Virus record (IMG/VR): IMGVR_UViG_3300031249_000004
Coordinates: 1 to 60,091 of that record
From: a virus
Length of the DNA: 60,091 nucleotides
Reading direction: 5' to 3' (one strand)
How positions within the stretch are numbered: position 1 is the stretch's first letter; each line of letters opens with the position of its first letter. Shown piece by piece: positions 1-60,091 of this stretch. Both the position numbers and the translations under genes were made by a program. The notes beneath the pieces are model-generated. The model was not told the DNA's origin. It saw nothing but the letters and a program-made list of their open reading frames with translations, and made no database searches.

Positions 1-20
1 TCGAAACCAGCCCAGGTCAT
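1..20 (-). CDS. Endolysin, 5' end only (complete copy at 59029-59841)
   Basis: These bases encode only the first residues (MTWAGF) of the amidase endolysin, cut off by the window edge. The gene is intact across the circle junction at 59029-59841. Its ATG overlaps the TGA of the upstream 44-residue gene. Confidence 0.85.
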
Positions 21-151
21 CGAAGAATCCTCATCAGTTCGAGCGCAGCGACGAAGGCGGCCGCGGCGAGCGCCGCATCGACTGGGTGAGCCAGGGCGGC
101 GACGGCGCACAGCGCGACCAGCGCCAGCTCGAGGCGGCGAAATATCGACAT
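17..151 (-). CDS. Small hydrophobic protein (44 aa), candidate holin-like protein
   Basis: A 44-residue product with a basic N-terminus (MSIFRRLELAL) followed by an almost unbroken Ala/Leu/Val stretch, consistent with one or two membrane segments. Its TGA overlaps the endolysin ATG, so the two are probably translationally coupled. A small membrane protein directly before an endolysin is a common holin or antiholin position, but no family was recognised. The right-hand copy at 59838-59972 differs at two third codon positions (Ile and Pro codons) without changing the protein, which supports real coding. Confidence 0.7.
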   Translation of the reverse strand: MSIFRRLELALVALCAVAALAHPVDAALAAAAFVAALELMRILR

Positions 152-193
152 GCGGCGCTCCCGCTAGGGATTGGCGGCGATGCTGGCGGAGCG

Positions 194-478
194 CTACGAA
201 CGCGCCCTCGCCGGCCTTCCGTTTGGCCAGAAATGGCGCGGCGCGCAGCCTTCGCAGAGCGCCGCCTTGCAATCGAGGCAGCGAATCTCCTGCCCGTACG
301 GCAACGGCTTTTGACATTCGGCGCAGACGAAGGCCTGCGCGGCGCGAAAATTCGCCACGACGGCCGCAGCGATCTTCCAATCGCGTTGGTCGTGCGACTG
401 CGGCTTGGCGCCGTCGACGTCGGCGACGGCGAGATCGAGAGCGGCGCGAACGTCGCGCCAGTCGCCAAACAGCGTCAC
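194..478 (-). CDS. Small zinc-ribbon-like protein (94 aa)
   Basis: The start is taken as GTG, overlapping the TGA of the CHAP-like gene as GTGA. The C-terminal half carries three CxxC pairs (CAEC, CLDC, CEGC) within about 30 residues, a likely double zinc knuckle. The N-terminal half (LFGDWRDVRAALDLAVADV) is probably helical. It lies in the lysis operon, but its role there is unknown. I do not recognise a named family. The 3' part is repeated at 60015-60091. Confidence 0.72.
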   Translation of the reverse strand: MTLFGDWRDVRAALDLAVADVDGAKPQSHDQRDWKIAAAVVANFRAAQAFVCAECQKPLPYGQEIRCLDCKAALCEGCAPRHFWPNGRPARARS

Positions 479-996
479 GGCACGGCGACAAACGCCGTCA
501 CGGCGCCGCGCGGGACGACCGAGCGCCTGACGCGATGGCGTGAATTGCCCGAGACAATCGTCACCGAGCCGTCGGCATTGACGCTTTCGACGATGCCGAC
601 ATGGCCGGCGTAGCCGCGTCGCGTCCTGATCACCACCAGGTCGCCCGGGTGCGGATCCGCGACATGGGCGCCGTAAGCCAGCGTACTCGCCGCCAGCCGG
701 TTGGGCAGCGGCTTCAGGCCGACGCGCTGGAAGACGAACGAGATGAAATCGGCGCACCACGGGCCGATCGTTCCGGTCGGGTTGACCGAACCGAGCCAGC
801 GCTCGGCCTCGGCGACGGCGCGCGATCCTGCGCCCCACGCCGCCTGCCCAGCGATCGCCGGCGCGCCGGCCTGCCAACTCGGCGCATAGACCTCCTGCGG
901 CGTGAGCCCGCTTCGCCCAGCGGCTTCAGCGGCCCCGGACAGGCAAAGACAACCGGCGAGGACGAACCCCGCCAGCTTGGCCCGCAGGGCCGTCAA
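475..996 (-). CDS. Secreted CHAP/NlpC-like cysteine hydrolase (173 aa)
   Basis: Probable peptidoglycan amidase or peptidase exported to the cell wall. The first 26 or so residues form a signal peptide (hydrophobic GFVLAGCLCLSGAAEAA). The catalytic Cys lies in WCADFISFVF and the His in GHVGIVESV, followed by GSVTIVSGNS, a layout typical of TIGR02594/CHAP-type proteins. The start is TTG at 996, overlapping the preceding stop as TTGA; no ATG or GTG fits as well. It is the second wall-degrading enzyme in the lysis operon besides the amidase at 59029-59841. Confidence 0.8.
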   Translation of the reverse strand: MTALRAKLAGFVLAGCLCLSGAAEAAGRSGLTPQEVYAPSWQAGAPAIAGQAAWGAGSRAVAEAERWLGSVNPTGTIGPWCADFISFVFQRVGLKPLPNRLAASTLAYGAHVADPHPGDLVVIRTRRGYAGHVGIVESVNADGSVTIVSGNSRHRVRRSVVPRGAVTAFVAVP

Positions 997-1415
997 AGCG
1001 GCGCCCCGGCGTGGATGACGTCGCCCCGCCCGACCGCCATCAGCTCGGCGAGGATGAAATCGGGGATCGCCATGCGCGCGCAGGTCTGATCGCCGTCGAC
1101 CAGGGCGACCATCGCCGCGTCGCCCGCCACGGCCAGCACGGCGCGATCGCCGGGCGGCAACTGGCGGGAGATCGGCGGAATCGCCACATAAAGCGCGCGG
1201 ACGAACTCGAACTGCGCCGGCGCCAGCGTGACGACCGTCGCGACGACCTTCAGCGGCTCGATCGACAGGCATTTCGCCGAGTCGCGGCCGAGCCAAGGTT
1301 CGAACACGGCCGCGTCGTCGGCCCGCGCCATCCGTGGAACGACAAGAGCCATGGCGAGAAGCGCCAGACAGGCGAGGCGCGCGATCGCGCCCCGCGGCAA
1401 GAGCGGATCGGGCAT
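993..1415 (-). CDS. Secreted protein of unknown function (140 aa), first gene of the lysis operon
   Basis: It begins MPDPLLPRG and continues with a clear signal peptide (ARLACLALLAMALVVPRMARA), cleaved probably after ARA. The mature part has two cysteines (KCLSIEP and QTCARM) that could form a periplasmic disulfide. The fold is loosely reminiscent of small Rap1a/Tai-like periplasmic proteins, but this is not secure. The ATG at 1415 has a GGAG six bases upstream and is preferred over an in-frame GTG at 1427. Its stop overlaps the TTG of the CHAP-like gene. Confidence 0.72.
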   Translation of the reverse strand: MPDPLLPRGAIARLACLALLAMALVVPRMARADDAAVFEPWLGRDSAKCLSIEPLKVVATVVTLAPAQFEFVRALYVAIPPISRQLPPGDRAVLAVAGDAAMVALVDGDQTCARMAIPDFILAELMAVGRGDVIHAGAPL

Positions 1416-1498
1416 TCCATTCTCCACTGGGCGGATTTAGAAAAGCGGCCTACAGGTCACACGGGTTGAACAGGCCTCGCCTTGGCCGGGGCGAATAC
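1416..1498. promoter_or_regulatory. Divergent intergenic region, likely promoters of lysis operon and methyltransferase
   Basis: This 83-base gap separates the divergent starts at 1415 (minus) and 1499 (plus). Both transcripts must begin here or upstream. No convincing -35/-10 pair could be read, and no copy of the repressor operator (TACGC-N5-GCGTA) is present, so the lysis operon does not look directly controlled by the repressor. Confidence 0.35.
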
Positions 1499-2605
1499 AT
1501 GCAGGCGATGGGCAAGCATCGAGCCAACCGGGAGCGCGCGCAGATGAGGGTGAACCGGCTTGCCAGACAGGCGTTTCCTTCGGTCAAGCGACTGGAAAAA
1601 GACCGCAAGGCCCTGGCGTCAGAATATAGGCGGCTCGCCGCGTTCGTCGATCGCCAGCCCAACGTCCTGCAGTATCGTCGGGCCTATTTCGAGACCAACG
1701 GCGTTGCGGCGCCCGGCGATGGTCTTCCCTGCGCCAGGCACTGGCCGGACGGCGGCGGATTGTTGTCCTATCGCGAGAAGCTCATCGGGCGCCTGCCTTA
1801 CGGCGACGGGCGCGGGGCCGAGATCGGGCCCCTCAATATTCCATTGCTGTCGAAACGAGACGCCGACGTCTTGTATGTCGATCACCTCGACACGGCAGGC
1901 TTGCGCGACAAATACAAGCACCTGTCCGACATCGCCGGGATTGATCGCCCGATGATCAACGACAGCATCGCTGACACCTTGGCGAAAGACGCGCCGCTAG
2001 ACTATCTGGTCGCCTCGCAGGTGATGGAGCACGTCCCGAATCCAATCCGCTGGATGAGCGAAATCGCCGCCGTTCTCCGCGTCGGCGGAATTCTGGCAAT
2101 TTCATTGCCCGACCGGAGAGCCACCTTCGACTTCTATCGGGAAGAAACGCGCGCCTCCGACTGGATCGCCACCTATCTACAGGACCTGACCCTTCCCGAC
2201 GTTCGCGCGGTTTACGATCATCATTCGCAGGCGACAGCCGTCAATATGCACTGGGCGATCCCCAAGGGGTCGGCCACCCCGGACGAGATTGTCCGCGGCA
2301 GAGGCGCCGTGCGGCCCATCGTCGTGGCGGCGGACGCCATGGCGTTGACGCGCGCCGCCCAATCCGGTCAATACCTCGACGTCCACTGCTGGGTCTTCAC
2401 CCCGCCGTCGTTCCTGCTGGCCATGGCGCAGATCGCCGCCGAGGGATTGCTGTCCTTCCGCTGCAAGCAATTCTACCCGACGGCCCTCTCATCGGAGGAT
2501 CGTGACAATCACAGCTTCGTCGCGATTCTGGAGAAGAGTGACGCAGCCAAGGAGGACATCCGCAGAAGTTTTCTCGAGGCGCTGGGGCCTGAGCGAGATG
2601 CCTGA
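1499..2605 (+). CDS. Class I SAM-dependent methyltransferase (368 aa), moron-type gene
   Basis: A predicted small-molecule or glycan methyltransferase. The middle of the protein has a methyltransferase core: GAEIGPL (SAM-binding loop), then DYLVASQVMEHVPNP and VLRVGGILAISLPD (motifs IV and V of the Methyltransf_11 type). The N-terminus is basic. It is the only plus-strand gene between the lysis and structural blocks, with its own start region, a typical setting for a lysogenic-conversion gene that alters a surface glycan. The start at ATG 1499 is the first in-frame ATG after the divergent promoter gap; 1508 is an alternative. Confidence 0.75.
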   Translation: MQAMGKHRANRERAQMRVNRLARQAFPSVKRLEKDRKALASEYRRLAAFVDRQPNVLQYRRAYFETNGVAAPGDGLPCARHWPDGGGLLSYREKLIGRLPYGDGRGAEIGPLNIPLLSKRDADVLYVDHLDTAGLRDKYKHLSDIAGIDRPMINDSIADTLAKDAPLDYLVASQVMEHVPNPIRWMSEIAAVLRVGGILAISLPDRRATFDFYREETRASDWIATYLQDLTLPDVRAVYDHHSQATAVNMHWAIPKGSATPDEIVRGRGAVRPIVVAADAMALTRAAQSGQYLDVHCWVFTPPSFLLAMAQIAAEGLLSFRCKQFYPTALSSEDRDNHSFVAILEKSDAAKEDIRRSFLEALGPERDA

Positions 2606-2606
2606 A

Positions 2607-2636
2607 AAGGCGCCGGGATAGCCGAGTTGGCACCTT
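2607..2636. terminator. Possible weak bidirectional terminator
   Basis: Between the convergent ends at 2605 and 2635 an inverted repeat AAGGCGCC / GGCACCTT (one mismatch) encloses a 14-base loop. It overlaps the TAA of the minus gene. There is no long T-run, so it is only a candidate. Confidence 0.3.
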
Positions 2637-3189
2637 ACTGGGCCTGCGCCGCTGCGTCGCCTTCGTCGGCGAGCATGGGAGCGAGCATGGAATGGGCGGT
2701 CGGGCCGACGCTCGGGTTGGCCTTGACGATCTCGTCCCAGCGCAGCGGCGTCAGGGTCACGGCGATCTTGACGTGGGCGTGTTCGGTCATTTCGAACGCC
2801 GCCTGGGCGTCCTCAGGCGAACCCTTGACGATGTAGCCGGGCCTCTCCGGATCGGTCGAAAAGCGCTTCTGGATGAGGTGGACGTCGTACTGGTAGTCTT
2901 CGATCTTGGCGCGGATGGCGCGCAGATCGTCGCTGATGTCGCGCGCCAAGCCGGCCGGCAGATCGACGTTATCGGTAATCTGTTTTTCGCTCGACCCGTC
3001 CTTGATCACCCGCAGTTTGACCTCGATCGATTGCAGCACGCCCTGCAGCGCGAACAGATCGTTTGGCGCCAGCGCTACGGCGCGCGGGGCAAGCGTCGGC
3101 GACGCCGCGCCTGGTTTGGCGAGTTCGGCCGCGGCGGCCGGCGCGGCGAGTAGCAGCGCGGCGAGCGTGGCGATAATGGCTTTCTTCAT
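2635..3189 (-). CDS. Exported protein of unknown function (184 aa)
   Basis: It begins MKKAIIATLAALLLAAPAAA, a clear Sec signal peptide, with GAGGAG well placed upstream. The mature protein is about 160 residues, mostly helical and charged (IEVKLRVIKDGSSEKQ, DLRAIRAKIEDYQYD), ending in a low-complexity Asp/Ala/Gln tail. It is the last gene of the structural block, directly after the fibre-like gene, which also has a signal peptide. No family was recognised. Confidence 0.7.
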   Translation of the reverse strand: MKKAIIATLAALLLAAPAAAAELAKPGAASPTLAPRAVALAPNDLFALQGVLQSIEVKLRVIKDGSSEKQITDNVDLPAGLARDISDDLRAIRAKIEDYQYDVHLIQKRFSTDPERPGYIVKGSPEDAQAAFEMTEHAHVKIAVTLTPLRWDEIVKANPSVGPTAHSMLAPMLADEGDAAAQAQ

Positions 3190-3235
3190 GCTGGGCTCCT
3201 CAAAATGATTGTCCCCAACTCCGGGCGATCGAATA

Positions 3236-5152
3236 TTAAAACGCCGGGATGTAGCGCACGTTTCCGGCCGCGTCGGTGACTTTGAACCACTCCTGTATTG
3301 TCGCGTGCGAGCCGGTCGGGCCGAGGCTCGACATCGCGGTCGCCACCGAGCCATTCGCCGTCCAGGCGCCAGCGGCTTTGATCTGCATGGCGTTCGACGC
3401 CGCGCCGTCAAAGCTCAGGACGCCATCGGTGCTGGCGAAGTCCGCCGCGGTCGTCGCCGTGGCGTTGTAGAGGGTGAGCACGCAGACGCCCTGAACGCCG
3501 TCGCGCACGCAGCCGATGCCGCCCTTGGACACGCGCGTTTCTCCCGACGTCGTGAAAGCGGAGACCTGAAATCCGAGCGCCGCAGAGCCGGAGCCAGCAT
3601 TGTCATTTTCCAGGCGTTCTTCGATCTGCAGGCTGTTGGCGGTTACATAGCTGTAGATCAGCGTACCAGCAGCACGCGCGCCGCCGCCGAAGGCCCCACT
3701 CGCGCCAAGGATGTCACCGGAGGCGTCAACCAGGAACCCGGCTGATTTGAATGGCGTTCCGCTGAACGCCGCTCCCGACAGATCAATGCCGTTTCCGTGC
3801 GATCCGGCCGCTTTGAGGATCGTCGGAGAGTTGCTTTCGTCCCATATGAAGGCGTTGTTGTAGGCCGGCGAGTTTAGCGGGCCGCCGTGCAACGCCGCCT
3901 GCCACATCGCGCCCACGCCGCCAAATTCAGCGCAGAACGCGCAGGAGCTGTAACCGCCCGTGTTGGCCCCTGACGCGTAGAAATTGGCGGCATAGGGGCT
4001 ACCGGGTGACCCTGTATAATTTCCCCAGCCATTGTTGAGGTCGATCTCTTGGCCGACGCCGCCGCGCTGTGAACCACCCGCGCCGAGATTAACGACGTAA
4101 TTCAGACCCCAGCAATAGCCGGAGCCGGAATTGCACGTCGCCGAGCCGGTGCGCGCGACCTTGTAGGCCAGCAGAGCATTGGGCGATGCGCCAGTCGAAC
4201 TCGTGATGACGTCGATCCCTACCGCTTCGGCCTGCGTCGCGCTCGCCGCGGTCAACTGGCTATTGAACGCCGTCAGCAGCGTCTGGCCGGAGAAGGTCTG
4301 CGAGATGTTCGGGCTGCCCGACATGGCGACGCCGCCGGCCGTCGCCGTGAACGTCTTGAGCCCCGTGATCGTCTGCGCTACGCCCAGCAGATCGGCGATG
4401 CCTGTCGCTGGCACCGTTAGCGCGTTCGAGCCGTTGTTGACGCCCGTCCCGCCGTAAGTCGGACCGATCAGCGTTCCCTGCCAGACGCCAGTGGCGATCG
4501 TGCCGAGGCTGGTCAGCGACGAGCTGACGATCGCCGCCGGCAGCGCCGTGCCGGCGAGCGCCGAAGCCGGATAGGCGGTGGCGTTGGCGAGATTGGCGGC
4601 CGACGGCGTGCCGAGGTTCGGCGTCGTCAGCGCCGGCGAGATTGCGAACACCAGCGGGCCGCTGCCCGTCTCGTTGGTCACCGCCGCGGCGAGATTGGCC
4701 GACGTCGGTGTAGCCAGAAACGCGCCAACGCCAGCGGCGAGATCGGACAGATCGGCGATCGCCGGTTGCGCCAGCGACGGGACGCCGAGCGTCGAAATCC
4801 CGGTCATGAAGTTGTGCGCCACCGGCGCGATCGCCTCGACGCCGCCGAGCGTCGACAATGTCGGCGCCGGGAGGGCTATGGCCGGAAGATTTGTCGCGTT
4901 GCCGAGATTGATCGACGACGGTTTGCCGGCAGCGCCATTGTATAGAATCGGCGCGCCAGGCGCGCCGATATTGACCTGCAAAGCGTCGCCGACGCCGGAG
5001 CCTAATTGGGCTGGCCCAGGGATCGCTGCAGACACGCCGAGATTGGCGCATATCTGTCCAGGCTGAAAGACGCCAGTACAGGCCGCGAAGGCTGGCGCCG
5101 CAAACAGCGGCGCCAGAATGATCGCAGCGATGGCGAATAGGCGCGCCTTCAT
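3236..5152 (-). CDS. Tail fibre-like protein with N-terminal signal peptide (638 aa)
   Basis: The body has repeats typical of phage fibres (GTPSAANLANATAYPASAL, SLTSLGTIATGVWQGT) and a Gly/Asn-rich C-terminal half. The N-terminus is MKARLFAIAAIILAPLFAAP followed by AFAACTG, a textbook signal peptide. The chosen ATG overlaps the preceding stop as TGATG, whereas starting 15 bases upstream would merely prefix MDGRL. It probably binds surface glycans, either as a fibre component or as an exported protein. A Sec signal on a fibre-like protein is unusual. Confidence 0.72.
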   Translation of the reverse strand: MKARLFAIAAIILAPLFAAPAFAACTGVFQPGQICANLGVSAAIPGPAQLGSGVGDALQVNIGAPGAPILYNGAAGKPSSINLGNATNLPAIALPAPTLSTLGGVEAIAPVAHNFMTGISTLGVPSLAQPAIADLSDLAAGVGAFLATPTSANLAAAVTNETGSGPLVFAISPALTTPNLGTPSAANLANATAYPASALAGTALPAAIVSSSLTSLGTIATGVWQGTLIGPTYGGTGVNNGSNALTVPATGIADLLGVAQTITGLKTFTATAGGVAMSGSPNISQTFSGQTLLTAFNSQLTAASATQAEAVGIDVITSSTGASPNALLAYKVARTGSATCNSGSGYCWGLNYVVNLGAGGSQRGGVGQEIDLNNGWGNYTGSPGSPYAANFYASGANTGGYSSCAFCAEFGGVGAMWQAALHGGPLNSPAYNNAFIWDESNSPTILKAAGSHGNGIDLSGAAFSGTPFKSAGFLVDASGDILGASGAFGGGARAAGTLIYSYVTANSLQIEERLENDNAGSGSAALGFQVSAFTTSGETRVSKGGIGCVRDGVQGVCVLTLYNATATTAADFASTDGVLSFDGAASNAMQIKAAGAWTANGSVATAMSSLGPTGSHATIQEWFKVTDAAGNVRYIPAF

Positions 5153-5547
5153 CAGACGACCGTCCATTTGCTGGCTCCATTGGAACGCAGTCGCATCGAA
5201 CCGTAGGCGGTCGTAATCGCCTGCGACGCTGACCCACTGATCAGGTCGCTTCCGGCCGCTGCAATCGTGATTTTGATCGTCGACGAGCAGGCCCCACTCT
5301 CATCGTGAACGATAAGCTCCACGCCTTTCGGGAAGGCCGAGGCCGCGCAGAGCGAAACGATGCGCGCGGCGGTCAACGACGTATAGGCGATCGCCCTGTC
5401 GCTCGACGCCACCGGGTAAGCGATATCCGGCACCTCTGTGCGGCTGGCGATCGCGGCGTTGATCTGCGACGCTACGCCGCTCGGTCCGCCGAAAGTGTTT
5501 GGCCCGGAGAGCGGGATGATCGGCGTGACGCTGACGGTCGCGGGCAC
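5152..5547 (-). CDS. Small tail-associated protein (131 aa)
   Basis: A short beta-rich product (SVTPIIPLSGPNTFGG at the N-terminus; KITIAAAGSDLISGSA and GSMRLRSNGASKWTVV at the C-terminus). The ending resembles fibre-associated baseplate or adhesin tips. It starts at GTG three bases after the collar gene stop, and its TGA overlaps the next ATG. No named family; assigned to the tail by context. Confidence 0.6.
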   Translation of the reverse strand: MPATVSVTPIIPLSGPNTFGGPSGVASQINAAIASRTEVPDIAYPVASSDRAIAYTSLTAARIVSLCAASAFPKGVELIVHDESGACSSTIKITIAAAGSDLISGSASQAITTAYGSMRLRSNGASKWTVV

Positions 5548-5550
5548 TGG

Positions 5551-6393
5551 CTATGTCCAGATGATGTAGTTGCAGACGATTGTCGGTTGGACGTTTGCGT
5601 GAGCGCCGCCGCCGCCGGCGTTCGTGATGTTGGCCGAGCCGTTGTTGATTGTGATGCCGATCGTCGACCGGCCGGTCGTCCCGGACGTCTGGTTGACGAT
5701 TCCGCCCGACCCGATAGCGCCGGAGCCGCCCGAGTTCACGGTGTAGGAATGCACATGCCCCGGGTCGGTGTAGCCGTGCGCATGGCCGCTGTCGGCGTAA
5801 GCGGTGACCGGCAGTTCGGCGGCGATCAGCGTGTGGACTTCGGCCCCGCCGACCGCGCCAAGCGTCGTCCCGACAATCCCCGAGCCGCCGGCGGTCAGAA
5901 CTCCCGCCGCCGTGCCGCCCATGTCGTCCTTGCCGGCCGAGACGCGGCCGCGCTTGTTGGGCATGCCGAAGGTCGTGACGCCGTTGCCGCCGTATTTCGC
6001 GCCGAACTTCGCGCCGAGCGACGGAAAGTCGGCGATATTGAGCACCTGGCCGAAGGCCAGCAGGCTGCCGGGCGGAATCGCCGCCGCGTCGCCCCACCAG
6101 TCCGCGCCGGTGGCGGTGGCGCCCTTCGGCACGTAGAGGTGGTTGACCGAGTCGACATAACCGACGGGCAGCCAATTCGTCCCGTCGCTGATTTCGACGG
6201 TCCAGACGCCCGCGCCGGGCGACGACGTGTTGAGCCACATCTGACCGGCCGGCGTCGGCGACGCGGCGTTGGTCGGCGGCGACGCACCTGAGTTCATCGT
6301 CGCCACCGCGTCGAGCGCGCCGTTGACGTCGACGACCTCCGCCAGGCCGGACAGGATGCCCGAAGTCGGGATGACGAGCGACGCCTGGCTCAT
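5551..6393 (-). CDS. Tail collar-domain fibre protein (280 aa)
   Basis: A phage tail collar (Collar/T4 gp12-like) receptor-binding protein. Residues about 100-150 carry the collar signature (GSLLAFGQVLNIADFPSLGA, then FGMPNKRGRVSAGKDDMGG). A His-Gly-rich segment (GHAHGYTDPGHVHSYT) is a likely metal-coordinating shaft. The C-terminus NVQPTIVCNYIIWT is typical of collar proteins. It follows the tail hub and a small accessory gene. Confidence 0.88.
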   Translation of the reverse strand: MSQASLVIPTSGILSGLAEVVDVNGALDAVATMNSGASPPTNAASPTPAGQMWLNTSSPGAGVWTVEISDGTNWLPVGYVDSVNHLYVPKGATATGADWWGDAAAIPPGSLLAFGQVLNIADFPSLGAKFGAKYGGNGVTTFGMPNKRGRVSAGKDDMGGTAAGVLTAGGSGIVGTTLGAVGGAEVHTLIAAELPVTAYADSGHAHGYTDPGHVHSYTVNSGGSGAIGSGGIVNQTSGTTGRSTIGITINNGSANITNAGGGGAHANVQPTIVCNYIIWT

Positions 6394-6402
6394 GGTTGGG
6401 CC

Positions 6403-6729
6403 TCAGACCGCGTAAGATTTGGCGATGGTGAACTGGACGATCGCCTGCTTGCCGTCTTCGCCGGCGCCGAGGCCGAAGGCGGCGTCGAAGCCGTCCGCCT
6501 TGGCGGCGTCGAGGGCGGCGAGAACCGGCCCGAGCGCCGCCTTGAGCGCAGCGACGTGCCGCGCGGCCGCCGCAACGTCGGGCGCCGTTTCGACCGCCGG
6601 CGCTGCGCCGCCGTTCGCCTGGGCGACGATGCGGGCGATGGCGTCCTTGTTGGCCCCCATCAGCTTGACGATGTCGGCGTCGGAAAGCGGCGCGCCCGGC
6701 CTGGCCGGCGCGATGGTCGGTTTTTTCAT
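6403..6729 (-). CDS. Small Ala-rich protein between tail hub and fibre (108 aa)
   Basis: It starts MKKPTIAPARPGAPL and is followed by an amphipathic helical region (DADIVKLMGANKDAIARIV) and an Ala-rich stretch. The ATG at 6729 follows the hub gene by 38 bases and has a GGAG-like sequence upstream. It is probably a tail accessory or fibre-assembly protein by position only. Confidence 0.6.
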   Translation of the reverse strand: MKKPTIAPARPGAPLSDADIVKLMGANKDAIARIVAQANGGAAPAVETAPDVAAAARHVAALKAALGPVLAALDAAKADGFDAAFGLGAGEDGKQAIVQFTIAKSYAV

Positions 6730-6767
6730 AATGTCTCCTGGGAAGCGCGCGAAGGCCGTCGCGGTCG

Positions 6768-9700
6768 TCAGTAGCCTTCGAAATCGGCGTTGATCGTCCG
6801 GGCGACGCCGATTCCGCCGTTGAGGATCTGCAGCGTCGCGCCGGTGGCGGTGAGCCCGCTGACGCTGAGCTGATCGCCGGGCTGCGGATTGAGAATCGTC
6901 GCCGACGCGTAGGGAACCGGCGAACCGTTGGGGCCGCCGTTGAACGGCGCAGAGATTACGGAACCGTCGGGGGTGAAGACGATCGCTGCGCCGGCGGCCG
7001 GTAGAGCGTAGTTCGTGAGGTGATCCTGCCGGGCTGGGGCGTCGACGGTGAAAGAGAACTTGGTGACCGCGCAGACGGTTTTCGGATCGCTGGTCGACAA
7101 CAGGATGCGGAAATTGAAGAACTGCCCGTAGTAGGAGCCTGGCGCGTAATTCTGCCACGGACCGGAAACCAGCGTTCCCTTGTAGACATCGAGGTCGGCG
7201 TAAACGTCCGGCGAATCGTAGATATCCGGATCGAGAAAACTGACCTGGATCTGCGGCGTGGCGTTGATGAACTGAGTCGACGCCGAGCCCAGGATATCCG
7301 GCTCGGTCAGCACATTGGCGAGCGCCAACATATTGCTTGCAAGCGGAAAGCCTTCCGCCGTCCAAGTCACCGTTACGGGGCACGCCGCCTTACGGCCTGC
7401 GTCGATGATATGCGAAGACGGAATCGTATAACTTCCGTTCCCCGGCGTTGTTTCGATCAATCCTCCATTGATCGATGCGTCGCCGGCGAAGGTCCCCCCC
7501 CATCCGGTCGCTGGCTCGTCCCAGCTTTCGAGGATGTTGGAAGTCAGCAGGTTGCCGGCGATGACGACGTCGGACGGAATATCGCTGTAGACCGTCAGGC
7601 CGGTGATCGGCTGGCTGACGGCGGCGACCCAGAATGTGCCGTCGCCGCGCGTGGCGAACGGCGGGTGGGCGACCGTGCCGAGGGTCAGCGCGGCACCCCA
7701 GGTCGCGCCGAGACGGATCTCGTAGCGCACGGCGCGGAAGTCGGAAACCTCGTCCCAGTCGAGATTGGCGAAGCCGTCGACATAGACGGTGCGCAGGTTG
7801 GCGACATCGGGCAGCGGCGACGACAAAGCCGCGCCTTTGACCGTGTAAGGGTAGGCGCCGACGTCGGCCAGGCTTTGCGCTGCGACGCCGAACTGGTTGA
7901 AGGCGCAGAACTTGAAATAGACGGTCGAGCCGACCTGCGCCGAGGTGAAGGCCCATTCGAACAGCGAATCGCGATCGAGGCGCATGAACGGCGCGCCGAC
8001 GGCGTGCGCGGCGATCGGCGATTCGTAGGCGCCGCGCGACAGCACGGTCAGATTGTACTTGTTGGCCGCGGTCAGCGCGGCGTTCTGGTAGGCGACGACT
8101 TCGGCGTCGACGACGCTGATCGTCGCGTTGGCGCTGAACGCCGCGCCGGACACCGGGATCAGCGCCGCGGCGCTTTCGCTGAGATCGACGGCCAGCGTGT
8201 TGGCCGCGTCGACCGTCGGCGGGGCGATCGCCGCGGCGACGCTCGGCAGCGTGGCGGTGAGGACGCCCATGCGGGTCGAGCCGTCGAACGAACCGAGCAG
8301 GCTGTAGCTCGCGCCGTCGGTCGACAGATAGACGTCGCAACCGCCGAAATTGGCCGGGTTCTGCCCGGACAGGCCTACCCACAAAACGAGCCCGTGCCCG
8401 AGCTGATCGGGCGGCTCGAAGAAGAACGGCGCGTTGACGCTGCTCGGCGGCGCGTTGTTGAACCGCCCGGCGCCGAGGCTGACCTGCGCATTGTAAGCCG
8501 GCGCGGCGGCGGTGAGCGGGACTTCCTCGACGGTGAGGGTCAGCGTCGAATCGGCGTTCTGGTCAATCTGCGTGATGCGGACGAGCTGGCGCGTCAACTG
8601 GAACGACGGCTCGGTCAGCGTGACCGGGTCCATGACGTCGAGCAGGACGAACTGCCGTCCGATTGTGCATTGCCATTGCCGAGTCGACGCCTGCAGGCGT
8701 TGCAGCTGCAGCGACGCGGAAACGCTCGCCGCGGCGGCGAGGCTGAAAAACGAATTGTCCTTGACGTCGGACAGCCGCGTCCGCGACGTCGCGGTGATCG
8801 AGGCATCGTCGGTCGCGTAGATGGTGACCGGGGTGTAGAGATTGGCCCGGTCGGCGTAGCGGGTCTGCAGCTTGTTGAAGACGTCGAGCGGGTTGGCCGC
8901 GGCGAACGCCAGATAGGATTTGCCGGATGCCGCGCCCTGCCCCAGCGAACCCTGGTTGGGCAGGAAGTCGTCCGGGCCGAGGTCGTAGACCGGCGTGACG
9001 TTCGGCGTATAGGTCGCGCCGTTGCCGGTCACCGCGACGTCGCCGTAGGGCACGATGTCGAATACGCCGCCGGACTGGCGGAATTCGCAGTTCAGCGCCT
9101 CCATCAGCGCCTTGATATGGGCGTTGGCGGCGACCTGCGACGTCAGCGTCAGCGAGATCAGCATGCCGGTCGCGCGCCAGTAGGCGCGCGCCGTGTCGAA
9201 GTCGCCAATCGCCGCCGCCGGGAACCCCTGGACGCCCCAATCGGCATTGGTCAGGAAGGCTTCAATCCAATCGGCCGGGTTGGCGTCTTCGCCGAGCGCC
9301 GGAACGTCGGAATGGATCCCCCAGGTCGCCTCGACGGTGAAGGCGGGAAAGCTCGGCGACGAGCCGAGTTGCAGGTTCGGCCAGATGACATAGGCCAGGC
9401 CGCGATAGGCCAGCGCGTGCGTCGGGAAATTGGCTGACCACCACGAATCGTCCCCATCCGAATAGGTCCCGGAATGGAAAATCGTGTTGTAGGTCGCATT
9501 GCCCCGCGTGATGTCGCTCGACGGAACGCCGATGGCGTTGAGGTCGGCGAGCATCTGCGCGGTCGGCGATTCGAGGAAGTCGACGTTGGAGCCGTTGTAG
9601 ATCGTCGTGATCTTGGCGATCGGCCCTTCGCCGAGCAGCGACAGGCCGGAGCAGGCGTAGTTGTATTGGCCGCTGTTGCCCTTGCCCGACGAGCCGACGA

Positions 9701-9893
9701 CGCCGCCCTTGCCGCCGCCCGACGATTTGGCCGCCGTCTTGGAGAACCCGGCATAATCGACGAGAATCGGCGCCCAGCGCGTCCGGCCGCAGCCGATCGG
9801 AATCGCCGCGCCCTGCACCGACGCCGAGACGCGCAGCCCGAGGGCGACCGGATCCTGGTTGTTGGTCCGGTTCGATCGGAAGAGATTGGCCAA
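6768..9893 (-). CDS. Tail tip / central hub protein (1041 aa)
   Basis: A large baseplate hub of the kind that caps the tail and carries fibres, comparable to GTA gp15 and lambda gpJ in position. The N-terminal 450 residues look like a phage-tail_3 type domain (IPIGCGRTRWAPILVDYAGF; YACSGLSLLGEGPIAKI). Later parts hold fibronectin-like beta domains (NLDWDEVSDFRAVRYEI). No GTA TIM-barrel region was recognised. The start is TTG at 9893, three bases after the NlpC stop with GGTGAGG overlapping; no ATG is available nearby. Confidence 0.88.
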   Translation of the reverse strand: MANLFRSNRTNNQDPVALGLRVSASVQGAAIPIGCGRTRWAPILVDYAGFSKTAAKSSGGGKGGVVGSSGKGNSGQYNYACSGLSLLGEGPIAKITTIYNGSNVDFLESPTAQMLADLNAIGVPSSDITRGNATYNTIFHSGTYSDGDDSWWSANFPTHALAYRGLAYVIWPNLQLGSSPSFPAFTVEATWGIHSDVPALGEDANPADWIEAFLTNADWGVQGFPAAAIGDFDTARAYWRATGMLISLTLTSQVAANAHIKALMEALNCEFRQSGGVFDIVPYGDVAVTGNGATYTPNVTPVYDLGPDDFLPNQGSLGQGAASGKSYLAFAAANPLDVFNKLQTRYADRANLYTPVTIYATDDASITATSRTRLSDVKDNSFFSLAAAASVSASLQLQRLQASTRQWQCTIGRQFVLLDVMDPVTLTEPSFQLTRQLVRITQIDQNADSTLTLTVEEVPLTAAAPAYNAQVSLGAGRFNNAPPSSVNAPFFFEPPDQLGHGLVLWVGLSGQNPANFGGCDVYLSTDGASYSLLGSFDGSTRMGVLTATLPSVAAAIAPPTVDAANTLAVDLSESAAALIPVSGAAFSANATISVVDAEVVAYQNAALTAANKYNLTVLSRGAYESPIAAHAVGAPFMRLDRDSLFEWAFTSAQVGSTVYFKFCAFNQFGVAAQSLADVGAYPYTVKGAALSSPLPDVANLRTVYVDGFANLDWDEVSDFRAVRYEIRLGATWGAALTLGTVAHPPFATRGDGTFWVAAVSQPITGLTVYSDIPSDVVIAGNLLTSNILESWDEPATGWGGTFAGDASINGGLIETTPGNGSYTIPSSHIIDAGRKAACPVTVTWTAEGFPLASNMLALANVLTEPDILGSASTQFINATPQIQVSFLDPDIYDSPDVYADLDVYKGTLVSGPWQNYAPGSYYGQFFNFRILLSTSDPKTVCAVTKFSFTVDAPARQDHLTNYALPAAGAAIVFTPDGSVISAPFNGGPNGSPVPYASATILNPQPGDQLSVSGLTATGATLQILNGGIGVARTINADFEGY

Positions 9894-9896
9894 ACC

Positions 9897-10448
9897 TCAC
9901 CCCCAGACCGAAAAGAACCGCGTCGGGCGCCCTCCCAGATCGGCGGCGAACGGCGCCATCTCGACGACCTTGCCGCTGAGTTTGTGTGCGTGGACGATGC
10001 GCGCCGGCCATTCGACGATGATCGCCGCGTGGGCGTAGGCGCGGCCGTAGCGATAGATCACCACGTCGCCGGCGCCGGCGCGGGCCGCGTCGATCTCGGC
10101 GGCGTGGCGGGACAGGAACGTCGCCAGCTGCTCGCCGTCGCTGTGCAGGAAATGCTGCGGCGGGTAATAACCGGTGTCGATATGCGCGGTGAGCCCGGCC
10201 TCCTCGTAGACCGCGGCGATCAGCTGGGCGCAGTCGACGCCGACGCCCTTGACGCGGGCGAGATCGTGAAACGGCGTGCCAATCCAATCGCGAGCGCAGG
10301 CGACGACGCGGGCGCGGGCGGCGGTTTGGTCGGCATTCGGCAATCGGCATTCGGCAGTCGCCGCGTCGCCCGGCGCGCTTGCCCCCAATTGCCGACTGCC
10401 GACTGCCGACTGCCGCTCGGTTTCCAAAGTACCCCTCACACCCATCAT
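9897..10448 (-). CDS. NlpC/P60 tail-tip peptidase (183 aa)
   Basis: A cell-wall peptidase of the GTA gp14 / TIGR02219 type that helps the tail cross peptidoglycan. The catalytic Cys lies in GVGVDCAQLIAAVYEEAG, and the His region is AYAHAAIIVEW. The ATG overlaps the previous stop as ATGATGA; a second ATG follows at 10445. Residues about 11-40 are encoded by heptamer repeats (10330-10415), giving an odd Ser/Gly/Arg-rich extension (QSAVGSRQLG) before the usual start of the family (ARARVVACARDWIGTPF). Confidence 0.88.
   Translation of the reverse strand: MMGVRGTLETERQSAVGSRQLGASAPGDAATAECRLPNADQTAARARVVACARDWIGTPFHDLARVKGVGVDCAQLIAAVYEEAGLTAHIDTGYYPPQHFLHSDGEQLATFLSRHAAEIDAARAGAGDVVIYRYGRAYAHAAIIVEWPARIVHAHKLSGKVVEMAPFAADLGGRPTRFFSVWG
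10330..10415. repeat. Heptamer-repeat inverted array inside the NlpC gene
   Basis: The left arm 10330-10360 holds degenerate heptamers of the type GGCATTC, GGCAATC, GGCAGTC. The right arm 10386-10415 holds CCGACTG repeated three times, the reverse complement of the same unit. The arms face each other and could form a hairpin. A related array lies at 21582-21657. The array is translated as part of the NlpC N-terminus. Confidence 0.75.
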
Positions 10449-11413
10449 CCGATCTGAATTTCCGGCTGAGGCGTGAACGGTTGGCCGAGGAAGTTGACGA
10501 TGTTGGCGAAGCCGCCGCAGCCGCCGGCCCCCATGCTCTTGTCGCAGCCGGGATAGAAGGTGAAGCCATCGCCGACAGAGACAGCGAACGGCCAGGGATA
10601 TTGCGGTTGGAAGGCGTTTCCGGCCCGCGCGACGATCGTGCGCTGCAGGCCGGCGTTCGCCCCCGACGTGCAGAGCATGCGGCCTTGGGCGAATGACCCG
10701 GAGCCGCCCGGCGTCGCCGGACTGGCCAGCACGCTGTATTGAGTCGATCCGGCCAGCGCCGTCGCCGTCTTGGCGAAGCTCGCCGCGTTGAGCGTGCAGC
10801 GCGCATCGAACAGGCGATGGCGGCACGACGCCTGCACCAGATTGCGCGGCATGTTCATAGACAGCGCATATTTGTGCGAGCTGCAGTTGAACACGCAGAG
10901 CGTCGCGATGGCGTCGACCTCGCCGATCGTTCCGCCGTAGACGACGACCGAACCGACGCAAGTGCGCGCCGCAACCGTGTAGGGACCGGTCGGCGGCGCG
11001 GCCCAATAGGCGCGCGCCACCTGAACTCCCGCGCTGGCGAACAGGCCGGCGCGGCAGGCGGCGAGCCACGGCGTCGAACCGAAGACGTCGGGATAGGTGA
11101 ATTCGCCGGTGAACGGATCCTGCACCGTCGGCAGCAGCGCCACCGTCCACGGATCGTCATCGAGGCCGCGCGTCCAGCGACCCTGGGTCTTCGATTGCTT
11201 GAGGTCGATCTTCGGATAGCCGGAGCCGATCGACCCGCAGGAATAGACGTTTCCGGCATTGTCGATCGCGTCGAAATCGCCGGTGCACAGCCGGATGACC
11301 GGCCCGTTGATCGGCGTGAAGGTGTAGAGGTCGACCGAATAGAGCGGCGAGGTCGCGGCCTCGGCGATCGCCGCGTTGAGCAGCGCGACGAGGGCCGGCG
11401 AAGCGGCTTTCAT
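10445..11413 (-). CDS. DUF2163 / BR0599-type tail protein (322 aa), GTA gp13-like
   Basis: A conserved tail-tip component next to the NlpC and DUF2460 genes, the same order as gp12-gp13-gp14 in alphaproteobacterial gene transfer agents. The C-terminal BR0599 domain is clear: GDGFTFYPGCDKSMGAGGCG followed by FANIVNFLGQPFTPQPE. Many conserved cysteines (ATLCVFNCSSHKY; QASCRHRLFDARC) suggest a metal- or disulfide-stabilised fold. The ATG at 11413 lies a base before the DUF2460 stop. Confidence 0.9.
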   Translation of the reverse strand: MKAASPALVALLNAAIAEAATSPLYSVDLYTFTPINGPVIRLCTGDFDAIDNAGNVYSCGSIGSGYPKIDLKQSKTQGRWTRGLDDDPWTVALLPTVQDPFTGEFTYPDVFGSTPWLAACRAGLFASAGVQVARAYWAAPPTGPYTVAARTCVGSVVVYGGTIGEVDAIATLCVFNCSSHKYALSMNMPRNLVQASCRHRLFDARCTLNAASFAKTATALAGSTQYSVLASPATPGGSGSFAQGRMLCTSGANAGLQRTIVARAGNAFQPQYPWPFAVSVGDGFTFYPGCDKSMGAGGCGGFANIVNFLGQPFTPQPEIQIG

Positions 11414-11414
11414 C

Positions 11415-12089
11415 TCAGAAATTCCGGGTGGAGAAGCTGATCTTCGGCGCTTCCCACAATCCGCCCATCAGCTTCGACAGCTCGATGACGTCGTCGTCGA
11501 AGTTGCACGGCCAGTAGTAATTGCCGTCCCAGCTCAGCGCCGAACCGCCGGCCGGCGGCGCGACGAAAGTCACGAGGCCGTTGACGATGGAATAGCTCGA
11601 GGACAGCTGCAGCACGCCGCCGATGTAGAGATTGGGCGTCGGATAGGGCGCATTGATCGTCCCCCAGCCGTTGGGATTGGGCACGACGACCGGGCCGGCC
11701 TGGTTGAGCGGCGCATAGATCGCGTCGGCCCAGCCGCCGGCGGCGCGGGCCAACTGAAACTTGGTCGTCACGCTGTCGCCGACGCCGAATTGCTGGCCGA
11801 CGATCTGGCAATCGTCGACGTCCCAATAGTTGAAGATCAGCGCGCCAGCGAGGCATTGGTTGAAGAAACCCTCGAGCGCTTGCAACGAGTTGGCGACCAG
11901 CGCCGGAAACGCGCCGGAGGAATCGAGTCCGGCGACGCTGATCTCGTATTTTCGCTCCGGCTGCGTGCGGTTGGCGAAGGTCGTCTTCTTGCCCGACATG
12001 GCGCGCTGGACTGTCGTGTCGAAGCCGCCGCCGCTGCGTTTGACCGGAAAGGCGCTCGCCGGCAGATAGGGGAAGACAAGCGTCGCCAT
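11415..12089 (-). CDS. DUF2460 distal tail protein (224 aa), GTA gp12-like
   Basis: A distal tail component of TIGR02217/DUF2460. The family-like motifs are FPVKRSGGGFDTTVQRAMSG, PERKYEISVAGL, then LQALEGFFNQCLAGALIFNY. It bridges the tape measure gene and the gp13-like gene as expected for the family. ATG at 12089. Confidence 0.9.
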   Translation of the reverse strand: MATLVFPYLPASAFPVKRSGGGFDTTVQRAMSGKKTTFANRTQPERKYEISVAGLDSSGAFPALVANSLQALEGFFNQCLAGALIFNYWDVDDCQIVGQQFGVGDSVTTKFQLARAAGGWADAIYAPLNQAGPVVVPNPNGWGTINAPYPTPNLYIGGVLQLSSSYSIVNGLVTFVAPPAGGSALSWDGNYYWPCNFDDDVIELSKLMGGLWEAPKISFSTRNF

Positions 12090-12092
12090 GGG

Positions 12093-14693
12093 TCAGTAGG
12101 CTCCGCGCGTGCTGGGTTCGCGGGTGAAGACCTGCCCGACGATCCTGGCGATCTCGCGCGCGTTGGCGCGGATGTCGGACATCTGCGCCATGCCGTTGTG
12201 GGTGTAGTTGAGCGTCAGACTGTGACCGGGCGCCGCCCCGCCGCCGCCTGCCCCGCCGCCGCTCGCCATCGCGTCGAGGAATTGCGCCGGCGGCCCGGAC
12301 GGCACCACCTTCTCGCCGGCGTGGATCAGCGCAATCATGTCGTTTGGCACCGTCCAGGCGCCCTTGTCGAACGAGCCGAAGGCCTCGACGCCGGCGAAAG
12401 CAACCGCCGCTGCGGCCGGGGCCAGCACAGGGCCGATGATCGGAATTCCGGCCACCGCTGCATAAGCGCCGGCCGCAGCGCGCGCCGCGTCGCCGGAGAT
12501 CGTCGAGGCGTTGATGGCTTTCTGCGCCGCGGCGCCTGTGGCGATTTCGCCGGTCTGCGTCGCAACGGCCGCCCCTGTCGCGGCCGTTTGCGCGCCAAGG
12601 CCGAAAATGTTGGCGGCGATCGTCGCGGCGTGTTCGGCCGCCCATTTGATGCAGAACTTGATCACGTCCTCGAGCGCCGAGGCCGCCATATTCTTGAACG
12701 CCTGGGCGATCGACGTCGCGCCGCGCAGCACGCCGTTGACCTGCGAATTGAGCACGCCGGCGACCTGGTCGGCGCCGGCCTTCCATTCCTGCGCGCTCTG
12801 CTCGGCCGCCTTGGTCTCGGCCTGGGCGATCTGATGCTGGATCTCGGCCAGCGCCTGGGCTTCCTGGCGCTTGATGGCGATAATCCGCGAGGAGGTCAGT
12901 CCGGCGGTCTGCAATTCCTTGTCGTAAACCGCCTGGACGCCCTGCTCTTCCGCGCTCAGCGTCGCGACGGTCTGCGCCAGCCACTCGCCCATCGAGATCT
13001 GATGCGTCTTGAGCTGCTCGTTGAACAGGTCTTCCTTTTGCCGCGCCGCGTTCTTCAGCGCGTCGACCTCGAGCCCCGCTTCCTCCTGCGCCGCGCGCAG
13101 CTGCTCCTGCAGCGCCTTGTCCTTGGCGCCCTGCGACTGCTCGTCGAGATTGGGAACGGAAGCTTTAGCGCCCTGCTCCGGTCCTTCAGCGCCGCCGCCC
13201 TTGTAGGGCGAGCCCCAGATCGTCGCCAACTCGCCCCTCATCGTTCGGGCGTTGGCGAGAACCTGATCCTTCGTCTTGTTGAAGATATCGACAACGGCGG
13301 CGTTGCTCTGCTGCGACGCACGTTCGGCCGCCGAGAAGTCAAAGACGCCGGAGAAGGCGCCGGCGATCTTCTTCGCTGAATCGCCCGCATCGCTTCCCAT
13401 GCCGCCGAAGGCCGCTTTCGCGCCGGCGAAGTCGAGCTTCAACGCGTCGCCAATGACGGTCCCGAGATCGACAAACTGCTTGCCGACCGCCTTGACCGCT
13501 TCCGCGCCGGCTGTGACGAGGGCCTTGAAGAATTCAGGAATGGCGCGCCCTAGCGCCAAGAATATCTCGCTGATCGTCCGGCCGAGGCCGAGAAACGATT
13601 GAATGAGCGCGCGGGTCGCGCCGTCGCCGATCGTGTCAAAATCGGCGATCCCAGCCGCCGTGATGACGATCGCCGTTTCGACGCCTTTGAAGGCGGTCGC
13701 CACGACGCTCAGCATCTGGCCGAAAAACTCGCCATTCTTGATCGAATTCGAAAACGCTTGAGCGAGGTCGATCATCATCCGGACCGCGCCGTTGACGACG
13801 TCAATAAAGGGCTTGAAGCCTTGGACGGCGACGCCCTCGATCGACGCGCCGAGGGTGACGAAGTTGTGCTCCATGCCAACCAGTCGCCCGGTGGTGGTCT
13901 CGTCGAGGACACTGTTGGTCGCGTCGGCAGTGCGGCGGAAGCTCTCCATGCCGGCCGAGCCCTGGTTGAGCAGCGGAATCAGCTCGACGAAGCCCCGGCC
14001 CAACGATTGCAGCGCGGCAGTCTTGTTGGTGCCGTCGGCGAAGCGGGACGTTGCGTCGGCGATCTTGTCCATCTGCTCGGGCAGCGAAAGGCCGACGAGT
14101 TCCTTGGCGCTGAGGCCGAGCGCCTTGAGGCCGGCGACCGCCGAACCCGTGCCTTGGGTCGCCTTGGCTAGGTTGACCTCGAAACGGCCCATCATCTGAT
14201 CGATGTTCTGGGCGTTGGTACCGGTCGAGGCGAAGGCGAAGTTGAGCTGGCCGACCTCCTCGGTGGTCAGCCCGAGGATCATCGCCGTGCGCTCGGTCTG
14301 CTCGCCGAGCTCGCCCATCGATTTGACGAATTCGATGATCTTGTCGATGGCGAAGGTCGCGGCAAACAGTTCGACGACACCGCCGAGATTCTCCTTGATG
14401 GCGGCGATCGGGGCGAGCAGGCCGGCGAGGCCGCCGGCGCCGGCTTCGCCGACGCCCTTGAGCTCGTCCTTGAAGCCGCTCACCCGCCCCTTGGCGAGGG
14501 CGACCGATTCGCCGAGCGCCAGCACTTTCTGGCCCAGTTCGGAATCGGCTGACGCGCCGGTCTTCTGCATCTCGCGCGCCAGCGTGTTGAGCTCGCGCGT
14601 CATCGCCGTCACTTCGGCCTTGGCGAGCGCCAGCGCGGCCTCGAGGCCGCCCGTGTCGGCGCCAAAGCTGACATAGACGTCGGCCGCGGCCAT
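12093..14693 (-). CDS. Tape measure protein (866 aa)
   Basis: It sets tail length and is ejected with the DNA. The start ADVYVSFGADTGGLEAALAL is typical of the family, followed by a long coiled coil to about residue 100, a hydrophobic central region (VELFAATFAIDKIIEFVKSM), a second coiled coil (residues about 530-640) and a hydrophobic Ala/Gly-rich C-terminus with IHAGEKVVP. The length of 866 residues implies a tail of roughly 130 nm by the usual ratio of 0.15 nm per residue. Confidence 0.95.
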   Translation of the reverse strand: MAAADVYVSFGADTGGLEAALALAKAEVTAMTRELNTLAREMQKTGASADSELGQKVLALGESVALAKGRVSGFKDELKGVGEAGAGGLAGLLAPIAAIKENLGGVVELFAATFAIDKIIEFVKSMGELGEQTERTAMILGLTTEEVGQLNFAFASTGTNAQNIDQMMGRFEVNLAKATQGTGSAVAGLKALGLSAKELVGLSLPEQMDKIADATSRFADGTNKTAALQSLGRGFVELIPLLNQGSAGMESFRRTADATNSVLDETTTGRLVGMEHNFVTLGASIEGVAVQGFKPFIDVVNGAVRMMIDLAQAFSNSIKNGEFFGQMLSVVATAFKGVETAIVITAAGIADFDTIGDGATRALIQSFLGLGRTISEIFLALGRAIPEFFKALVTAGAEAVKAVGKQFVDLGTVIGDALKLDFAGAKAAFGGMGSDAGDSAKKIAGAFSGVFDFSAAERASQQSNAAVVDIFNKTKDQVLANARTMRGELATIWGSPYKGGGAEGPEQGAKASVPNLDEQSQGAKDKALQEQLRAAQEEAGLEVDALKNAARQKEDLFNEQLKTHQISMGEWLAQTVATLSAEEQGVQAVYDKELQTAGLTSSRIIAIKRQEAQALAEIQHQIAQAETKAAEQSAQEWKAGADQVAGVLNSQVNGVLRGATSIAQAFKNMAASALEDVIKFCIKWAAEHAATIAANIFGLGAQTAATGAAVATQTGEIATGAAAQKAINASTISGDAARAAAGAYAAVAGIPIIGPVLAPAAAAVAFAGVEAFGSFDKGAWTVPNDMIALIHAGEKVVPSGPPAQFLDAMASGGGAGGGGAAPGHSLTLNYTHNGMAQMSDIRANAREIARIVGQVFTREPSTRGAY

Positions 14694-14696
14694 TGC

Positions 14697-14998
14697 TCAT
14701 CCGCCTTTGTTGGGGAACCAGCGTTCTGGCAAGTCGAAGACGCCGGCGTCGCGCGCCGCCGCCTCCTCGAAGCTCATCGGATCGATTTCCGCCTCGGCCG
14801 GCTTCCAGCGCAGGCCTTGGGCGATGACGCCAATCAGGGCGCCGGGCGGCGGGTTGCGGCGCCAGTAGGCGTAGAGGTCGTTGACGTCGAAGAGCGTCGT
14901 CTCTCGGGCCTCTTGCGGCGTGTAGCCGCATTCCGTCTGCAAGCGGCCGAGGACGTCCTGAAACCAGCGTTCGGTCAGGATGGGCTCTTCGACGACCC
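14697..14998 (-). CDS. Tail assembly chaperone, frameshift extension (about 100 codons)
   Basis: This open frame lies in the -1 frame after the chaperone gene and has no convincing start codon of its own after the overlap. The text RWFQDVLGRLQTECGYTPQ and DLYAYWRRNPPP is clearly coding. It matches the T part of lambda G/GT chaperones, made by -1 frameshifting near the end of the first frame. The fused product would be about 209 residues. It ends four bases before the tape measure ATG. Confidence 0.72.
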
Positions 14999-15325
14999 TT
15001 CCCCCGTGGGCGCGGCCGCCTCGCCGGCCTTCTGAATCATGCCAGAGAAGGCGAGCACCGCCTGCGTCGCTTCGCGCAATTCGCTCGGCGAGCATTCGAG
15101 CTCGTCGAGATCGCCGAGCGGCGGATTGGCCCGCTCGAACACCAACGCCGCGGTGGCGATTCCGTGCTCGAACATTCCCCCGGCGTCGACATCCTTGGCG
15201 CGGTTGAATTCGTCCCAGTGCTTCACCAGGCGGCGGATCTGCCCGAGGTTGAGCCGCGGCACGGCGAACGTTTTGCCGCCGAGGCTGACGGGGACGGATT
15301 CGGGATCCGGCGCGATCTTGATCAT
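14975..15325 (-). CDS. Tail assembly chaperone (116 aa), lambda G-like
   Basis: A short acidic protein between the tail tube and tape measure genes, the classic place of the tail chaperone that keeps the tape measure soluble. It begins MIKIAPDPESVPVSLGGKTF and has helical middle segments (LNLGQIRRLVKHWDEFNRAK). The ATG overlaps the tail tube stop as TGATG. The last codons overlap the -1 frame extension. Confidence 0.8.
   Translation of the reverse strand: MIKIAPDPESVPVSLGGKTFAVPRLNLGQIRRLVKHWDEFNRAKDVDAGGMFEHGIATAALVFERANPPLGDLDELECSPSELREATQAVLAFSGMIQKAGEAAAPTGEGSSKSPS
14999..15005 (-). promoter_or_regulatory. Candidate -1 ribosomal slippery site GGGGGAA
   Basis: On the minus strand the chaperone frame reads ACG GGG GAA at this place. 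Slipping back one base keeps GGG on GGG and moves to the frame that encodes the extension (AGG GTC GTC). The heptamer is G-GGG-GAA, not the ideal X-XXY-YYZ, because the A-site codon re-pairs imperfectly. It is the best site visible in the overlap. Confidence 0.45.
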
Positions 15326-16086
15326 CAGCTGACGTCTCCGGTCGACAGCGTGGCGATGTTGCCGGTCCCGTCGTCCATGATGGAGATGTCGAACTCGGGG
15401 ACCGTCCAGTCGCTGGTCTTCGAACCGAACGACAGCTTAGTGCAGGTCGCCTTGTTGATCTTCAGCGTGGTGTAGAGGCCGCTTTGCGGGTCGCGGTTGC
15501 GGAACACGCAGCCGAAGGTCGGCGTCGAGCCGAGCGCCAGATTGGCGATGGCGATCTGCTCGCCGGTGGTCAGCGTATAGAGATAGTCGAGCGCCACGGA
15601 ATTGCCGGCGTCGCTCGCCGAGAAGGTATAGACGCCCGTAGTGCTCGGCGCGGCTGGCGGCTGGTATTGAGCCGAGGCGGACGGGGCGGTCGTCATCGTT
15701 GCGAGGTTGAGGCCGAGCGGCCCGGCATACGTGACGCCCTGGTCGCCGGCGAAGGTCGACTGGTTGGTCGGCGAGACCGTGTAGGGCGACGACGACGGCA
15801 CGACATGCACTTCGTCGACCGCGGCGGCGATCTGGCCGGTGGTCAGCGCCTGGCCGAAGAAGATCGAGTTGAACAGCTTGGCCGAAATCACCGCCGCCTT
15901 GGCCTTGATCGACCATTTGGCTTCGCCGCGCGCCACCAGGATCGGAAACTGGTTGGTGCCGAGCAGCGGCTTGTCGGAGAACGACAGATCCGCGGTGATG
16001 TCCTGCAACGCGCCGAAACGCACCGGCGTCTGGCCGGTGATGTCGTTGCGGGTGCCGAACAGGGCGCCGGCGCCGAAATTGAGCAT
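15325..16086 (-). CDS. Major tail (tube) protein (253 aa)
   Basis: The main tube subunit, expected to be among the most abundant virion proteins. It starts MLNFGAGALFGTRNDITGQT and has tube-like beta-rich text (LQDITADLSFSDKPLLG, AKWSIKAKAAVISAKLFNSI) with an Ig-like insert. It is located directly upstream of the chaperone pair and tape measure, as in other siphoviruses. The ATG has GGAG about 10 bases upstream and is preceded by the tandem-hairpin leader at 16107-16154. Confidence 0.88.
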   Translation of the reverse strand: MLNFGAGALFGTRNDITGQTPVRFGALQDITADLSFSDKPLLGTNQFPILVARGEAKWSIKAKAAVISAKLFNSIFFGQALTTGQIAAAVDEVHVVPSSSPYTVSPTNQSTFAGDQGVTYAGPLGLNLATMTTAPSASAQYQPPAAPSTTGVYTFSASDAGNSVALDYLYTLTTGEQIAIANLALGSTPTFGCVFRNRDPQSGLYTTLKINKATCTKLSFGSKTSDWTVPEFDISIMDDGTGNIATLSTGDVS

Positions 16087-16106
16087 GGCGTAAACTCCAT
16101 CGATGG

Positions 16107-16154
16107 GCGCTTCACAGCGCGGCGGGAATGCGGCGTCTCACGACGCGGCGGTCA
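16107..16154 (-). promoter_or_regulatory. Tandem GUGA-tetraloop hairpin leader of the tail tube gene
   Basis: In the mRNA sense this 48-base element contains GCGUC-GUGA-GACGC and then GCGCU-GUGA-AGCGC, two 5-bp stems capped by the same GNRA tetraloop. It ends 20 bases before the ATG, just before the ribosome binding site. The only other copy seen, with 46 of 48 identical bases, lies before the major capsid gene (23710-23757). Confidence 0.78.
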
Positions 16155-16168
16155 GCTTCTCTGCGGGA

Positions 16169-16927
16169 TCACAGGGTGGCGTGGGGCGGCCCGGCTTCGG
16201 CGGCGAAGGCGTCGAGCGCCGCTTGCGCCGCGGCGAGATCGTCGGCGCTGGTCAGCGCCGCCAGGGCGCGCCGCCAATGATCGGCGAACCGGCCGGAGAA
16301 GGTTTTCTGGCCGATGTGGTGGAACGGCAGATCGGGATCGATCCACACTTTGCCGCCGGCCTCGCGCCAGCGGCGGCAGAAGACGAAATCCTCGGAATAA
16401 TATTGGTGATCGCGCAGCTCGAAGTCGAATAGCCAGACCAGGCGCCCGGCCCCGCGATCGTTGACCCAAAGATCGGGATAGGCGGCGATCATCCGCTCGA
16501 CCGCGGCGCGGGTGATCCGCATGAAGCCCGTGCCGATTCCCTCGACCTCCACCAGGCCGGTCGCCGGATCTTCGGCCAGCGGGCCCGGCAGTTTGCGAAA
16601 GATGTAGCGCTCAGGATCGGAGCGGCAACGGTAGACTCCACCGACGAAATCAACCTCATGCCGCAGCAACCGAGCGAACGCGCCCGGCGCGGTGGCGATG
16701 TCGGCGTCCCAGAAGACGAAGTCCGTCGCGCCGGAGCGCAGGAAGTCGGTCAACATCACGTTGCGGCAGCGCGGCAGCAGCGAGTCGAGGGCGCGGAAGT
16801 TGACCGTGCAATCCCAGCCCATGGCGATTGCTTCGTCGCGGGCGCGCATCAGGCTCAACGCTGCCGGCGCGTCGATTGCGCCGGAATAGGTCGGGACGGC
16901 GACGAAGACCGAGCGGGAGGCGCTCAT
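16169..16927 (-). CDS. Predicted GT-A type glycosyltransferase (252 aa)
   Basis: It probably transfers a sugar from a nucleotide donor. The N-terminal fold text VFVAVPTYSGAIDAPAALSL leads to LLPRCRNVMLTDFLRSGATD and then FVFWDADIATAPGAF, whose DAD fits the DxD metal-binding motif. A later His (PDLPFHHIGQKTF) matches the position of the catalytic-site region in Anp1-like enzymes. It sits within the structural operon, with an ATGA overlap to the methyltransferase gene, directly before the tail tube gene. Likely targets are virion proteins or a host surface glycan. Confidence 0.78.
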   Translation of the reverse strand: MSASRSVFVAVPTYSGAIDAPAALSLMRARDEAIAMGWDCTVNFRALDSLLPRCRNVMLTDFLRSGATDFVFWDADIATAPGAFARLLRHEVDFVGGVYRCRSDPERYIFRKLPGPLAEDPATGLVEVEGIGTGFMRITRAAVERMIAAYPDLWVNDRGAGRLVWLFDFELRDHQYYSEDFVFCRRWREAGGKVWIDPDLPFHHIGQKTFSGRFADHWRRALAALTSADDLAAAQAALDAFAAEAGPPHATL

Positions 16928-17757
16928 GCCGCCGGCCCGCCGCCGCGCGTTGCGACGATTTCCATGCAGGCGCGATAGCGCTGGCTGACAGCGTAGCCGC
17001 AGGGTTCGAAATCTTCTTGGCGCAGCAGCGCGCTCAGCCGGGCCCGGCTGAAGTTGTGATAATGCTCGAGCTCGCCCCAGTAGGGGTTCTCGCCGACTGC
17101 GTCGAGCGCCCGCCACGCCGGCGAGTCGTAAGCCGGGCATGAGACGATCAGCACGCCGCCTGGCGCCAGCAGCGAGGCCGCCAGGGTAAGCGCTCGGCCG
17201 GGAAACGGCAGGTGCTCGAGCACGTCCATCAGGCTGACGACGCGGAATTTGCGGACGCTGACGAATTTGAGAAAATCGCCGGCGTAGGCTTCGACGCCGA
17301 TCGCCTGCAGCGCCGCGACCGCGGCCGGGCGGATGTCGACGCCGACCGGCGCGAAGCCGAACTCTTCGGCGGTCAGCAGCAGCGCGCCGTCGCCGAAGCC
17401 GACGTCGAGCCACGGACCGTCCGGCGCAACGAAGCGGCAGACCTGTTCGGCGATGCGCGCGGCGATCGGCCGCCGACGTTCATAGTCCTGGCCCGGCAGT
17501 TGGAAGGCGTGGGCGCGCGACAGGACGATTGCGGCGGCGGCGGCGGTAAATGAACCGCTGGTGAAGACATGCGTGCAGACGTCGCAGCGCATCCAGTCGA
17601 TCGTCGGCGGCAGGCGCGGATCGTAGAGGGCGTGCCGCGAACAATCCGCCGAACGGAACGGTTGAAACGCCGGCGAGCCGCACAACGGGCAGGCCTCGAA
17701 GGCAATCCTCGCTTCGCTCAACAACCCTCCGGCTTTCTCTGTCAGATGCTCGGTCAC
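16924..17757 (-). CDS. SAM-dependent methyltransferase with N-terminal zinc motif (277 aa)
   Basis: An N-terminal four-cysteine motif (CPLCGS and later CDVCTHVF) is followed by a class I methyltransferase fold: PWLDVGFGDGALLLTAEEFG (SAM loop), VGVDIRP, and LMDVLEHLPFPGRALTLAAS. This layout is common in sugar or lipid modifying enzymes. The start is GTG with a GTGA overlap to the tail terminator stop. It is paired with the glycosyltransferase, which suggests that the two act on the same glycan. Confidence 0.8.
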   Translation of the reverse strand: MTEHLTEKAGGLLSEARIAFEACPLCGSPAFQPFRSADCSRHALYDPRLPPTIDWMRCDVCTHVFTSGSFTAAAAAIVLSRAHAFQLPGQDYERRRPIAARIAEQVCRFVAPDGPWLDVGFGDGALLLTAEEFGFAPVGVDIRPAAVAALQAIGVEAYAGDFLKFVSVRKFRVVSLMDVLEHLPFPGRALTLAASLLAPGGVLIVSCPAYDSPAWRALDAVGENPYWGELEHYHNFSRARLSALLRQEDFEPCGYAVSQRYRACMEIVATRGGGPAA

Positions 17758-18188
17758 GGCAGAATGATCTTGATCGGCACGCTGGCGAGACTTCGGCCGG
17801 TTTTTGCCCCTTGCACGCGCTCGACCTTGCCCGAGACCTGAAGCGAATCGACCAGGCCGCCGAGGGTGAACAGGCCGCTTGGCGTCGTCGGCTTCAACGC
17901 GGCGTCGAGAGCGTCGAGTGCGTTGTTGATGATCGTCGCCGGGATGGCGTTCTGATCCGCGCCAACGTCGTTGTAGAAGACGGCGCTGACCATCATCTGG
18001 CGCTTGGCCGGCAGGCTCGGCGAGGGCGACACATACTCGTCGCTGTCCTCGATCAGGAAGACCGCCGGCGATTGCGCCGCGGTCAGCATTTCCGGCGCGC
18101 GGTTGCGGCGCGAGGCAAGCGCAAACGTTCCGACGCCGGCGACCAGCGCCAGCAGCGCCGTCATCACCTGCTCTCGCGTCGCGGCCAT
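17754..18188 (-). CDS. Tail terminator-like protein (144 aa)
   Basis: Position (after the neck genes, before the tail tube) and size fit a tail terminator. The text MAATREQVMTALLALVAGVG and RNRAPEMLTAAQSPAVFLIE resembles this family in rhizobial prophages. ATG at 18188, overlapping the gp10-like stop by one base. Confidence 0.65.
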   Translation of the reverse strand: MAATREQVMTALLALVAGVGTFALASRRNRAPEMLTAAQSPAVFLIEDSDEYVSPSPSLPAKRQMMVSAVFYNDVGADQNAIPATIINNALDALDAALKPTTPSGLFTLGGLVDSLQVSGKVERVQGAKTGRSLASVPIKIILP

Positions 18189-18682
18189 CAGGAAAGCCCC
18201 TGCCCGGCTTCGCTGGCGACGCGATCCATTGTGGCGAGGATTTCGCCGCGGCGCGCCTCGAAGGCCGGATTGATAGCCGGATAGGCCGGGACCTTGGTCT
18301 CCGGCCGGTGAACCTGGCGGGCGAATTGCATGCCCAGCTCGCCCTCGAAGGCCATGATCCCGCCGTCGCCCGCGGCGATCATCATCTCCTTGATGGTGAA
18401 GCCGTCCTCGAGCAGATGGGCGAGGTGATGGCCGGAGCGGACGTAGCCGATGACCCGCTGGGCGTCGCGGATCGAGACGCCGGCCTTGATCGACTCGACA
18501 TAGCTGCCTGGGTTCTTGGCCCCGAGAAAGCGGATATGCGCCGCGGCGGCGGCCTTGGCGTCGGCGGCGATCTCGTCGGCGATCGGCGTCAGCGCGTCGA
18601 TCAGCTTGGCGCGAAGGGACGGCGCCACCGCGTCGAGGACGCGGGTGATGTGCGCGTCGGAGATGAACAGCGCCGGGATCAC
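18188..18682 (-). CDS. HK97 gp10-like neck / head-tail protein (164 aa)
   Basis: A helical protein (ITRVLDAVAPSLRAKLIDAL; EIAADAKAAAAAHIRFLG) with a central beta region (GYVRSGHHLAHLLEDGF) typical of HK97 gp10-type neck proteins. The start is GTG with a GTGA overlap. Order and size agree with the neck module. Confidence 0.68.
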   Translation of the reverse strand: MIPALFISDAHITRVLDAVAPSLRAKLIDALTPIADEIAADAKAAAAAHIRFLGAKNPGSYVESIKAGVSIRDAQRVIGYVRSGHHLAHLLEDGFTIKEMMIAAGDGGIMAFEGELGMQFARQVHRPETKVPAYPAINPAFEARRGEILATMDRVASEAGQGLS

Positions 18683-19083
18683 GCGACGCCGACCACGGTC
18701 AGTTCGATCGCGCCGGCGAAGGCGCGCTTGTAGGGATCGACGCGCAGCACGTTGAGCACCTCGCTGGCGTTGGGCAGCACAACCTGGTCGCCACGCTGCA
18801 TGGGCCGCGGAAATCCCGCAGCCGTCAGATCGTCGGCCATTACGATGACGATGCGGTCGCCCTGCTCGATCGCGCCCGGCTGGGCCGCGCCGAGCCCGTC
18901 GGCGGCCGGCGCCGTGCGGTCGGCGAGGATCATCCGCACGGCGGCGTTGACCGTCGCCGAGGCGTCGACCGTGAAGTTTGGCGCAAAACCGGAAACCTGG
19001 TTGATGACCACCGACACGCCGGCGCCGACCGGCGGGGGCGACAAAGCCTCGCGGTAGGCGGCGACGGCGGCGGGGTCGGCCAT
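18679..19083 (-). CDS. Head closure / stopper-like protein (134 aa)
   Basis: A small beta-rich protein (GDRIVIVMADDLTAAGFPRP; QRGDQVVLPNASEVLNVLRV) in the place of a head-tail stopper. ATG at 19083. The family is inferred from order only. Confidence 0.55.
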   Translation of the reverse strand: MADPAAVAAYREALSPPPVGAGVSVVINQVSGFAPNFTVDASATVNAAVRMILADRTAPAADGLGAAQPGAIEQGDRIVIVMADDLTAAGFPRPMQRGDQVVLPNASEVLNVLRVDPYKRAFAGAIELTVVGVA

Positions 19084-19084
19084 G

Positions 19085-19387
19085 TCAGCGAACAGGCGGA
19101 AAGAAGCGGAAGTCGGAATCGAGGTCGAAACTGTCGATCTTGGTCATCCGTTGGTCGCCGTAAGTCTCTAGGCGAAACAACGGACGAACGCGTCGAATCG
19201 GGTCGCCTGGGCTGCGATCGCAGGCCTCAGGAAGACCCTCTCCGCTAACGACGAGGCGGACGAACGGGAGGTAGGCGCCGCCGTCGCGCCCGTCCAATGA
19301 GCCGTTGACGCAAAGACCGCCGTCGATCAGCGGCCCGATGACGTCCTTGAGCGCCTCGGGATTGATATCGATGATTGCTGTTCGCAA
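19085..19387 (-). CDS. Hypothetical protein in the neck module (100 aa)
   Basis: The start is TTG at 19387 with GGAGAGG eight bases upstream; no ATG fits. Text such as IDINPEALKDVIGPLIDGG and LFRLETYGDQRMTKIDSFDL does not match a known family. It lies between the connector and stopper genes, so it may be a neck or accessory protein. Confidence 0.6.
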   Translation of the reverse strand: MRTAIIDINPEALKDVIGPLIDGGLCVNGSLDGRDGGAYLPFVRLVVSGEGLPEACDRSPGDPIRRVRPLFRLETYGDQRMTKIDSFDLDSDFRFFPPVR

Positions 19388-19402
19388 GATTCCGTCCTCT
19401 CC

Positions 19403-20065
19403 CTACCCCACCACCGGCATGCGATAGCGGTCGATCAGCGCGGTGACGTCGGAGGGCATGTCGTCGGCCCCGCCGGGGCCGGTGCCCATGACGTAGCTCG
19501 TCTCCATCACCCCGACGACGTTCTTGCTGCGGGTCAGCGGGTCGCGCTGGCGGCCGAACCAGCGCATCTTGACCAGCAAGATCGCCGCCTCTGCGACTTC
19601 GGCCGGCAGCGTGCTGAAGCCGGCCTGGTAGACGACGACGATCGGCGAATCGCGCCAGAAGCGCGGATTGCCGAAGGTATCGAGGCGGGTCAGCTCGCTG
19701 ACCTCCGGCTCGAGCAGGAAGTCGGTTCCGGCGACGAGGGTTGTCGCGACGCCGGCGATCGCCTCGACGACGCTGGTCACCGAAATCGTCGGCCAGTTCG
19801 ACAGCTGCAGCGGCGCGACGTCGCCGCGGACGATCGGCGGCCAGCCATCGCGGGCCAGCCAGATCTGGTCCTGGATCGTCTGAGGCGCGAAGATCCGGCC
19901 GCAATATTTCTGGATCGCCGCCGAGGAATTGGCGATCTGGCGGGTGAGGAACACATCGCTCGCTGTGTTGGCGATGGCGAGCTCGTCCTTGACCGTCGTC
20001 AGGTCGGTCAGCGCCGTGCTGCCCGCCGGCGTCTGGACGGTCGTGACGATGGTCGCCGGGCGCAT
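19403..20065 (-). CDS. Head-tail connector protein (220 aa)
   Basis: A gp6-like head-tail adaptor. The N-terminal helical text LTDLTTVKDELAIANTASDV and IANSSAAIQKYCGRIFAPQT is characteristic; the middle is beta-rich. The start is taken at ATG 20065, four bases past the upstream stop; an in-frame TTG at 20077 would overlap it instead. Confidence 0.75.
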   Translation of the reverse strand: MRPATIVTTVQTPAGSTALTDLTTVKDELAIANTASDVFLTRQIANSSAAIQKYCGRIFAPQTIQDQIWLARDGWPPIVRGDVAPLQLSNWPTISVTSVVEAIAGVATTLVAGTDFLLEPEVSELTRLDTFGNPRFWRDSPIVVVYQAGFSTLPAEVAEAAILLVKMRWFGRQRDPLTRSKNVVGVMETSYVMGTGPGGADDMPSDVTALIDRYRMPVVG

Positions 20066-20069
20066 GGGG

Positions 20070-20423
20070 TCAGGCAATCGGCCGGGCGATTAGCGCCAGA
20101 ATCGCCTGGGCGACCTGGTTGACCGGAACGGCGAGGGTTCCGGAGCGGACGATCAGGCAATTGACGGCGCGCCAGCGGAGGGGATCGAGGGCGCAATAGC
20201 GCGAGGCGGCGGCGGTGACGGTGATGGCGTTGCCGGCGTCGTCGTACATCTCCTCAAAATTCGCCCCGCCGTCGACGCTGACCTGAAACGTCAGGTTGGC
20301 GGTCGTCCATGGCGTCGGGATGAGGATCCCGTGCAGCCGCGCCACGCCGAGGTTGACCGCGCCCGACAGCGCCGCGCCCGCCGCGATCACCGCCTGCTGC
20401 GGCAAGAGGCCGATCGGGTCCAT
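20070..20423 (-). CDS. Hypothetical virion protein (117 aa)
   Basis: It begins MDPIGLLPQQAVIAAGAALS and has a discoidin-like beta segment (TTANLTFQVSVDGGANFEEM). Such proteins occur between the capsid and connector genes in alphaproteobacterial prophages and may decorate the head. Function not known. Confidence 0.6.
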   Translation of the reverse strand: MDPIGLLPQQAVIAAGAALSGAVNLGVARLHGILIPTPWTTANLTFQVSVDGGANFEEMYDDAGNAITVTAAASRYCALDPLRWRAVNCLIVRSGTLAVPVNQVAQAILALIARPIA

Positions 20424-20471
20424 GCGTCTCTCCTGTGGGCATCCGGCGGTTGGGGTAGAGGCTGGCGTTGA

Positions 20472-20795
20472 TCACGGCGCAGCCGTCGCGGTCGGCTGAT
20501 CGTGCGCCGCATCCGGCGCGGCGATCTCGGACTGCGCCGGCGGCGATTCGGCCGCCGCGGGCGCAGCGTCGAGAGGCGCGGACGGTTCGGCGATCGGCGC
20601 GACTTCCGGCGCGGCGATTGTCTCTTCGGGCGGCGCGACGGCGGCGATGATTTCGACGTCGTCGGCCGGGATCCACGGCGCGTCGGCGCGGGCGAGCTGC
20701 AGCGACATTGCACCGGCGGTGATCGCGACGCCGAAGACGATTCCGGTCGCGCCCGAGGCCAGGCGCACGCGATCGCCGACGTTGTAGCGGGTCAT
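20472..20795 (-). CDS. Small protein with KOW/SH3-like start and Ala/Pro-rich tail (107 aa)
   Basis: The first 50 residues (MTRYNVGDRVRLASGATGIV) look like an SH3/KOW-type beta barrel. The rest is a low-complexity Pro/Ala/Glu tail. It may be a head accessory protein; no family is assigned. Confidence 0.6.
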   Translation of the reverse strand: MTRYNVGDRVRLASGATGIVFGVAITAGAMSLQLARADAPWIPADDVEIIAAVAPPEETIAAPEVAPIAEPSAPLDAAPAAAESPPAQSEIAAPDAAHDQPTATAAP

Positions 20796-20802
20796 CGCGT
20801 CC

Positions 20803-21561
20803 TCAGCGGTTGGCGAAGATGTCGATCTTGTCGACGGTCAGCGTCGCGACGCCGGTTCCCGACGGCTTGTAGACCGCGAGATAGGGCTGGAGGATCGCGT
20901 TGGCGCCGGTGGCGGCGTATTTGATCGAGCCGACCGCGTTGACCCGGTTGCCGTCGTAGAAGAAGGCGACGTCGGTCGGGTCTTCGGCCGAAATGCGGAA
21001 GATGTGGAAGGCGGTGTCGAGGGTGATCGCGGCACCGCCGATCTGCGCCGCGGCGATCGAGGCCTGGGTCGTCCCGTCCTGCGCACGGCAGAGCAGGTTG
21101 CCGTTGGCGGTGCAGCCGAACTCGAGATATTTGACGTTGTTGTCGGGACCGTCGATCCACGCGGCCGCGAGGCCGAGGACGAGCTGGACGCCGGCGGCGC
21201 TCGGCAGCACCGAAGCGGCGGCGCGCGCCTCGAAGCTGGCGATCTTGGTGACGTCGATTGCCAGGCTATCGTTCCAGTAGAGCGCGGCGTCCTGCTTTTC
21301 CGAGGTCGCGGTCAGCGCGCAGGCGACCTGGCCGCCGGCGGCGTTGGAGACCAGCGCGACGGTCGGCGGCGCGGCGCCGACGATCTTCTTGACCCAGGGA
21401 TAGCCGGCGGCGGGCGAGCCAGCCGCGGGAATGCCCGCGCCGTGGCCGGCGCCGATGAAGTCCTCATTGAACTGCAGCGGGGCCATCGAGAAGACGGTCT
21501 CGAAGGTGGCGTCGTCGAAGAACGTCTCGACAAAGGAGCGAAACTGGGCGCGGGTGGGCAT
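20803..21561 (-). CDS. Hypothetical structural protein (252 aa), possible head decoration or spike
   Basis: After a short helical N-terminus (RAQFRSFVETFFDDATFETV) the protein is a beta-sandwich-like domain (LYWNDSLAIDVTKIASFEAR; HIFRISAEDPTDVAFFYDGN) resembling concanavalin-like lectin folds. It lies after the capsid genes and may decorate the capsid. ATG at 21561. Confidence 0.6.
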   Translation of the reverse strand: MPTRAQFRSFVETFFDDATFETVFSMAPLQFNEDFIGAGHGAGIPAAGSPAAGYPWVKKIVGAAPPTVALVSNAAGGQVACALTATSEKQDAALYWNDSLAIDVTKIASFEARAAASVLPSAAGVQLVLGLAAAWIDGPDNNVKYLEFGCTANGNLLCRAQDGTTQASIAAAQIGGAAITLDTAFHIFRISAEDPTDVAFFYDGNRVNAVGSIKYAATGANAILQPYLAVYKPSGTGVATLTVDKIDIFANR

Positions 21562-21581
21562 CGGCGGGGTCCTCGGACGGA

Positions 21582-21657
21582 GGCAATGGGCAATAGGCAG
21601 TGGGCAGTAGGCATAAGCGACGCAGGCGACCGCCTACTGCCTATTGCCTACTGCCCC
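21582..21657. repeat. Heptamer-repeat inverted array (intergenic)
   Basis: Left: GGCAATG, GGCAATA, GGCAGTG, GGCAGTA in tandem from 21582. Right (21632-21657): the reverse complements of GGCAGTA, GGCAATA, GGCAGTA. The arms of about 24 bases pair with few mismatches around a loop of some 20 bases. It lies between the genes at 20803-21561 and 21671-22156 and could form an mRNA hairpin. Confidence 0.8.
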
Positions 21658-21670
21658 GCGCTGCGCGCGA

Positions 21671-22156
21671 TCAGGCGATCGTCGTCGGCGGCGAAGCGGA
21701 CTGGATCGCGCCGTAGACGAAGAGATGAGCCGCGGTGACGTTGGCGGCGTTCGACGCGCCGGTCGACACCGCGATGTGGTTGAAGCCGTTGGCGAGGTCG
21801 AGGGCGAAGTCGGGCGTAATCTCGAAGACGACCAGCTTGTCCTTGACCGCCGCCGAGGTGGTCAGCGTGGTCGCCGCGGTCTGGGCGACCAGGGCGTCGG
21901 AGGTCGCGGTGTCGGCGTCGAGCCAGATCGGCGCGGCGTTGCTGATCGCCTTCGATCCGGTGCCGGACGAATCCTGCGCCTGGAGCAGCGACAGCAGCAC
22001 GGTGGCGGCGTTGCCTTGGTTGATCTCGACGACCACCCAGGCCTTTAGGGCGTTGCGGAGCGAAGCGTAGACGCTGGTGCGGCCGGCCGCATCGGCGGCG
22101 GCGGCGAGAAGCGTGACCGGCGGAAACTGCGCCGCCATTTGAAGCTGACGAGCCAT
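21671..22156 (-). CDS. Head decoration-like protein next to capsid gene (161 aa)
   Basis: The gene directly after the capsid gene. It starts MARQLQMAAQFPPVTLLAAA with GGAG seven bases upstream. The body alternates short strands (ALKAWVVVEINQGNAATVLL; VVFEITPDFALDLANGFNHI), suggesting a small beta protein. Likely a capsid-associated protein by position. Confidence 0.65.
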   Translation of the reverse strand: MARQLQMAAQFPPVTLLAAAADAAGRTSVYASLRNALKAWVVVEINQGNAATVLLSLLQAQDSSGTGSKAISNAAPIWLDADTATSDALVAQTAATTLTTSAAVKDKLVVFEITPDFALDLANGFNHIAVSTGASNAANVTAAHLFVYGAIQSASPPTTIA

Positions 22157-22205
22157 GGAAATTCTCCGGAAGAGCGTGAAAGACAAATAGGGCTTGGCTT
22201 GCGCC

Positions 22206-22257
22206 TCCCCTCATCCGGCCGCTGCGCGGCCACCTTCCCCCGCGTGCGGGGGAAGGG
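22206..22257. repeat. Rhizobiales-type dispersed palindrome after the capsid gene
   Basis: Two hairpins follow each other: GGCCGC-TGC-GCGGCC at 217-231 of this kilobase, and an 11-bp stem CCTTCCCCCGC / GCGGGGGAAGG at 233-256. The arrangement CCTCATCCGG...CACCTTC followed by a GC-rich stem is that of short palindromes scattered through Rhizobiales genomes. It lies between the capsid stop and the next gene and may act as an mRNA 3' stabiliser or terminator. Confidence 0.75.
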
Positions 22258-22270
22258 ATGCGCGATGCGA

Positions 22271-23689
22271 TTAGCGGGTGGCGAGGGCGACGAACGGCGA
22301 CAGGGTGTTCGTGCCCTTGAACGGCGTGATCGCCTTGGTCCACATCGGCTTGCCGTCGACGCGGTAGGTGATGCGGAACACCATTTCGTCGGTGTTGAAG
22401 GCGACGTGCATCGACGTTGCCGCTTGGACGCCGTTCTTGTCGACCACCGTGTATTGGCTCAAATCGACCAGATTGATGTCGCCGAGCGTGCCGAGCGTCG
22501 AGCAATATTCGGCGTTGATGATCGGGCGCCCCTTCAGCGTCGCGTAGGGGGCGGCCGACAGGCCACCGGGCGGCATGTAGACCAGTTCGCCTGCCGTCCC
22601 GACCGGGCCGTTGAGCGCCTGGAGCTGCGGCTCGACGTCCTGGTTGATCAGCCAGACCGCGCTCTTGCGGCTGCGCGCCCAGCAACGGGCGAACATGTTA
22701 TCGATGTTTTCCTTGACGACGGTCTTGGTCGCCTGGCCGTTCTGCTTGGCGACGCTGAGCAGCGCCGGACTGTTGAGGACGCCGAGCGGCATGCCCGCGC
22801 CGGTGCCCTCCCAGATGCCGTCCTCGGTCATGAACATGATTTCTTCCGAGAACGCCTGAACGCCGATGGCGTTGAGGGCGGTCGAATCCTGCATCATTTC
22901 GCTGGTGACGTACCACAGCGACATCAGCTTCTTGAGGTCGAACTCGATCAGCCGGAATTTCGGCTTGCTCGGCGCCGGCGCGATGCCTTCGGCCAGCCAG
23001 TAGGACTGCACGCCGCCCCAGCGCGAGCCGGTGACGCGGCTGGTTTCGTCGACGCCGGGAATCTTGAGGCCGTTGGAATTGGCGCTGATCGGGATCTTAT
23101 TCACCCGGCTCAGAATCTCGCCCATGTCGTGGGCCAGCATGAAGATCGCCGCGGCGAAGTCGACTTGAACGAGGAAGCCGCCGCCGGTCGGATCCATTTC
23201 GGCCGAGCCGGTCGGACCGGCGCGGTTTACCTCGGTTGGCGCCCGCACCAGGCGAGAATCGGTGTTCGAGCCGTGGCTAGCGTAATGGCTGGCGATGGCG
23301 CACAGCTGCTCGCCGAGCGTGGCGAACTGGCGCGAGCGATCGATGCTGACGCCGAGGCCCTGGCGGGCGGCGCGCAGATAGTCGCCGAACGCCTCCGGCT
23401 TGTGCGGATCGAGCCGCGCGCCGAGCTGGGCGCGATAGTGCAGAATGCCGCCGGCCTCATCGACCGAGGTCGACTCGGGCTGCTCGGCCGGCGCGCCGCG
23501 CAGCAGCGCCGGACGCGCCAGAGAGGCGGAACGCTTCTGGGCGGATTCGGCGCGGGCGATCAGCGCCTCGCATTCGACGATTTCGCGCTCCTTGGCCTCG
23601 AAGGCCTTGGCGTCAGCGACAATCGCGTCGCTGTTGAGTTCGTCGGTCAGCGCGCCGAGTTTACGGCGCAGCTCAGCGAGCTTCTCCAT
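22271..23689 (-). CDS. Major capsid protein, HK97 family (472 aa)
   Basis: The main head subunit. Residues 1-60 form a coiled coil (LAELRRKLGALTDELNSDAI) like the HK97 delta domain, presumably removed by the protease encoded upstream. The main fold is recognised from GGGFLVQVDFAAAIFMLAHD, DLKKLMSLWYVTSEMMQDS, FMTEDGIWEGTGAGMPLGVL and MHVAFNTDEMVFRITYRVDG. The ATG at 23689 has TTGGAG upstream, preceded by the tandem-hairpin leader at 23710-23757. Confidence 0.95.
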   Translation of the reverse strand: MEKLAELRRKLGALTDELNSDAIVADAKAFEAKEREIVECEALIARAESAQKRSASLARPALLRGAPAEQPESTSVDEAGGILHYRAQLGARLDPHKPEAFGDYLRAARQGLGVSIDRSRQFATLGEQLCAIASHYASHGSNTDSRLVRAPTEVNRAGPTGSAEMDPTGGGFLVQVDFAAAIFMLAHDMGEILSRVNKIPISANSNGLKIPGVDETSRVTGSRWGGVQSYWLAEGIAPAPSKPKFRLIEFDLKKLMSLWYVTSEMMQDSTALNAIGVQAFSEEIMFMTEDGIWEGTGAGMPLGVLNSPALLSVAKQNGQATKTVVKENIDNMFARCWARSRKSAVWLINQDVEPQLQALNGPVGTAGELVYMPPGGLSAAPYATLKGRPIINAEYCSTLGTLGDINLVDLSQYTVVDKNGVQAATSMHVAFNTDEMVFRITYRVDGKPMWTKAITPFKGTNTLSPFVALATR

Positions 23690-23709
23690 AGGTAGGCTCC
23701 AACATTGCA

Positions 23710-23757
23710 GCGCTTCACAGCGCGGCGGGGATGCGGCGTCTCACGACGCTGCGGTCA
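23710..23757 (-). promoter_or_regulatory. Tandem GUGA-tetraloop hairpin leader of the capsid gene
   Basis: This element is 46 of 48 bases identical to 16107-16154. In the mRNA sense it contains GCGUC-GUGA-GACGC then GCGCU-GUGA-AGCGC. It ends 20 bases before the capsid ATG, just upstream of GGAG. One of the two differences lies in the spacer between the hairpins; the other lies at an unpaired position beside the first stem, so both stems are conserved. Confidence 0.78.
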
Positions 23758-23825
23758 CCTTGCCCAAGGGTCCGGAAGGGCGTCACCGGCGGGGCCGGAA
23801 TTCTGAATTTCGGGGTTTCTGGCTT

Positions 23826-25172
23826 TCAGGCCGCGGCGAGACCGGCGCGGCGCTTGATCGCGGCGGCTTTGCGGGCGCGCAGCGCGCGCGCCTCGTCATC
23901 GTCGCCGTCGTCTTCGGGATCGTCGACCTGCTCGAACACGCCGCGCACCAGGTCGCAGGCCTCGCTCATCCGGCCGTGGGCGTCGCGCAGGCAGCGCTCG
24001 TTGTCGGCCGACAGCACCCTTCCGGTGCGCGACAGCGGCTTGCCCGCGGCGCGGTCGATGGCGAATGAAACGCGCTTGCCGTCGAGATGGGCGCGCATCG
24101 CCTGAACGAGGCTGGCCAGCGCCACATTGTCGAGGCCGAGCAACCCGCGCAGGGCGGCGCGCTTGAGGCCGGCCGGCGAAGCCATCGCCATGACTTCGGC
24201 GCCCGGCTCTTCCTCGTCGTCGCCGGCGACCAGCTCGTTGACTTCCTCGATCGTCATCTTGATCAGCACGGCGCCCAGCGCCTTCAGCGCCTCGAGCAGC
24301 TCGGCCGGGACGGTCGAGCCGTCCGCCTCGTAGGCCGCTTCCCACTCGACGTCCTCTTGGACGTAGCCGAGATCCGCGAGCAGCGAGGCAAGCCAACCGA
24401 CGTGCCACAGCGAGCGTTTGCCGAGCTTCGGCGCATCTGCAGTTCGTTCGGCGGCAAGATCGACAACCGGTTCGTTGGCGCGCGCCGCGACGGGCTCGGC
24501 GACCGGCTCAAGCGCGGCTTGTGCTGAGGCTTGAGCGGCGGGTTTGGCGCGGGTCTTGGCGGCCATCTTGGCTTCCCTTCGCAAGGTTTCGAGCTCGTCG
24601 CGCGGCAGCACGGCGAAGCCGCCGAGATCCAGGGCGCGGCTGGCCCATTCGAAGATCGGCGTGGTGTCGATTCCGGCCCCGCGGGCGGTGGCGAGCGCGG
24701 TCGACAGCGCCGGCACGGGAACGGCGGAGATCTCGAGCAGCTCCTGCTCGAGGAAGTCGATGCCGCCCGGACGGCTCTTGTCGGTCGCCTGGCGCCATTT
24801 GCGCGGCAGCCACGACACCGACGTGGCGTTGAGGAAACCGCCCTTGGTCAGGCGGAAGATCGTGTCGGCAAACGGATACTCGTCGGCCTCGGCGAAGCGC
24901 ACTGTGCCGCGCAGCACAGTTGCGTCCGCGCCGATCTCGGTCACCTTGCCGATCGGCGGCGACGAGGAATCGTGGGCCCACAGAAAGACCGGGTTGGCGA
25001 GATAGGCGGCGAGATCCCAGCCGGCGGTGCGGATGGTGTCGCCGTCGCGCGCCACCGATTCGTCGGAAAAGATGTAGTCGACCGTGCGATCGTCCGCCGC
25101 GCGGCTGATCAGCGGCGCGGCGGTCGCCAGGCGGAGATAGCGCGGGCCGCCAGGAAGGGTGCGCTGGGTCAT
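23826..25172 (-). CDS. HK97-type prohead protease fused to a scaffold-like domain (448 aa)
   Basis: Residues about 20-190 match the U35 prohead protease: YIFSDESVARDGDTIRTAGW, NPVFLWAHDSSSPPIGKV (His) and NATSVSWLPRKW (Ser). The following 250 residues are charged, Ala/Glu-rich and helical (ELLEALKALGAVLIKMTIEE), a plausible scaffold joined to the protease. No separate scaffold gene is present, which agrees with a fusion. Confidence 0.88.
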   Translation of the reverse strand: MTQRTLPGGPRYLRLATAAPLISRAADDRTVDYIFSDESVARDGDTIRTAGWDLAAYLANPVFLWAHDSSSPPIGKVTEIGADATVLRGTVRFAEADEYPFADTIFRLTKGGFLNATSVSWLPRKWRQATDKSRPGGIDFLEQELLEISAVPVPALSTALATARGAGIDTTPIFEWASRALDLGGFAVLPRDELETLRREAKMAAKTRAKPAAQASAQAALEPVAEPVAARANEPVVDLAAERTADAPKLGKRSLWHVGWLASLLADLGYVQEDVEWEAAYEADGSTVPAELLEALKALGAVLIKMTIEEVNELVAGDDEEEPGAEVMAMASPAGLKRAALRGLLGLDNVALASLVQAMRAHLDGKRVSFAIDRAAGKPLSRTGRVLSADNERCLRDAHGRMSEACDLVRGVFEQVDDPEDDGDDDEARALRARKAAAIKRRAGLAAA

Positions 25173-25408
25173 GCGGGCGTTCCCGACGGGCTGACGCCGC
25201 GCGGACCATGTGGCGGCGGCCCGTCCTCGCGAAGGAACATTTCTTCGTCGTCAAGGAGCGCGCGCACGTGTTCGAGGGGCGGAGACAAATCGCCGATATA
25301 GGCGATGGCAAACGCTCGCTTGCCGTCGATGATCTTCTCGAAACGCCATTCATCGTCGCGGGGCGACGCGATGCGCTTCCAGCCATTGTGCTCACGAAGG
25401 TCGCTCAT
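25169..25408 (-). CDS. Small hypothetical protein between portal and protease (79 aa)
   Basis: Its TGA overlaps the protease ATG as ATGA. Text: MSDLREHNGWKRIASPRDDE and FEKIIDGKRAFAIAYIGDL. No family was recognised. Confidence 0.6.
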   Translation of the reverse strand: MSDLREHNGWKRIASPRDDEWRFEKIIDGKRAFAIAYIGDLSPPLEHVRALLDDEEMFLREDGPPPHGPRGVSPSGTPA

Positions 25409-25427
25409 GCCGCCTCGCGGAAATGGA

Positions 25428-26804
25428 TCATTGGGTTTGCCGCGCGGCGGCCAGGGCTCTGGCCGGCGCGAGGCTCAGCAACGCTTCGGCAATGGTTGGC
25501 GCGCCATTGGCGCGCAGCCAATCGGCGACAAATCCAGCGAGTTTGGCGTCGGACGAATCCGCTTCCGGCCGGCCGCCGTCGTCGGCCCCGCCACCGGTGG
25601 CGTCGCTGCCGGCCGCGGCGAGATTCGACGGCGTCAGCAGTTTGCCGATTTCCGGCTCCGGATTGCGGCCATCATCGACCCGCGCCTCCTGCGGCGACAG
25701 GAAGCCGGCGCTGATCGCCCGGGCGTAGTTGTTGTAGCGCGCCGTGATGTCGGCCCGCGTCAGTTCGGACAGGTCGAAGTCGATGAACAGCTTGCTCGGC
25801 CGCAACGCAAACGACGTGTGCAGCTTCCAGCGCCAGCGCGCGGTGTAGCTCGACAGCGTCAGGTTGATGTATTCCTGGCTCTGCTGGCCGATGTTGTTGT
25901 TGGTCGACCGCGTCAGGTCGCCGAGCATGTGCAGCGGCACGCGCCAGATGCGGGCGACCTCCTGCAATTGGAACGACCGCTGGGCGATGATCTGCAGGTC
26001 GTTGGCCGACATGGCGATCGGCTGGTATTTGAGCCCCTGCTCGAGCACGGCGATCTTGCCGGAATTCTGCAGGCCGCCCTTCAGGTCTTTCCAGTCCTGG
26101 GCGATGCGCTTGGCGGCGTCCGCGCTGAGCTTGGTGTCGGTGGTAAGCACGCCGCCGAGCGCGGCGCGGTTGGCCATCCAGCGCGACGCCTGCTGCTCCT
26201 GGGCGAGCGCCAGGCCGATCGCCTCCTTGGCCAGCATGATGCGGCTGGCGCCGAGCAGGCCGTTGGCCGAGAAGCCGCGCACGTGCAGCATGTCGTCGAA
26301 CGGAATGAGGAACGGTTCGCCGCGCAGCTCGGCCATCATGTGCAGGCCGTTGGCGGTGACGCGGTAGAAGAGTTCGCCGTCCGGCGATTCCCACAAAGCC
26401 GCCCAGTCGGCGTTGACCGGGACGAGCTTGATTGTCTGGCCGCGCAGGTTGCGCACCTTGACCGCGTAGGCGTTGCCGCGCAGCAGCAGGCTGCACTGCA
26501 TCATCTCGGCGAATTCGAACCAGTTCTGCCAGGCGTTGGGCTGATAGAGCAGATCGTAGAGTTCGTGGTCGTCGGCGTCGCTTCGGCCGCCGGTCTGCGG
26601 ATCGATGCGATAGATGCGCGGCGTGAGCTTGGCAAAATCCTCCGCCAGCATGGTGACGCAGGCGATGACGCCGGTGGCGTTGAGCGCCGTCTGTTGGTTG
26701 ACGTTGACGCCGGCGGCTGATTCCGCGTTGACCAGCGCGGCGCTCCACATCATCTCGTCTTGGGTCGAGTCGGTTGTGCGTTTGAAATTGCGGAGGAAGC
26801 CCAT
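25428..26804 (-). CDS. Portal protein, HK97 family (458 aa)
   Basis: The ring at the head vertex through which DNA passes. Signature text includes NATGVIACVTMLAEDFAKLT, LLYQPNAWQNWFEFAEMM, SLLLRGNAYAVKVRNLRGQT and VARIWRVPLHMLGDLTRSTN. The C-terminus is a low-complexity Asp/Gly-rich segment plus a helix. ATG at 26804. Confidence 0.95.
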   Translation of the reverse strand: MGFLRNFKRTTDSTQDEMMWSAALVNAESAAGVNVNQQTALNATGVIACVTMLAEDFAKLTPRIYRIDPQTGGRSDADDHELYDLLYQPNAWQNWFEFAEMMQCSLLLRGNAYAVKVRNLRGQTIKLVPVNADWAALWESPDGELFYRVTANGLHMMAELRGEPFLIPFDDMLHVRGFSANGLLGASRIMLAKEAIGLALAQEQQASRWMANRAALGGVLTTDTKLSADAAKRIAQDWKDLKGGLQNSGKIAVLEQGLKYQPIAMSANDLQIIAQRSFQLQEVARIWRVPLHMLGDLTRSTNNNIGQQSQEYINLTLSSYTARWRWKLHTSFALRPSKLFIDFDLSELTRADITARYNNYARAISAGFLSPQEARVDDGRNPEPEIGKLLTPSNLAAAGSDATGGGADDGGRPEADSSDAKLAGFVADWLRANGAPTIAEALLSLAPARALAAARQTQ

Positions 26805-26989
26805 CAGGCGATGCCCTTGATCGCCACATAGACGAGGATGGCGCCGGGAACGAGATAGGCCGCCGGCGGATAGATCTGCGCTGCGCCGCCGGCGAGCAGC
26901 GCCAGGCCGATGAGCAGCGCCAGCTCGCGGGCGGCGACGGCGGCGGCGAGTTTCGCGGCGGCGGAGCGAAGAGGAGCGACAAACTTCAC
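26804..26989 (-). CDS. Small membrane protein between terminase and portal (61 aa)
   Basis: Two likely membrane helices (ELALLIGLALLAGGAAQIY and AAYLVPGAILVYVAIKGIA) after a basic N-terminus. The start is GTG with a strong GAGGAGG upstream. Small membrane proteins in this place are common in HK97-like prophages; the function is unknown. Confidence 0.65.
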   Translation of the reverse strand: MKFVAPLRSAAAKLAAAVAARELALLIGLALLAGGAAQIYPPAAYLVPGAILVYVAIKGIA

Positions 26990-27005
26990 GCGTCCCTCCT
27001 CTCGT

Positions 27006-28697
27006 TCAACCGAAGACGACCAGGCCGCGCTCGGCGGTGTAGACGGAGCCCTTGGCCTCGGGGTTCAGGCTCATCAGCGCGACGCTGTTGAACGCCGCCA
27101 TCAGCGGGTCGATTTTGCCGATGCCGGAAACCGCCTTGGTGACCAGGATGGCGTTGCCGACCTGGTCGATCTTGGCGTTGCCGACGCACCAGGCCATCAT
27201 CGCTTGCGCGCCGTGGACCAGCTCGCCGTCGGACAGCTTGTCCTCGGTCGCCTTGATCGTCCCCTGCAGCGTGTAGCCTTGGCGGACGCCTTCGACCTGG
27301 CCGCCCTCCTGGGTGATCGGCGTCTCGAGGGCGGCGAGCGCGTCGACGATCAGTTTGACGCCCGCGGGGTCGAAGCCGACTTTGTTGAGCAGGCCGGCCT
27401 GATTGACCGTGTCGCAAATCGCCACGACGCCGGCGAAGGCGTCCGACATTTTGTCGACGATCGTCAGGTCGCCGTCCTTCTCGAAGTCCAGCAGGACCGT
27501 GGCGATCTTCTGGCGCAGTTTGAGCACGCCGCGGTGGCACCAGGCGTGGGTCCACAGCAGCCAGCGGCGGGTATTCTTCTCGCGACCCAGCACGGCGAGG
27601 CCGAGCAGATCGTCGAGTCCGCCGCCGTCGACGCCGATCGTCGCGACCTCGCTGCGCTCAAGCAGCGACTCGAGGGTCAGACCGGGTTCGGCGGCGCCCT
27701 GCCAATGGCGGCCGCCTGGCCAAATGTCGAGGCGGCGCGCGTCGCCGATCTCGACGTTGAGATGCTTGGCGTAGAAACCGTTGAGCGACGATTCACCGAA
27801 GCCCTTGGCCTCGGCGTGCTGCTCGAGCAGGAATTCCTCGTCGACCGAAGCGCCAAGATTGGGGTTGGTGATGTACCAGAAGCGGCGGTCTTCGTAGGCT
27901 TTCGCCTCGACCATGTCGGGCGGAAATTCGTAGAGCACGCCGAGGCTGCGCGGATCGACAATCTTGCCGTCGCGAATGTCGCGGAAGCGCTCGAGGCGCT
28001 GTTTGAACACGCCGGCCGGCGGCTCGTCAGACTGGGTCGTCAGGTAGATGACAAACCCTTCGGGCCGCGACGCCAGGCCGCCCATCGCCTCGCGCAGCAT
28101 GTTCTCGGCATTGGCCTGTTTGCCGAACAGCCAAAGCTCTTCGACCAGCAGACCGACCGTCTTCTTGCCGCCGGTGGTCTCACTGTCGGCGGCGATGACC
28201 TTCAGCGTTGCGCCAGTCAGGCGATGGGTGATGGTGCGGATGTGCGCCTGCGCGTGCAGCAGCGCGGCGAGTTCCGGGTCGGCCTTGATCATGTCGAGGG
28301 CCGGCGCGAAGGAATTTTTGGCGATCTCGATCGTCGGCGCGAGGATGACGTATTCGGCGCTGAGCCGCCAGTTGCGCATCAAAGCGGTGAGCATGATGCC
28401 GGCGGCGCCGGTCGACTTGGAGTTTTTCTTGCTGATCAGCAGGAAGAAATAGCGGACCAGGCGGCGACCGGCCTCGGCGTCGTAGGATCCGAAGATCGCC
28501 GCGACGAAGTCGAACAGCCATTGCCGGCAGGCCGCGCGCATCGTCGGACTGCCGGTGGCGTCGACGATTCTGAGGCTGCCGAAGATCTCCAGCGCCGCTT
28601 CCGCCTCGGCGGGGAAGAGCGGATTGAACGGGACCAGCGAACGGCCGGCGAGGATGCGGTCCTGCCAGTCCGGACACGCGGTCGACCACGTCTTCAT
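27006..28697 (-). CDS. terL: Large terminase subunit (563 aa)
   Basis: The ATPase-nuclease that packages DNA. The ATPase domain shows a Walker A-like SKKNSKST at residues 89-96 and Walker B LLVEE at 183-187, followed by the coupling motif region (VIYLTTQSDEPP). The nuclease domain begins about residue 354 (IGVDGGGLDDLLGLAVLG), with Asp357 as first metal ligand. The pattern is the Terminase_1 (HK97/P27-like) family. Its ATG overlaps the small subunit stop as ATGA. Confidence 0.95.
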   Translation of the reverse strand: MKTWSTACPDWQDRILAGRSLVPFNPLFPAEAEAALEIFGSLRIVDATGSPTMRAACRQWLFDFVAAIFGSYDAEAGRRLVRYFFLLISKKNSKSTGAAGIMLTALMRNWRLSAEYVILAPTIEIAKNSFAPALDMIKADPELAALLHAQAHIRTITHRLTGATLKVIAADSETTGGKKTVGLLVEELWLFGKQANAENMLREAMGGLASRPEGFVIYLTTQSDEPPAGVFKQRLERFRDIRDGKIVDPRSLGVLYEFPPDMVEAKAYEDRRFWYITNPNLGASVDEEFLLEQHAEAKGFGESSLNGFYAKHLNVEIGDARRLDIWPGGRHWQGAAEPGLTLESLLERSEVATIGVDGGGLDDLLGLAVLGREKNTRRWLLWTHAWCHRGVLKLRQKIATVLLDFEKDGDLTIVDKMSDAFAGVVAICDTVNQAGLLNKVGFDPAGVKLIVDALAALETPITQEGGQVEGVRQGYTLQGTIKATEDKLSDGELVHGAQAMMAWCVGNAKIDQVGNAILVTKAVSGIGKIDPLMAAFNSVALMSLNPEAKGSVYTAERGLVVFG

Positions 28698-29077
28698 TCG
28701 TTGTCGACGACAAGACGCGGCGGCGCCGGCGGCGCAAACCGGCCGACGCCAGAGGCTTTGGCGGCTTCAGCGCGCTCGCCCTTCTTGCCGACCTTGCCGC
28801 CGCCGGCGCGGCGCGCCGCTTCGGCCATCACGGCGCGGGCAGCCGAAACCTTGGCGGATGGCTCGGCAAAGGTGCTTTTCAGCACGCGATCAAGGGCCTG
28901 GTAGGCAGACTTAACGAGGTCGTCGAGCTCCGGCACGGGCTGGGCGGCAAGGATGGCCCCCATCTCTTGGACCGTCACCTCGGCGAGTTCCTTCGCCACA
29001 TCGAGCTTGGGCTTGCGGGGCCTTCCTCCTGGGTTCGAACGCCTCCCACCGCGGCCGACGCCGCGCGACTTAGTCAT
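28694..29077 (-). CDS. terS: Small terminase subunit (127 aa)
   Basis: A basic protein starting MTKSRGVGRGGRRSNPGGRP, with the GGRP/K start common in P27-type small terminases, followed by helices (VAKELAEVTVQEMGAILAAQ) and a Lys-rich tail. The ATG at 29077 is chosen; an in-frame TTG at 29107 is the alternative. It lies directly upstream of the large subunit. Confidence 0.8.
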   Translation of the reverse strand: MTKSRGVGRGGRRSNPGGRPRKPKLDVAKELAEVTVQEMGAILAAQPVPELDDLVKSAYQALDRVLKSTFAEPSAKVSAARAVMAEAARRAGGGKVGKKGERAEAAKASGVGRFAPPAPPRLVVDNE

Positions 29078-29192
29078 TGAAATGCCTAGCCCCTTTGGTT
29101 TCGGCAAAAACCAAACGGAAAAAATTCTGCGCGTGGGTGGGGTCGTGGTTGCAGGACGGTGGAGGGCTGAGGATTTAAACCCCCACCCCCTT
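29078..29192. other. Intergenic region before terS with hairpin, candidate cos/pac region
   Basis: These 115 bases separate the HNH gene stop from the terS ATG and hold an 8-bp inverted repeat TTTGGTTT / AAACCAAA (29094-29115). In HK97-type phages with an HNH gene next to terS the packaging site usually lies here. No cleavage sequence can be read directly, so the role is inferred. Confidence 0.35.
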
Positions 29193-29513
29193 CTACCGTC
29201 CGCGCCGCGCCCACCGCTTCGCTCGTTCGGCGTTGGTCTTCAGCGTGTGGTGCTTACCGCACAGGCACTGCCCATTGGCTGGGTCGAACCTGGCCCCGCC
29301 GTCCTTCACTTCGACGATGTGGTCGGCGAACATACGGGGCTCGCGGCGGCCGCAACCCATTGCTTCACAGACGCCGTCCGCCCGCGATATGACTTGATCG
29401 CGCCACACCCTATACTGAGGAGTGGAGTATAGATCATCGGCTGTCTTCGGCGGCACACGGGCAACCGAGAGATTGGCCGCCGTCAGCATCAGCGGCAGCG
29501 TGCGCAGTCCCAT
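29193..29513 (-). CDS. HNH endonuclease beside terminase (106 aa)
   Basis: A packaging-linked HNH nuclease. The core reads VCEAMGCGRREPRMFADHIV (His), then PANGQCLCGKHHTLKT (Asn and final His); the CxxxxC and CxxxHH pairs bind a structural zinc. HNH proteins next to terS/terL are needed for DNA processing in HK97-type phages. The start ATG 29513 overlaps the upstream stop as TGATG. Confidence 0.88.
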   Translation of the reverse strand: MGLRTLPLMLTAANLSVARVPPKTADDLYSTPQYRVWRDQVISRADGVCEAMGCGRREPRMFADHIVEVKDGGARFDPANGQCLCGKHHTLKTNAERAKRWARRGR

Positions 29514-29668
29514 CAGTTGGGCTTGCCGGCGTTCTCGCCGTAGACGCCACGAAGGAAGTCGAGGATCTGCTGCGCCGCGTCGAGCACCTCGGCGGTGGTC
29601 GCCTTCGGCCCCTTGACATGAACCGCAGTCTCCAGCGCGATCAGCCGCAGCTCCTGGTCGCTCAGCAT
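29513..29668 (-). CDS. Small helical protein between integrase and HNH genes (51 aa)
   Basis: MLSDQELRLIALETAVHVKG starts an acidic helical protein. Start and stop both share a base with neighbours as TGATG, which strongly supports expression. A single helix pair with QQILDFLRGVYGE; no family was recognised. Confidence 0.65.
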   Translation of the reverse strand: MLSDQELRLIALETAVHVKGPKATTAEVLDAAQQILDFLRGVYGENAGKPN

Positions 29669-30636
29669 CAGAGGAACCCCCTGCCCGCGTGATCCTTGAA
29701 CGCCTTGGCGCGGCGGTCATAGATCTTCAGCGTCCTGACGTCGCGATGGCGGGTGACGTCCATCACCTTCAGTACGTCAGCGTTGTTCTCGAGCGCGCTG
29801 GTCACGAAGCCGGCGCGCAACGAATGGCCGGAGAACAGCTTCGGGTCGAGCTTGGCGGCCTTCGCCCAGCGCTTGACGATTAGCGCTACAGACTGGTCGC
29901 TCAAGCGCTCAGCCGCAAGCCGGTCGCCCTTGTGGACGCGGCGGAAGACCGGCCCTTCGACGATGCCGGCGCTAGAGAGCCAGTCGTCGAGCGCCTCGAT
30001 CACGCCGAGCTTGCGGCCGCGCGGAATGGCGATCTCCTGGCCGCGCCCTTCCTGGTCGGTCTTCGACCAGGCGATGCGCAGCACAATCCCTTCCGCCCGG
30101 CGATCGATCGCGTTGACGTCTAAGTCAACGATCTCGCTGCGCCGCAGCGCGGCGGCGAAGCCGACAAGGATGATCGCCCGATCGCGTTTGCCCGCCAGCG
30201 TTGGCGGAATGCGCTTGACCATCGCGGCGGCGATCTTGGCGATCGCCGGCGCCTTGGCGACCGGCGCGACGCCGAGCTGACGGCGAATGCCGCGCATCAC
30301 GGCCTTGACTGATTCTTCGCCGGTCGGCGCGGCAAAGCCGCCGAGACGATGGGCGTAGCAGATCGCCGCGGCCCGCCGCTGGATCGTCGACACCGACAGC
30401 TTGCGGTCGGCGAGATTGGCGAGATAGGCGGCGACAGTGCCGGCCGAAGCCGGCAGCGCCGCCGCCCCTACGCTTTGACACCACGCGGTAAACTGCTTGA
30501 GATCGGCGCGATAGGCGAGCCGCGTCGCGGCCGATTTCTCGGCCAAGGCGTAACCGGCCGCCGAGGTCAGTGCATCCGTGAGCCCCGGCGCCGGAACGCC
30601 CGACGGCGGGCCAATGACGGCCAGTTCGTCGGACAT
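29668..30636 (-). CDS. Tyrosine recombinase 1 (322 aa)
   Basis: A complete tyrosine recombinase. The N-terminal core-binding SAM-like domain (residues 30-120) has EKSAATRLAYRADLKQFTAW. Catalytic residues are Arg165 or 166 (AAALRRSEIVDL), Lys192 (WSKTDQEG), His271 and Arg274 (GHSLRAG), His297 (TRHRDV) and Tyr306 (IYDRR). It is translationally linked to the HNH and terminase side. The gene at 54143-55321 lies next to attP and is the better integrase candidate, so this one may resolve dimers or serve a second site. Confidence 0.9.
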   Translation of the reverse strand: MSDELAVIGPPSGVPAPGLTDALTSAAGYALAEKSAATRLAYRADLKQFTAWCQSVGAAALPASAGTVAAYLANLADRKLSVSTIQRRAAAICYAHRLGGFAAPTGEESVKAVMRGIRRQLGVAPVAKAPAIAKIAAAMVKRIPPTLAGKRDRAIILVGFAAALRRSEIVDLDVNAIDRRAEGIVLRIAWSKTDQEGRGQEIAIPRGRKLGVIEALDDWLSSAGIVEGPVFRRVHKGDRLAAERLSDQSVALIVKRWAKAAKLDPKLFSGHSLRAGFVTSALENNADVLKVMDVTRHRDVRTLKIYDRRAKAFKDHAGRGFL

Positions 30637-30644
30637 CGGGATTG

Positions 30645-30851
30645 CTACATGCGGCCCGGCCTCGCCGGACCTCTTGGCTTGCTTCGACCGGGCGCGCCGC
30701 GCTCGCAGTCGATGCAGAGAATGTCGTTTTTCAAGAAGGTCCGACGCTCGCGTTCGGCGCGCTCGCGCAAATGGCTGACGCGCGGCTCAGGCACCGGGTT
30801 TTCGCAGGAAAAGCAGGGCTGTCCGAAGCGCGGCCGCAGAATGTCGCCCAT
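30645..30851 (-). CDS. Small zinc-finger protein (68 aa)
   Basis: Two CxxC pairs (CFSCENPVPEPR and CIDCERG) flank a basic helix (VSHLRERAERERRTFLKND), resembling the zinc finger of TraR/DksA-like proteins but shorter. It may modulate transcription; this is inference only. Confidence 0.6.
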   Translation of the reverse strand: MGDILRPRFGQPCFSCENPVPEPRVSHLRERAERERRTFLKNDILCIDCERGAPGRSKPRGPARPGRM

Positions 30852-30941
30852 CGGATTGCATCCTCCGGAACGCGGAAACAGAGCTAACGGGAAGGAAGAT
30901 TATCGCTAGTGATCCAGCGCCCGCGTGCGGGCGGCGACAGC

Positions 30942-31184
30942 TCAGCGAAACGAGCGCGTAGCTGGAGGCGCTGACGCCGACTCGATCGCCTCGGCGATCC
31001 AGCGTAGCTCGTCGACGATGGCCCGGTCGCCAAACAGCAGCGCGACTCGCCATTGCTCTTCGCTGCGATGCGAGATCCGTTTGGCCGCGACATCCCGGTC
31101 ATGCCGCGCCGCCTGATCGGCGGTGGCGAAGAGGGCGCCCCGCTCGAGCTGTGAAGCGTAAGCGGCGATTTGCGGGTAGCTCAT
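30942..31184 (-). CDS. Small protein, paralogue B of a tandem pair (80 aa)
   Basis: It starts MSYPQIAAYASQLERGALFA and shares the pattern ALFAT-D-A--D---AAK with the next upstream gene (31181-31417). Start coupled by ATGA. Unknown function. Confidence 0.65.
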   Translation of the reverse strand: MSYPQIAAYASQLERGALFATADQAARHDRDVAAKRISHRSEEQWRVALLFGDRAIVDELRWIAEAIESASAPPATRSFR

Positions 31185-31417
31185 GCCCTCGCCTCGTCGA
31201 GTGTCGCCGGCATCTCGTCGACCAGGAAGCGCATCGCCAGCCAAAGCACGGCGTCGCCCTCTCGCAACGCTTTGCCGAGCGACCCGTCGTCCTGTTCGGC
31301 CACCTTCTTCGCCGCCCAGCGGCAATCGAAAGCGCGCGCCTCGTCGCCGGTGGCGAAGAGCTTGGTCTCGTCGAACTTCGACCGATAGGCCGACGTCGGG
31401 GAATAGTAATTGCTCAT
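31181..31417 (-). CDS. Small protein, paralogue A of a tandem pair (78 aa)
   Basis: MSNYYSPTSAYRSKFDETKL, then FATGDEARAFDCRWAAKKVA, aligns with paralogue B over most of its length. Both stop and start are ATGA-coupled to neighbours. Unknown function. Confidence 0.65.
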   Translation of the reverse strand: MSNYYSPTSAYRSKFDETKLFATGDEARAFDCRWAAKKVAEQDDGSLGKALREGDAVLWLAMRFLVDEMPATLDEARA

Positions 31418-31737
31418 GCCCGAGCGGCCTTCTTCTTGACCCCGCCGAGCGGCCGCACCTCGTAGGTCGTGCGGTCCTGTGGTGCCGAGCGGGCGGCGCA
31501 CCACGCCGGCCCCATCTCGGCGCGAATCTCGCGGATCTTCAGCGAGTCGAAGCTGCGGGTCGATTTGACCACCGAGAACTTGGCCCCCTCGACCACCGTC
31601 AGGCCGCGCCGTTCGAATTCGGCCTTCAGCGCCTCGATCTCATCATCGACCTTGTCGGCTCGCGCCTTCAGCGCGCCCCAGCGATCGGCGAGCTCGGTCT
31701 TGGCGACCTTGGTCAGCGGAATAGCGTCTCGGCTCAT
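31414..31737 (-). CDS. Small coiled-coil protein (107 aa)
   Basis: It begins MSRDAIPLTKVAKTELADRW and has a coiled coil (ALKARADKVDDEIEALKAEF), then KFSVVKSTRSFDSLKIREIR. The C-terminus is basic (GGVKKKAARA). It may be a small DNA-handling accessory. Coupled by ATGA on both sides. Confidence 0.62.
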   Translation of the reverse strand: MSRDAIPLTKVAKTELADRWGALKARADKVDDEIEALKAEFERRGLTVVEGAKFSVVKSTRSFDSLKIREIRAEMGPAWCAARSAPQDRTTYEVRPLGGVKKKAARA

Positions 31738-32030
31738 CGAAAGGCCTTTCTCGCCGCGGCGATCGCGTCGGAGGTGCGGCGCGGGCCGCCGCGCGTCGCG
31801 ACGAACACGCTGCGCCCGCCGACATCGACCCGCCCGAGGGTGAATTTCGAATCCGGCGCGCGTCGCGGCGCAATGCACCCGGGGTTGACGTCCTCAGCCA
31901 GCCGCTTGAGGTCGGCCTCGACCTCGCCGCGGTCGACGAAGAATGCTTCCGGGTCGTGATTGAGCGGCTTGAGCCGGCCGACCCGCGCGGCGAGCGCAAA
32001 CAGCCGCCCAGCCGCCTGGTCGGGCGTCAT
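31734..32030 (-). CDS. Hypothetical protein (98 aa)
   Basis: A small basic protein with MTPDQAAGRLFALAARVGRL and a C-terminal beta segment (KFTLGRVDVGGRSVFVATRG). First gene after the terminator and parS-like interval, start at ATG 32030. No family. Confidence 0.6.
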   Translation of the reverse strand: MTPDQAAGRLFALAARVGRLKPLNHDPEAFFVDRGEVEADLKRLAEDVNPGCIAPRRAPDSKFTLGRVDVGGRSVFVATRGGPRRTSDAIAAARKAFR

Positions 32031-32060
32031 CGCAGGATCGTCATCGATGGAGGGTTCCGG

Positions 32061-32099
32061 AAATGAAAAGCGCCCCGCCGGCCTTTGGCCGGGGAGCGC
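32061..32099 (-). terminator. Intrinsic terminator, minus strand
   Basis: On the minus strand a GC-rich hairpin (GGCC-AAA-GGCC core extended by CCCC/GGGG and GCGC on both sides, with one bulge) is followed by TTTTCATTT. It would end or attenuate transcripts from the early-left operon before the 31-32 kb genes. Confidence 0.7.
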
Positions 32100-32169
32100 G
32101 TTTCGACATCTCCCTTATGCCACAAGCCCCAGATGGAGCGCAAGCCCTCGCTGACCTTCAGGGTTAACC

Positions 32170-32185
32170 TGTTTCACGCGAAACC
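32170..32185. promoter_or_regulatory. parS-like centromere site
   Basis: TGTTTCACGCGAAACC matches the bacterial parS consensus TGTTTCACGTGAAACA at 14 of 16 positions, including both GTTTC/GAAAC arms in full. It sits in an intergenic interval, and the phage encodes a ParB-family protein at 43809-45710. No other copy was noticed. Confidence 0.6.
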
Positions 32186-32222
32186 GGCGACGCAGGCGCC
32201 GCCCTTGCCCGCGTCGGTTGAG

Positions 32223-32489
32223 TCAACAGGCCGAACAGCAGTCGGCGAAAACAAGCACGCGCTCCGGCTTGCTTTCGATGTCGACCAGCAGCCGCCCCAA
32301 GGTCGAGAACTCAGCCACATGGCCGAACCAGCAGTCCAACACCGGCTGCGCCTCGATCGGCAGCCTGATCAGGATCTGCACCCGATCGCCGCGGCGATGC
32401 TCACGCCGGAAGCGCCGGCCCATGGCGATCGCGATTCCGGTCCTGTCGAGCGTCGGCCGAGAACGGGCGCCATACCCGTTTGCGTTCAC
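32223..32489 (-). CDS. Hypothetical protein (88 aa)
   Basis: The start is GTG with a GTGA overlap to the upstream stop. A basic N-terminus (GRRFRREHRRGDRVQILIRL) is followed by LLVDIESKPERVLVFADCC, probably an alpha-beta fold. Unknown function. It ends before the parS-like site and terminator. Confidence 0.6.
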   Translation of the reverse strand: MNANGYGARSRPTLDRTGIAIAMGRRFRREHRRGDRVQILIRLPIEAQPVLDCWFGHVAEFSTLGRLLVDIESKPERVLVFADCCSAC

Positions 32490-32701
32490 GCTTCGGCCTT
32501 TTCGTCAGGCGCAAGCCTTCGCATGCCGCGGTTCCTCACCGAATGATCGGCGCACGGCTCGCACATCCGATAAGCGCGCTGGTCGCGCTCGGACCAGATC
32601 CTGCAAGTCGCCGGCGCGTTGCAGGGAATGTAGGTCTCGTGCGACAGCGGCGACGCCTCCTCGCACCGTCCGGGCCCAGCTCGCAGCTCCATGGCAGTCA
32701 T
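32486..32701 (-). CDS. Small cysteine-rich protein (71 aa)
   Basis: Begins MTAMELRAGPGRCEEASPL; CNAPATC and MCEPCADHSVRNRG suggest one zinc site. The ATG at 32701 overlaps the upstream stop as ATGA and is preferred over an ATG at 32725. Confidence 0.6.
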   Translation of the reverse strand: MTAMELRAGPGRCEEASPLSHETYIPCNAPATCRIWSERDQRAYRMCEPCADHSVRNRGMRRLAPDEKAEA

Positions 32702-33006
32702 ATCCTCGCGCGTTCGTCGCGCCATTCCCCGTCCGCCTTGAGCATCGCGGCGCGCCGGTTGAGCGTTTGTGCGACCGATCGAGGAATTACACTTTCGCCG
32801 CGGTGCAAAAACGCTGCGACCTCTTCGTAGAAACCGACCGACGTTATGAAACCGCCGGCGAAGAAGACGGCCGTGGCTTCTTCCATCGTCGCGATCTCAG
32901 CCAGCGCCTTGACCGGCATCAGCGTCGCCACCCGGATCACCGCCGGCGCGGCGACCAGGCCTACCAGCCCGGCAAGGAAGCGCCGGCGCGGCATGGCGAT
33001 GGTCAT
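32698..33006 (-). CDS. Small protein with twin-arginine-like signal (102 aa)
   Basis: The N-terminus PRRRFLAGLVGLVAAPAVIR resembles a TAT signal. The rest (LHRGESVIPRSVAQTLNRRA) is typical of short proteins in rhizobial prophages described only as hypothetical. Whether it is exported is not certain. Confidence 0.6.
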   Translation of the reverse strand: MTIAMPRRRFLAGLVGLVAAPAVIRVATLMPVKALAEIATMEEATAVFFAGGFITSVGFYEEVAAFLHRGESVIPRSVAQTLNRRAAMLKADGEWRDERARI

Positions 33007-33218
33007 TGTGTGAGTTGACCCGGCCTTGGCGAAAATTCACGCCTTTCGACGTGGTAGCAAAAGCCATCCCACTCCAACACCGCAATGTCCGGCTGCTCGG
33101 CCGAAATCGTCCGCAGCGGGATCCGCAGCCGCTCCACGCCGTAAAGTCGGTCGGCGTTCTTCATCGTCCATCCGACGATCTCGCCGTCGCTGGCGCTCGC
33201 GTCAGGCCACCGGCTCAT
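33003..33218 (-). CDS. Hypothetical protein (71 aa)
   Basis: MSRWPDASASDGEIVGWTMK, then VLEWDGFCYHVERREFSPR: a small alpha-beta protein, ATGA-coupled on both sides. No family. Confidence 0.6.
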   Translation of the reverse strand: MSRWPDASASDGEIVGWTMKNADRLYGVERLRIPLRTISAEQPDIAVLEWDGFCYHVERREFSPRPGQLTQ

Positions 33219-34198
33219 CCTTCCGCCGCCCCCTTCCCCGGCCGCGTCGGTCGCCGCGCCGGCGCGCTGGCGACCATCGGCCGCCGCCGCTCCCGCGCCT
33301 CGCGCCGCGCCGCAATCGCCAGCGCCTCGCGGCCGGAATAGACCCGCTCCGCCCCGGGCCCGAACAGGTCGCGCGGCTTGTCGGCGTCGGCCTCGCCGAG
33401 CCACGGGGCCAGCGCCGCCGCCGGCGGCAGCGCGGCGATGCGCTCCATTTTCCCCGACAGGGCTTCCGCCAGCGCCTCCAGCCCCTGCCGCCAGGCCAGA
33501 TATTCGGCCCGCGCGTTGACGATGGTCTGCGGGTCGGGGTCCCACTCCAGCCGGCAATAGGCCCCGCCGGGATAGAGGTCGTGGCGGATCGGCGCGCAGC
33601 GCGTCTCGACCTCGCGCTCGACTGTGCTCCCCTCGACGGTCGGCTCGCGCCAGGTCTCCTGCCGCCACACGCCAGGCTTGCCGTTCGGCGCCGCCTTGGC
33701 GAAGGGCGCCGGGCGCTCCGGCCCCAGCGCCGGCCGGCTGGCCATCCGGCCGTGAACCAAGGTCAGGTTGACGATGTTGGCGATCGCCGCGGCATAGGCG
33801 CCGTCGACGTCGACCGGCAGCCCGATGTCGAGCGCCAGCGCCTCCGGCGCCAACCGCCCCGCCATCGCCGCGGCGAGCCCGCCAATCGCCGTCTCGACCA
33901 GCAGCGCGTCTTCGTCCGGATCGCCGGTCCCGAGTCCGCTCCTGCGCGCGCCCAGCCCCGGCAGCGCGCCCGCGCCGCGTGACGACCCGCCGGTGGCGAA
34001 CGCCCCGGCGAACATCGGCGAAATCTCGGGAAAGCCGGCCGGCCACATCCACCGCCCGACCAGGCTGGCGTCGTCGCGCCGCAGATTGAGGCCCAGACGC
34101 TGCGGACCGTCGGATCCGCGTCGTCCCTCCAGCCCCTGCCCACACGCCCAACGCACGACGTCCTCGACGTCCATCAGACGCTTAGCGCCTTGAGTCAT
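33215..34198 (-). CDS. Hypothetical early protein (327 aa)
   Basis: A larger protein downstream of the replication pair. N-terminal MTQGAKRLMDVEDVVRWACG is helical; the centre has ETWREPTVEGSTVEREVETR and LYPGGAYCRLEWDPDPQTIV; the C-terminus is basic. No family recognised. ATG 34198 is taken; GTG 34234 and ATG 34174 are alternatives. Confidence 0.6.
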   Translation of the reverse strand: MTQGAKRLMDVEDVVRWACGQGLEGRRGSDGPQRLGLNLRRDDASLVGRWMWPAGFPEISPMFAGAFATGGSSRGAGALPGLGARRSGLGTGDPDEDALLVETAIGGLAAAMAGRLAPEALALDIGLPVDVDGAYAAAIANIVNLTLVHGRMASRPALGPERPAPFAKAAPNGKPGVWRQETWREPTVEGSTVEREVETRCAPIRHDLYPGGAYCRLEWDPDPQTIVNARAEYLAWRQGLEALAEALSGKMERIAALPPAAALAPWLGEADADKPRDLFGPGAERVYSGREALAIAARREARERRRPMVASAPARRPTRPGKGAAEG

Positions 34199-34275
34199 GT
34201 GCTTGCGCAGCCCCAGCCGCAATTTATGTATCACGCGACTGTGATGCGGTAAAGCGTTGAAACGCGGCGCGTTTC

Positions 34276-34860
34276 CTAGACACCCGGGTCATCGCCCCCG
34301 CCCCGCTCCGCCGCCGGCTCGCCTTTCGGCCGCAGCCCGATCGCCCGCAGCGCCAGCGGCGACAGCGCGCACGGACGGCCGGAATAGTCGGGCGGCGCCG
34401 CGTCGACGGCGCCCGCCGCGGATCCGCCGAGCAGATCGGGGTAGCGCCCCTCCAGATCCTCGCGGCTCGGCCGCGCCGCGGCGTCGCCCGGCGGCGGCAG
34501 CGCCTGGCGCTCGCGCGCTCGCGCCTCGGCCCGCGCCGCCGCGTAGATCGGTTCCATCTCGCGTTCGCAGGCGCTGCGGATCTCCGCCACCGTCGGCAGC
34601 CATTGCGACCAGCCGGCGATTCCGATGCGCGGATCGGCCACCCGCCGCACGACGGATTCGGGATAGCCGCCGAGAATGGCGGCGATCGCCCGGACGTAGA
34701 TCTCCGCGTCCTCGGCCTCGCCCTTACGATAGCAACCGAGGACGATTCTCGCGCTCTCGCTGGCGATCGCGGGCGAGCAGTTCGCCAACGGACGGCGGGA
34801 TGGGTCCGAAGACGACGCGCCCGCTGGCGACGTCGTCGCAAAGGCGCTTAGCGGCCGCAT
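34276..34860 (-). CDS. Replication accessory protein, possible helicase loader (194 aa)
   Basis: The conserved-looking core SARIVLGCYRKGEAEDAEIY and ILGGYPESVVRRVADPRIGI is followed by WSQWLPTVAEIRSACEREM, which is seen downstream of phage replication initiators. In lambda terms it takes the place of P. The ATG at 34860 implies a 137-base overlap with the initiator gene; a TTG at 34788 is a shorter alternative. Confidence 0.6.
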   Translation of the reverse strand: MRPLSAFATTSPAGASSSDPSRRPLANCSPAIASESARIVLGCYRKGEAEDAEIYVRAIAAILGGYPESVVRRVADPRIGIAGWSQWLPTVAEIRSACEREMEPIYAAARAEARARERQALPPPGDAAARPSREDLEGRYPDLLGGSAAGAVDAAPPDYSGRPCALSPLALRAIGLRPKGEPAAERGGGDDPGV

Positions 34861-35788
34861 GGACAGATTTCTCCGGATTTGGTTGAGGATTGGCCGAATT
34901 GAACGCCGTCGGGCTCAGCAGCCGCATCACCAGCGCGATTGGGTCCTTGGTGCCGTGTTCGCGGGCCCGCCGAATGGCGTCGAGAACGCGCAATGGGTCG
35001 CCGCGGGCCAGCTTCAACGCTCGACCGATGACGCTGCGCGCCGCCCGGTCCGGCGCGCCCATCGCCCGCATGTGATCGAGCCCTTCGGCCCACAGCCGCT
35101 CGGTCGGATCGGCCGGATATTCCGGGTTTTCGACCAAGGCGATGCGCGGCGCGGGCGACGCCCTGGCGTCCGAAGCGTCAGCTTCGGAACCTTCTTCCTT
35201 CCTCCTTCCTCCTTCCTCCTCCCTCTGAGGCGAAAGTACGGAACTCAGGCCACTTGAAGCGGCCTCAGTTCCGTACTGAGGCGAGTTGAAGGGTGGAATG
35301 GCGTCAGGCGCCGGCGCCTCGAGCGGCAGCTCGGGGGCAAAAGCCTCTACGCCCTCATCCGCCTCGCCATCCCGCCGCGGCGCGTCGCCGGCGGCGGCGC
35401 GGGCGGCCGTCCCGGCGTTCGGCCGCGCGCCGTGGTCGAAGCCGGCGTAGGCCCGCGTCTCGTCGGTGAACGGATAGAGATCGACCGGCTTCTTCGGCCG
35501 CTGGAAACGGACGAAATTGCGGATCACGCCGATCAGCCGCCCGTCGATGCGGAACTGCCGGATAAAATTGAGCCGCGCCAGCGCGTCGAGCAGCTCGGCG
35601 ATGTCGAACGGCGCGGCCGGCAGAACCCGCGCTTTCAGCGTCAGCGGCTTCCATTCGAAATGGCCGGCGTCGTCGGCCTGGCACCACAGGCCGATCAGCA
35701 GCGCCACCGCCGCCGGTTGCTCGATCGTTAATTGCATGAAGGCTTCGTCGGTGAACAGGCCCGGATGGACCGACCGTATGCGCGCCAT
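34724..35788 (-). CDS. Replication initiator, lambda O-like organisation (354 aa)
   Basis: Residues 1-110 form a DNA-binding domain seen in phage replisome organisers (MARIRSVHPGLFTDEAFMQL; VALLIGLWCQADDAGHFEWK; LDALARLNFIRQFRIDGRLI). A disordered linker (about 115-240, Glu/Arg/Ala-rich) is encoded by a stretch with a pyrimidine tract, iterons and an inverted repeat, a candidate origin. The C-terminal part (YPADPTERLWAEGLDHMRAM) resembles the region that binds the helicase machinery. ATG 35788; a TTG upstream is not used. Confidence 0.78.
   Translation of the reverse strand: MARIRSVHPGLFTDEAFMQLTIEQPAAVALLIGLWCQADDAGHFEWKPLTLKARVLPAAPFDIAELLDALARLNFIRQFRIDGRLIGVIRNFVRFQRPKKPVDLYPFTDETRAYAGFDHGARPNAGTAARAAAGDAPRRDGEADEGVEAFAPELPLEAPAPDAIPPFNSPQYGTEAASSGLSSVLSPQREEEGGRRKEEGSEADASDARASPAPRIALVENPEYPADPTERLWAEGLDHMRAMGAPDRAARSVIGRALKLARGDPLRVLDAIRRAREHGTKDPIALVMRLLSPTAFNSANPQPNPEKSVHAAAKRLCDDVASGRVVFGPIPPSVGELLARDRQRERENRPRLLS
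35170..35291. other. Candidate replication origin inside the initiator gene
   Basis: It holds a 7-bp hairpin CCGAAGC-GTCA-GCTTCGG (35170-35187), a 37-base pure pyrimidine tract (35190-35226), a 17-bp inverted repeat with one mismatch (35235-35251 and 35261-35277), and two 16-base direct repeats CTSAGGCSASTTGAAG (35244-35259, 35276-35291; 13 of 16 identical) with a partial third at 35225. It encodes the protein's disordered linker, the same place as the lambda origin in gene O. Confidence 0.6.
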
Positions 35789-35833
35789 AAAAACCCCCAA
35801 ACCCAAACGCCGCGCCGCCGAGCGCGGTTCTTG

Positions 35834-36175
35834 TCAGTCCAAATGCGCCAACGCCGCCCGTTCGACCGCCCAGTCGCGCCAATGCGCGATATGGCCGGCC
35901 TCGATCCCGACGCTCGCCGCAACGTCGTCGGTCAGTCCGAGATAAAGGAAGCTTTCGAGCGCCCGCTCGATTGCGCTGGGCGCGCAGCTCAGCGTGAAGG
36001 CGACGTCATGCGCGTCGATCAGGAAGAAGCCGTCGGCGTTGCGGCTCAGCGCCGAATCGAGCGCCCGCCGCAGCACATAGGCGCAGCGCTCGATCCGCTG
36101 GCCGCTGAGCGCGGCCGCCTGCGCCAGCTCCGGTAGCTTGATCAGCGAAATCCCGCCGCGCGTCCAGACGTTCAT
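35834..36175 (-). CDS. Hypothetical protein (113 aa)
   Basis: MNVWTRGGISLIKLPELAQA, then IERCAYVLRRALDSALSRNA: a helical protein just before the initiator. ATGA-coupled to the papain-like gene. May assist replication; unknown. Confidence 0.62.
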   Translation of the reverse strand: MNVWTRGGISLIKLPELAQAAALSGQRIERCAYVLRRALDSALSRNADGFFLIDAHDVAFTLSCAPSAIERALESFLYLGLTDDVAASVGIEAGHIAHWRDWAVERAALAHLD

Positions 36176-36720
36176 GCCGGCGCTCCCGCAGTCTGAGCGC
36201 CGTCGGTCGCCATCGCCGCTGCTCTCGGCCGCTCGATTTCGACGCCATGCGTCACATGCCAACGCCCGTTGGCGTGCGGCTCGCACTCGCGCAAGATCCA
36301 AGGAACGAGGCGCTCGCGCCAGACGTCGAAGGCGCACCAGCCCGTGCCGTTGTCGACCGCGTTGACGTCGAAGACGCCGAGCGACTCGCGCCGCCACGCG
36401 CCGACCCAATGCGTATGGCGATAGCGCGCCCGCAGCGGCACGCCCGGCGCGGTCCACGGCCCTTCCCACTGGATGCGCGCCAGGCCGTACGTCGGGAAAT
36501 GCGGTCCGATCTTGCGCCAGCGGCAACCGATTTCGTCGAGCGCGGCGAACATCAGCGTCGGGTTGGCATAACCCTTGCGCTCGAAGTCGCCGAGGAACGG
36601 CCGGATTTCATCGAGCGTCACGCCGATCATCGCCGCCAGCGCGCCGGGCCCGCAATTGGCGCCCCATGCCGCGTTGGCGCGCTGCATTTCCGCCGCCGCA
36701 ATCGGTCGCGGTCCGATCAT
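36172..36720 (-). CDS. Predicted papain-like/C39-like cysteine protein (182 aa)
   Basis: The N-terminal ANCGPGALAAMIGVTLDEIR matches the NCGPxAL active-site loop of C39/papain-like folds, with the Cys as nucleophile. HTHWVGAWRRE supplies a His, and VFDVNAVDNGTGW an Asp/Asn. The size and order fit a single-domain papain-like enzyme or a catalytically changed relative. No signal peptide, so a cytoplasmic role is likely. It lies between the Dam-type methylase and the replication genes. Confidence 0.62.
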   Translation of the reverse strand: MIGPRPIAAAEMQRANAAWGANCGPGALAAMIGVTLDEIRPFLGDFERKGYANPTLMFAALDEIGCRWRKIGPHFPTYGLARIQWEGPWTAPGVPLRARYRHTHWVGAWRRESLGVFDVNAVDNGTGWCAFDVWRERLVPWILRECEPHANGRWHVTHGVEIERPRAAAMATDGAQTAGAPA

Positions 36721-37583
36721 GCCGCGCCTCCGTCGAACAGCGAGCCCTGCGCCAGGCCGCGCGCCGCCGCCGGATTGAGCCACAGCACCTCGACGCGCGG
36801 ACGCCCGCCGTCGGCCATCGCCTCGCGGGTGAAGCGCCGCCAGCCTGGCAAGGCGTCTTCGTAGAGTGGCGACGGATAGGCGGAGAGCGCGACCAGGCCT
36901 TTCAGCGCCCCCAGCCCGGCGAGCAACGCCTGATGCGCAGCATCGTCGAGCTCATAGCGATAGCCGTGCATTGTCCCCCTGCCGCCGCCGAGCGACGAGC
37001 GCGTCGCCAGCACGTAGGGCGGATCGACATAGAACAGCGTCTGCGGCGTGTCGTAGCGCGCGATGATCTCCTGCGCGTCGCGCTGCTCGATCACCGTGCC
37101 GAGCAGCCGCCGGGTGAAAAAGGGAATGCAGGCGGCGTAGGAGGCCCAGCTCTGCGCCGGCAGGCTGTCGCCGCGGCCGCCGCCGAGCGCGGCGCGAAAC
37201 CCGGTGCGGCAGCGCCGCGTCACGCTGTCGGTGCCGTGTCCCATGAAGCTCAGCACGATCGTCTTGCGCGCCGCGTCGATTTCGTCGATCGCCGGCGCGT
37301 AGCTGTCCTCGAACTCTTCCCTAGCGAACGGGGTCAGCTCGAGCCGGCGGTGCAGCTCGCTCGCCGCCGCCGGATCCCGCAAGACGCGAAACACGTCGAC
37401 CACAGCGCCGTCGAGGTCGTTGTAGCATTCGGCGGCGATCGCCGGCTTGCGCAGCAGCACGCTGGCGCCCCCGCCGAACGGTTCGACGTAGATGGTGTGG
37501 GTCGGCAGATGGGCGATGATCCACGGCGCCAGCCGCCACTTGCCGCCATGCCATCTTACCGCGGGCCGCATCGGCGCGTTCAT
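36717..37583 (-). CDS. DNA adenine methylase, D12 (Dam) class (288 aa)
   Basis: Motif I reads VRWHGGKWRLAPWIIAHLP and VEPFGGGASVLLRKP; the catalytic motif IV is DPPY (residues about 190-193, LFYVDPPYVLATRSSLGG). The family makes N6-methyladenine, often for protection against host restriction. The target sequence cannot be read. ATGA-coupled on both sides. Confidence 0.9.
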   Translation of the reverse strand: MNAPMRPAVRWHGGKWRLAPWIIAHLPTHTIYVEPFGGGASVLLRKPAIAAECYNDLDGAVVDVFRVLRDPAAASELHRRLELTPFAREEFEDSYAPAIDEIDAARKTIVLSFMGHGTDSVTRRCRTGFRAALGGGRGDSLPAQSWASYAACIPFFTRRLLGTVIEQRDAQEIIARYDTPQTLFYVDPPYVLATRSSLGGGRGTMHGYRYELDDAAHQALLAGLGALKGLVALSAYPSPLYEDALPGWRRFTREAMADGGRPRVEVLWLNPAAARGLAQGSLFDGGAA

Positions 37584-37936
37584 GCCGCGCCTCCGCGGAT
37601 GCGCGCCATTAGCGTGGCGCGATCGATCTCGCCGGCGGCGAAGGCGCGCGCCGCGCGCATCACCAGGTCGGCGTGCAGCGCCGCGTTATGCGCCGCGAGC
37701 GGCACGAGCCGCATCGTCGCCGGCCGCGCGGCGGCGCGCCGCGTCTCAGTGCGTTGCGCCGCGCGCCGCTCCTTGACCCGCTCGCATTGCGCCCCGCGCT
37801 CGCCGTGCTCGTCGAGCAGCCAGCGGACGGTCGCCAGCGCCTTGCCGAAATGGCTCGCCAGCTGCTCCGGCGACCAGCCGCGCCGTCGCAGATCGCGGCA
37901 TTCCACATGCCAGGCCGGCGGCGCGCTACGCGACAT
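37580..37936 (-). CDS. Small HTH protein (118 aa)
   Basis: MSRSAPPAWHVECRDLRRRG, then WSPEQLASHFGKALATVRWL, looks like a helix-turn-helix; the tail is Arg/Ala-rich. It starts within the 3' end of the upstream gene. A DNA-binding role is likely, target unknown. Confidence 0.6.
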   Translation of the reverse strand: MSRSAPPAWHVECRDLRRRGWSPEQLASHFGKALATVRWLLDEHGERGAQCERVKERRAAQRTETRRAAARPATMRLVPLAAHNAALHADLVMRAARAFAAGEIDRATLMARIRGGAA

Positions 37937-38660
37937 GGACGGCCTCCGCGGCTTCAAGACTCGCTTCTGCGATCGCTGGCGCGTCCGACTCGCGGGCGAA
38001 CGCCGCTCTGGCTCGCAGCGCCGCGCAAACCGCCCGGTCGACCTCGCGGCCGTTCATCAACTCGGCGCAGGCCTCGGCGAGATTGAAATGCGTCGTCCGC
38101 CGATTTGGCTCGGCAATCCGATGGGCCGAGGCGATGGCGACGAGCTCGTCGCGATGCAGGATGTCGAGCATGCGGCGCGGCCATGGCTGCGAACTGTGAA
38201 CCGGCTTGTAGCCGCACGTCAGCGTCCCCACTTCGGCGTCAACAGTCCAGGTCCAGACGCCCCCCGGCCCGACGCGCTGAATCGCCGCCTGCGCCGCGGT
38301 ATATTGTGGCTGCGAGCCGACGTAGCGCCGCCCTTCGAGGGTTCGAACGACCTCGCGCCACGGGAGGTCCTCGTTCCACTTCGGCGCCAGCGCAACGATC
38401 AGCAGATGCGACACCGGCGCGAAGGCGCGCAGCTGCGCCTCCAAGCGGTCGGCGACGTCCCGGCTCGATTTGATTTCGAGCGCCACGAGCTCCGTCTCCG
38501 TCACCGCCGCGAGATCGATGCGGTTCTGCGCGTAACGGGTCGGCAGCTCGTGGATAATCCGCGCTGTCGGCCACAGCTCGCGCAGTTTCGCGGCGCACAG
38601 CGCCCGCATCGCCAGTTCTTCGCTGGAGCGATTGCGGAAGGACGATAGCGGCGCGGTCAT
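37926..38660 (-). CDS. sce7726-type PD-(D/E)XK nuclease-like protein (244 aa)
   Basis: The core NRIDLAAVTETELVALEIKS has the D...E-x-K arrangement, followed by RDVADRLEAQLRAFAPVSHL. This matches sce7726-family proteins seen in phages and their islands. It may trim or repair DNA during replication. Its ATG overlaps the upstream stop as ATGA. Confidence 0.75.
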   Translation of the reverse strand: MTAPLSSFRNRSSEELAMRALCAAKLRELWPTARIIHELPTRYAQNRIDLAAVTETELVALEIKSSRDVADRLEAQLRAFAPVSHLLIVALAPKWNEDLPWREVVRTLEGRRYVGSQPQYTAAQAAIQRVGPGGVWTWTVDAEVGTLTCGYKPVHSSQPWPRRMLDILHRDELVAIASAHRIAEPNRRTTHFNLAEACAELMNGREVDRAVCAALRARAAFARESDAPAIAEASLEAAEAVHVA

Positions 38661-38899
38661 GCGCGCCCCCGTTGTTCGTCACAGAGCGCCGTCGACCTCT
38701 TGGATGATCCCCCTTCCGCGCTCGGGTACCCGTCAAGGGGCCGAAAGCCCGTCGAGAGACGGGCGTCTCCCGACGCCCTTTTGGCCCGCCTGCGGCGGCG
38801 CGCCGAAAGGCGCGCCCTTGACGGGTAGCCGAGCGCGGAACAAAGAGGCTGCCAAGAGGTCGACGGCGCGGTCCGTCGGATGCGCGGTGATCTCGTCAT
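38657..38899 (-). CDS. Reading frame largely made of a palindromic element (80 aa)
   Basis: It is ATGA-coupled at both ends (38899 and 38657), yet about 62 of 80 residues are encoded by the 184-bp palindrome at 38686-38869, giving a very Arg/Ser-rich product (RARLSARRRRRAKRASGDAR). Either a palindrome inserted in frame into a small gene or the frame is open by chance. Confidence 0.4.
   Translation of the reverse strand: MTRSPRIRRTAPSTSWQPLCSALGYPSRARLSARRRRRAKRASGDARLSTGFRPLDGYPSAEGGSSKRSTALCDEQRGRA
38686..38869. repeat. 184-bp nested palindromic element with GNRA-capped hairpins
   Basis: Outer arms 38686-38738 and 38816-38869 pair over 18, 12 and 12 bp (one G/C mismatch) with a 10/11-base internal loop. 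Inside are two perfect hairpins: GCCCGTC-GAGA-GACGGGC (38747-38764) and GGCGCGCC-GAAA-GGCGCGCC (38797-38816), both with GNRA tetraloops; a third weaker stem lies at 38786-38798. The structure could work as DNA (MITE, origin) or RNA. Confidence 0.8.
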
Positions 38900-39060
38900 G
38901 GCGGCGCTCCCACGCCAACCAGGCTCATGACCGCCGCGACCGCGCAGGCGATCGCCAGCGCGCCCGATGAGAACACGCCGATCGCCGAGCCATCCTTGGC
39001 TTCGGCCCATGTCGCCAGCGCCAAGCCGGCGGCGACGGCAATCCAGATCGTTGTCACCAT
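38896..39060 (-). CDS. Small membrane protein (54 aa)
   Basis: Two hydrophobic segments: IWIAVAAGLALATWAEA and ALAIACAVAAVMSLVGVG. ATG overlaps the stop of the next upstream gene and its TGA overlaps the following ATG. Confidence 0.6.
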   Translation of the reverse strand: MVTTIWIAVAAGLALATWAEAKDGSAIGVFSSGALAIACAVAAVMSLVGVGAPP

Positions 39061-39197
39061 AGCCCTGCTCCCGCGCCAGCAAAAAAACCCGCCGCAATCG
39101 CGCAGCGCGCGCCAGCCGCATAGCGGCGAAGCCCGAAGGCCTTCACCGCCGCTGCGGTCTCGCCGACCGCCATCACAACAAAGAATGCGATCGTCAT
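39054..39197 (-). CDS. Small membrane protein (47 aa)
   Basis: MTIAFFVVMAVGETAAAVKA and a second hydrophobic stretch (CAIAAGFFAGAGAGLW). ATGA-coupled upstream; its stop lies just within the next gene. Unknown function. Confidence 0.55.
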   Translation of the reverse strand: MTIAFFVVMAVGETAAAVKAFGLRRYAAGARCAIAAGFFAGAGAGLW

Positions 39198-39340
39198 GGC
39201 CACATCCCCGCCGCTTGCGCCGCGCACAGGCCGGCGAGTGCGCCGCTGATCGCCGCCATGCCGTCGCGGCGATCCCGCAGCATGGCCAAGACCAGCACGG
39301 CGTTGGCGCAGGCGAGCGCGGCGAAAACGGCCGTCGTCAT
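39194..39340 (-). CDS. Small membrane protein (48 aa)
   Basis: MTTAVFAALACANAVLVLAM, a charged turn RDRRDG, then AAISGALAGLCAAQAAGM: a helical hairpin in the membrane. ATGA-coupled to both neighbours. Confidence 0.58.
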   Translation of the reverse strand: MTTAVFAALACANAVLVLAMLRDRRDGMAAISGALAGLCAAQAAGMWP

Positions 39341-40083
39341 GCCCCCTCCCCGTCGCGCTTCAGCCAACCGGCGTGGCCTGCGTAGGCGCGGCCGACGCGG
39401 AAAATCAGCCAGCAGACGTACGCCGTCCCCGTCCCGAGCGGCAGGCCTTTGGCGACGCGCCGGCGATAGATGTTTCCGGGCCATAGCGACGGCCGCGGCG
39501 TGACGTAGAGGATGTCCACCAACGGCGTGTCCTCCAGCCAATGCGCGGCGTTGAGCCGCCGCGTCGGCACGAGCATCGCTACGCCGAAATCGGCGACGGC
39601 GAGCGCCTTCTCGATAAAGGCTCTCATTTGCAGGAACGGCGGGTTGCAGACGATCGTCAGCAGTTGATTGCGCGCCGGCCGACGCCAGCTCGGCGAGAGG
39701 AAATCGCAGCCGCCGCGCACGTTCGGACTGCGTTTGATCAGGTCGCTGCCTAACGCCGCCAAACCGGCGCGGCGCGCCGATCGCACGATATGGCCGAAGC
39801 CGGCGGCGGGATCGAGGATCACGATCTCGTCTCGCCCAGGCCAACTCATTCCGAGCGGGTCGACGACCTGATCGGCATAGTGTGCGAACAGCCGCGCCGA
39901 AACCCACGGCTCCTCGACATAATGCTCGTGCTTGACCCGGGCGAATTCCGACGACCGCCGTCCGCCGCCCGGCTTGACTTTTGCCGACAAACCCGGGCGA
40001 ATCGCTGCGTTCCCGCTTTGTCCTTTTGCCTGGGCTGTTGACGATCCGGCGGCGGAAGAGGCTGTGCCGCCGGGGCGCGTCAT
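39337..40083 (-). CDS. Predicted N6-adenine-type DNA methyltransferase (248 aa)
   Basis: SAM motif ILDPAAGFGHIVRSARRAGL and catalytic NPPF (TIVCNPPFLQMRAFIEKAL) identify a gamma-type amino methyltransferase. The specificity domain is short or absent. Lies early in the left operon, away from the Dam-type gene. Confidence 0.8.
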   Translation of the reverse strand: MTRPGGTASSAAGSSTAQAKGQSGNAAIRPGLSAKVKPGGGRRSSEFARVKHEHYVEEPWVSARLFAHYADQVVDPLGMSWPGRDEIVILDPAAGFGHIVRSARRAGLAALGSDLIKRSPNVRGGCDFLSPSWRRPARNQLLTIVCNPPFLQMRAFIEKALAVADFGVAMLVPTRRLNAAHWLEDTPLVDILYVTPRPSLWPGNIYRRRVAKGLPLGTGTAYVCWLIFRVGRAYAGHAGWLKRDGEGA

Positions 40084-40373
40084 GACGCTGTCCGCTCCGC
40101 TGCGGCGCCGCGCGCCGCGACGGCGTCGGCGTAGTCCTGCGCCGCGTCGCGCAGCCGCGACGCCGCGACGGTCAGCGCCGGCGAAGTCAGGCCGTATTCA
40201 CGCATCCAGGAGATCGCGCAGCATATCAGGCTGTCGCCCATCGCCGCGACGAACGCCGGCGACGCGTCGAGGTTCAACACCAGCCCCGCCATGCGGATGC
40301 GCAGATCCGACAGCGCCAGCGCGATCGCCGCCTCCGTCGGGTCGAGGCCGATGGCCTGCCGCGCGGCGCTCAT
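40080..40373 (-). CDS. Hypothetical helical protein (97 aa)
   Basis: MSAARQAIGLDPTEAAIALA followed by helices (DLRIRMAGLVLNLDASPAFV; DSLICCAISWMREYGL). ATGA-coupled on both sides. No family. Confidence 0.6.
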   Translation of the reverse strand: MSAARQAIGLDPTEAAIALALSDLRIRMAGLVLNLDASPAFVAAMGDSLICCAISWMREYGLTSPALTVAASRLRDAAQDYADAVAARGAAAERTAS

Positions 40374-40897
40374 GCCGGCGCTCCTGCCGCCTTGGCGACT
40401 TCGACGATTTCCCAGAGGCGTTGGCCGGCGGCCGCGCGCCAGTTGGCGCCGTGCTCGAGCGCGACGCCAATCAGCCAATGCAGAACGAACGCCTGCTCGG
40501 CTTCTGTCTTGGGCGCGATATCGCGGCCTGCGGCGCGGAAGGCGTGCGCGATCGGGCAGGTCTCGAACACCATCATGCCGAGCACTTCGCCGAGTTCAGG
40601 CGTCAGGCGTTCCGGCCAGCGCCTTACAGCGCCGGTTTGCGGCTCGTCCGGCGCGATCTCCCCGGCAAGGCGTTCGAGATCAGCCGCCATTGCGCGCATG
40701 CCCTTGGCGCGTTCCGCGGGTTTGTCGCGGCAGACGACCGCCGTCAGCGCTTCGAGCGCGCAGACGCCGATCGTCAGCGCGCGCGCGGCGTCGACCTCTT
40801 CGCCGCTCGACGCCGCTTCAATTACGCCGACCGACAGAAAGGTCGCCGCCTGGCGATCGGCATCCGACATGTCCTCGATGAAGCGCGGCGCTTTCAT
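40370..40897 (-). CDS. Hypothetical helical protein (175 aa)
   Basis: An all-helical protein (RQAATFLSVGVIEAASSGEE; ALEALTAVVCRDKPAERAKG; AEQAFVLHWLIGVALEHGAN). ATGA-coupled. No family recognised. Confidence 0.6.
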   Translation of the reverse strand: MKAPRFIEDMSDADRQAATFLSVGVIEAASSGEEVDAARALTIGVCALEALTAVVCRDKPAERAKGMRAMAADLERLAGEIAPDEPQTGAVRRWPERLTPELGEVLGMMVFETCPIAHAFRAAGRDIAPKTEAEQAFVLHWLIGVALEHGANWRAAAGQRLWEIVEVAKAAGAPA

Positions 40898-41358
40898 TGC
40901 GCCCCGTCCTCCAGCTTGCGCCGCGCCGCGACCAGCGCGCGGATCATTCCGTCGATCTCGCGCGCCAGCTTCGCCCGCTCCGGCGGCTTGAGCGCGCCGT
41001 TGTCGTGCCAGCCGAGCCGCTCGACGATCGACGCCATCGCCTTGCCGTGCTCGCGTTCCTCGCGCGCCATCAGCGCGGCGAACGATTCGTTGGACGCTTC
41101 GACCGCGGTGAAGAACCCGCCGGCCAGCCCCGAAAAATCCTCGGCCGGCGCGCTCGAGCCCGAGGCCTCGACCAGCCGCCGCACGTTGTCGAGCGTGATC
41201 TGGTCGGGCTCCTGCGGATCGGAATAGGCGTAGACCTGGGTGGCCGACAGACCGATCAGATGCGCCGCCCGTTTGGCCCCGCCGGCCTCGGCGATCAATC
41301 GCGACACGACGTCTTTCGTCGTCCCATATTCGCGCGGTTTGACGGGCTTAAAGCTCAT
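40894..41358 (-). CDS. Putative HTH DNA-binding protein (154 aa)
   Basis: The start MSFKPVKPREYGTTKDVVSR leads to AGGAKRAAHLIGLSATQVYA, a helix-turn-helix, then TLDNVRRLVEASG. The C-terminal helix is probably for oligomerisation. Similar proteins sit after Cro-like genes in rhizobial prophages and resemble CII in position, though not clearly in sequence. Confidence 0.62.
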   Translation of the reverse strand: MSFKPVKPREYGTTKDVVSRLIAEAGGAKRAAHLIGLSATQVYAYSDPQEPDQITLDNVRRLVEASGSSAPAEDFSGLAGGFFTAVEASNESFAALMAREEREHGKAMASIVERLGWHDNGALKPPERAKLAREIDGMIRALVAARRKLEDGAQ

Positions 41359-41792
41359 GACGATTTGCCCGGAATGAAATCGACGATCGCGCGCAGGACG
41401 CGCCGCACAACGGAAGGCGGCGGCCCGCGCTGAACGAGCGCGGCTGCGTCGTTCACCGTCTCCAGCTCGCGCCGCGGCGCCGGCGCACACTTGCGCCGGT
41501 TCACCTCGGCGAGGATCTCGTGGAAGACCGCGATCGATATCTCCGGAGAAACCGCCGGTCGGAAATTGCACGCCAAATAGCCGAGATCCGAGAAGGGCGG
41601 CCGTGGCGGCAGTTCGACCAGCTGGAGAAAGCAGCCCTGCGGCAGATCGTCGATGGCGGCGATCGTGTAGACGCCGTCTTTGTCCGGGATTGGCGGCGCC
41701 GCGCCGGTGTAAAACGTAATCAACCTGACAGTCTCGGCCCAAACCGCCGAGTCGGCCACGCACACCACCTTCTGCCCCCGCCGGAAACTCAT
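41355..41792 (-). CDS. Hypothetical protein (145 aa)
   Basis: A beta-rich N-terminus (MSFRRGQKVVCVADSAVWAE; DGVYTIAAIDDLPQGCFLQL) of SH3/KOW character and a helical C-terminus. ATGA-coupled on both sides. No family. Confidence 0.6.
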   Translation of the reverse strand: MSFRRGQKVVCVADSAVWAETVRLITFYTGAAPPIPDKDGVYTIAAIDDLPQGCFLQLVELPPRPPFSDLGYLACNFRPAVSPEISIAVFHEILAEVNRRKCAPAPRRELETVNDAAALVQRGPPPSVVRRVLRAIVDFIPGKSS

Positions 41793-41902
41793 CGCGTCTC
41801 TCCGCTCGACGGCGCGCTTTCAACGCCCGATGGTCCGCTGCGGGTCACGGGTCTGTCGGCCGTCACGCGCTCCGAGAAGACGAGGGCGGGCGAGTCGCTC
41901 AT
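41789..41902 (-). CDS. Very small protein (37 aa)
   Basis: MSDSPALVFSERVTADRPVT and a Ser/Gly/Pro tail. Its start and stop are both part of ATGA overlaps, which is the main support for it being expressed. Confidence 0.5.
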   Translation of the reverse strand: MSDSPALVFSERVTADRPVTRSGPSGVESAPSSGETR

Positions 41903-42138
41903 GCCGCGTCGTCCGGTTTTGAAGAGGGTTTGGCGTGAGCGTTGACCAGCGTTTCGTAGCTCACGTCGGGGACGCCGCTGGCGGCGGCGATTTCCACCAG
42001 GCGCGGCCAATAGGCGACGGGAATGGCCCCGCGCAGCTTCCAGCTCGAGACAGTCGAAACGTTCTCGTGGCCGAACTCTCGCGCGACGTTCGAGACGCCG
42101 ATTGCGGCGATGATTTCTGCAACCGAGGGATGGTCCAT
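41899..42138 (-). CDS. Cro-like / YdaS-type repressor (79 aa), first gene of the left operon
   Basis: HTH text: SVAEIIAAIGVSNVAREFGH, NVSTVSSWKLRGAIPVAYWP. It is divergent from the LexA/CI-type repressor and its ATG lies seven bases past the -10 of a repressor-controlled promoter. It likely acts as Cro, competing for the same operators. The mRNA may be leaderless. Confidence 0.8.
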   Translation of the reverse strand: MDHPSVAEIIAAIGVSNVAREFGHENVSTVSSWKLRGAIPVAYWPRLVEIAAASGVPDVSYETLVNAHAKPSSKPDDAA

Positions 42139-42144
42139 GGCGCG

Positions 42145-42187
42145 AGACTACGCATGAGGCGTAATTCTTGTCAACGCCCGATGCGTA
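42145..42187 (-). promoter_or_regulatory. Early-left promoter with two operators
   Basis: On the minus strand: -35 TTGACA (42169-42174), spacer, -10 TAGTCT (42145-42150). Operators are TACGC-ATGAG-GCGTA (42149-42163), over the spacer and -10, and the imperfect AACGC-CCGAT-GCGTA in plus orientation (42173-42187), overlapping the -35. Same design as 43537-43579. Confidence 0.82.
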
Positions 42188-42210
42188 ACGCCTTGTGCGA
42201 GATAGCCGAA

Positions 42211-42864
42211 ATGGCCGAGTTCTCCGAACGCCTGAAGCGGGCGCGCCTAGAATCAGGCTTCGAGACCGCAACTGCGGCCGCCAGCGCCCACGGCTTCGTC
42301 GTCTCGACCTATCTCGGCTATGAAAATGGCGATCGCGAACCGGGCAAGGCTTCGGCGCGCCGAATCGCCGCCGCCTTTCGCATTTCCCTCGAATGGCTGC
42401 TGACCGGCCGCGGCGAAATGCGCGGGCGACAGACATCCATCCCGATCACCGGCTGCGTCGGCGCCGGCGCCCTGGTCGATTTTGATCGCGAGCGCGATGA
42501 GCTCGCCAACCTCGACGCCGTGCTGATGCCGCGGGACGGCGAAATCGCCGGCTTGGTGGTCGTCGGCGATTCGATGCGGCCGCGTTTCCTGCCCGGCGAG
42601 GTGGTGCTCTACGACCCTCGTCCTGTCATGCCTGCCGCGCTCATCGACAGCTACGCCGTGGTGCAGACCGACGACGGCGAGCGCACGCTGATCAAGGTGC
42701 TGCGCCGCGCCGATCGCCCCGATCGCTGGCGGCTCGAATCGTTCAACGCCGATCCGGAAGAGGTGGAGCTGCGCGCCGCCTGGCGCTATCTCGGTGTGCT
42801 GCCGGGATCCACGGCGCGCGTGCCAATCCCCGCGTCAGGAAAGACCAGAGCGAAGGGTCGATAG
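42211..42864 (+). CDS. LexA/CI-type repressor with S24 peptidase domain (217 aa)
   Basis: Keeps the prophage silent. HTH at residues 1-65 (FSERLKRARLESGFETATAA; FVVSTYLGYENGDREPGKAS). Self-cleavage site Ala85-Gly86 in CVGAGALV; catalytic Ser121 (VVVGDSMRPRFLPGE) and Lys162 (ERTLIKVLRR) are intact, so RecA-stimulated autocleavage is expected. ATG 42211 is preferred; ATG 42181 lies within an operator. Confidence 0.92.
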   Translation: MAEFSERLKRARLESGFETATAAASAHGFVVSTYLGYENGDREPGKASARRIAAAFRISLEWLLTGRGEMRGRQTSIPITGCVGAGALVDFDRERDELANLDAVLMPRDGEIAGLVVVGDSMRPRFLPGEVVLYDPRPVMPAALIDSYAVVQTDDGERTLIKVLRRADRPDRWRLESFNADPEEVELRAAWRYLGVLPGSTARVPIPASGKTRAKGR

Positions 42865-42969
42865 AGCCGGTAGGCGCTGCTGGCGCGAGCGGAGCAGGAA
42901 CCGCCTTTCGGCTATTTTACGGTGCTGATGTCGCCGTACCAGAATTCGCCCGCACTCATTGATTGACCC

Positions 42970-43440
42970 TCACGCGCCAATACGAAGCGGCCGCGCCGCG
43001 CCATGCAACGTCAGCGCTCCCGCAGCGACAAAAGCCAGCCCGACGAAGATCCCGACGAACGCCGCGACGCCGGAAATCGCCGCCATGCCGAGCCCGGCGC
43101 CGATTGCCTCGCCGGCGCGGCCGGCGGCCGAATCGGCGCGGCCGACGATCTGCGCACTCATCAGAGCGGACGCGAGCAGGCCCTCCAGCGGCAGAGCGAA
43201 GCCTGCAACGCCGGCGATGATGCACAACCTTCCCCATGCGATGCGCGCAGTCGGCGCGGCGATGGCGACGAAAAGCGTCACTGCGGCGACCGCAACGTAA
43301 GGCGCCGTCAACGCCAACATCGATGGAGGTTTGTCAGGCGTCGCGGCGGCGGCAATGGAAAACGCCAATGGAATGCCGCTTATGGCCAGCAGCACCGCGC
43401 CCATCACAATAATTGCGAGAATTCGCCCGATTGCGCCCAT
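42970..43440 (-). CDS. Integral membrane protein in the immunity region (156 aa)
   Basis: About four membrane helices: ILAIIVMGAVLLAISGIPL, PYVAVAAVTLFVAIAAPT, LCIIAGVAGFALPLEGLLA, and SGVAAFVGIFVGLAFVAAGA. Transcribed opposite to the repressor, between it and the early-right operon. This spot often carries genes expressed in the lysogen, such as superinfection exclusion proteins; that role is inferred. ATG 43440 is chosen. Confidence 0.65.
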   Translation of the reverse strand: MGAIGRILAIIVMGAVLLAISGIPLAFSIAAAATPDKPPSMLALTAPYVAVAAVTLFVAIAAPTARIAWGRLCIIAGVAGFALPLEGLLASALMSAQIVGRADSAAGRAGEAIGAGLGMAAISGVAAFVGIFVGLAFVAAGALTLHGAARPLRIGA

Positions 43441-43536
43441 CTGGTCCCCCAACCATCGGCCGCAAACGCTGCCACGCGGTAGCCCCGAGAGTCCACCCAT
43501 GCAGCGTCACAGAAAGTTCGCTCGCCGAGATTGCAC

Positions 43537-43579
43537 TACGCAAAAGGCGTTGACATCAATTACGCTTCGTGCGTAGTCT
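43537..43579 (+). promoter_or_regulatory. Early-right promoter with two operators
   Basis: -35 TTGACA (43550-43555) and -10 TAGTCT (43574-43579), 18-bp spacer. Operators: TACGC-AAAAG-GCGTT (43537-43551), overlapping the -35, and TACGC-TTCGT-GCGTA (43561-43575), over the spacer and -10; centres 24 bp apart, exactly as at 42145-42187. Confidence 0.85.
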
Positions 43580-43608
43580 AGGCGACCGAGCCTCATTCCG
43601 GACGCCCC

Positions 43609-43812
43609 ATGTCCCCGCCCCGCCTCTTCCAGCCCGCCGCCGCGCAGTGCCTGCGGCTGTTCGCCGCCGTCCTCACCCAGGACCTCGCCGAATCGCGCGC
43701 CGCCGAGGCGCGCTTCGCCCGCCGCATCCAGGAACTCAAAGCCCGCGACGCCCGCCTCGCCACGCTTGGCGTTTGCGTCCGTCCGCGCCGCGTCGCCAGG
43801 AGCATCCTGTGA
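43609..43812 (+). CDS. Small basic helical protein, first gene of the right operon (67 aa)
   Basis: MSPPRLFQPAAAQCLRLFAA then a charged helix (RAAEARFARRIQELKARDAR). Its stop overlaps the ParB-family GTG as GTGA. No family; its place after the early-right promoter suggests an early regulator or DNA-binding accessory. Confidence 0.62.
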   Translation: MSPPRLFQPAAAQCLRLFAAVLTQDLAESRAAEARFARRIQELKARDARLATLGVCVRPRRVARSIL

Positions 43813-45710
43813 TCCGCACGGCCAAAGCCCCCGCCGCCACATCCCCGGCCGGCAACCTGATCGGCCCGGAGATCGTCGTCTCGCTGGCCGAAATCTTTGG
43901 CGTCGATCCGTGCAACGCCCGCCAGACCGAGCCGACCGACGTCGACGCCATGGCGGCGCAATTGCGCGAGCAGGGCCAGATCCATCCGCTGCTGCTGCGC
44001 CGCGTTCCCGGCCACGGCTACGCCGTGCTGGCCGGCCGGCGCCGCTGGCTCGGCTTCCTGCACAACGCCGGCGACGCGCCGGGCGCCGTCTCGGTGCGCG
44101 CTCGGGTGTTCAACGGCGGCGATTCGGAGGCGCGCGAAGCCTCGCTGATCGAGAATTTCGGCCGCGAGGAGCTGCATCCGCTCGACCTCGCCGAGCGCTT
44201 CGCCGAACTGACCAAGAGCCTCGGCGTCGATCGGGTCGCCCGCGATTTCGGTGCGCCGCGCCGCTTCGTTCGGGAACGCCTGGCGCTCGCCGCTTTGTCG
44301 GCCCGGGTGCGCGCCGCCTGGCGTTCCGGCCGCATCGGCCTCGACGCCGCCAAGGCCTTCGCCACGGCGCGCGACGAAGCCGAGCAGGAGGCGCTGCTCG
44401 ACGCGCCCGACTTCGCCCAACTCGCCGCGACGCCGCTGGAGATCCGCCGGCGTCTCAGCGTCCGCGCCGCGCCGGCCAGCGCCCCGGCGGCGTTGTTCGT
44501 CGGCGCCGCGGCCTATGTCGCCGCCGGCGGCACAATCCGCGACGATCTGTTCGGCGAAGAGCCGCGCTTTCTCGATCGCGCCCTGCTCGAGCGGCTGGAA
44601 CGCGAAAAGCTCGCCGCCGCGGCAGCCGCCCTGCGCGCCGCCGAAGGCTGGGGCTTCGTCGTCGACGACCCCGTCGGCGAGGCCTGCCGGCGCGTCGATC
44701 TCGATCTGCGGCCCGACGAGCGCCAGCGCCTGACGGCGATCGACCAGGCGATCGACGAGGCCAAGACGCCCGACGCCGCCGCGGCGCTACTCGATGAACG
44801 CGACGCCATCGACCGCGTCGCCAGCCTGCGCGCCGTCGCGCTGGCCGATCGTCATCGCTTCGGCCTCGCCGTGTCGGTCGACGCCGACGGCCGGCTGATG
44901 GTCGAGCGCGGCCTGGCGCGCGCCGACGCGCAGAGTTCCCTTGCCGAAAGTCCCCTTGCCGACGACGCGGATGCCCTTCCTCCCCGCGCCGCGTCGCCCG
45001 GCGAGCCGGCGGACCCGCGCCCCTCTATCGCCGCGGGACGTTCCCCCCCGCCGCCGCGCGACAGAGGGGCGATGGGCGCCCGCGTGCCGCTCGACGCGCC
45101 GCTCAACGCCGCGGCGCGCCGGGTCGCCGAGACCGCGGCGACGCGCGCTCTGGCCGACGAGGTCGCCGCCTACCCCGAATATGCGCTGATGCTGTGCGTC
45201 GCCGCCTTCGCCGTCGCCGGCCCGCACAAACGGCCGGTCGGCGTGCGGCGCGAGCAATCGCTGCGCGGCGTCAAGACACGCGCGCTGGTCGAGCTCCGCC
45301 GCCTGTCGTTTGCCGAGGCGCTGACGGCGATCGCCGCATGGCCGAGCGCCGAGCTGCTGCCGGCCTTCGCCGAATGCGTCGCGGCGAGCCTCGATCTGCG
45401 CGAGGCCCATCCCGACGACGCGCGGGCGCTGCTCCGCGAGACCGAGCTCGGCTGGGACGCCGACAGCGATGCGCCGCAACGCCCCGCTTCGTTGCGCGCC
45501 GCCATCGTCGCCGCCTTCGACTATCCCGCCTTCTTCCGCGCCGCGACCCGCGCCGACGCGCAGCGGGCGATTTTTGATTGCGGCGGCGAAGCGCTGGAGC
45601 GCGGCAAGGCCTGGATGGCCGACGACGACCTCGCCGCCGAGGCGGCGCTGATCGCCCACGGCAAATCCTGGCTGCCGTCCTGCGTCGACGTCCTCGCAGG
45701 CGCGCCATGA
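43809..45710 (+). CDS. ParB/RepB/Spo0J-family protein (633 aa)
   Basis: Residues 20-135 hold the ParB N-terminal domain: LREQGQIHPLLLRRVPG, the CTP-site-like YAVLAGRRRWLGF (GxRR, residues 76-79) and ENFGREELHPLDLAERF (box II). An HTH follows (LGVDRVARDFGAPRRFVRER). The C-terminal 400 residues are much longer than chromosomal ParB and resemble plasmid ParB-like regulators. No ParA is encoded. GTG start with GTGA overlap. A parS-like site lies at 32170-32185. Confidence 0.85.
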   Translation: MIRTAKAPAATSPAGNLIGPEIVVSLAEIFGVDPCNARQTEPTDVDAMAAQLREQGQIHPLLLRRVPGHGYAVLAGRRRWLGFLHNAGDAPGAVSVRARVFNGGDSEAREASLIENFGREELHPLDLAERFAELTKSLGVDRVARDFGAPRRFVRERLALAALSARVRAAWRSGRIGLDAAKAFATARDEAEQEALLDAPDFAQLAATPLEIRRRLSVRAAPASAPAALFVGAAAYVAAGGTIRDDLFGEEPRFLDRALLERLEREKLAAAAAALRAAEGWGFVVDDPVGEACRRVDLDLRPDERQRLTAIDQAIDEAKTPDAAAALLDERDAIDRVASLRAVALADRHRFGLAVSVDADGRLMVERGLARADAQSSLAESPLADDADALPPRAASPGEPADPRPSIAAGRSPPPPRDRGAMGARVPLDAPLNAAARRVAETAATRALADEVAAYPEYALMLCVAAFAVAGPHKRPVGVRREQSLRGVKTRALVELRRLSFAEALTAIAAWPSAELLPAFAECVAASLDLREAHPDDARALLRETELGWDADSDAPQRPASLRAAIVAAFDYPAFFRAATRADAQRAIFDCGGEALERGKAWMADDDLAAEAALIAHGKSWLPSCVDVLAGAP

Positions 45711-45937
45711 AGATCACGCTCGAGCCGACCGACCTGATGGTCCCGTTCGACGGCCTGACGACGCGCTGCTGGCGCGGCGTGACCGAAACCGGCATGCGCG
45801 TGGTCGCCTGCGTCGCGCTGATCACCGTGCGCGCCGAGTCCGACGCCGCCGCCTTCGATCGCGCCCTGGCCGAAATCCCCTCCGGCGATGTCCCGCTCGC
45901 CGCCGCGTCGATGCGCAAGATGGGAGGGCTGCTGTGA
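45707..45937 (+). CDS. Hypothetical protein (76 aa)
   Basis: MKITLEPTDLMVPFDGLTTR, WRGVTETGMRVVACVALITV: a small beta-rich protein. ATGA-coupled to parB-like gene. No family. Confidence 0.6.
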   Translation: MKITLEPTDLMVPFDGLTTRCWRGVTETGMRVVACVALITVRAESDAAAFDRALAEIPSGDVPLAAASMRKMGGLL

Positions 45938-46230
45938 GCCTGCCGCGCGCGCCGTTCTGCTGCTTTGCCGGAACCACGCCATGGGGCGGCGTCGCGACGC
46001 TGATCGGCGACGCGGATGGCCGCGGCGTCGCCACGCTCTGCGACCGCCCCGACAAGGCTGGAATCGCGGCGTTGTTCGTCGCCGCGCCGGCAATGTTGGA
46101 GGCGCTGCGGCTGGCCGAGGAATTCTATCAGAACCCCACTCTGTCCACCGGAGCGCCGAGATCAGCGCTTTCCAACCGCGTTCATGCGGCGCGCCATGTG
46201 GCGCTCGAACTCTACAAGGCGACGAAATGA
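45934..46230 (+). CDS. Hypothetical protein (98 aa)
   Basis: GTG start (GTGA overlap). FAGTTPWGGVATLIGDADGR, LFVAAPAMLEALRLAEEFYQ: short alpha-beta protein; the APAMLEALRLAE pattern is common in phage proteins of unknown function. Confidence 0.6.
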   Translation: MSLPRAPFCCFAGTTPWGGVATLIGDADGRGVATLCDRPDKAGIAALFVAAPAMLEALRLAEEFYQNPTLSTGAPRSALSNRVHAARHVALELYKATK

Positions 46231-46586
46231 CCCCGCGTGGAAAACTCATCATCGCCGAAAACGGGCTGGCTGCCGCGCGCGCCAGTATCGAAACGCTCGG
46301 CAGGAAAGCCGACGCCGCGGCGCGAGCGGTTCGCCGCTTGACCGGCGTCGACGCCGGCGCGACGCCGCCGATCGTCTCCGGCCGCCATCCGCGGCTTGGC
46401 TCGTCCTATCGCAGCGCTCGGCGCAACGCGGCGCGACAGGCGCATGCGCTGCAGCCCACGCCGAAAGCCCCGTGGCGCGCTGTCTGGCCGCTGTTCCGTC
46501 TCTCACGCCACGCCAGTCGCGCGGATGTCCCCGCCCGCGGCCGCGCCGCCATTCCTCGCCATCGGCGCGGAGGCTTTAAATCATGA
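46227..46586 (+). CDS. Basic hypothetical protein (119 aa)
   Basis: MTPRGKLIIAENGLAAARAS begins a helical, later Arg-rich protein. ATGA-coupled on both sides. Possibly DNA-binding from its charge; not recognised. Confidence 0.52.
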   Translation: MTPRGKLIIAENGLAAARASIETLGRKADAAARAVRRLTGVDAGATPPIVSGRHPRLGSSYRSARRNAARQAHALQPTPKAPWRAVWPLFRLSRHASRADVPARGRAAIPRHRRGGFKS

Positions 46587-46678
46587 TCCGCGACCTGCTC
46601 GGCGACCTCCTCGAGCTCGCCTGCCTCGCCGCCTTCGTCGTCGCCATCCAGCTCGGAGCGCAGGCATGGGTTGGCTGA
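46583..46678 (+). CDS. Tiny membrane protein (31 aa)
   Basis: MIRDLLGDLLELACLAAFVV is the start of one membrane helix. ATGA overlap upstream, short overlap with the next gene downstream. Confidence 0.5.
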   Translation: MIRDLLGDLLELACLAAFVVAIQLGAQAWVG

Positions 46679-46842
46679 CAATCGCCGTTGGCTGCGGACT
46701 GGCGATCGGCGCTGCGCTGACCGCCTTCGCCCTCTGGCTGATCTGGGCGGCCGAAGGCTCGGACGACGAAGCCGATCAGATCGACCCGGCGCTCGCCGAG
46801 TGGCGGCCGCCTTTGCAGGAGGACGGACCATGGCAAACCTGA
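46666..46842 (+). CDS. Small membrane protein (58 aa)
   Basis: One membrane helix (AVGCGLAIGAALTAFALWLI) with an acidic cytoplasmic tail (EGSDDEADQIDPALAEW). Overlaps both neighbours by 13 bases. Confidence 0.58.
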   Translation: MGWLTIAVGCGLAIGAALTAFALWLIWAAEGSDDEADQIDPALAEWRPPLQEDGPWQT

Positions 46843-47369
46843 GAACCGCTCTGCGCGCCTTGCCGCGCGCCGAGGATATCGATGACCGCGCCGCGATTGA
46901 CGTCGACGCAGCGATGCAGCGCGCCGACGAAGCGGACGCCCGCGAGGCGGCCGACGCCGCGGCGCAGCGCGAATCGTATCGCGTCGCGGTCGAAGCCGCC
47001 GAGGCCCGCGCGCGCTTACGCGACGCCGACGACGACCGCCTCGCTCAGGCGTTCAACATCGTCGCCTTCTGCGAGGCGCAGCGCGGCCGCGCCGTGCTGT
47101 CGCGCAAGGGCGCGGCGACCGCGACGCTGATCAAGCGTCTGCTCGACGCCCTGTTCGACGACGATGCGCCGGTCGTCTACCCGCAATTCGTCGCCAACGC
47201 GCTCGGCGGCCGCTCCGCCCTCGACATGGAGGCGATCACCGCGGCGATCGCCGGCGCCCCCGACGCGCCGCCGGCGGCTGAGGCCGAAGAACCCGCGCCG
47301 GCGCCAGCCGCCGCCAGCGAAGCTTCCGCAACGTCGGCCGACGCCGAACAGCCTGAGGACACGCGATGA
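46830..47369 (+). CDS. Helical protein with Ala/Pro-rich tail (179 aa)
   Basis: Coiled-coil start ([20 protein letters not shown]), then [20 protein letters not shown] and a low-complexity C-terminus. ATGA-coupled to the GapR gene. Unknown function. Confidence 0.6.
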
Positions 47370-47650
47370 GCCAAACCCAAGCCCAGCCCGGCCCCCGTAC
47401 GCGCGCCGTCGACGGCCATACACTTAACGGCGGCCATTTGCGCGCCTTCATCGAGCGCATCGAACGACTCGAGGAGGAGAAGAAGGCGCTCGCCGACGAC
47501 ATCAAGGATGTCTACGCCGAGGCCAAAGGCACGGGCTTCGACGTCAAGGTGCTGCGCAAAGTCATCGCGATCCGCAAACAGGACCGCGACAAGCGCCTCG
47601 AGGAAGAAACGATCCTCGATCTCTACCTCGCCGCCCTCGGCATCGCGTGA
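47366..47650 (+). CDS. gapR: GapR / DUF2312 nucleoid-associated protein (94 aa)
   Basis: GapR binds overtwisted DNA ahead of polymerases and aids topoisomerases in alphaproteobacteria. The family text is clear: [57 protein letters not shown]. The N-terminal 20 residues are extra. ATGA-coupled to the upstream gene. It marks an alphaproteobacterial lineage. Confidence 0.9.
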
Positions 47651-47717
47651 GGCCGCGATGAGCGACTGCCGTCAGTTTCGCGGGCGTCCCCGCCCGCGAC
47701 GACCAAGGAGTGCGTTG

Positions 47718-47936
47718 ATGCGTGAGCAAACCGAAACGCCGGACGACGGCGAAGTCTTCGCGCGCCCGTGCGGGCCGATGTGGCTGGTGCGCCGCGTTTC
47801 GCGCGTCGAACGCACGCTGCATCTGCGCGCCCTGGCGCGCGCCGACCAGGCCGCGCCGGCGGTCCCGCTCGCCTCGGCCGCCGACCGCTTCGGCATCAGC
47901 CTGCCGCGGCTGAAGTTCATGCACGACGGCGAATAG
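47718..47936 (+). CDS. Hypothetical protein (72 aa)
   Basis: MREQTETPDDGEVFARPCGP, FGISLPRLKFMHDGE. AAGGAG lies upstream of ATG 47718; an earlier ATG at 47658 would add an Arg-rich stretch. Confidence 0.6.
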   Translation: MREQTETPDDGEVFARPCGPMWLVRRVSRVERTLHLRALARADQAAPAVPLASAADRFGISLPRLKFMHDGE

Positions 47937-47946
47937 GAGTCATCGC

Positions 47947-49026
47947 GTGACCGATCAAACAAAAATGAAATGCGGCGACGCGTCGTCACGCAAGATCGAG
48001 CTGCGCATCCACGATGCATCGCTAGCGTTGTGGCAAGACCACGCCGACGATCCGACCTTCCGGGAGGCAGTCTACCGCGGCGCAATCCGCTTGCTGCGCT
48101 CGCGCGGCTGGAGCGTCGCCGAGGATCGGAAAACGGCGCGGAATTATCCCGCGCTGCGCCATGACACGCACTTCTGCGCCAAAGGGCGGCTTCGCGCGGA
48201 TCTGCAAATTTCCGGCCGCGTCGTCAAACTCGACGTCTGGACCGAGACCTGGGTGAAAACCAATTCAAACGGCCATCGCTACGATTTCGACAAGCGGCAA
48301 AAGATGCAGTTTCTCGACCGCCTGCGCGTCGATCTGGAGTTTGCCAAGCTCGCCGCATGGGCGTCGGCGCGATGGACCGTCGCCGTCGTCGATCTCAACA
48401 AGGTCGAGCGCCCGGCGATCGGCGGCATGACGGCGCTCGCCTACATCGAACAGCAATGGCGCAAGTCGGGGCATTGCGATCGCGCGCTCGGCCGGACCGT
48501 CCCGAGCTGCGATCGCAATCGGACCAGTTTCGACGGCGAGCTGATCGACAACGGCCAGCGCGTCTGGTTCCGCGACGCCAAGGGCCGGCTGTTGCGCGGC
48601 TTCGCCTATTTCAGCCTCAACGACCGCTTCACCATCGTCACGTCGCGCTACGCCGTCGCTGGCGCTGGAGCGCGCGAGATCCACACGCGCCTGCCCGCCA
48701 ATCCGCGCGCCAGGGATAACCGCCGCTTGCGGGAAAAGCGGCTCGAGTGCGAGCTGGCGCGCGCCGTCGGCCTGATGGATTTCGCCCGCGCCGAGACGCT
48801 GCGCCGCATTCGCTTCGGCGACGCCGAGCTGTTTCTGATCTTCCACCGCAACCACGGCGCCTATTACGGCCCGCGTTATGGCGGCTACACCGTCGACCGC
48901 GTCAGCGCCGGCAAATACACCCGCGACGAAGCCCTGGCGGAGGTCGCCCGCGTGCCGCACCTGCTGGAGGCGCACACGCTTGCCGGCAGCCGCCTCGCGC
49001 CGCATTCCACGACGAAGGCCGCGTGA
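47947..49026 (+). CDS. Hypothetical protein beside DUF5131 gene (359 aa)
   Basis: Alpha-beta protein without recognised family. Text: RLRADLQISGRVVKLDVWTE resembles the D...K core of PD-(D/E)XK folds, but the match is weak; later GYTVDRVSAGKYTRDEALAE. GTG start. Ends with a TGATG overlap to the DUF5131 gene, so the two may act together. Confidence 0.6.
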   Translation: MTDQTKMKCGDASSRKIELRIHDASLALWQDHADDPTFREAVYRGAIRLLRSRGWSVAEDRKTARNYPALRHDTHFCAKGRLRADLQISGRVVKLDVWTETWVKTNSNGHRYDFDKRQKMQFLDRLRVDLEFAKLAAWASARWTVAVVDLNKVERPAIGGMTALAYIEQQWRKSGHCDRALGRTVPSCDRNRTSFDGELIDNGQRVWFRDAKGRLLRGFAYFSLNDRFTIVTSRYAVAGAGAREIHTRLPANPRARDNRRLREKRLECELARAVGLMDFARAETLRRIRFGDAELFLIFHRNHGAYYGPRYGGYTVDRVSAGKYTRDEALAEVARVPHLLEAHTLAGSRLAPHSTTKAA

Positions 49027-50153
49027 TGGCTGACCGATCCCGCATCGAATGGACGACCGCCACCTGGAACCCGATCGTCGGCTGTTCGCTCGTCAGTCCT
49101 GGCTGCACCCACTGCTATGCGATGAAACAAGCGGCGCGGATCGAGGCGATGTATGTCGGCGCCAATCTCAAAGGCGGCGGCGGCGCGCCGTTTCCGCCAT
49201 CGCCCTACGCCGGCGTCACGCGCGACAGCATGGCTGGCCCGGTGTGGACCGGCAAGATTGGCGTCGTCGACGACTCCGCCTTCACCAAGCCGCTGCGCTG
49301 GAAGCGTCCGCGCTCCATCTTCGTCAATAGCATGGGCGACCCGTTCCACGAGGCGGTCCCTGACGCGGCGATCGACCGAGTGTTCGCCGTGATGGCGCTC
49401 TGCCCGCAGCACACGTTCCAGGTGCTGACGAAGCGCAGCCCGCGGATGCGACGATACATATCTGGGCTAGCCGCCGAGCGCATCGCCGCTGTCGCGCATG
49501 GTCTGTTCGACGAGCGCAACCCTCACAGTCGGTCCGAACGACTTGTACCGATGTTTTTCAATAGGACCCACGATTGGTGGCGGATCGCGATCGAGGACGT
49601 CCGTCGGGCCAGCTTGCCCCTTGCTAACGTTTATCTCGGCGTCTCGGCCGAAGATCAGCGTCGCGCCGACGAGCGTCGCGAAGATCTGTTCGCGCTCGCC
49701 GAGCGCGGCTGGACGACGTTCGTCAGCTACGAGCCGGCGCTCGGCCCGGTCAATTGGACGCCTTGGGGCTTTATCGATTGGCTGATCAGCGGCGGTGAGA
49801 GCGGCCCGAACGCCCGGCCGTCTCACCCGGATTGGCACCGCGCGGCCCGCGACTTCTGCGCCGCACGCGCCATCGCTTATTTCTTCAAGCAATGGGGCGC
49901 GTGGGCGCCATGCGCGCCGGACGCAGCACAATCCGAACACTGTGGATGGACTCCGCTCCGCGGCAAACTCGGCGGCATGGCTAAGCCCGAAGAACTCTAT
50001 CCCGCCGCTGGCGCCGCTTACGTGCATCGCGTCGGCAAGCGATGCGCCGGCCGCCTGCTCGACGGCGTCGAACACAACGCCTTCCCCGCCGCCCATCCCG
50101 GCCGCAATCAGCAAAGCGGCCGTCGCGCCCCCGGAGCCGCCGATGCCGCGTAA
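49026..50153 (+). CDS. DUF5131 / phage Gp37-Gp68 family protein (375 aa)
   Basis: Iron-sulfur protein candidate of the Gp37/Gp68 family. The three-cysteine motif GCSLVSPGCTHCYAMKQ matches the family's radical-SAM-like CxxxxxxCxxC. Further family text: FVNSMGDPFHEAVPDAAIDR, VYLGVSAEDQRRADERREDL, LISGGESGPNARPSHPDWHR. The reaction is not known. Confidence 0.88.
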   Translation: MADRSRIEWTTATWNPIVGCSLVSPGCTHCYAMKQAARIEAMYVGANLKGGGGAPFPPSPYAGVTRDSMAGPVWTGKIGVVDDSAFTKPLRWKRPRSIFVNSMGDPFHEAVPDAAIDRVFAVMALCPQHTFQVLTKRSPRMRRYISGLAAERIAAVAHGLFDERNPHSRSERLVPMFFNRTHDWWRIAIEDVRRASLPLANVYLGVSAEDQRRADERREDLFALAERGWTTFVSYEPALGPVNWTPWGFIDWLISGGESGPNARPSHPDWHRAARDFCAARAIAYFFKQWGAWAPCAPDAAQSEHCGWTPLRGKLGGMAKPEELYPAAGAAYVHRVGKRCAGRLLDGVEHNAFPAAHPGRNQQSGRRAPGAADAA

Positions 50154-50373
50154 TTTCGTCTGCCGCTGCTGCGGCCGCGAGATCTTCGACTTCGCCGGCG
50201 ACCCGGCGGACTCGGATAAACGCTGCGTCCATTGCCAGCAGCTGCCGGGCTGGATCGACGATCCGGATCTGCGCGCCCTGCTCGCCCCCGGCGAATCCTT
50301 CGCCGGGCCCGATCGCGCCGTCGGCGCCGGCCGCGCCCGCAGCGTCACGCCTTTGGAGGCCAAACGCGCATGA
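50143..50373 (+). CDS. Small zinc-ribbon protein (76 aa)
   Basis: CRCCGREIFDF and CVHCQQ make a CxxC...CxxC zinc ribbon. Overlaps the DUF5131 end and is ATGA-coupled to the HerA gene; may regulate or partner with it. Confidence 0.65.
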   Translation: MPRNFVCRCCGREIFDFAGDPADSDKRCVHCQQLPGWIDDPDLRALLAPGESFAGPDRAVGAGRARSVTPLEAKRA

Positions 50374-52265
50374 CGACCGCCGCCCGTTCCTTCCCTCTGC
50401 CGGACGCCGCGCTGGCGCAGCATGTGATCATTCTCGGCAAGACGCGGTCGGGCAAATCCTCGACCATGCGGCTGATCGTCGAAAAACTGCTCGGCGAGGC
50501 CAAGCCGGTCTGCATCGTCGATCCGAAGGGCGATTGGTGGGGCCTGAAATCCTCGGCCGACGGCAAGAGCCCGGGCTTCGCGGTGATCATCTTCGGCGGC
50601 GAGCACGCCGACGTGCCGATCGCCGCCCACGCCGGCGCCTATGTCGGCGAACTCGTGGCAACCGGCAACCGGCCATGCGTCATTGATCTCGGCGGCTGGA
50701 CGGTCGCCGACCGCACCCGGTTCTTCATCGATTTCGCCCAGGCGTTGTTTCGCCATACCCGCGGCCCGCGCTGGCTGTGCGTCGACGAGGTCCACAACTT
50801 CGCGCCGCAGGGCAAGGTGATGGATCCGCAAGCCGGCATGATGCTGCATTGGGCCAATCGGCTGGCCAGCGAGGGCGCCGGCAAGGGCGTGACGCTGATC
50901 TCCGCATCGCAGCGGCCGCAGAAGGTCCACAAGGACTTCGTCACCTCGCACGAGACGCTGATCGCCATGCGGGTCATCCACCCGCTCGACCGGCGGGCCG
51001 ACGAGGATTGGATATCCGGCTGCCCCGACGCGTCGAAGGGCAAGGAGGTCCTGACGACGCTGGCCGGGTTGAAGCGCGGCCAGGGCTGGGTTTGGTCGCC
51101 GGAGATTGGCTTCGGCCCGGCATGCATCCAGTTCCCGCTGTTCGCCACCTACGATTCGTTCGCCGCGCCGACCGGCGAGGTCGCCGCCAAGCTGAAGGGC
51201 TGGGCGGCCGTCGACCTCGACGACGTCAAGGCCAAGCTGGCGTCGGTCGTCGAGGAGGCCAAGGCCAACGATCCGCGCGAATTGCGGGCCGAAATCGCCC
51301 GCCTCAAATCGGCAGGTGAAACGTTACGCGGATCCGGCGACGCCGCGCTGCGCGACGAGGTCGCTCGCCTTGGCGAAGCAATCGCCGGAGTGCGCCAGCA
51401 ATCCGCGGAAGCCAGCCGCCACGCCTGGGCGCGCGGCTACGAAGCCGGGACGCGCGACGCGCGCGACGTCTATGCGGGCGTCATCGATCGCAACATGGCG
51501 ACGGCGCGCCTGCTGCATGACAATCTCGCCGTGCTCGAAGAAGGAATGCGCGAAGCGGCGGATGCGGCGCGCCCGCCGATTGCCGTCCCGGCCGACGCCC
51601 AAGAGTTGGGAGCTGTCGACGCGCCGGCCGCCAAGGTTCAGCGTGTTCTGGCCGCGGCCGAATACGCGGCCGCCAAGCGCGCGTTCGTCGCGCCGCCGCC
51701 GATCGTCGATCGACGCACTTCACGTCCGTTTTCCCCCGGGAGGCCGGGGGTAAAAGACGCCGCCGCTCCGCTCGGCCCCGAACGCCGCATCCTCGCGGCT
51801 TTGGCGCAGGCTTTTCCGTCCGGCATGACTGAGGCGCAATGGGCGATCGCCGCCGGCATGCGACGTAGCGGCGGCACGTGGGGCACCTACAAATCGCGGC
51901 TGCGCGTCGCCGGCCTGATCGAGCGTCTCGATCGCGGCGCTGGCCAGGCCAACCCAAACGGCGCCTGGCGCGCGACCGAAGCCGGACTCGCGGCGCTGGG
52001 CGATGCGCCGCCGCAACTCCCGCCGCCGGGCCGCGAGCTGGTCGAATTCTGGGCGGCGCGAGTCGCGGCGGCCGGGCCGATGCTGCGCGTTCTCGCCGCC
52101 CGCTTCCCCGATGAAGTCGCCCGCGCCAATCTCGCAACCGCGCTGGACATGACGCCGAGCGGCGGCACGTTCGGAACCTACCTGTCGCGCCTGCGCACCG
52201 CCGGCCTGCTCGATGAGAGCGGGTACGGCGTTCGCGCCGCGCCTGAGCTGATGGGAAAAAAGTGA
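50370..52265 (+). CDS. HerA-like DNA-translocating ATPase (631 aa)
   Basis: AAA-type DNA pump of the HerA/FtsK class. Walker A GKTRSGKSS at residues 23-31; Walker B WLCVDE at 135-140; VTLISASQRPQKVHKDFVTS gives the sensor region. A central coiled coil (ELRAEIARLKSAGETLRGSG) is followed by two winged-helix-like repeats (AIAAGMRRSGGTWGTYKSRL; LDMTPSGGTFGTYLSRLRTA). No NurA gene was recognised nearby. ATGA-coupled. Confidence 0.85.
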   Translation: MTTAARSFPLPDAALAQHVIILGKTRSGKSSTMRLIVEKLLGEAKPVCIVDPKGDWWGLKSSADGKSPGFAVIIFGGEHADVPIAAHAGAYVGELVATGNRPCVIDLGGWTVADRTRFFIDFAQALFRHTRGPRWLCVDEVHNFAPQGKVMDPQAGMMLHWANRLASEGAGKGVTLISASQRPQKVHKDFVTSHETLIAMRVIHPLDRRADEDWISGCPDASKGKEVLTTLAGLKRGQGWVWSPEIGFGPACIQFPLFATYDSFAAPTGEVAAKLKGWAAVDLDDVKAKLASVVEEAKANDPRELRAEIARLKSAGETLRGSGDAALRDEVARLGEAIAGVRQQSAEASRHAWARGYEAGTRDARDVYAGVIDRNMATARLLHDNLAVLEEGMREAADAARPPIAVPADAQELGAVDAPAAKVQRVLAAAEYAAAKRAFVAPPPIVDRRTSRPFSPGRPGVKDAAAPLGPERRILAALAQAFPSGMTEAQWAIAAGMRRSGGTWGTYKSRLRVAGLIERLDRGAGQANPNGAWRATEAGLAALGDAPPQLPPPGRELVEFWAARVAAAGPMLRVLAARFPDEVARANLATALDMTPSGGTFGTYLSRLRTAGLLDESGYGVRAAPELMGKK

Positions 52266-52537
52266 TGCCGAAGCTTGCAAGAGTCGGCCGCCTGGCGCTC
52301 CGCCACGAAGGCGATAGTTGGAACGCCTATTACGCTGCGCCCGACACGATGGAGGGCGCGCTGCCGCTCGCCTCGATCCGCATGGCGCTGGTCGCCGGAC
52401 ATCCGGCGCGCAAACAGGCCTTCATGATGCTGATGCGGGACTGTGTCGGCGACCTGATCCGTGGCGCGGCCGGCGTCGACGCGACCTGGGGCGGCCCTCA
52501 AACCGCGCCGGAACACGAAAGGGCGGGACATGGGTGA
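52265..52537 (+). CDS. Hypothetical protein (90 aa)
   Basis: MPKLARVGRLALRHEGDSWN, LASIRMALVAGHPARKQAFM, LMRDCVGDLIRGA: small alpha-beta protein common in rhizobial prophages without known role. Starts in a TGATG overlap; a GTG at 52262 is possible. Confidence 0.65.
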   Translation: MPKLARVGRLALRHEGDSWNAYYAAPDTMEGALPLASIRMALVAGHPARKQAFMMLMRDCVGDLIRGAAGVDATWGGPQTAPEHERAGHG

Positions 52538-52543
52538 AAGGTC

Positions 52544-52909
52544 ATGACGGATGAACAAACGCCGGCCGCCGAAGCTGCCGCCCCGCCGGACGGTTGGGAA
52601 TGGGCTATTGTCGAAATCTTCGGACATCGCTCTCACGCCGGCCGCATCCGCGAGGAGGAGCGCTTCGGCGCCAAGATGATGCGGATCGATGTGCCGAAGG
52701 ACGGCGACCCCGCAGCCAACGGCTGGGTGACGCACCTTTACGGCGGCGCCTCGATCTTCTCGCTGCGTCTCTCCGACGAGACGACGGTGCTTTCTCTCAA
52801 TCGACCTTATGCGTCGCCGTATCGGTTGACCGCGCGCGGCGATGTTCAGCTCGACGACGAACCGGTCAACATCGGCGCCTTCGGCGACGACGAAAGCGAG
52901 GCGCCGTGA
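52544..52909 (+). CDS. Hypothetical protein (121 aa)
   Basis: EWAIVEIFGHRSHAGRIREE, KMMRIDVPKDGDPAANGWVT, HLYGGASIFSLRLSDE: a compact beta protein widespread in rhizobial phages. Function unknown. ATG 52544. Confidence 0.65.
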   Translation: MTDEQTPAAEAAAPPDGWEWAIVEIFGHRSHAGRIREEERFGAKMMRIDVPKDGDPAANGWVTHLYGGASIFSLRLSDETTVLSLNRPYASPYRLTARGDVQLDDEPVNIGAFGDDESEAP

Positions 52910-53175
52910 TGACCAAAGCTAGACACGCCTCGCTCGACGCGGCGATCGCCGAAATCCTCGCAATGCGCGGGCCGACATACACCTACGTCATGCGCAATGT
53001 CCTGGCGCCGCGAAGCGCGCCGTTGAAGACGGCGACCGTCTATCGACGGCTTTGCGCCCTTGAGCGTAGCGGCCGCGTCAAACGCGTGCCATCCCGGCCG
53101 GCGCGCGCCAAAGGCGTGATGATCGAATGGGCGCTGTGCGTTGCTCCCAGGTCGACCAGCGAGACATCACAATGA
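52909..53175 (+). CDS. Small winged-helix-like protein (88 aa)
   Basis: SLDAAIAEILAMRGPTYTYV, TATVYRRLCALERSGRVKRV fits a winged helix with recognition helix TATVYRRLCALE. Possible transcription factor. TGATG overlap. Confidence 0.65.
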   Translation: MTKARHASLDAAIAEILAMRGPTYTYVMRNVLAPRSAPLKTATVYRRLCALERSGRVKRVPSRPARAKGVMIEWALCVAPRSTSETSQ

Positions 53176-53435
53176 CCGACGCAATTCGTCAGGCTCTCGC
53201 CACCCGCGTCGGCGAACTCGAGCGCGCGCTGCGCGCTGCGGCGCGCAATGACGCGACGATCTATGCTCATCATCAGCCGCGTATGTTCGATCGCCGCCGG
53301 CCGGAAGAAGACGATAGCGCCGAGCTCGCCGGCGGCACGATCTGGCTGACGCCGCGGGAGATCGCGCGCAGGGTTCTGCGCGAGCCCGAGCTCGCCACGG
53401 TAGATGAAGCGCTTCGAACGGTGAAGCGGCTATGA
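53172..53435 (+). CDS. Hypothetical protein (87 aa)
   Basis: MTDAIRQALATRVGELERAL and TIWLTPREIARRVLREPELA: helical, perhaps DNA-binding. ATGA-coupled. Confidence 0.58.
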   Translation: MTDAIRQALATRVGELERALRAAARNDATIYAHHQPRMFDRRRPEEDDSAELAGGTIWLTPREIARRVLREPELATVDEALRTVKRL

Positions 53436-53881
53436 CCGCCGTCCGCCCCGTCCGCCTTCAACTCTCCCGCCGCAAGGGCTTCGACCTGCAGGCTTGGTCG
53501 CGCGCGGTCAACGGCCTCCCGGCGATCAACTGCGCGCGGCCGAGCCGGTGGGGAAACCGCTTCGTCGTCTGCGCTAACGATCCCGTCCGCCTTAAACACT
53601 ACGGCGATTACCGGCGGAACGTCGACCTTTGGTCGAGGTGGCCGGTCGCCGATGCGGCGACTGCCGTGACAGCCTTCCGTGAAGTGCAGTGCGTCGCGGA
53701 GTGGTTTCTAAGGGCGGCAAGAACGCAGCTTCGCGCCCGCAATCTCGCCTGCTGGTGCGGCGTCTGCGCCAAGCACGCTGCGAGCGGCAAGCCGTTCGAC
53801 GAGCCCTGCCAGAATTGCGCGCCGTGCCATACCGACGTGCTGGGTGACATCGCCAACGCGCCAATCTGCGAGGCCGCCTGA
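53432..53881 (+). CDS. DUF4326 protein (149 aa)
   Basis: LQLSRRKGFDLQAWSRAVNG, INCARPSRWGNRFVV and LRARNLACWCGVCAKH, then CHTDVLGDIAN match DUF4326, a domain common in phages and near DNA-handling genes, with conserved Cys/His. It carries an insertion rich in Cys (PCQNCAPC). Confidence 0.85.
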   Translation: MTAVRPVRLQLSRRKGFDLQAWSRAVNGLPAINCARPSRWGNRFVVCANDPVRLKHYGDYRRNVDLWSRWPVADAATAVTAFREVQCVAEWFLRAARTQLRARNLACWCGVCAKHAASGKPFDEPCQNCAPCHTDVLGDIANAPICEAA

Positions 53882-53883
53882 CC

Positions 53884-54291
53884 GTGACCCGCCCCGCCCT
53901 CCCCGAATCGCCCGCCGCGCCCTCGCTCTTCCTGCGCGACGACGAGCTGCGCGACCGCATCAATCCGCGGCTCGCCCGGGCGGCCTTCGTCAAGCGGCTG
54001 CTCGAGCTGGAGGCCGACGGCTTTCCGCGGCCCGACCCTTTGTTTGGCGGGCGTTACTGGCCGGCGGTGCGGGCCTGGCTGGACGCCCGCGCCGGCTTGG
54101 GCAAGATGGCGCCGATGGCGATTGACGGGAGGGAGACCTGGGATGGCGAAACGCGGGGCGACGCCGGGACTGGTGCGGCGCAGGCGCGAGGGGCGCGACG
54201 CCCTTTATTGGAGCGCCGACAGCCTGTCGACGAAGGCCGCGGACTTCCCCGACCGCTGGATCCGTTTACCGCTCGACGCCACGGCGGCTGA
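53884..54291 (+). CDS. AlpA/excisionase-like protein (135 aa)
   Basis: The first 75 residues (LFLRDDELRDRINPRLARAA; FVKRLLELEADGFPRPDPLF; RYWPAVRAWLDARAGLG) resemble AlpA-type winged HTH excisionases. GTG start. The remaining 60 residues are read over the first 149 bases of the integrase gene in another frame and look low-complexity. Confidence 0.7.
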   Translation: MTRPALPESPAAPSLFLRDDELRDRINPRLARAAFVKRLLELEADGFPRPDPLFGGRYWPAVRAWLDARAGLGKMAPMAIDGRETWDGETRGDAGTGAAQARGARRPLLERRQPVDEGRGLPRPLDPFTARRHGG

Positions 54292-55321
54292 GCTCGCCGA
54301 TCTCTGCGAGACCTATGCCGCGCGGCTCGCCGCCTGGCTCGATCGCGGCGCGCGGCCGCGCTTCCTCTACGACGGCACGTTCGGCTCGCTGTGCGACGCC
54401 TTCGAGCGCCATCCGCAAAGCCCGATTCACGACGTGCGGCGCAACACCGCCGAGAGCTACGTCGACAGCCTGAAGGTCATCCGCGCCACCGTCGCCGCCC
54501 GCGCCGTCCGCGCCCTGGCGCCGATCGACGTCAAATCCTGGTATGCCCGCTGGCGCGCGCCGGCGAAGCCCGGCAAGCCGGAGCGCGTCAAGCGGGCCCA
54601 CGACGCCGTCGCCGCGGTGCGGATGGTGCTGCGCTTCGGCCAGGCGCTCGGCTACGAGGAATGCGGCAAGTTGGCCGAAGGCCTCAAGGCGATCCAGTTC
54701 GAACGCTCGGCGCCGCGCAGCGCCGAAATGACCATCGCCCACGCCCGCGCCTTCATCGCCGCCGCGCAGGCGCTCGACCGTCAGCCGCGCGGCCTCTATA
54801 TGGCGATCGGCGTCGCGACGCAGTTCGAGACCATGCTGCGCCAGATGGACGTCATCGGCGAGTGGACTAGCGATGCGCGCGGAGTCGAAAACTGGGCCGG
54901 CCCGTTCGCCTGGGAAAACCTACCCGGCGGCATCCTGCGCCTGCAGACCTCGAAGACCGGCGCGGCGATCGTCCACGACCTGACGCGGCTCGAGCTGCTG
55001 TGGCCGCTGCTGCAGGCGGTTCCGCAGATCGAGCGCCATGGCGCCGTGGTCAAGGGAGAACTCGGCCTGCCGATCCGCGCCCGCAGCTATCGCAAATGGT
55101 TTCGTCAGATCGCCCGCGCCGCCGAGATCCCCGACGCCGTGTGGAACATGGACGCGCGGGCCGGCGCCGTCACCGAGGCGCTCGAGGCCGGCGCCGCGCT
55201 CGACGCGGTGCGCCGCACGGCGACCCATTCCAGCGCCGTCATGACCGCCCGCTACGATCGCGACACCGAGCTCGCCGTCGCCAGCGTCGCCGCGGCGAGG
55301 AAAAAGGCGCGGGCGACATGA
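54143..55321 (+). CDS. int: Tyrosine recombinase 2, attP-proximal integrase (392 aa)
   Basis: Core-binding domain at about 75-180 (DGTFGSLCDAFERHPQ...), catalytic domain after 195. Catalytic residues: Arg233 (TMLRQMDVIGEW), Lys271 (TSKTG), Arg339 in MDAR, His362 (ATHSS) and Tyr371 (RYDR). The His of the HxxR box is replaced by Met336. Starts MAKRGATPGL after GGGAGG. attP follows at once, which makes this the likely phage integrase. Confidence 0.9.
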   Translation: MAKRGATPGLVRRRREGRDALYWSADSLSTKAADFPDRWIRLPLDATAAELADLCETYAARLAAWLDRGARPRFLYDGTFGSLCDAFERHPQSPIHDVRRNTAESYVDSLKVIRATVAARAVRALAPIDVKSWYARWRAPAKPGKPERVKRAHDAVAAVRMVLRFGQALGYEECGKLAEGLKAIQFERSAPRSAEMTIAHARAFIAAAQALDRQPRGLYMAIGVATQFETMLRQMDVIGEWTSDARGVENWAGPFAWENLPGGILRLQTSKTGAAIVHDLTRLELLWPLLQAVPQIERHGAVVKGELGLPIRARSYRKWFRQIARAAEIPDAVWNMDARAGAVTEALEAGAALDAVRRTATHSSAVMTARYDRDTELAVASVAAARKKARAT

Positions 55322-55524
55322 AAGTCGAGGTGGAGTTTTTCCGTTCTCGGACGCCAGAACGCAGAACAATCGTCCGGACGATGACCGGCGTGCCGCGTGT
55401 CGGCGAATCGGTCGCCACCTTCAGCTGGGGCGGATTCGGCGAGGTCACGCAGGTGGTGTGGATGATCAATGGCGCCCCGCACATCATGGTGCGGATGGAA
55501 GGCGACGAACTGCCCACAGAATGA
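55318..55524 (+). CDS. Small protein after the integrase (68 aa)
   Basis: MKVEVEFFRSRTPERRTIVR, FSWGGFGEVTQVVWMINGAP: a small beta barrel (SH3/KOW-like), ATGA-coupled to the integrase. May be a directionality or control factor; no family. Confidence 0.6.
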   Translation: MKVEVEFFRSRTPERRTIVRTMTGVPRVGESVATFSWGGFGEVTQVVWMINGAPHIMVRMEGDELPTE

Positions 55525-55548
55525 GACATCGCGGCGGCGGAACGCCCT

Positions 55549-55657
55549 CCGAACGGATCATCCGAACGTCATCAGAACGGATTGTAAGTAGAACAAAGTC
55601 TTAGCTGGTCGGGGTAGCAGGATTCGAACCTGTGCTAGACTATTGATGCGACTAGAC
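55549..55657. other. attP: attP region with tRNA 3'-end core
   Basis: On the minus strand, 55606-55632 reads CAGGTTCGAATCCTG then CTACCCCGACCA: the T-arm, acceptor 3' strand and CCA of a tRNA. G72, A73 and CCCC fit tRNA-Pro. The rest of the tRNA is absent. To the left, three repeats of GAACGGATC type (55551-55583), and to the right, two CTAGAC repeats (near 55635 and 55652) are candidate arm sites. Confidence 0.78.
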
Positions 55658-55734
55658 AGCGTTCTGACCAAGGCGCTCGGGCTGAGCCTTTGGCGCTTCT
55701 ATGGCGCCGCGGCCGATCGGACAAGGGGGGCGGC

Positions 55735-56325
55735 ATGCGTCTAGGGCTCCGGGCGCTAGGACTGCAGGCGGCTGCGGCGCGGGGCGCGGGATGGCTCATC
55801 CAAGCCGCCGCGGTCGCGGCGATCGCGCTGGCGGTGGTCGCAGCGACGGGTCGTCTGCCGTGGCGGCCGGTCTCGGATCCGCGACCATCCCCCGACATCC
55901 ACTACGCCCCGGCCGAGGATCTCGAAGCGCTCGACGTCGCCCTGGTCGATTCGGCCGGCGAGCGGATCGATATGGCGGCCTACGTCCTTACCGACGCGCC
56001 GCTGATCGCCGCGCTGACCGCGGCCGCCGAGCGCGGCGTCGCCGTGCGGATCTGGCGCGACAACAGCACGTCGGGCTATGGCGACGCGGCCGGGCTGGCC
56101 AGGCTGGCGGGCACCGGCGCCGTCATGAGGGTCAAGCCGCCGGGCGAATTGATGCATCTCAAATCGTATTGCGTCGACGGCCAGACCCTGCGCACCGGGG
56201 CGGCCAATTTCAGCGCCTCGGGCGAGAAGCGGCAGGACAACGACCTGGTGGTGATTCGCGGGCCGGCCGCCTGCGCCGGCTTCGAGGCGAATTTTGCCCG
56301 ACTTTGGAAGGAGGCCGCTCAGTGA
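55735..56325 (+). CDS. Phospholipase D-like protein with membrane anchor (196 aa)
   Basis: N-terminal helix WLIQAAAVAAIALAVVAATG is a signal anchor. The single HKD motif (MHLKSYCVDG, then LRTGAANFSASGEKRQDND) is typical of Nuc/EndA-type PLD nucleases that act as dimers. Faces the periplasm if exported. ATG 55735 with GGGGGG upstream. It lies at the attP edge, a usual place for lysogenic-conversion genes. Confidence 0.85.
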   Translation: MRLGLRALGLQAAAARGAGWLIQAAAVAAIALAVVAATGRLPWRPVSDPRPSPDIHYAPAEDLEALDVALVDSAGERIDMAAYVLTDAPLIAALTAAAERGVAVRIWRDNSTSGYGDAAGLARLAGTGAVMRVKPPGELMHLKSYCVDGQTLRTGAANFSASGEKRQDNDLVVIRGPAACAGFEANFARLWKEAAQ

Positions 56326-56639
56326 GAGACGCCGACAGAACGCGGCCTCTTCTTTGCGTTGGCGGACCGCTGGCCGGCGAACGCAAAACGATCCTCTATG
56401 GAGATCGACTTCTCGGCGAGGAAAGGGTGGCGTTTGCACAATTCAATCCACGGTTGGCTACGCATTATGTAGAATATCGTCGGCAGATCTTCGGCACGCC
56501 TCAGGGCGATCTGTCTTTTTGGATCCCGGTTGGCCAGACGCCGATGGAGACGATGCGCTTGCTATGCGAGGCCTATGAACGTTCGCCTGTCGTCCAGAAA
56601 AATGAGACGGAAGCGCTCCGGTTGACGGCTTCGACTTAG
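56322..56639 (+). CDS. Hypothetical protein coupled to PLD gene (105 aa)
   Basis: GTG start with GTGA overlap. LLCVGGPLAGERKTILYGDR, ATHYVEYRRQIFGTPQGDLS and SFWIPVGQTPMETMRLLCEA: a soluble alpha-beta protein. Possibly a partner of the PLD protein; no family. Confidence 0.6.
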   Translation: MRDADRTRPLLCVGGPLAGERKTILYGDRLLGEERVAFAQFNPRLATHYVEYRRQIFGTPQGDLSFWIPVGQTPMETMRLLCEAYERSPVVQKNETEALRLTAST

Positions 56640-56656
56640 TTCCGCAAGCCTGCGTC

Positions 56657-56935
56657 ATGCGCCGATCGCCGTCTCACCCGCCCTCGCTCGCCGAACTGCG
56701 CCGCTCCACATGCTGGGTCTGGCTTTACTGCGACGCCTGCGGCGGCGGCGCGCCGACGGCGTTGGCGGCGTGGCTCATCCGCTTCGGCGGCGACGCTTCG
56801 TCCGACGTGCTGCGCAAAGCGCGTTGCCGGCGCTGCGGCGGCCGCGGCGCGAGCGTCCGGCTGCCGGGTTGGGGCGGCCTCGACGTCGGCATGGCGCCAT
56901 TCCCGGCCGATCGCCTGCGCCGCGACCCGCCCTAG
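56657..56935 (+). CDS. Small zinc-ribbon-like protein (92 aa)
   Basis: WVWLYCDACGGG and CRRCGGRG give two CxxC pairs. Proteins with this arrangement recur in rhizobial prophages. Last plus-strand gene before the terminator. Confidence 0.62.
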   Translation: MRRSPSHPPSLAELRRSTCWVWLYCDACGGGAPTALAAWLIRFGGDASSDVLRKARCRRCGGRGASVRLPGWGGLDVGMAPFPADRLRRDPP

Positions 56936-56959
56936 CGGCGCGACGGCGTCCAGAAACGC

Positions 56960-57000
56960 AAAAAGGCCCCGCCCTCCCCGGATCTGGGGACGGCGGGGCC
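56960..57000 (-). terminator. Strong intrinsic terminator of the lysis operon
   Basis: GGCCCCGCC at 56965 pairs with GGCGGGGCC ending at 57000, with CCCC/GGGG pairing inside. On the minus strand it is followed by TTTTT, so it ends the lysis operon; it may also stop plus transcripts. Confidence 0.88.
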
Positions 57001-57023
57001 AGGAGGCCGCAGGGAGCAGGCGG

Positions 57024-57404
57024 CTAGGGAGCGGGGGCGGTCTTGCCGCGCCGGACGCGCAGGTCGCGGATGTCCTGGCGCAGATCGCGGAATAGCTCGG
57101 TCAATTCGTCGCGGGTCGGCAGTTGGGCGACGGCCACCTCGAGCTTGCCGTGGCTGGCCGCCTGCGCGGCGATCTGAGTCTTGACCTCGGCGTTGATTGT
57201 GACCTGCGTCGCCTGCGCGGTTTCAATCTTGGTCACCCGGGCGCTGGCCCGCCAGGTGATGCGGGCGAGCCAGCCGAATCCGGCCGCGCCGAGCAGCCCG
57301 ACGAAGTCGGCGACCACGCGCAGTTGCGCGGCGAGCCCCGACGCCTCCGCTACGGCCGAAACCGACGCGTCCATGTCTTTCGTCCTGATGTCGGCGAGCG
57401 CCAT
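57024..57404 (-). CDS. Membrane-anchored coiled-coil protein (126 aa), holin/spanin-like position
   Basis: One membrane helix (FVGLLGAAGFGWLARITW) followed by a coiled coil (ASHGKLEVAVAQLPTRDELT; ELFRDLRQDIRDLRVRR). An inner membrane protein with a coiled tail fits an i-spanin or holin, but the family is not certain. Confidence 0.6.
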   Translation of the reverse strand: MALADIRTKDMDASVSAVAEASGLAAQLRVVADFVGLLGAAGFGWLARITWRASARVTKIETAQATQVTINAEVKTQIAAQAASHGKLEVAVAQLPTRDELTELFRDLRQDIRDLRVRRGKTAPAP

Positions 57405-57484
57405 CGGCCCGTCCTGTCGTTGGCCCCGACCCGTGCGGCCGGGGCGCCGCGTTCGTCGCGCCGGCGTCGCGCCGGCGCAAAACG

Positions 57485-57832
57485 TCAGACCGCGCCTTCG
57501 CTGACGGCGCCGCCCGGATTGTCGACCGACCTGACCACGCCGCCGAGCGAATCGACGAAGGCGCCGAGCACGCCGCCGTTGGGTGGGCTCTGGACGAACT
57601 GCGACAGCATGACGACGACCTTGATCCCGGTCGACAGCTCGCCGAGCACGCCGAGGCCGGGAATCGTCCCCAGCAGCGACAGGATGTCCTCGGCGACCGC
57701 CGCGTCCTCGCCGACGTCGGCGAAGCGGCGCTCCCAGGCCTGGCGGATCTGCGCCAGGACGGCCTTGAAGCCATCCGACTCGAGCATCGCGACGCCGGCT
57801 TCAAATTCCGCCGCGGTGATTTGGAAAGTCAC
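57485..57832 (-). CDS. Hypothetical protein of the lysis block (115 aa)
   Basis: GTG start with GAGGG upstream. Helical text (FEAGVAMLESDGFKAVLAQI; ILSLLGTIPGLGVLGELST; IKVVVMLSQFVQS) with a hydrophobic centre. Unknown function. Confidence 0.6.
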   Translation of the reverse strand: MTFQITAAEFEAGVAMLESDGFKAVLAQIRQAWERRFADVGEDAAVAEDILSLLGTIPGLGVLGELSTGIKVVVMLSQFVQSPPNGGVLGAFVDSLGGVVRSVDNPGGAVSEGAV

Positions 57833-57839
57833 GCCGCCC

Positions 57840-58205
57840 TCACGGGGTCGCCGGAACGACGGGCGTCCCCGCGCCGGCGGGCACCGTCACGGCGCCTTGC
57901 GACGTTCCGCCGAAGAAGGCGCAGGCGTCGGACGAGACGGCGTAGACGGTCTTGGTGTCGCGCACGATCACCGCGGCGTATTTGCTCGGGATCGTCGCAT
58001 CGGTTTCGATCTGCTTGATCACCGAGGCGACGTTGGCGACGGCGCACATCACGGCGGCCGCGCCGGCCTTCAGATTGGCCGCCGCCTGGTTGGCGGCCGG
58101 GCTCGACAGCGCCGCGGTCGTCTTGTTGATGTCATCGATGATCGTCGCACAGCCGCCGAGCGCCACGGCGAGCGCCAGCGCGCCCGCAAGAGCGAGTTTT
58201 TTCAT
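57840..58205 (-). CDS. Lipoprotein (121 aa)
   Basis: Signal and lipobox: MKKLALAGALALAVALGGC, Cys19. The mature part is helical and Ala-rich with two more cysteines. Could be an outer membrane component of the lysis system; family unknown. Confidence 0.75.
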   Translation of the reverse strand: MKKLALAGALALAVALGGCATIIDDINKTTAALSSPAANQAAANLKAGAAAVMCAVANVASVIKQIETDATIPSKYAAVIVRDTKTVYAVSSDACAFFGGTSQGAVTVPAGAGTPVVPATP

Positions 58206-58235
58206 GACCGGTTCCTTGATGGGAGGGACGATAAG

Positions 58236-58263
58236 TTTCTCGACCGCGTTTGAGGTCGAGAAA
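58236..58263. repeat. Perfect 10-bp inverted repeat
   Basis: TTTCTCGACC at 58236-58245 and GGTCGAGAAA at 58254-58263 around an 8-base loop. Lies in the gap between the holin-like gene and the 121-residue lipoprotein gene; may be a terminator, attenuator or binding site. Confidence 0.7.
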
Positions 58264-58322
58264 ATTTCAGCCCGCGCCGGACGTCGCCGACGCGCGGATT
58301 ATCGCGTTAACGTTTCCGTTAA

Positions 58323-58520
58323 TCAGGCTTTGGCCGGCGCGGCGCCGATCGCTTCGTTGACGACGGAGCCGATCAACGCGGCCGCGGATTGGGCAAGAGG
58401 CGCGTAGACGCCGAGCGCCGAGAAATCGACGTGGCCGATCGCCATGACGGCCCCGGTGATGGTGGCGGCGGCGATCTGCCAGGCAAGATGGCGCAACACG
58501 TTTGCGGTGATGAGGTTCAT
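58323..58520 (-). CDS. Small membrane protein, holin candidate (65 aa)
   Basis: Two hydrophobic segments (LAWQIAAATITGAVMAIG; VYAPLAQSAAALIGSVVNE). The size and place after the endolysin fit a holin, family not certain. Confidence 0.65.
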   Translation of the reverse strand: MNLITANVLRHLAWQIAAATITGAVMAIGHVDFSALGVYAPLAQSAAALIGSVVNEAIGAAPAKA

Positions 58521-58533
58521 TGTCGTTTCCTTT

Positions 58534-58656
58534 TCAGTTGCAGTTGCGAGGATGGGCGGCGCACAGCGCGACGACGCGGCCGACGTCGAGCGCGCCGCAG
58601 CCGGCCGAGCTCGCGGCGATCGCCAGCAGCAGCGTTAGCGCCAGGACGCGGCTCAT
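58534..58656 (-). CDS. Very small lipoprotein (40 aa)
   Basis: MSRVLALTLLLAIAASSAGC is a signal with lipobox ending in Cys20; the mature part is about 20 residues with two more cysteines. Resembles Rz1-type o-spanins by type and setting only. ATGA overlap with the DUF6527 gene. Confidence 0.65.
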   Translation of the reverse strand: MSRVLALTLLLAIAASSAGCGALDVGRVVALCAAHPRNCN

Positions 58657-59027
58657 GTCGCCGCCCCGTCGCGCAACCAATCCGGCAGATCCGGCAGGTC
58701 GATCGTCTGGCCAGCGAGTGCGTGCGTGCAGTCGGCGAGAAATTGCATTCGGCCGGAGCTGATGAAGCTGTGGCAAACCATCTCGAGCGCCTTACCATCC
58801 GGGCCGCGCCGGTATTCTCCAGTCCAATCGCCGCGCTCATCGTTGATCGATTGGAGTCCGCTTACGAGGATCGACGGGCTGAACGTCGGCCGCTCGACGT
58901 TCCCATCGAATGACCAGCATGGTCGACCGGGCACGCCGACGCGGATGTGGTGCGTCTCGCCGCAGCCGGCGCACCAGAACGTGAAACCGTCCTCGCTGCG
59001 CCGCAGCTTAGTCGAGGCCTGGCACAT
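58653..59027 (-). CDS. DUF6527 family protein (124 aa)
   Basis: DGFTFWCAGCGETHHIRV, PCWSFDGNVERPTFSPSILV and CHSFISSGRMQFLADCTHAL match DUF6527, common in alphaproteobacterial phages. A zinc site is likely (CAGC). The ATG lies just past the endolysin stop. Confidence 0.82.
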   Translation of the reverse strand: MCQASTKLRRSEDGFTFWCAGCGETHHIRVGVPGRPCWSFDGNVERPTFSPSILVSGLQSINDERGDWTGEYRRGPDGKALEMVCHSFISSGRMQFLADCTHALAGQTIDLPDLPDWLRDGAAT

Positions 59028-59028
59028 A

Positions 59029-59841
59029 TCAGGTGGCCGCCGCCTCGAGCGCGGCGATCGTCTTCGGGCCGGCGATGCCGTCGACGAACAGCCCGTGGGC
59101 GCCTTGGAAGCGCGCCACGGCCCGCCGCGTCGCCGGGCCATTATCGCCGTCGATGACGAGAGCTGGCGCAGCGCCAAACTTGTTGAGCAGCCCCTGCGTC
59201 CAGGCAATCGAGCCGACCGGCGGCGGCGATCCCGGCTGATAGATCGGCTTCGCCTGCGCGGCGATCGCCGGCGCCGGAACAAGCTTGCCAATCGTGTTCA
59301 TGAATTCGGTGATCGCCGCGAGTTCGGCGTCGCGATATTTCTGCGCCCAGTTCTCGACCGGACACTGGAAGTGACCGTCCGTCCGGCAATCCGAGTGAGG
59401 AACGATCGTCGCCGGGGTCGCTCTGAGGTTCATCTTCACCAGGCAGCAGGCAATAGCCCAGTGCTGGTTGTCGAGAACGTCTTTGCCCGGCCCTTGCGAG
59501 AAATCGTCGGTGTTGCGGTTGATCGACCCTTCGAAACCGAGAGAATCGTAATTCTCGCATGAGCAATGCGTCCCGCGCGCGCCAAGCGCGGAGAAGCCGA
59601 AGATCACATCGTGCATCGCAAAGCCGTGCGGGCCGTGGGCCCAACGAAGCTTCTGCTCATAGTAAGACTGCGTGTTGACGATGTAGTTCCGCTCGTTCAT
59701 CGCCAACGCCTGCGCCAGCGTCGGAACGCCCGTCGAGTGGACGACGATCTTCACGGCGTCGGGGAAGATCGGCGTCTCGGCGACATGCGCCGCCCACTGC
59801 TCGCGCGTGTAGGCGCGGCCATCGAAACCAGCCCAGGTCAT
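59029..59841 (-). CDS. Endolysin: N-acetylmuramoyl-L-alanine amidase with peptidoglycan-binding domain (270 aa)
   Basis: Cuts the amide between MurNAc and peptide. Amidase_2 domain: KIVVHSTGVP gives the first zinc His; VPHSDCRTDGHFQCP provides a later His and Cys. The C-terminal PG_binding_1 domain is WTQGLLNKFGAAPALVIDGD followed by NGPATRRAVARFQGAHG. No signal peptide, so release needs a holin. ATG 59841 (TGA overlap with the 44-residue gene). Confidence 0.93.
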   Translation of the reverse strand: MTWAGFDGRAYTREQWAAHVAETPIFPDAVKIVVHSTGVPTLAQALAMNERNYIVNTQSYYEQKLRWAHGPHGFAMHDVIFGFSALGARGTHCSCENYDSLGFEGSINRNTDDFSQGPGKDVLDNQHWAIACCLVKMNLRATPATIVPHSDCRTDGHFQCPVENWAQKYRDAELAAITEFMNTIGKLVPAPAIAAQAKPIYQPGSPPPVGSIAWTQGLLNKFGAAPALVIDGDNGPATRRAVARFQGAHGLFVDGIAGPKTIAALEAAAT

Positions 59842-59972
59842 CGAAGAATCCTCATCAGTTCGAGCGCAGCGACGAAGGCGGCCGCGGCGAGCGCCGCATC
59901 GACCGGGTGAGCCAGGGCGGCGACGGCGCACAGCGCGACCAGCGCCAGCTCGAGGCGGCGAAAGATCGACAT
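59838..59972 (-). CDS. Small hydrophobic protein (44 aa), right-hand copy
   Basis: Same gene as 17-151, repeated in the terminal overlap, with two synonymous differences (Ile and Pro codons). See that entry. Confidence 0.7.
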   Translation of the reverse strand: MSIFRRLELALVALCAVAALAHPVDAALAAAAFVAALELMRILR

Positions 59973-60014
59973 GCGGCGCTCCCGCTAGGGATTGGCGGCG
60001 ATGCTGGCGGAGCG

Positions 60015-60091
60015 CTACGAACGCGCCCTCGCCGGCCTTCCGTTTGGCCAGAAATGGCGCGGCGCGCAGCCTTCGCAGAGCGCCGCCTTGC
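60015..60091 (-). CDS. Small zinc-ribbon-like protein, 3' part only (complete at 194-478)
   Basis: Cut by the window edge; identical to bases 194-270. Confidence 0.65.
   Translation of the reverse strand, partial: KAALCEGCAPRHFWPNGRPARARS

Follow-up and report, generated by a model that had tools for sequence, protein, structure and literature searches.

A conserved, covarying leader RNA upstream of capsid, tail-tube and other virion genes in a 60-kb phage genome and in dissimilar phages

The window analysed here is the complete 60,091-nt stretch of IMG/VR virus record IMGVR_UViG_3300031249_000004. Positions 1–270 and 59822–60091 form a direct repeat of 270 bp at both ends with 99% identity, and this repeat makes it probable that the phage genome, of ~59.8 kb, is circular or terminally redundant. 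The genes for the major capsid protein and the tail-tube protein are both encoded on the minus strand (Table 1). The predicted fold of the tail-tube protein (pLDDT 84) exhibits its best match to solved tail tube proteins (E 2.5e-12). Each gene is preceded by one copy of a 48-bp repeat (16107–16154 and 23710–23757, both minus strand, 46/48 identical) that stops 20 nt short of the downstream ATG, as a sequence-only reading of the window had described. The same reading placed the repeat upstream of these two genes only, which agrees with the covariance model: it finds just two places in the window, and no third copy above background is present in the 60-kb genome (next match 14 bits).

Both copies fold into a double hairpin, for which the expected number of occurrences in shuffled windows is 0. 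Two neighbouring 5-bp stems closed by GUGA loops had been proposed; the double hairpin itself stands, but the first hairpin is not limited to 5 bp, since a C.C or A.C mismatch has further pairing beneath it. In the tube copy, the second hairpin is without a lower stem. The four hairpins of this type in the window, labelled B in Table 1, score 23.3–30.6 bits with model R1, each in the coding orientation. The copies differ at two places: at the mismatch nucleotide of the first hairpin, which gives C.C before the tube gene and A.C before the capsid gene, and in the UUCCC/AUCCC tract; both are places where the leader family described below varies. The capsid copy alone has an extra upstream hairpin, labelled A, which is absent from the tube copy. 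No promoter-like (sigma-70-like) or terminator-like site was found at either window leader, and an intrinsic terminator, a G+C-rich stem with a U run, was rejected as a candidate on the latter ground.

Table 1. Positions of the leader elements and of the genes that they precede in the window
Feature	Position	Strand	Evidence
Capsid leader hairpin A: stem ACC/GGU, loop CUUGGGCAA	23757..23771	-	R2 48.6 bits, E 1e-10; loop and covarying stem conserved in relatives
Capsid leader hairpin B1: GC, A.C mismatch, GCGUC, GUGA loop	23733..23752	-	R1 28.8 bits
Capsid leader AUCCCC tract (family UUCCC)	23727..23732	-	Alignment, covariance model
Capsid leader hairpin B2: GC, C.U mismatch, GCGCU, GUGA loop	23707..23726	-	R1 26.8 bits
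Capsid gene Shine-Dalgarno UGGAG	23697..23701	-	Sequence
Major capsid protein gene, 472 aa	22271..23689	-	PF05065 E 3e-39; phrog_10
Tail-tube leader hairpin B1: GC, C.C mismatch, GCGUC, GUGA loop	16130..16149	-	R1 30.6 bits
Tail-tube leader UUCCC tract	16124..16128	-	Alignment, covariance model
Tail-tube leader hairpin B2: GCGCU, GUGA loop, no lower stem	16107..16120	-	R1 23.3 bits
Tail-tube gene Shine-Dalgarno GAUGGAG	16095..16101	-	Sequence; GAU enriched in leader family
Tail-tube protein gene, 253 aa	15325..16086	-	phrog_8234; predicted fold

The anatomy of the leader family (models R1 and R2) was derived from pattern scans of viral contigs and from alignments. From its 5' end, the leader is composed of hairpin A (a stem of 3–5 bp with the loop CYUNGGCAA), a linker of 3–4 nt and hairpin B, which has 2–3 bp, one mismatch, 4–5 bp and a loop of GNGA or GNGA plus one nucleotide. 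UUCCC follows hairpin B, and then come 3–4 nt, GAUGGAG, 5–9 nt and the start codon. The leader is oriented with the coding strand, and the length of the A–B linker is variable. The first mismatch in hairpin B falls at pair 5 (37 leaders) or pair 6 (37 leaders) in 74 of 75, and is C.C in 50 of these 75 hairpins and A.C in 16; the commonest loops are GUGA and GCGA. The spacing from hairpin B to GGAG is 11–13 nt in 57/75 leaders, and about half of the 75 have a hairpin A with the loop CYUNGGCAA. In an unselected set, GAU precedes GGAG in 13/15 leaders versus 21/464 other genes with GGAG. The sequence-only reading had recognised the tandem GUGA hairpins and had missed hairpin A, the conserved mismatch and the UUCCC–GAUGGAG tail.

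Relatives of the window capsid were picked by protein similarity only and provided 61 distinct capsid leaders. Among these, GUGA hairpins were observed 15 times versus 0.24 expected, and the complementary loop UCAC once. Equivalent hairpins are found upstream of the capsid gene with changed stems (ACGUC/GACGU, ACCCC/GGGGU, GCGCC/GGCGC). The earlier proposal had depended on conservation in related phages, and the hairpins do recur there with compensatory changes upstream of capsid and tube genes. In most relatives a single hairpin A is combined with a single hairpin B, and the second GUGA hairpin of the tandem is a local elaboration. The viral scan provided no relatives through the tail-tube protein alone; within the capsid-relative set, the tail-tube genes of two other phages (L075 and L023) also have the leader, and the pairing of capsid and tube leaders thus recurs among relatives. 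No such hairpins lie upstream of the tube gene in L012, the nearest relative at 87% capsid identity, so the tube copy of the window was probably gained recently. The capsid leaders of L026, L068, L072 and L074 contain the CUUGGGCAA hairpin with no evident GNGA hairpin, and hairpin A may for this reason be the older or more widespread part of the leader.

The stems covary strongly. In alignment A2, the capsid-relative set, 88.7% of cells pair and the covariation score is 0.461, versus 0.179 when shuffled and at most 0.117 when slid, in an alignment that was fitted to the structure. Alignment A3, with 27 full leaders, scores 0.567 versus 0.163 when shuffled, part of stem B being fixed by the search patterns in many of its sequences. 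Kinship among the sequences inflates such counts. Hairpin A is 98% paired in A3, with compensatory changes in all four pairs; its arms were unconstrained in the search, except for the letters adjoining the loop in one pattern.

A blind scan was carried out with the pattern TTGGGCAA-N(25-55)-GATGGAGCC, ignoring hairpin B and gene identity, and its sample consists of 66 distinct sites in loci L398–L473, among the matches listed. Fifty of the 66 sites examined combine an A stem of 3 bp or more with a start codon no further than 12 nt away, again among the matches listed. Hairpin B, by a strict rule, is present in 42 of these 50 versus 3.5% in shuffled spacers, and all 42 exhibit the mismatch at pair 5 or 6; most of the remaining eight resemble variants of B, and the other 16 sites, which do not have the A stem and start codon together, provided no hairpin B (0/16), all of these counts being among the matches listed.

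By BLASTP, the proteins encoded downstream of the leader group into 28 clusters without the blind-test sites and at least 35 with them. The genes that can be classified are virion genes, and several clusters have no known function. The capsids fall into eight clusters without BLASTP links, with assignments to phrog_10 together with 617, 283, 334, 1328, 1005, 212, 371 and 29. Major tail proteins are represented by phrog_158, 807/1407 and 13196, and by phrog_290, a tail protein that PHROGs labels "minor", whereas annotated relatives call it major or tube. Further families are the window tube protein (8234), a tail sheath (165) and a scaffold (3927). The proposed association with the most abundant virion proteins thus extends to other capsid families, tail tubes, a sheath and scaffolds. 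A tail assembly chaperone (313) and a head protease (80) also carry the leader and are not among the most abundant proteins; a requirement for many copies of the product is what best describes the gene set.

Three families without an assigned function, phrog_13692, phrog_8917 and phrog_30644, are preceded by the leader, and because of this association they may be abundant virion proteins. In one locus (L311, G012:C1:8991-10900), a further leader lies downstream of the capsid gene and upstream of a gene for a 170-aa phrog_28483 protein. The window ORF at 21671–22186, just after the capsid gene, also matches phrog_28483, which is perhaps a head decoration protein.

Phage records mostly contain 1–4 strong leader sites, and bacterial chromosomes contain almost none; the few bacterial matches are in part due to chance. 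At E 1e-5, 4/385 and 2/398 sampled bacterial genomes exhibited a match, at least one by chance. A Pseudolabrys genome and a Rhizobiales genome have one site each, upstream of a capsid-like and a tube-like gene, and one good chromosomal match (L329, G394:C1:256407-256454) precedes a short ORF of 43 aa. Among cultured phages, Pseudomonas phage PAJU2 (L334, NC_011373, 96–283) has four GNRA hairpins within ~190 nt upstream of its major tail protein gene, with the loops GAGA, GGGA, GGGA and GUGA, each mismatched at pair 5 or 6 as read by eye; the last hairpin is followed by AUAUCC and UGGAG. Model R1 scores this leader weakly (16.6 bits, E 0.0014), and its membership is therefore based on the shared plan. 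The PAJU2 hairpins are near-identical in phage IME307 and absent from D3. In view of this Pseudomonas phage, restriction to alphaproteobacterial phages is not supported, and an origin in alphaproteobacteria only was dropped on the same evidence. PAJU2 is also a workable laboratory system.

Upstream of a tail gene, EBPR siphovirus 3 has hairpin A. The full leader is absent at the homologous genes of PaMx28, Xanthomonas YB23, Variovorax VBv52, Limnohabitans DC33, Jess A, phiV10, Azospirillum Cd, CBW1004C-Prop1, Pam5, D3 and Strzyga, and many homologous capsid and tube genes in other phages are likewise without it. BLASTN of a leader against named phages provided no match, which is attributed to the shortness of the element. 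In L126–L171 (the MGCPAN group), L307 and L315, an intrinsic-terminator-like hairpin with a T run lies directly 5' of the leader, too close to it for a separate promoter.

The sequence-only reading knew of no described motif of this form, and none was identified here. At the curated gathering score, Rfam 15 gave no match in the window and nothing besides a tRNA in 11 relatives, and the strongest relative leader had none at E≤2. No description was found in the literature searched, and a match outside Rfam may exist among the 224 candidate RNAs of a 2017 survey. The leader family, its anatomy and its breadth over virion genes appear to be new; structured leader RNAs of phage genes, as a kind, are already known. 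A CsrA/Rsm hairpin, in which GGA is exposed in the loop, was set aside, the commonest loops GUGA and GCGA being without GGA. A resemblance of GUCGUGAGA to a segment of 16S rRNA is not claimed, because the stem letters vary within the family.

The conserved, covarying RNA structure and its association with virion genes are established, and the function that we infer is that of a cis-acting structured 5' leader RNA that would raise the translation and/or stability of virion mRNAs and be read by a factor (probability roughly 0.55). The covariation, strand bias and Shine-Dalgarno coupling argue for an RNA that acts on its own mRNA, so the leader would act after transcription, on the mRNA carrying it. 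The folded RNA would sit just upstream of the ribosome landing site and increase initiation, and/or shield this part of the polycistronic mRNA at its 5' end, with the outcome that capsid and tube proteins would be made in excess over the products of neighbouring genes. Raised initiation and/or mRNA stabilisation is favoured because the gene set comprises proteins needed in many copies, and recognition by a factor is implied by the conservation of the loops and the mismatch. A reader from the host machinery (ribosome, RNA-binding protein or nuclease) would be more likely than a phage protein, since no phage protein family is present in more than 9/19 carrier phages in a search of limited sensitivity, with which small diverged phage proteins may be compatible. 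Counted against an expression-raising leader are the many homologous genes without it and the chaperone and protease genes that carry it.

The same leader anatomy fits a role in repression or timing. The GNGA hairpin could be bound by a protein of the phage or the host that represses, or later releases, the Shine-Dalgarno sequence, in the manner of the MS2 coat protein at its operator; a conserved tetraloop and an internal mismatch at a fixed distance are typical of protein-recognised hairpins, and UUCC might pair weakly with GGAG, which would hinder initiation. We regard such an operator as unlikely on balance: the limited-sensitivity search found no phage protein in more than nine of the 19 carriers, and self-repression by one common product is improbable because the downstream products are unrelated. 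It is more doubtful still that hairpin B acts in antitermination like lambda/P22 boxB, or else tags an RNA-processing cut downstream of a terminator between two genes, either of which would carry transcription or stable mRNA on into the virion gene. The GNRA-type loop on a ~5-bp stem and the pentaloop variants resemble boxB by analogy, and terminator-like sites lie just upstream of 12/73 leaders versus 8/419 control genes, but the element is downstream of those terminators at a fixed distance from the Shine-Dalgarno sequence, and most leaders, including both window copies, are without a terminator-like site.

A DNA-level element, that is, a late promoter, an operator or a recombination site that in the window would be a recently copied repeat, is very improbable. 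The arms are palindromic and the tube copy appears to be a recent duplicate of the capsid copy, the tube gene of L012 being without one; the strand-specific GNGA loops, covarying stems, variable A–B linker, Shine-Dalgarno coupling and recurrence in dissimilar phages all speak against it, as does the lack of a sigma-70-like site at the window copies. With regard to the leader as an RNA that raises expression, a broader proposal is offered tentatively: a single RNA "virion-gene tag", shared through exchange or convergence among phages in which no universally shared gene is detectable, might mark the genes of highest output and be read by a host component, which would recognise the GNGA loop, the C.C/A.C mismatch and the loop CYUNGGCAA, as a common phage expression signal that possibly imitates a host RNA.

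The basic question concerned is how hundreds of capsid and tube subunits yet few portal and terminase molecules are made from one late gene block, which becomes open to direct testing now that an RNA can be recognised upstream of genes for abundant virion proteins across many dissimilar phages. In uncharacterised phages, the leader can also serve to annotate capsid and tail-tube genes.

Several known systems share features with the leader. The boxB hairpin of the lambda and P22 nut sites has a stem of ~5 bp and a GNRA-fold loop in four- and five-nucleotide forms, and serves antitermination of early operons through the N protein; the P22 boxB stem presumably equals that of the second window hairpin, GCGCU/AGCGC. 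Hairpin B likewise has a GNRA-fold loop on a ~5-bp stem, with GNGA tetraloops and loops one nucleotide longer, but boxB is not known to have an internal mismatch, a hairpin A or Shine-Dalgarno coupling, whereas the leader lies at a fixed distance from the Shine-Dalgarno sequence of virion genes and has no early-operon placement. No phage-encoded N-like partner common to the carriers was found in the shared-protein search, which has limited sensitivity. In the MS2 coat-protein operator, the start codon is part of the hairpin, and the single gene served is repressed by the coat protein. Hairpin B is similar in its conserved loop, in the constant number of pairs that separate this loop from an unpaired nucleotide and in its virion-related initiation region; it differs in ending mostly 11–13 nt before GGAG, and in the window 20 nt before the ATG, and in preceding many unrelated genes. 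Comparative genomics has also provided the Mu-gpT downstream element and other phage-associated candidate structured RNAs. The Mu-gpT element is a conserved RNA structure at a phage structural gene, as is the leader, which differs in being located upstream of its gene.

The T7 gene 10 enhancer is a single-phage element that is not known to have the A and B hairpins. Its leader, like the present one, lies directly upstream of the Shine-Dalgarno sequence of a major capsid gene, and the present leader differs as a recurrent structured RNA upstream of many kinds of virion gene. The ribosome binding site of T7 gene 10 (capsid) has an upstream translational enhancer, which is reported not to be needed in Agrobacterium fabrum (PMC8748333). 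The T7 gene 10 leader supports very strong translation and is a functional precedent for capsid genes, and the present leader could supply expression signals for bacteria in which the T7 enhancer adds little.
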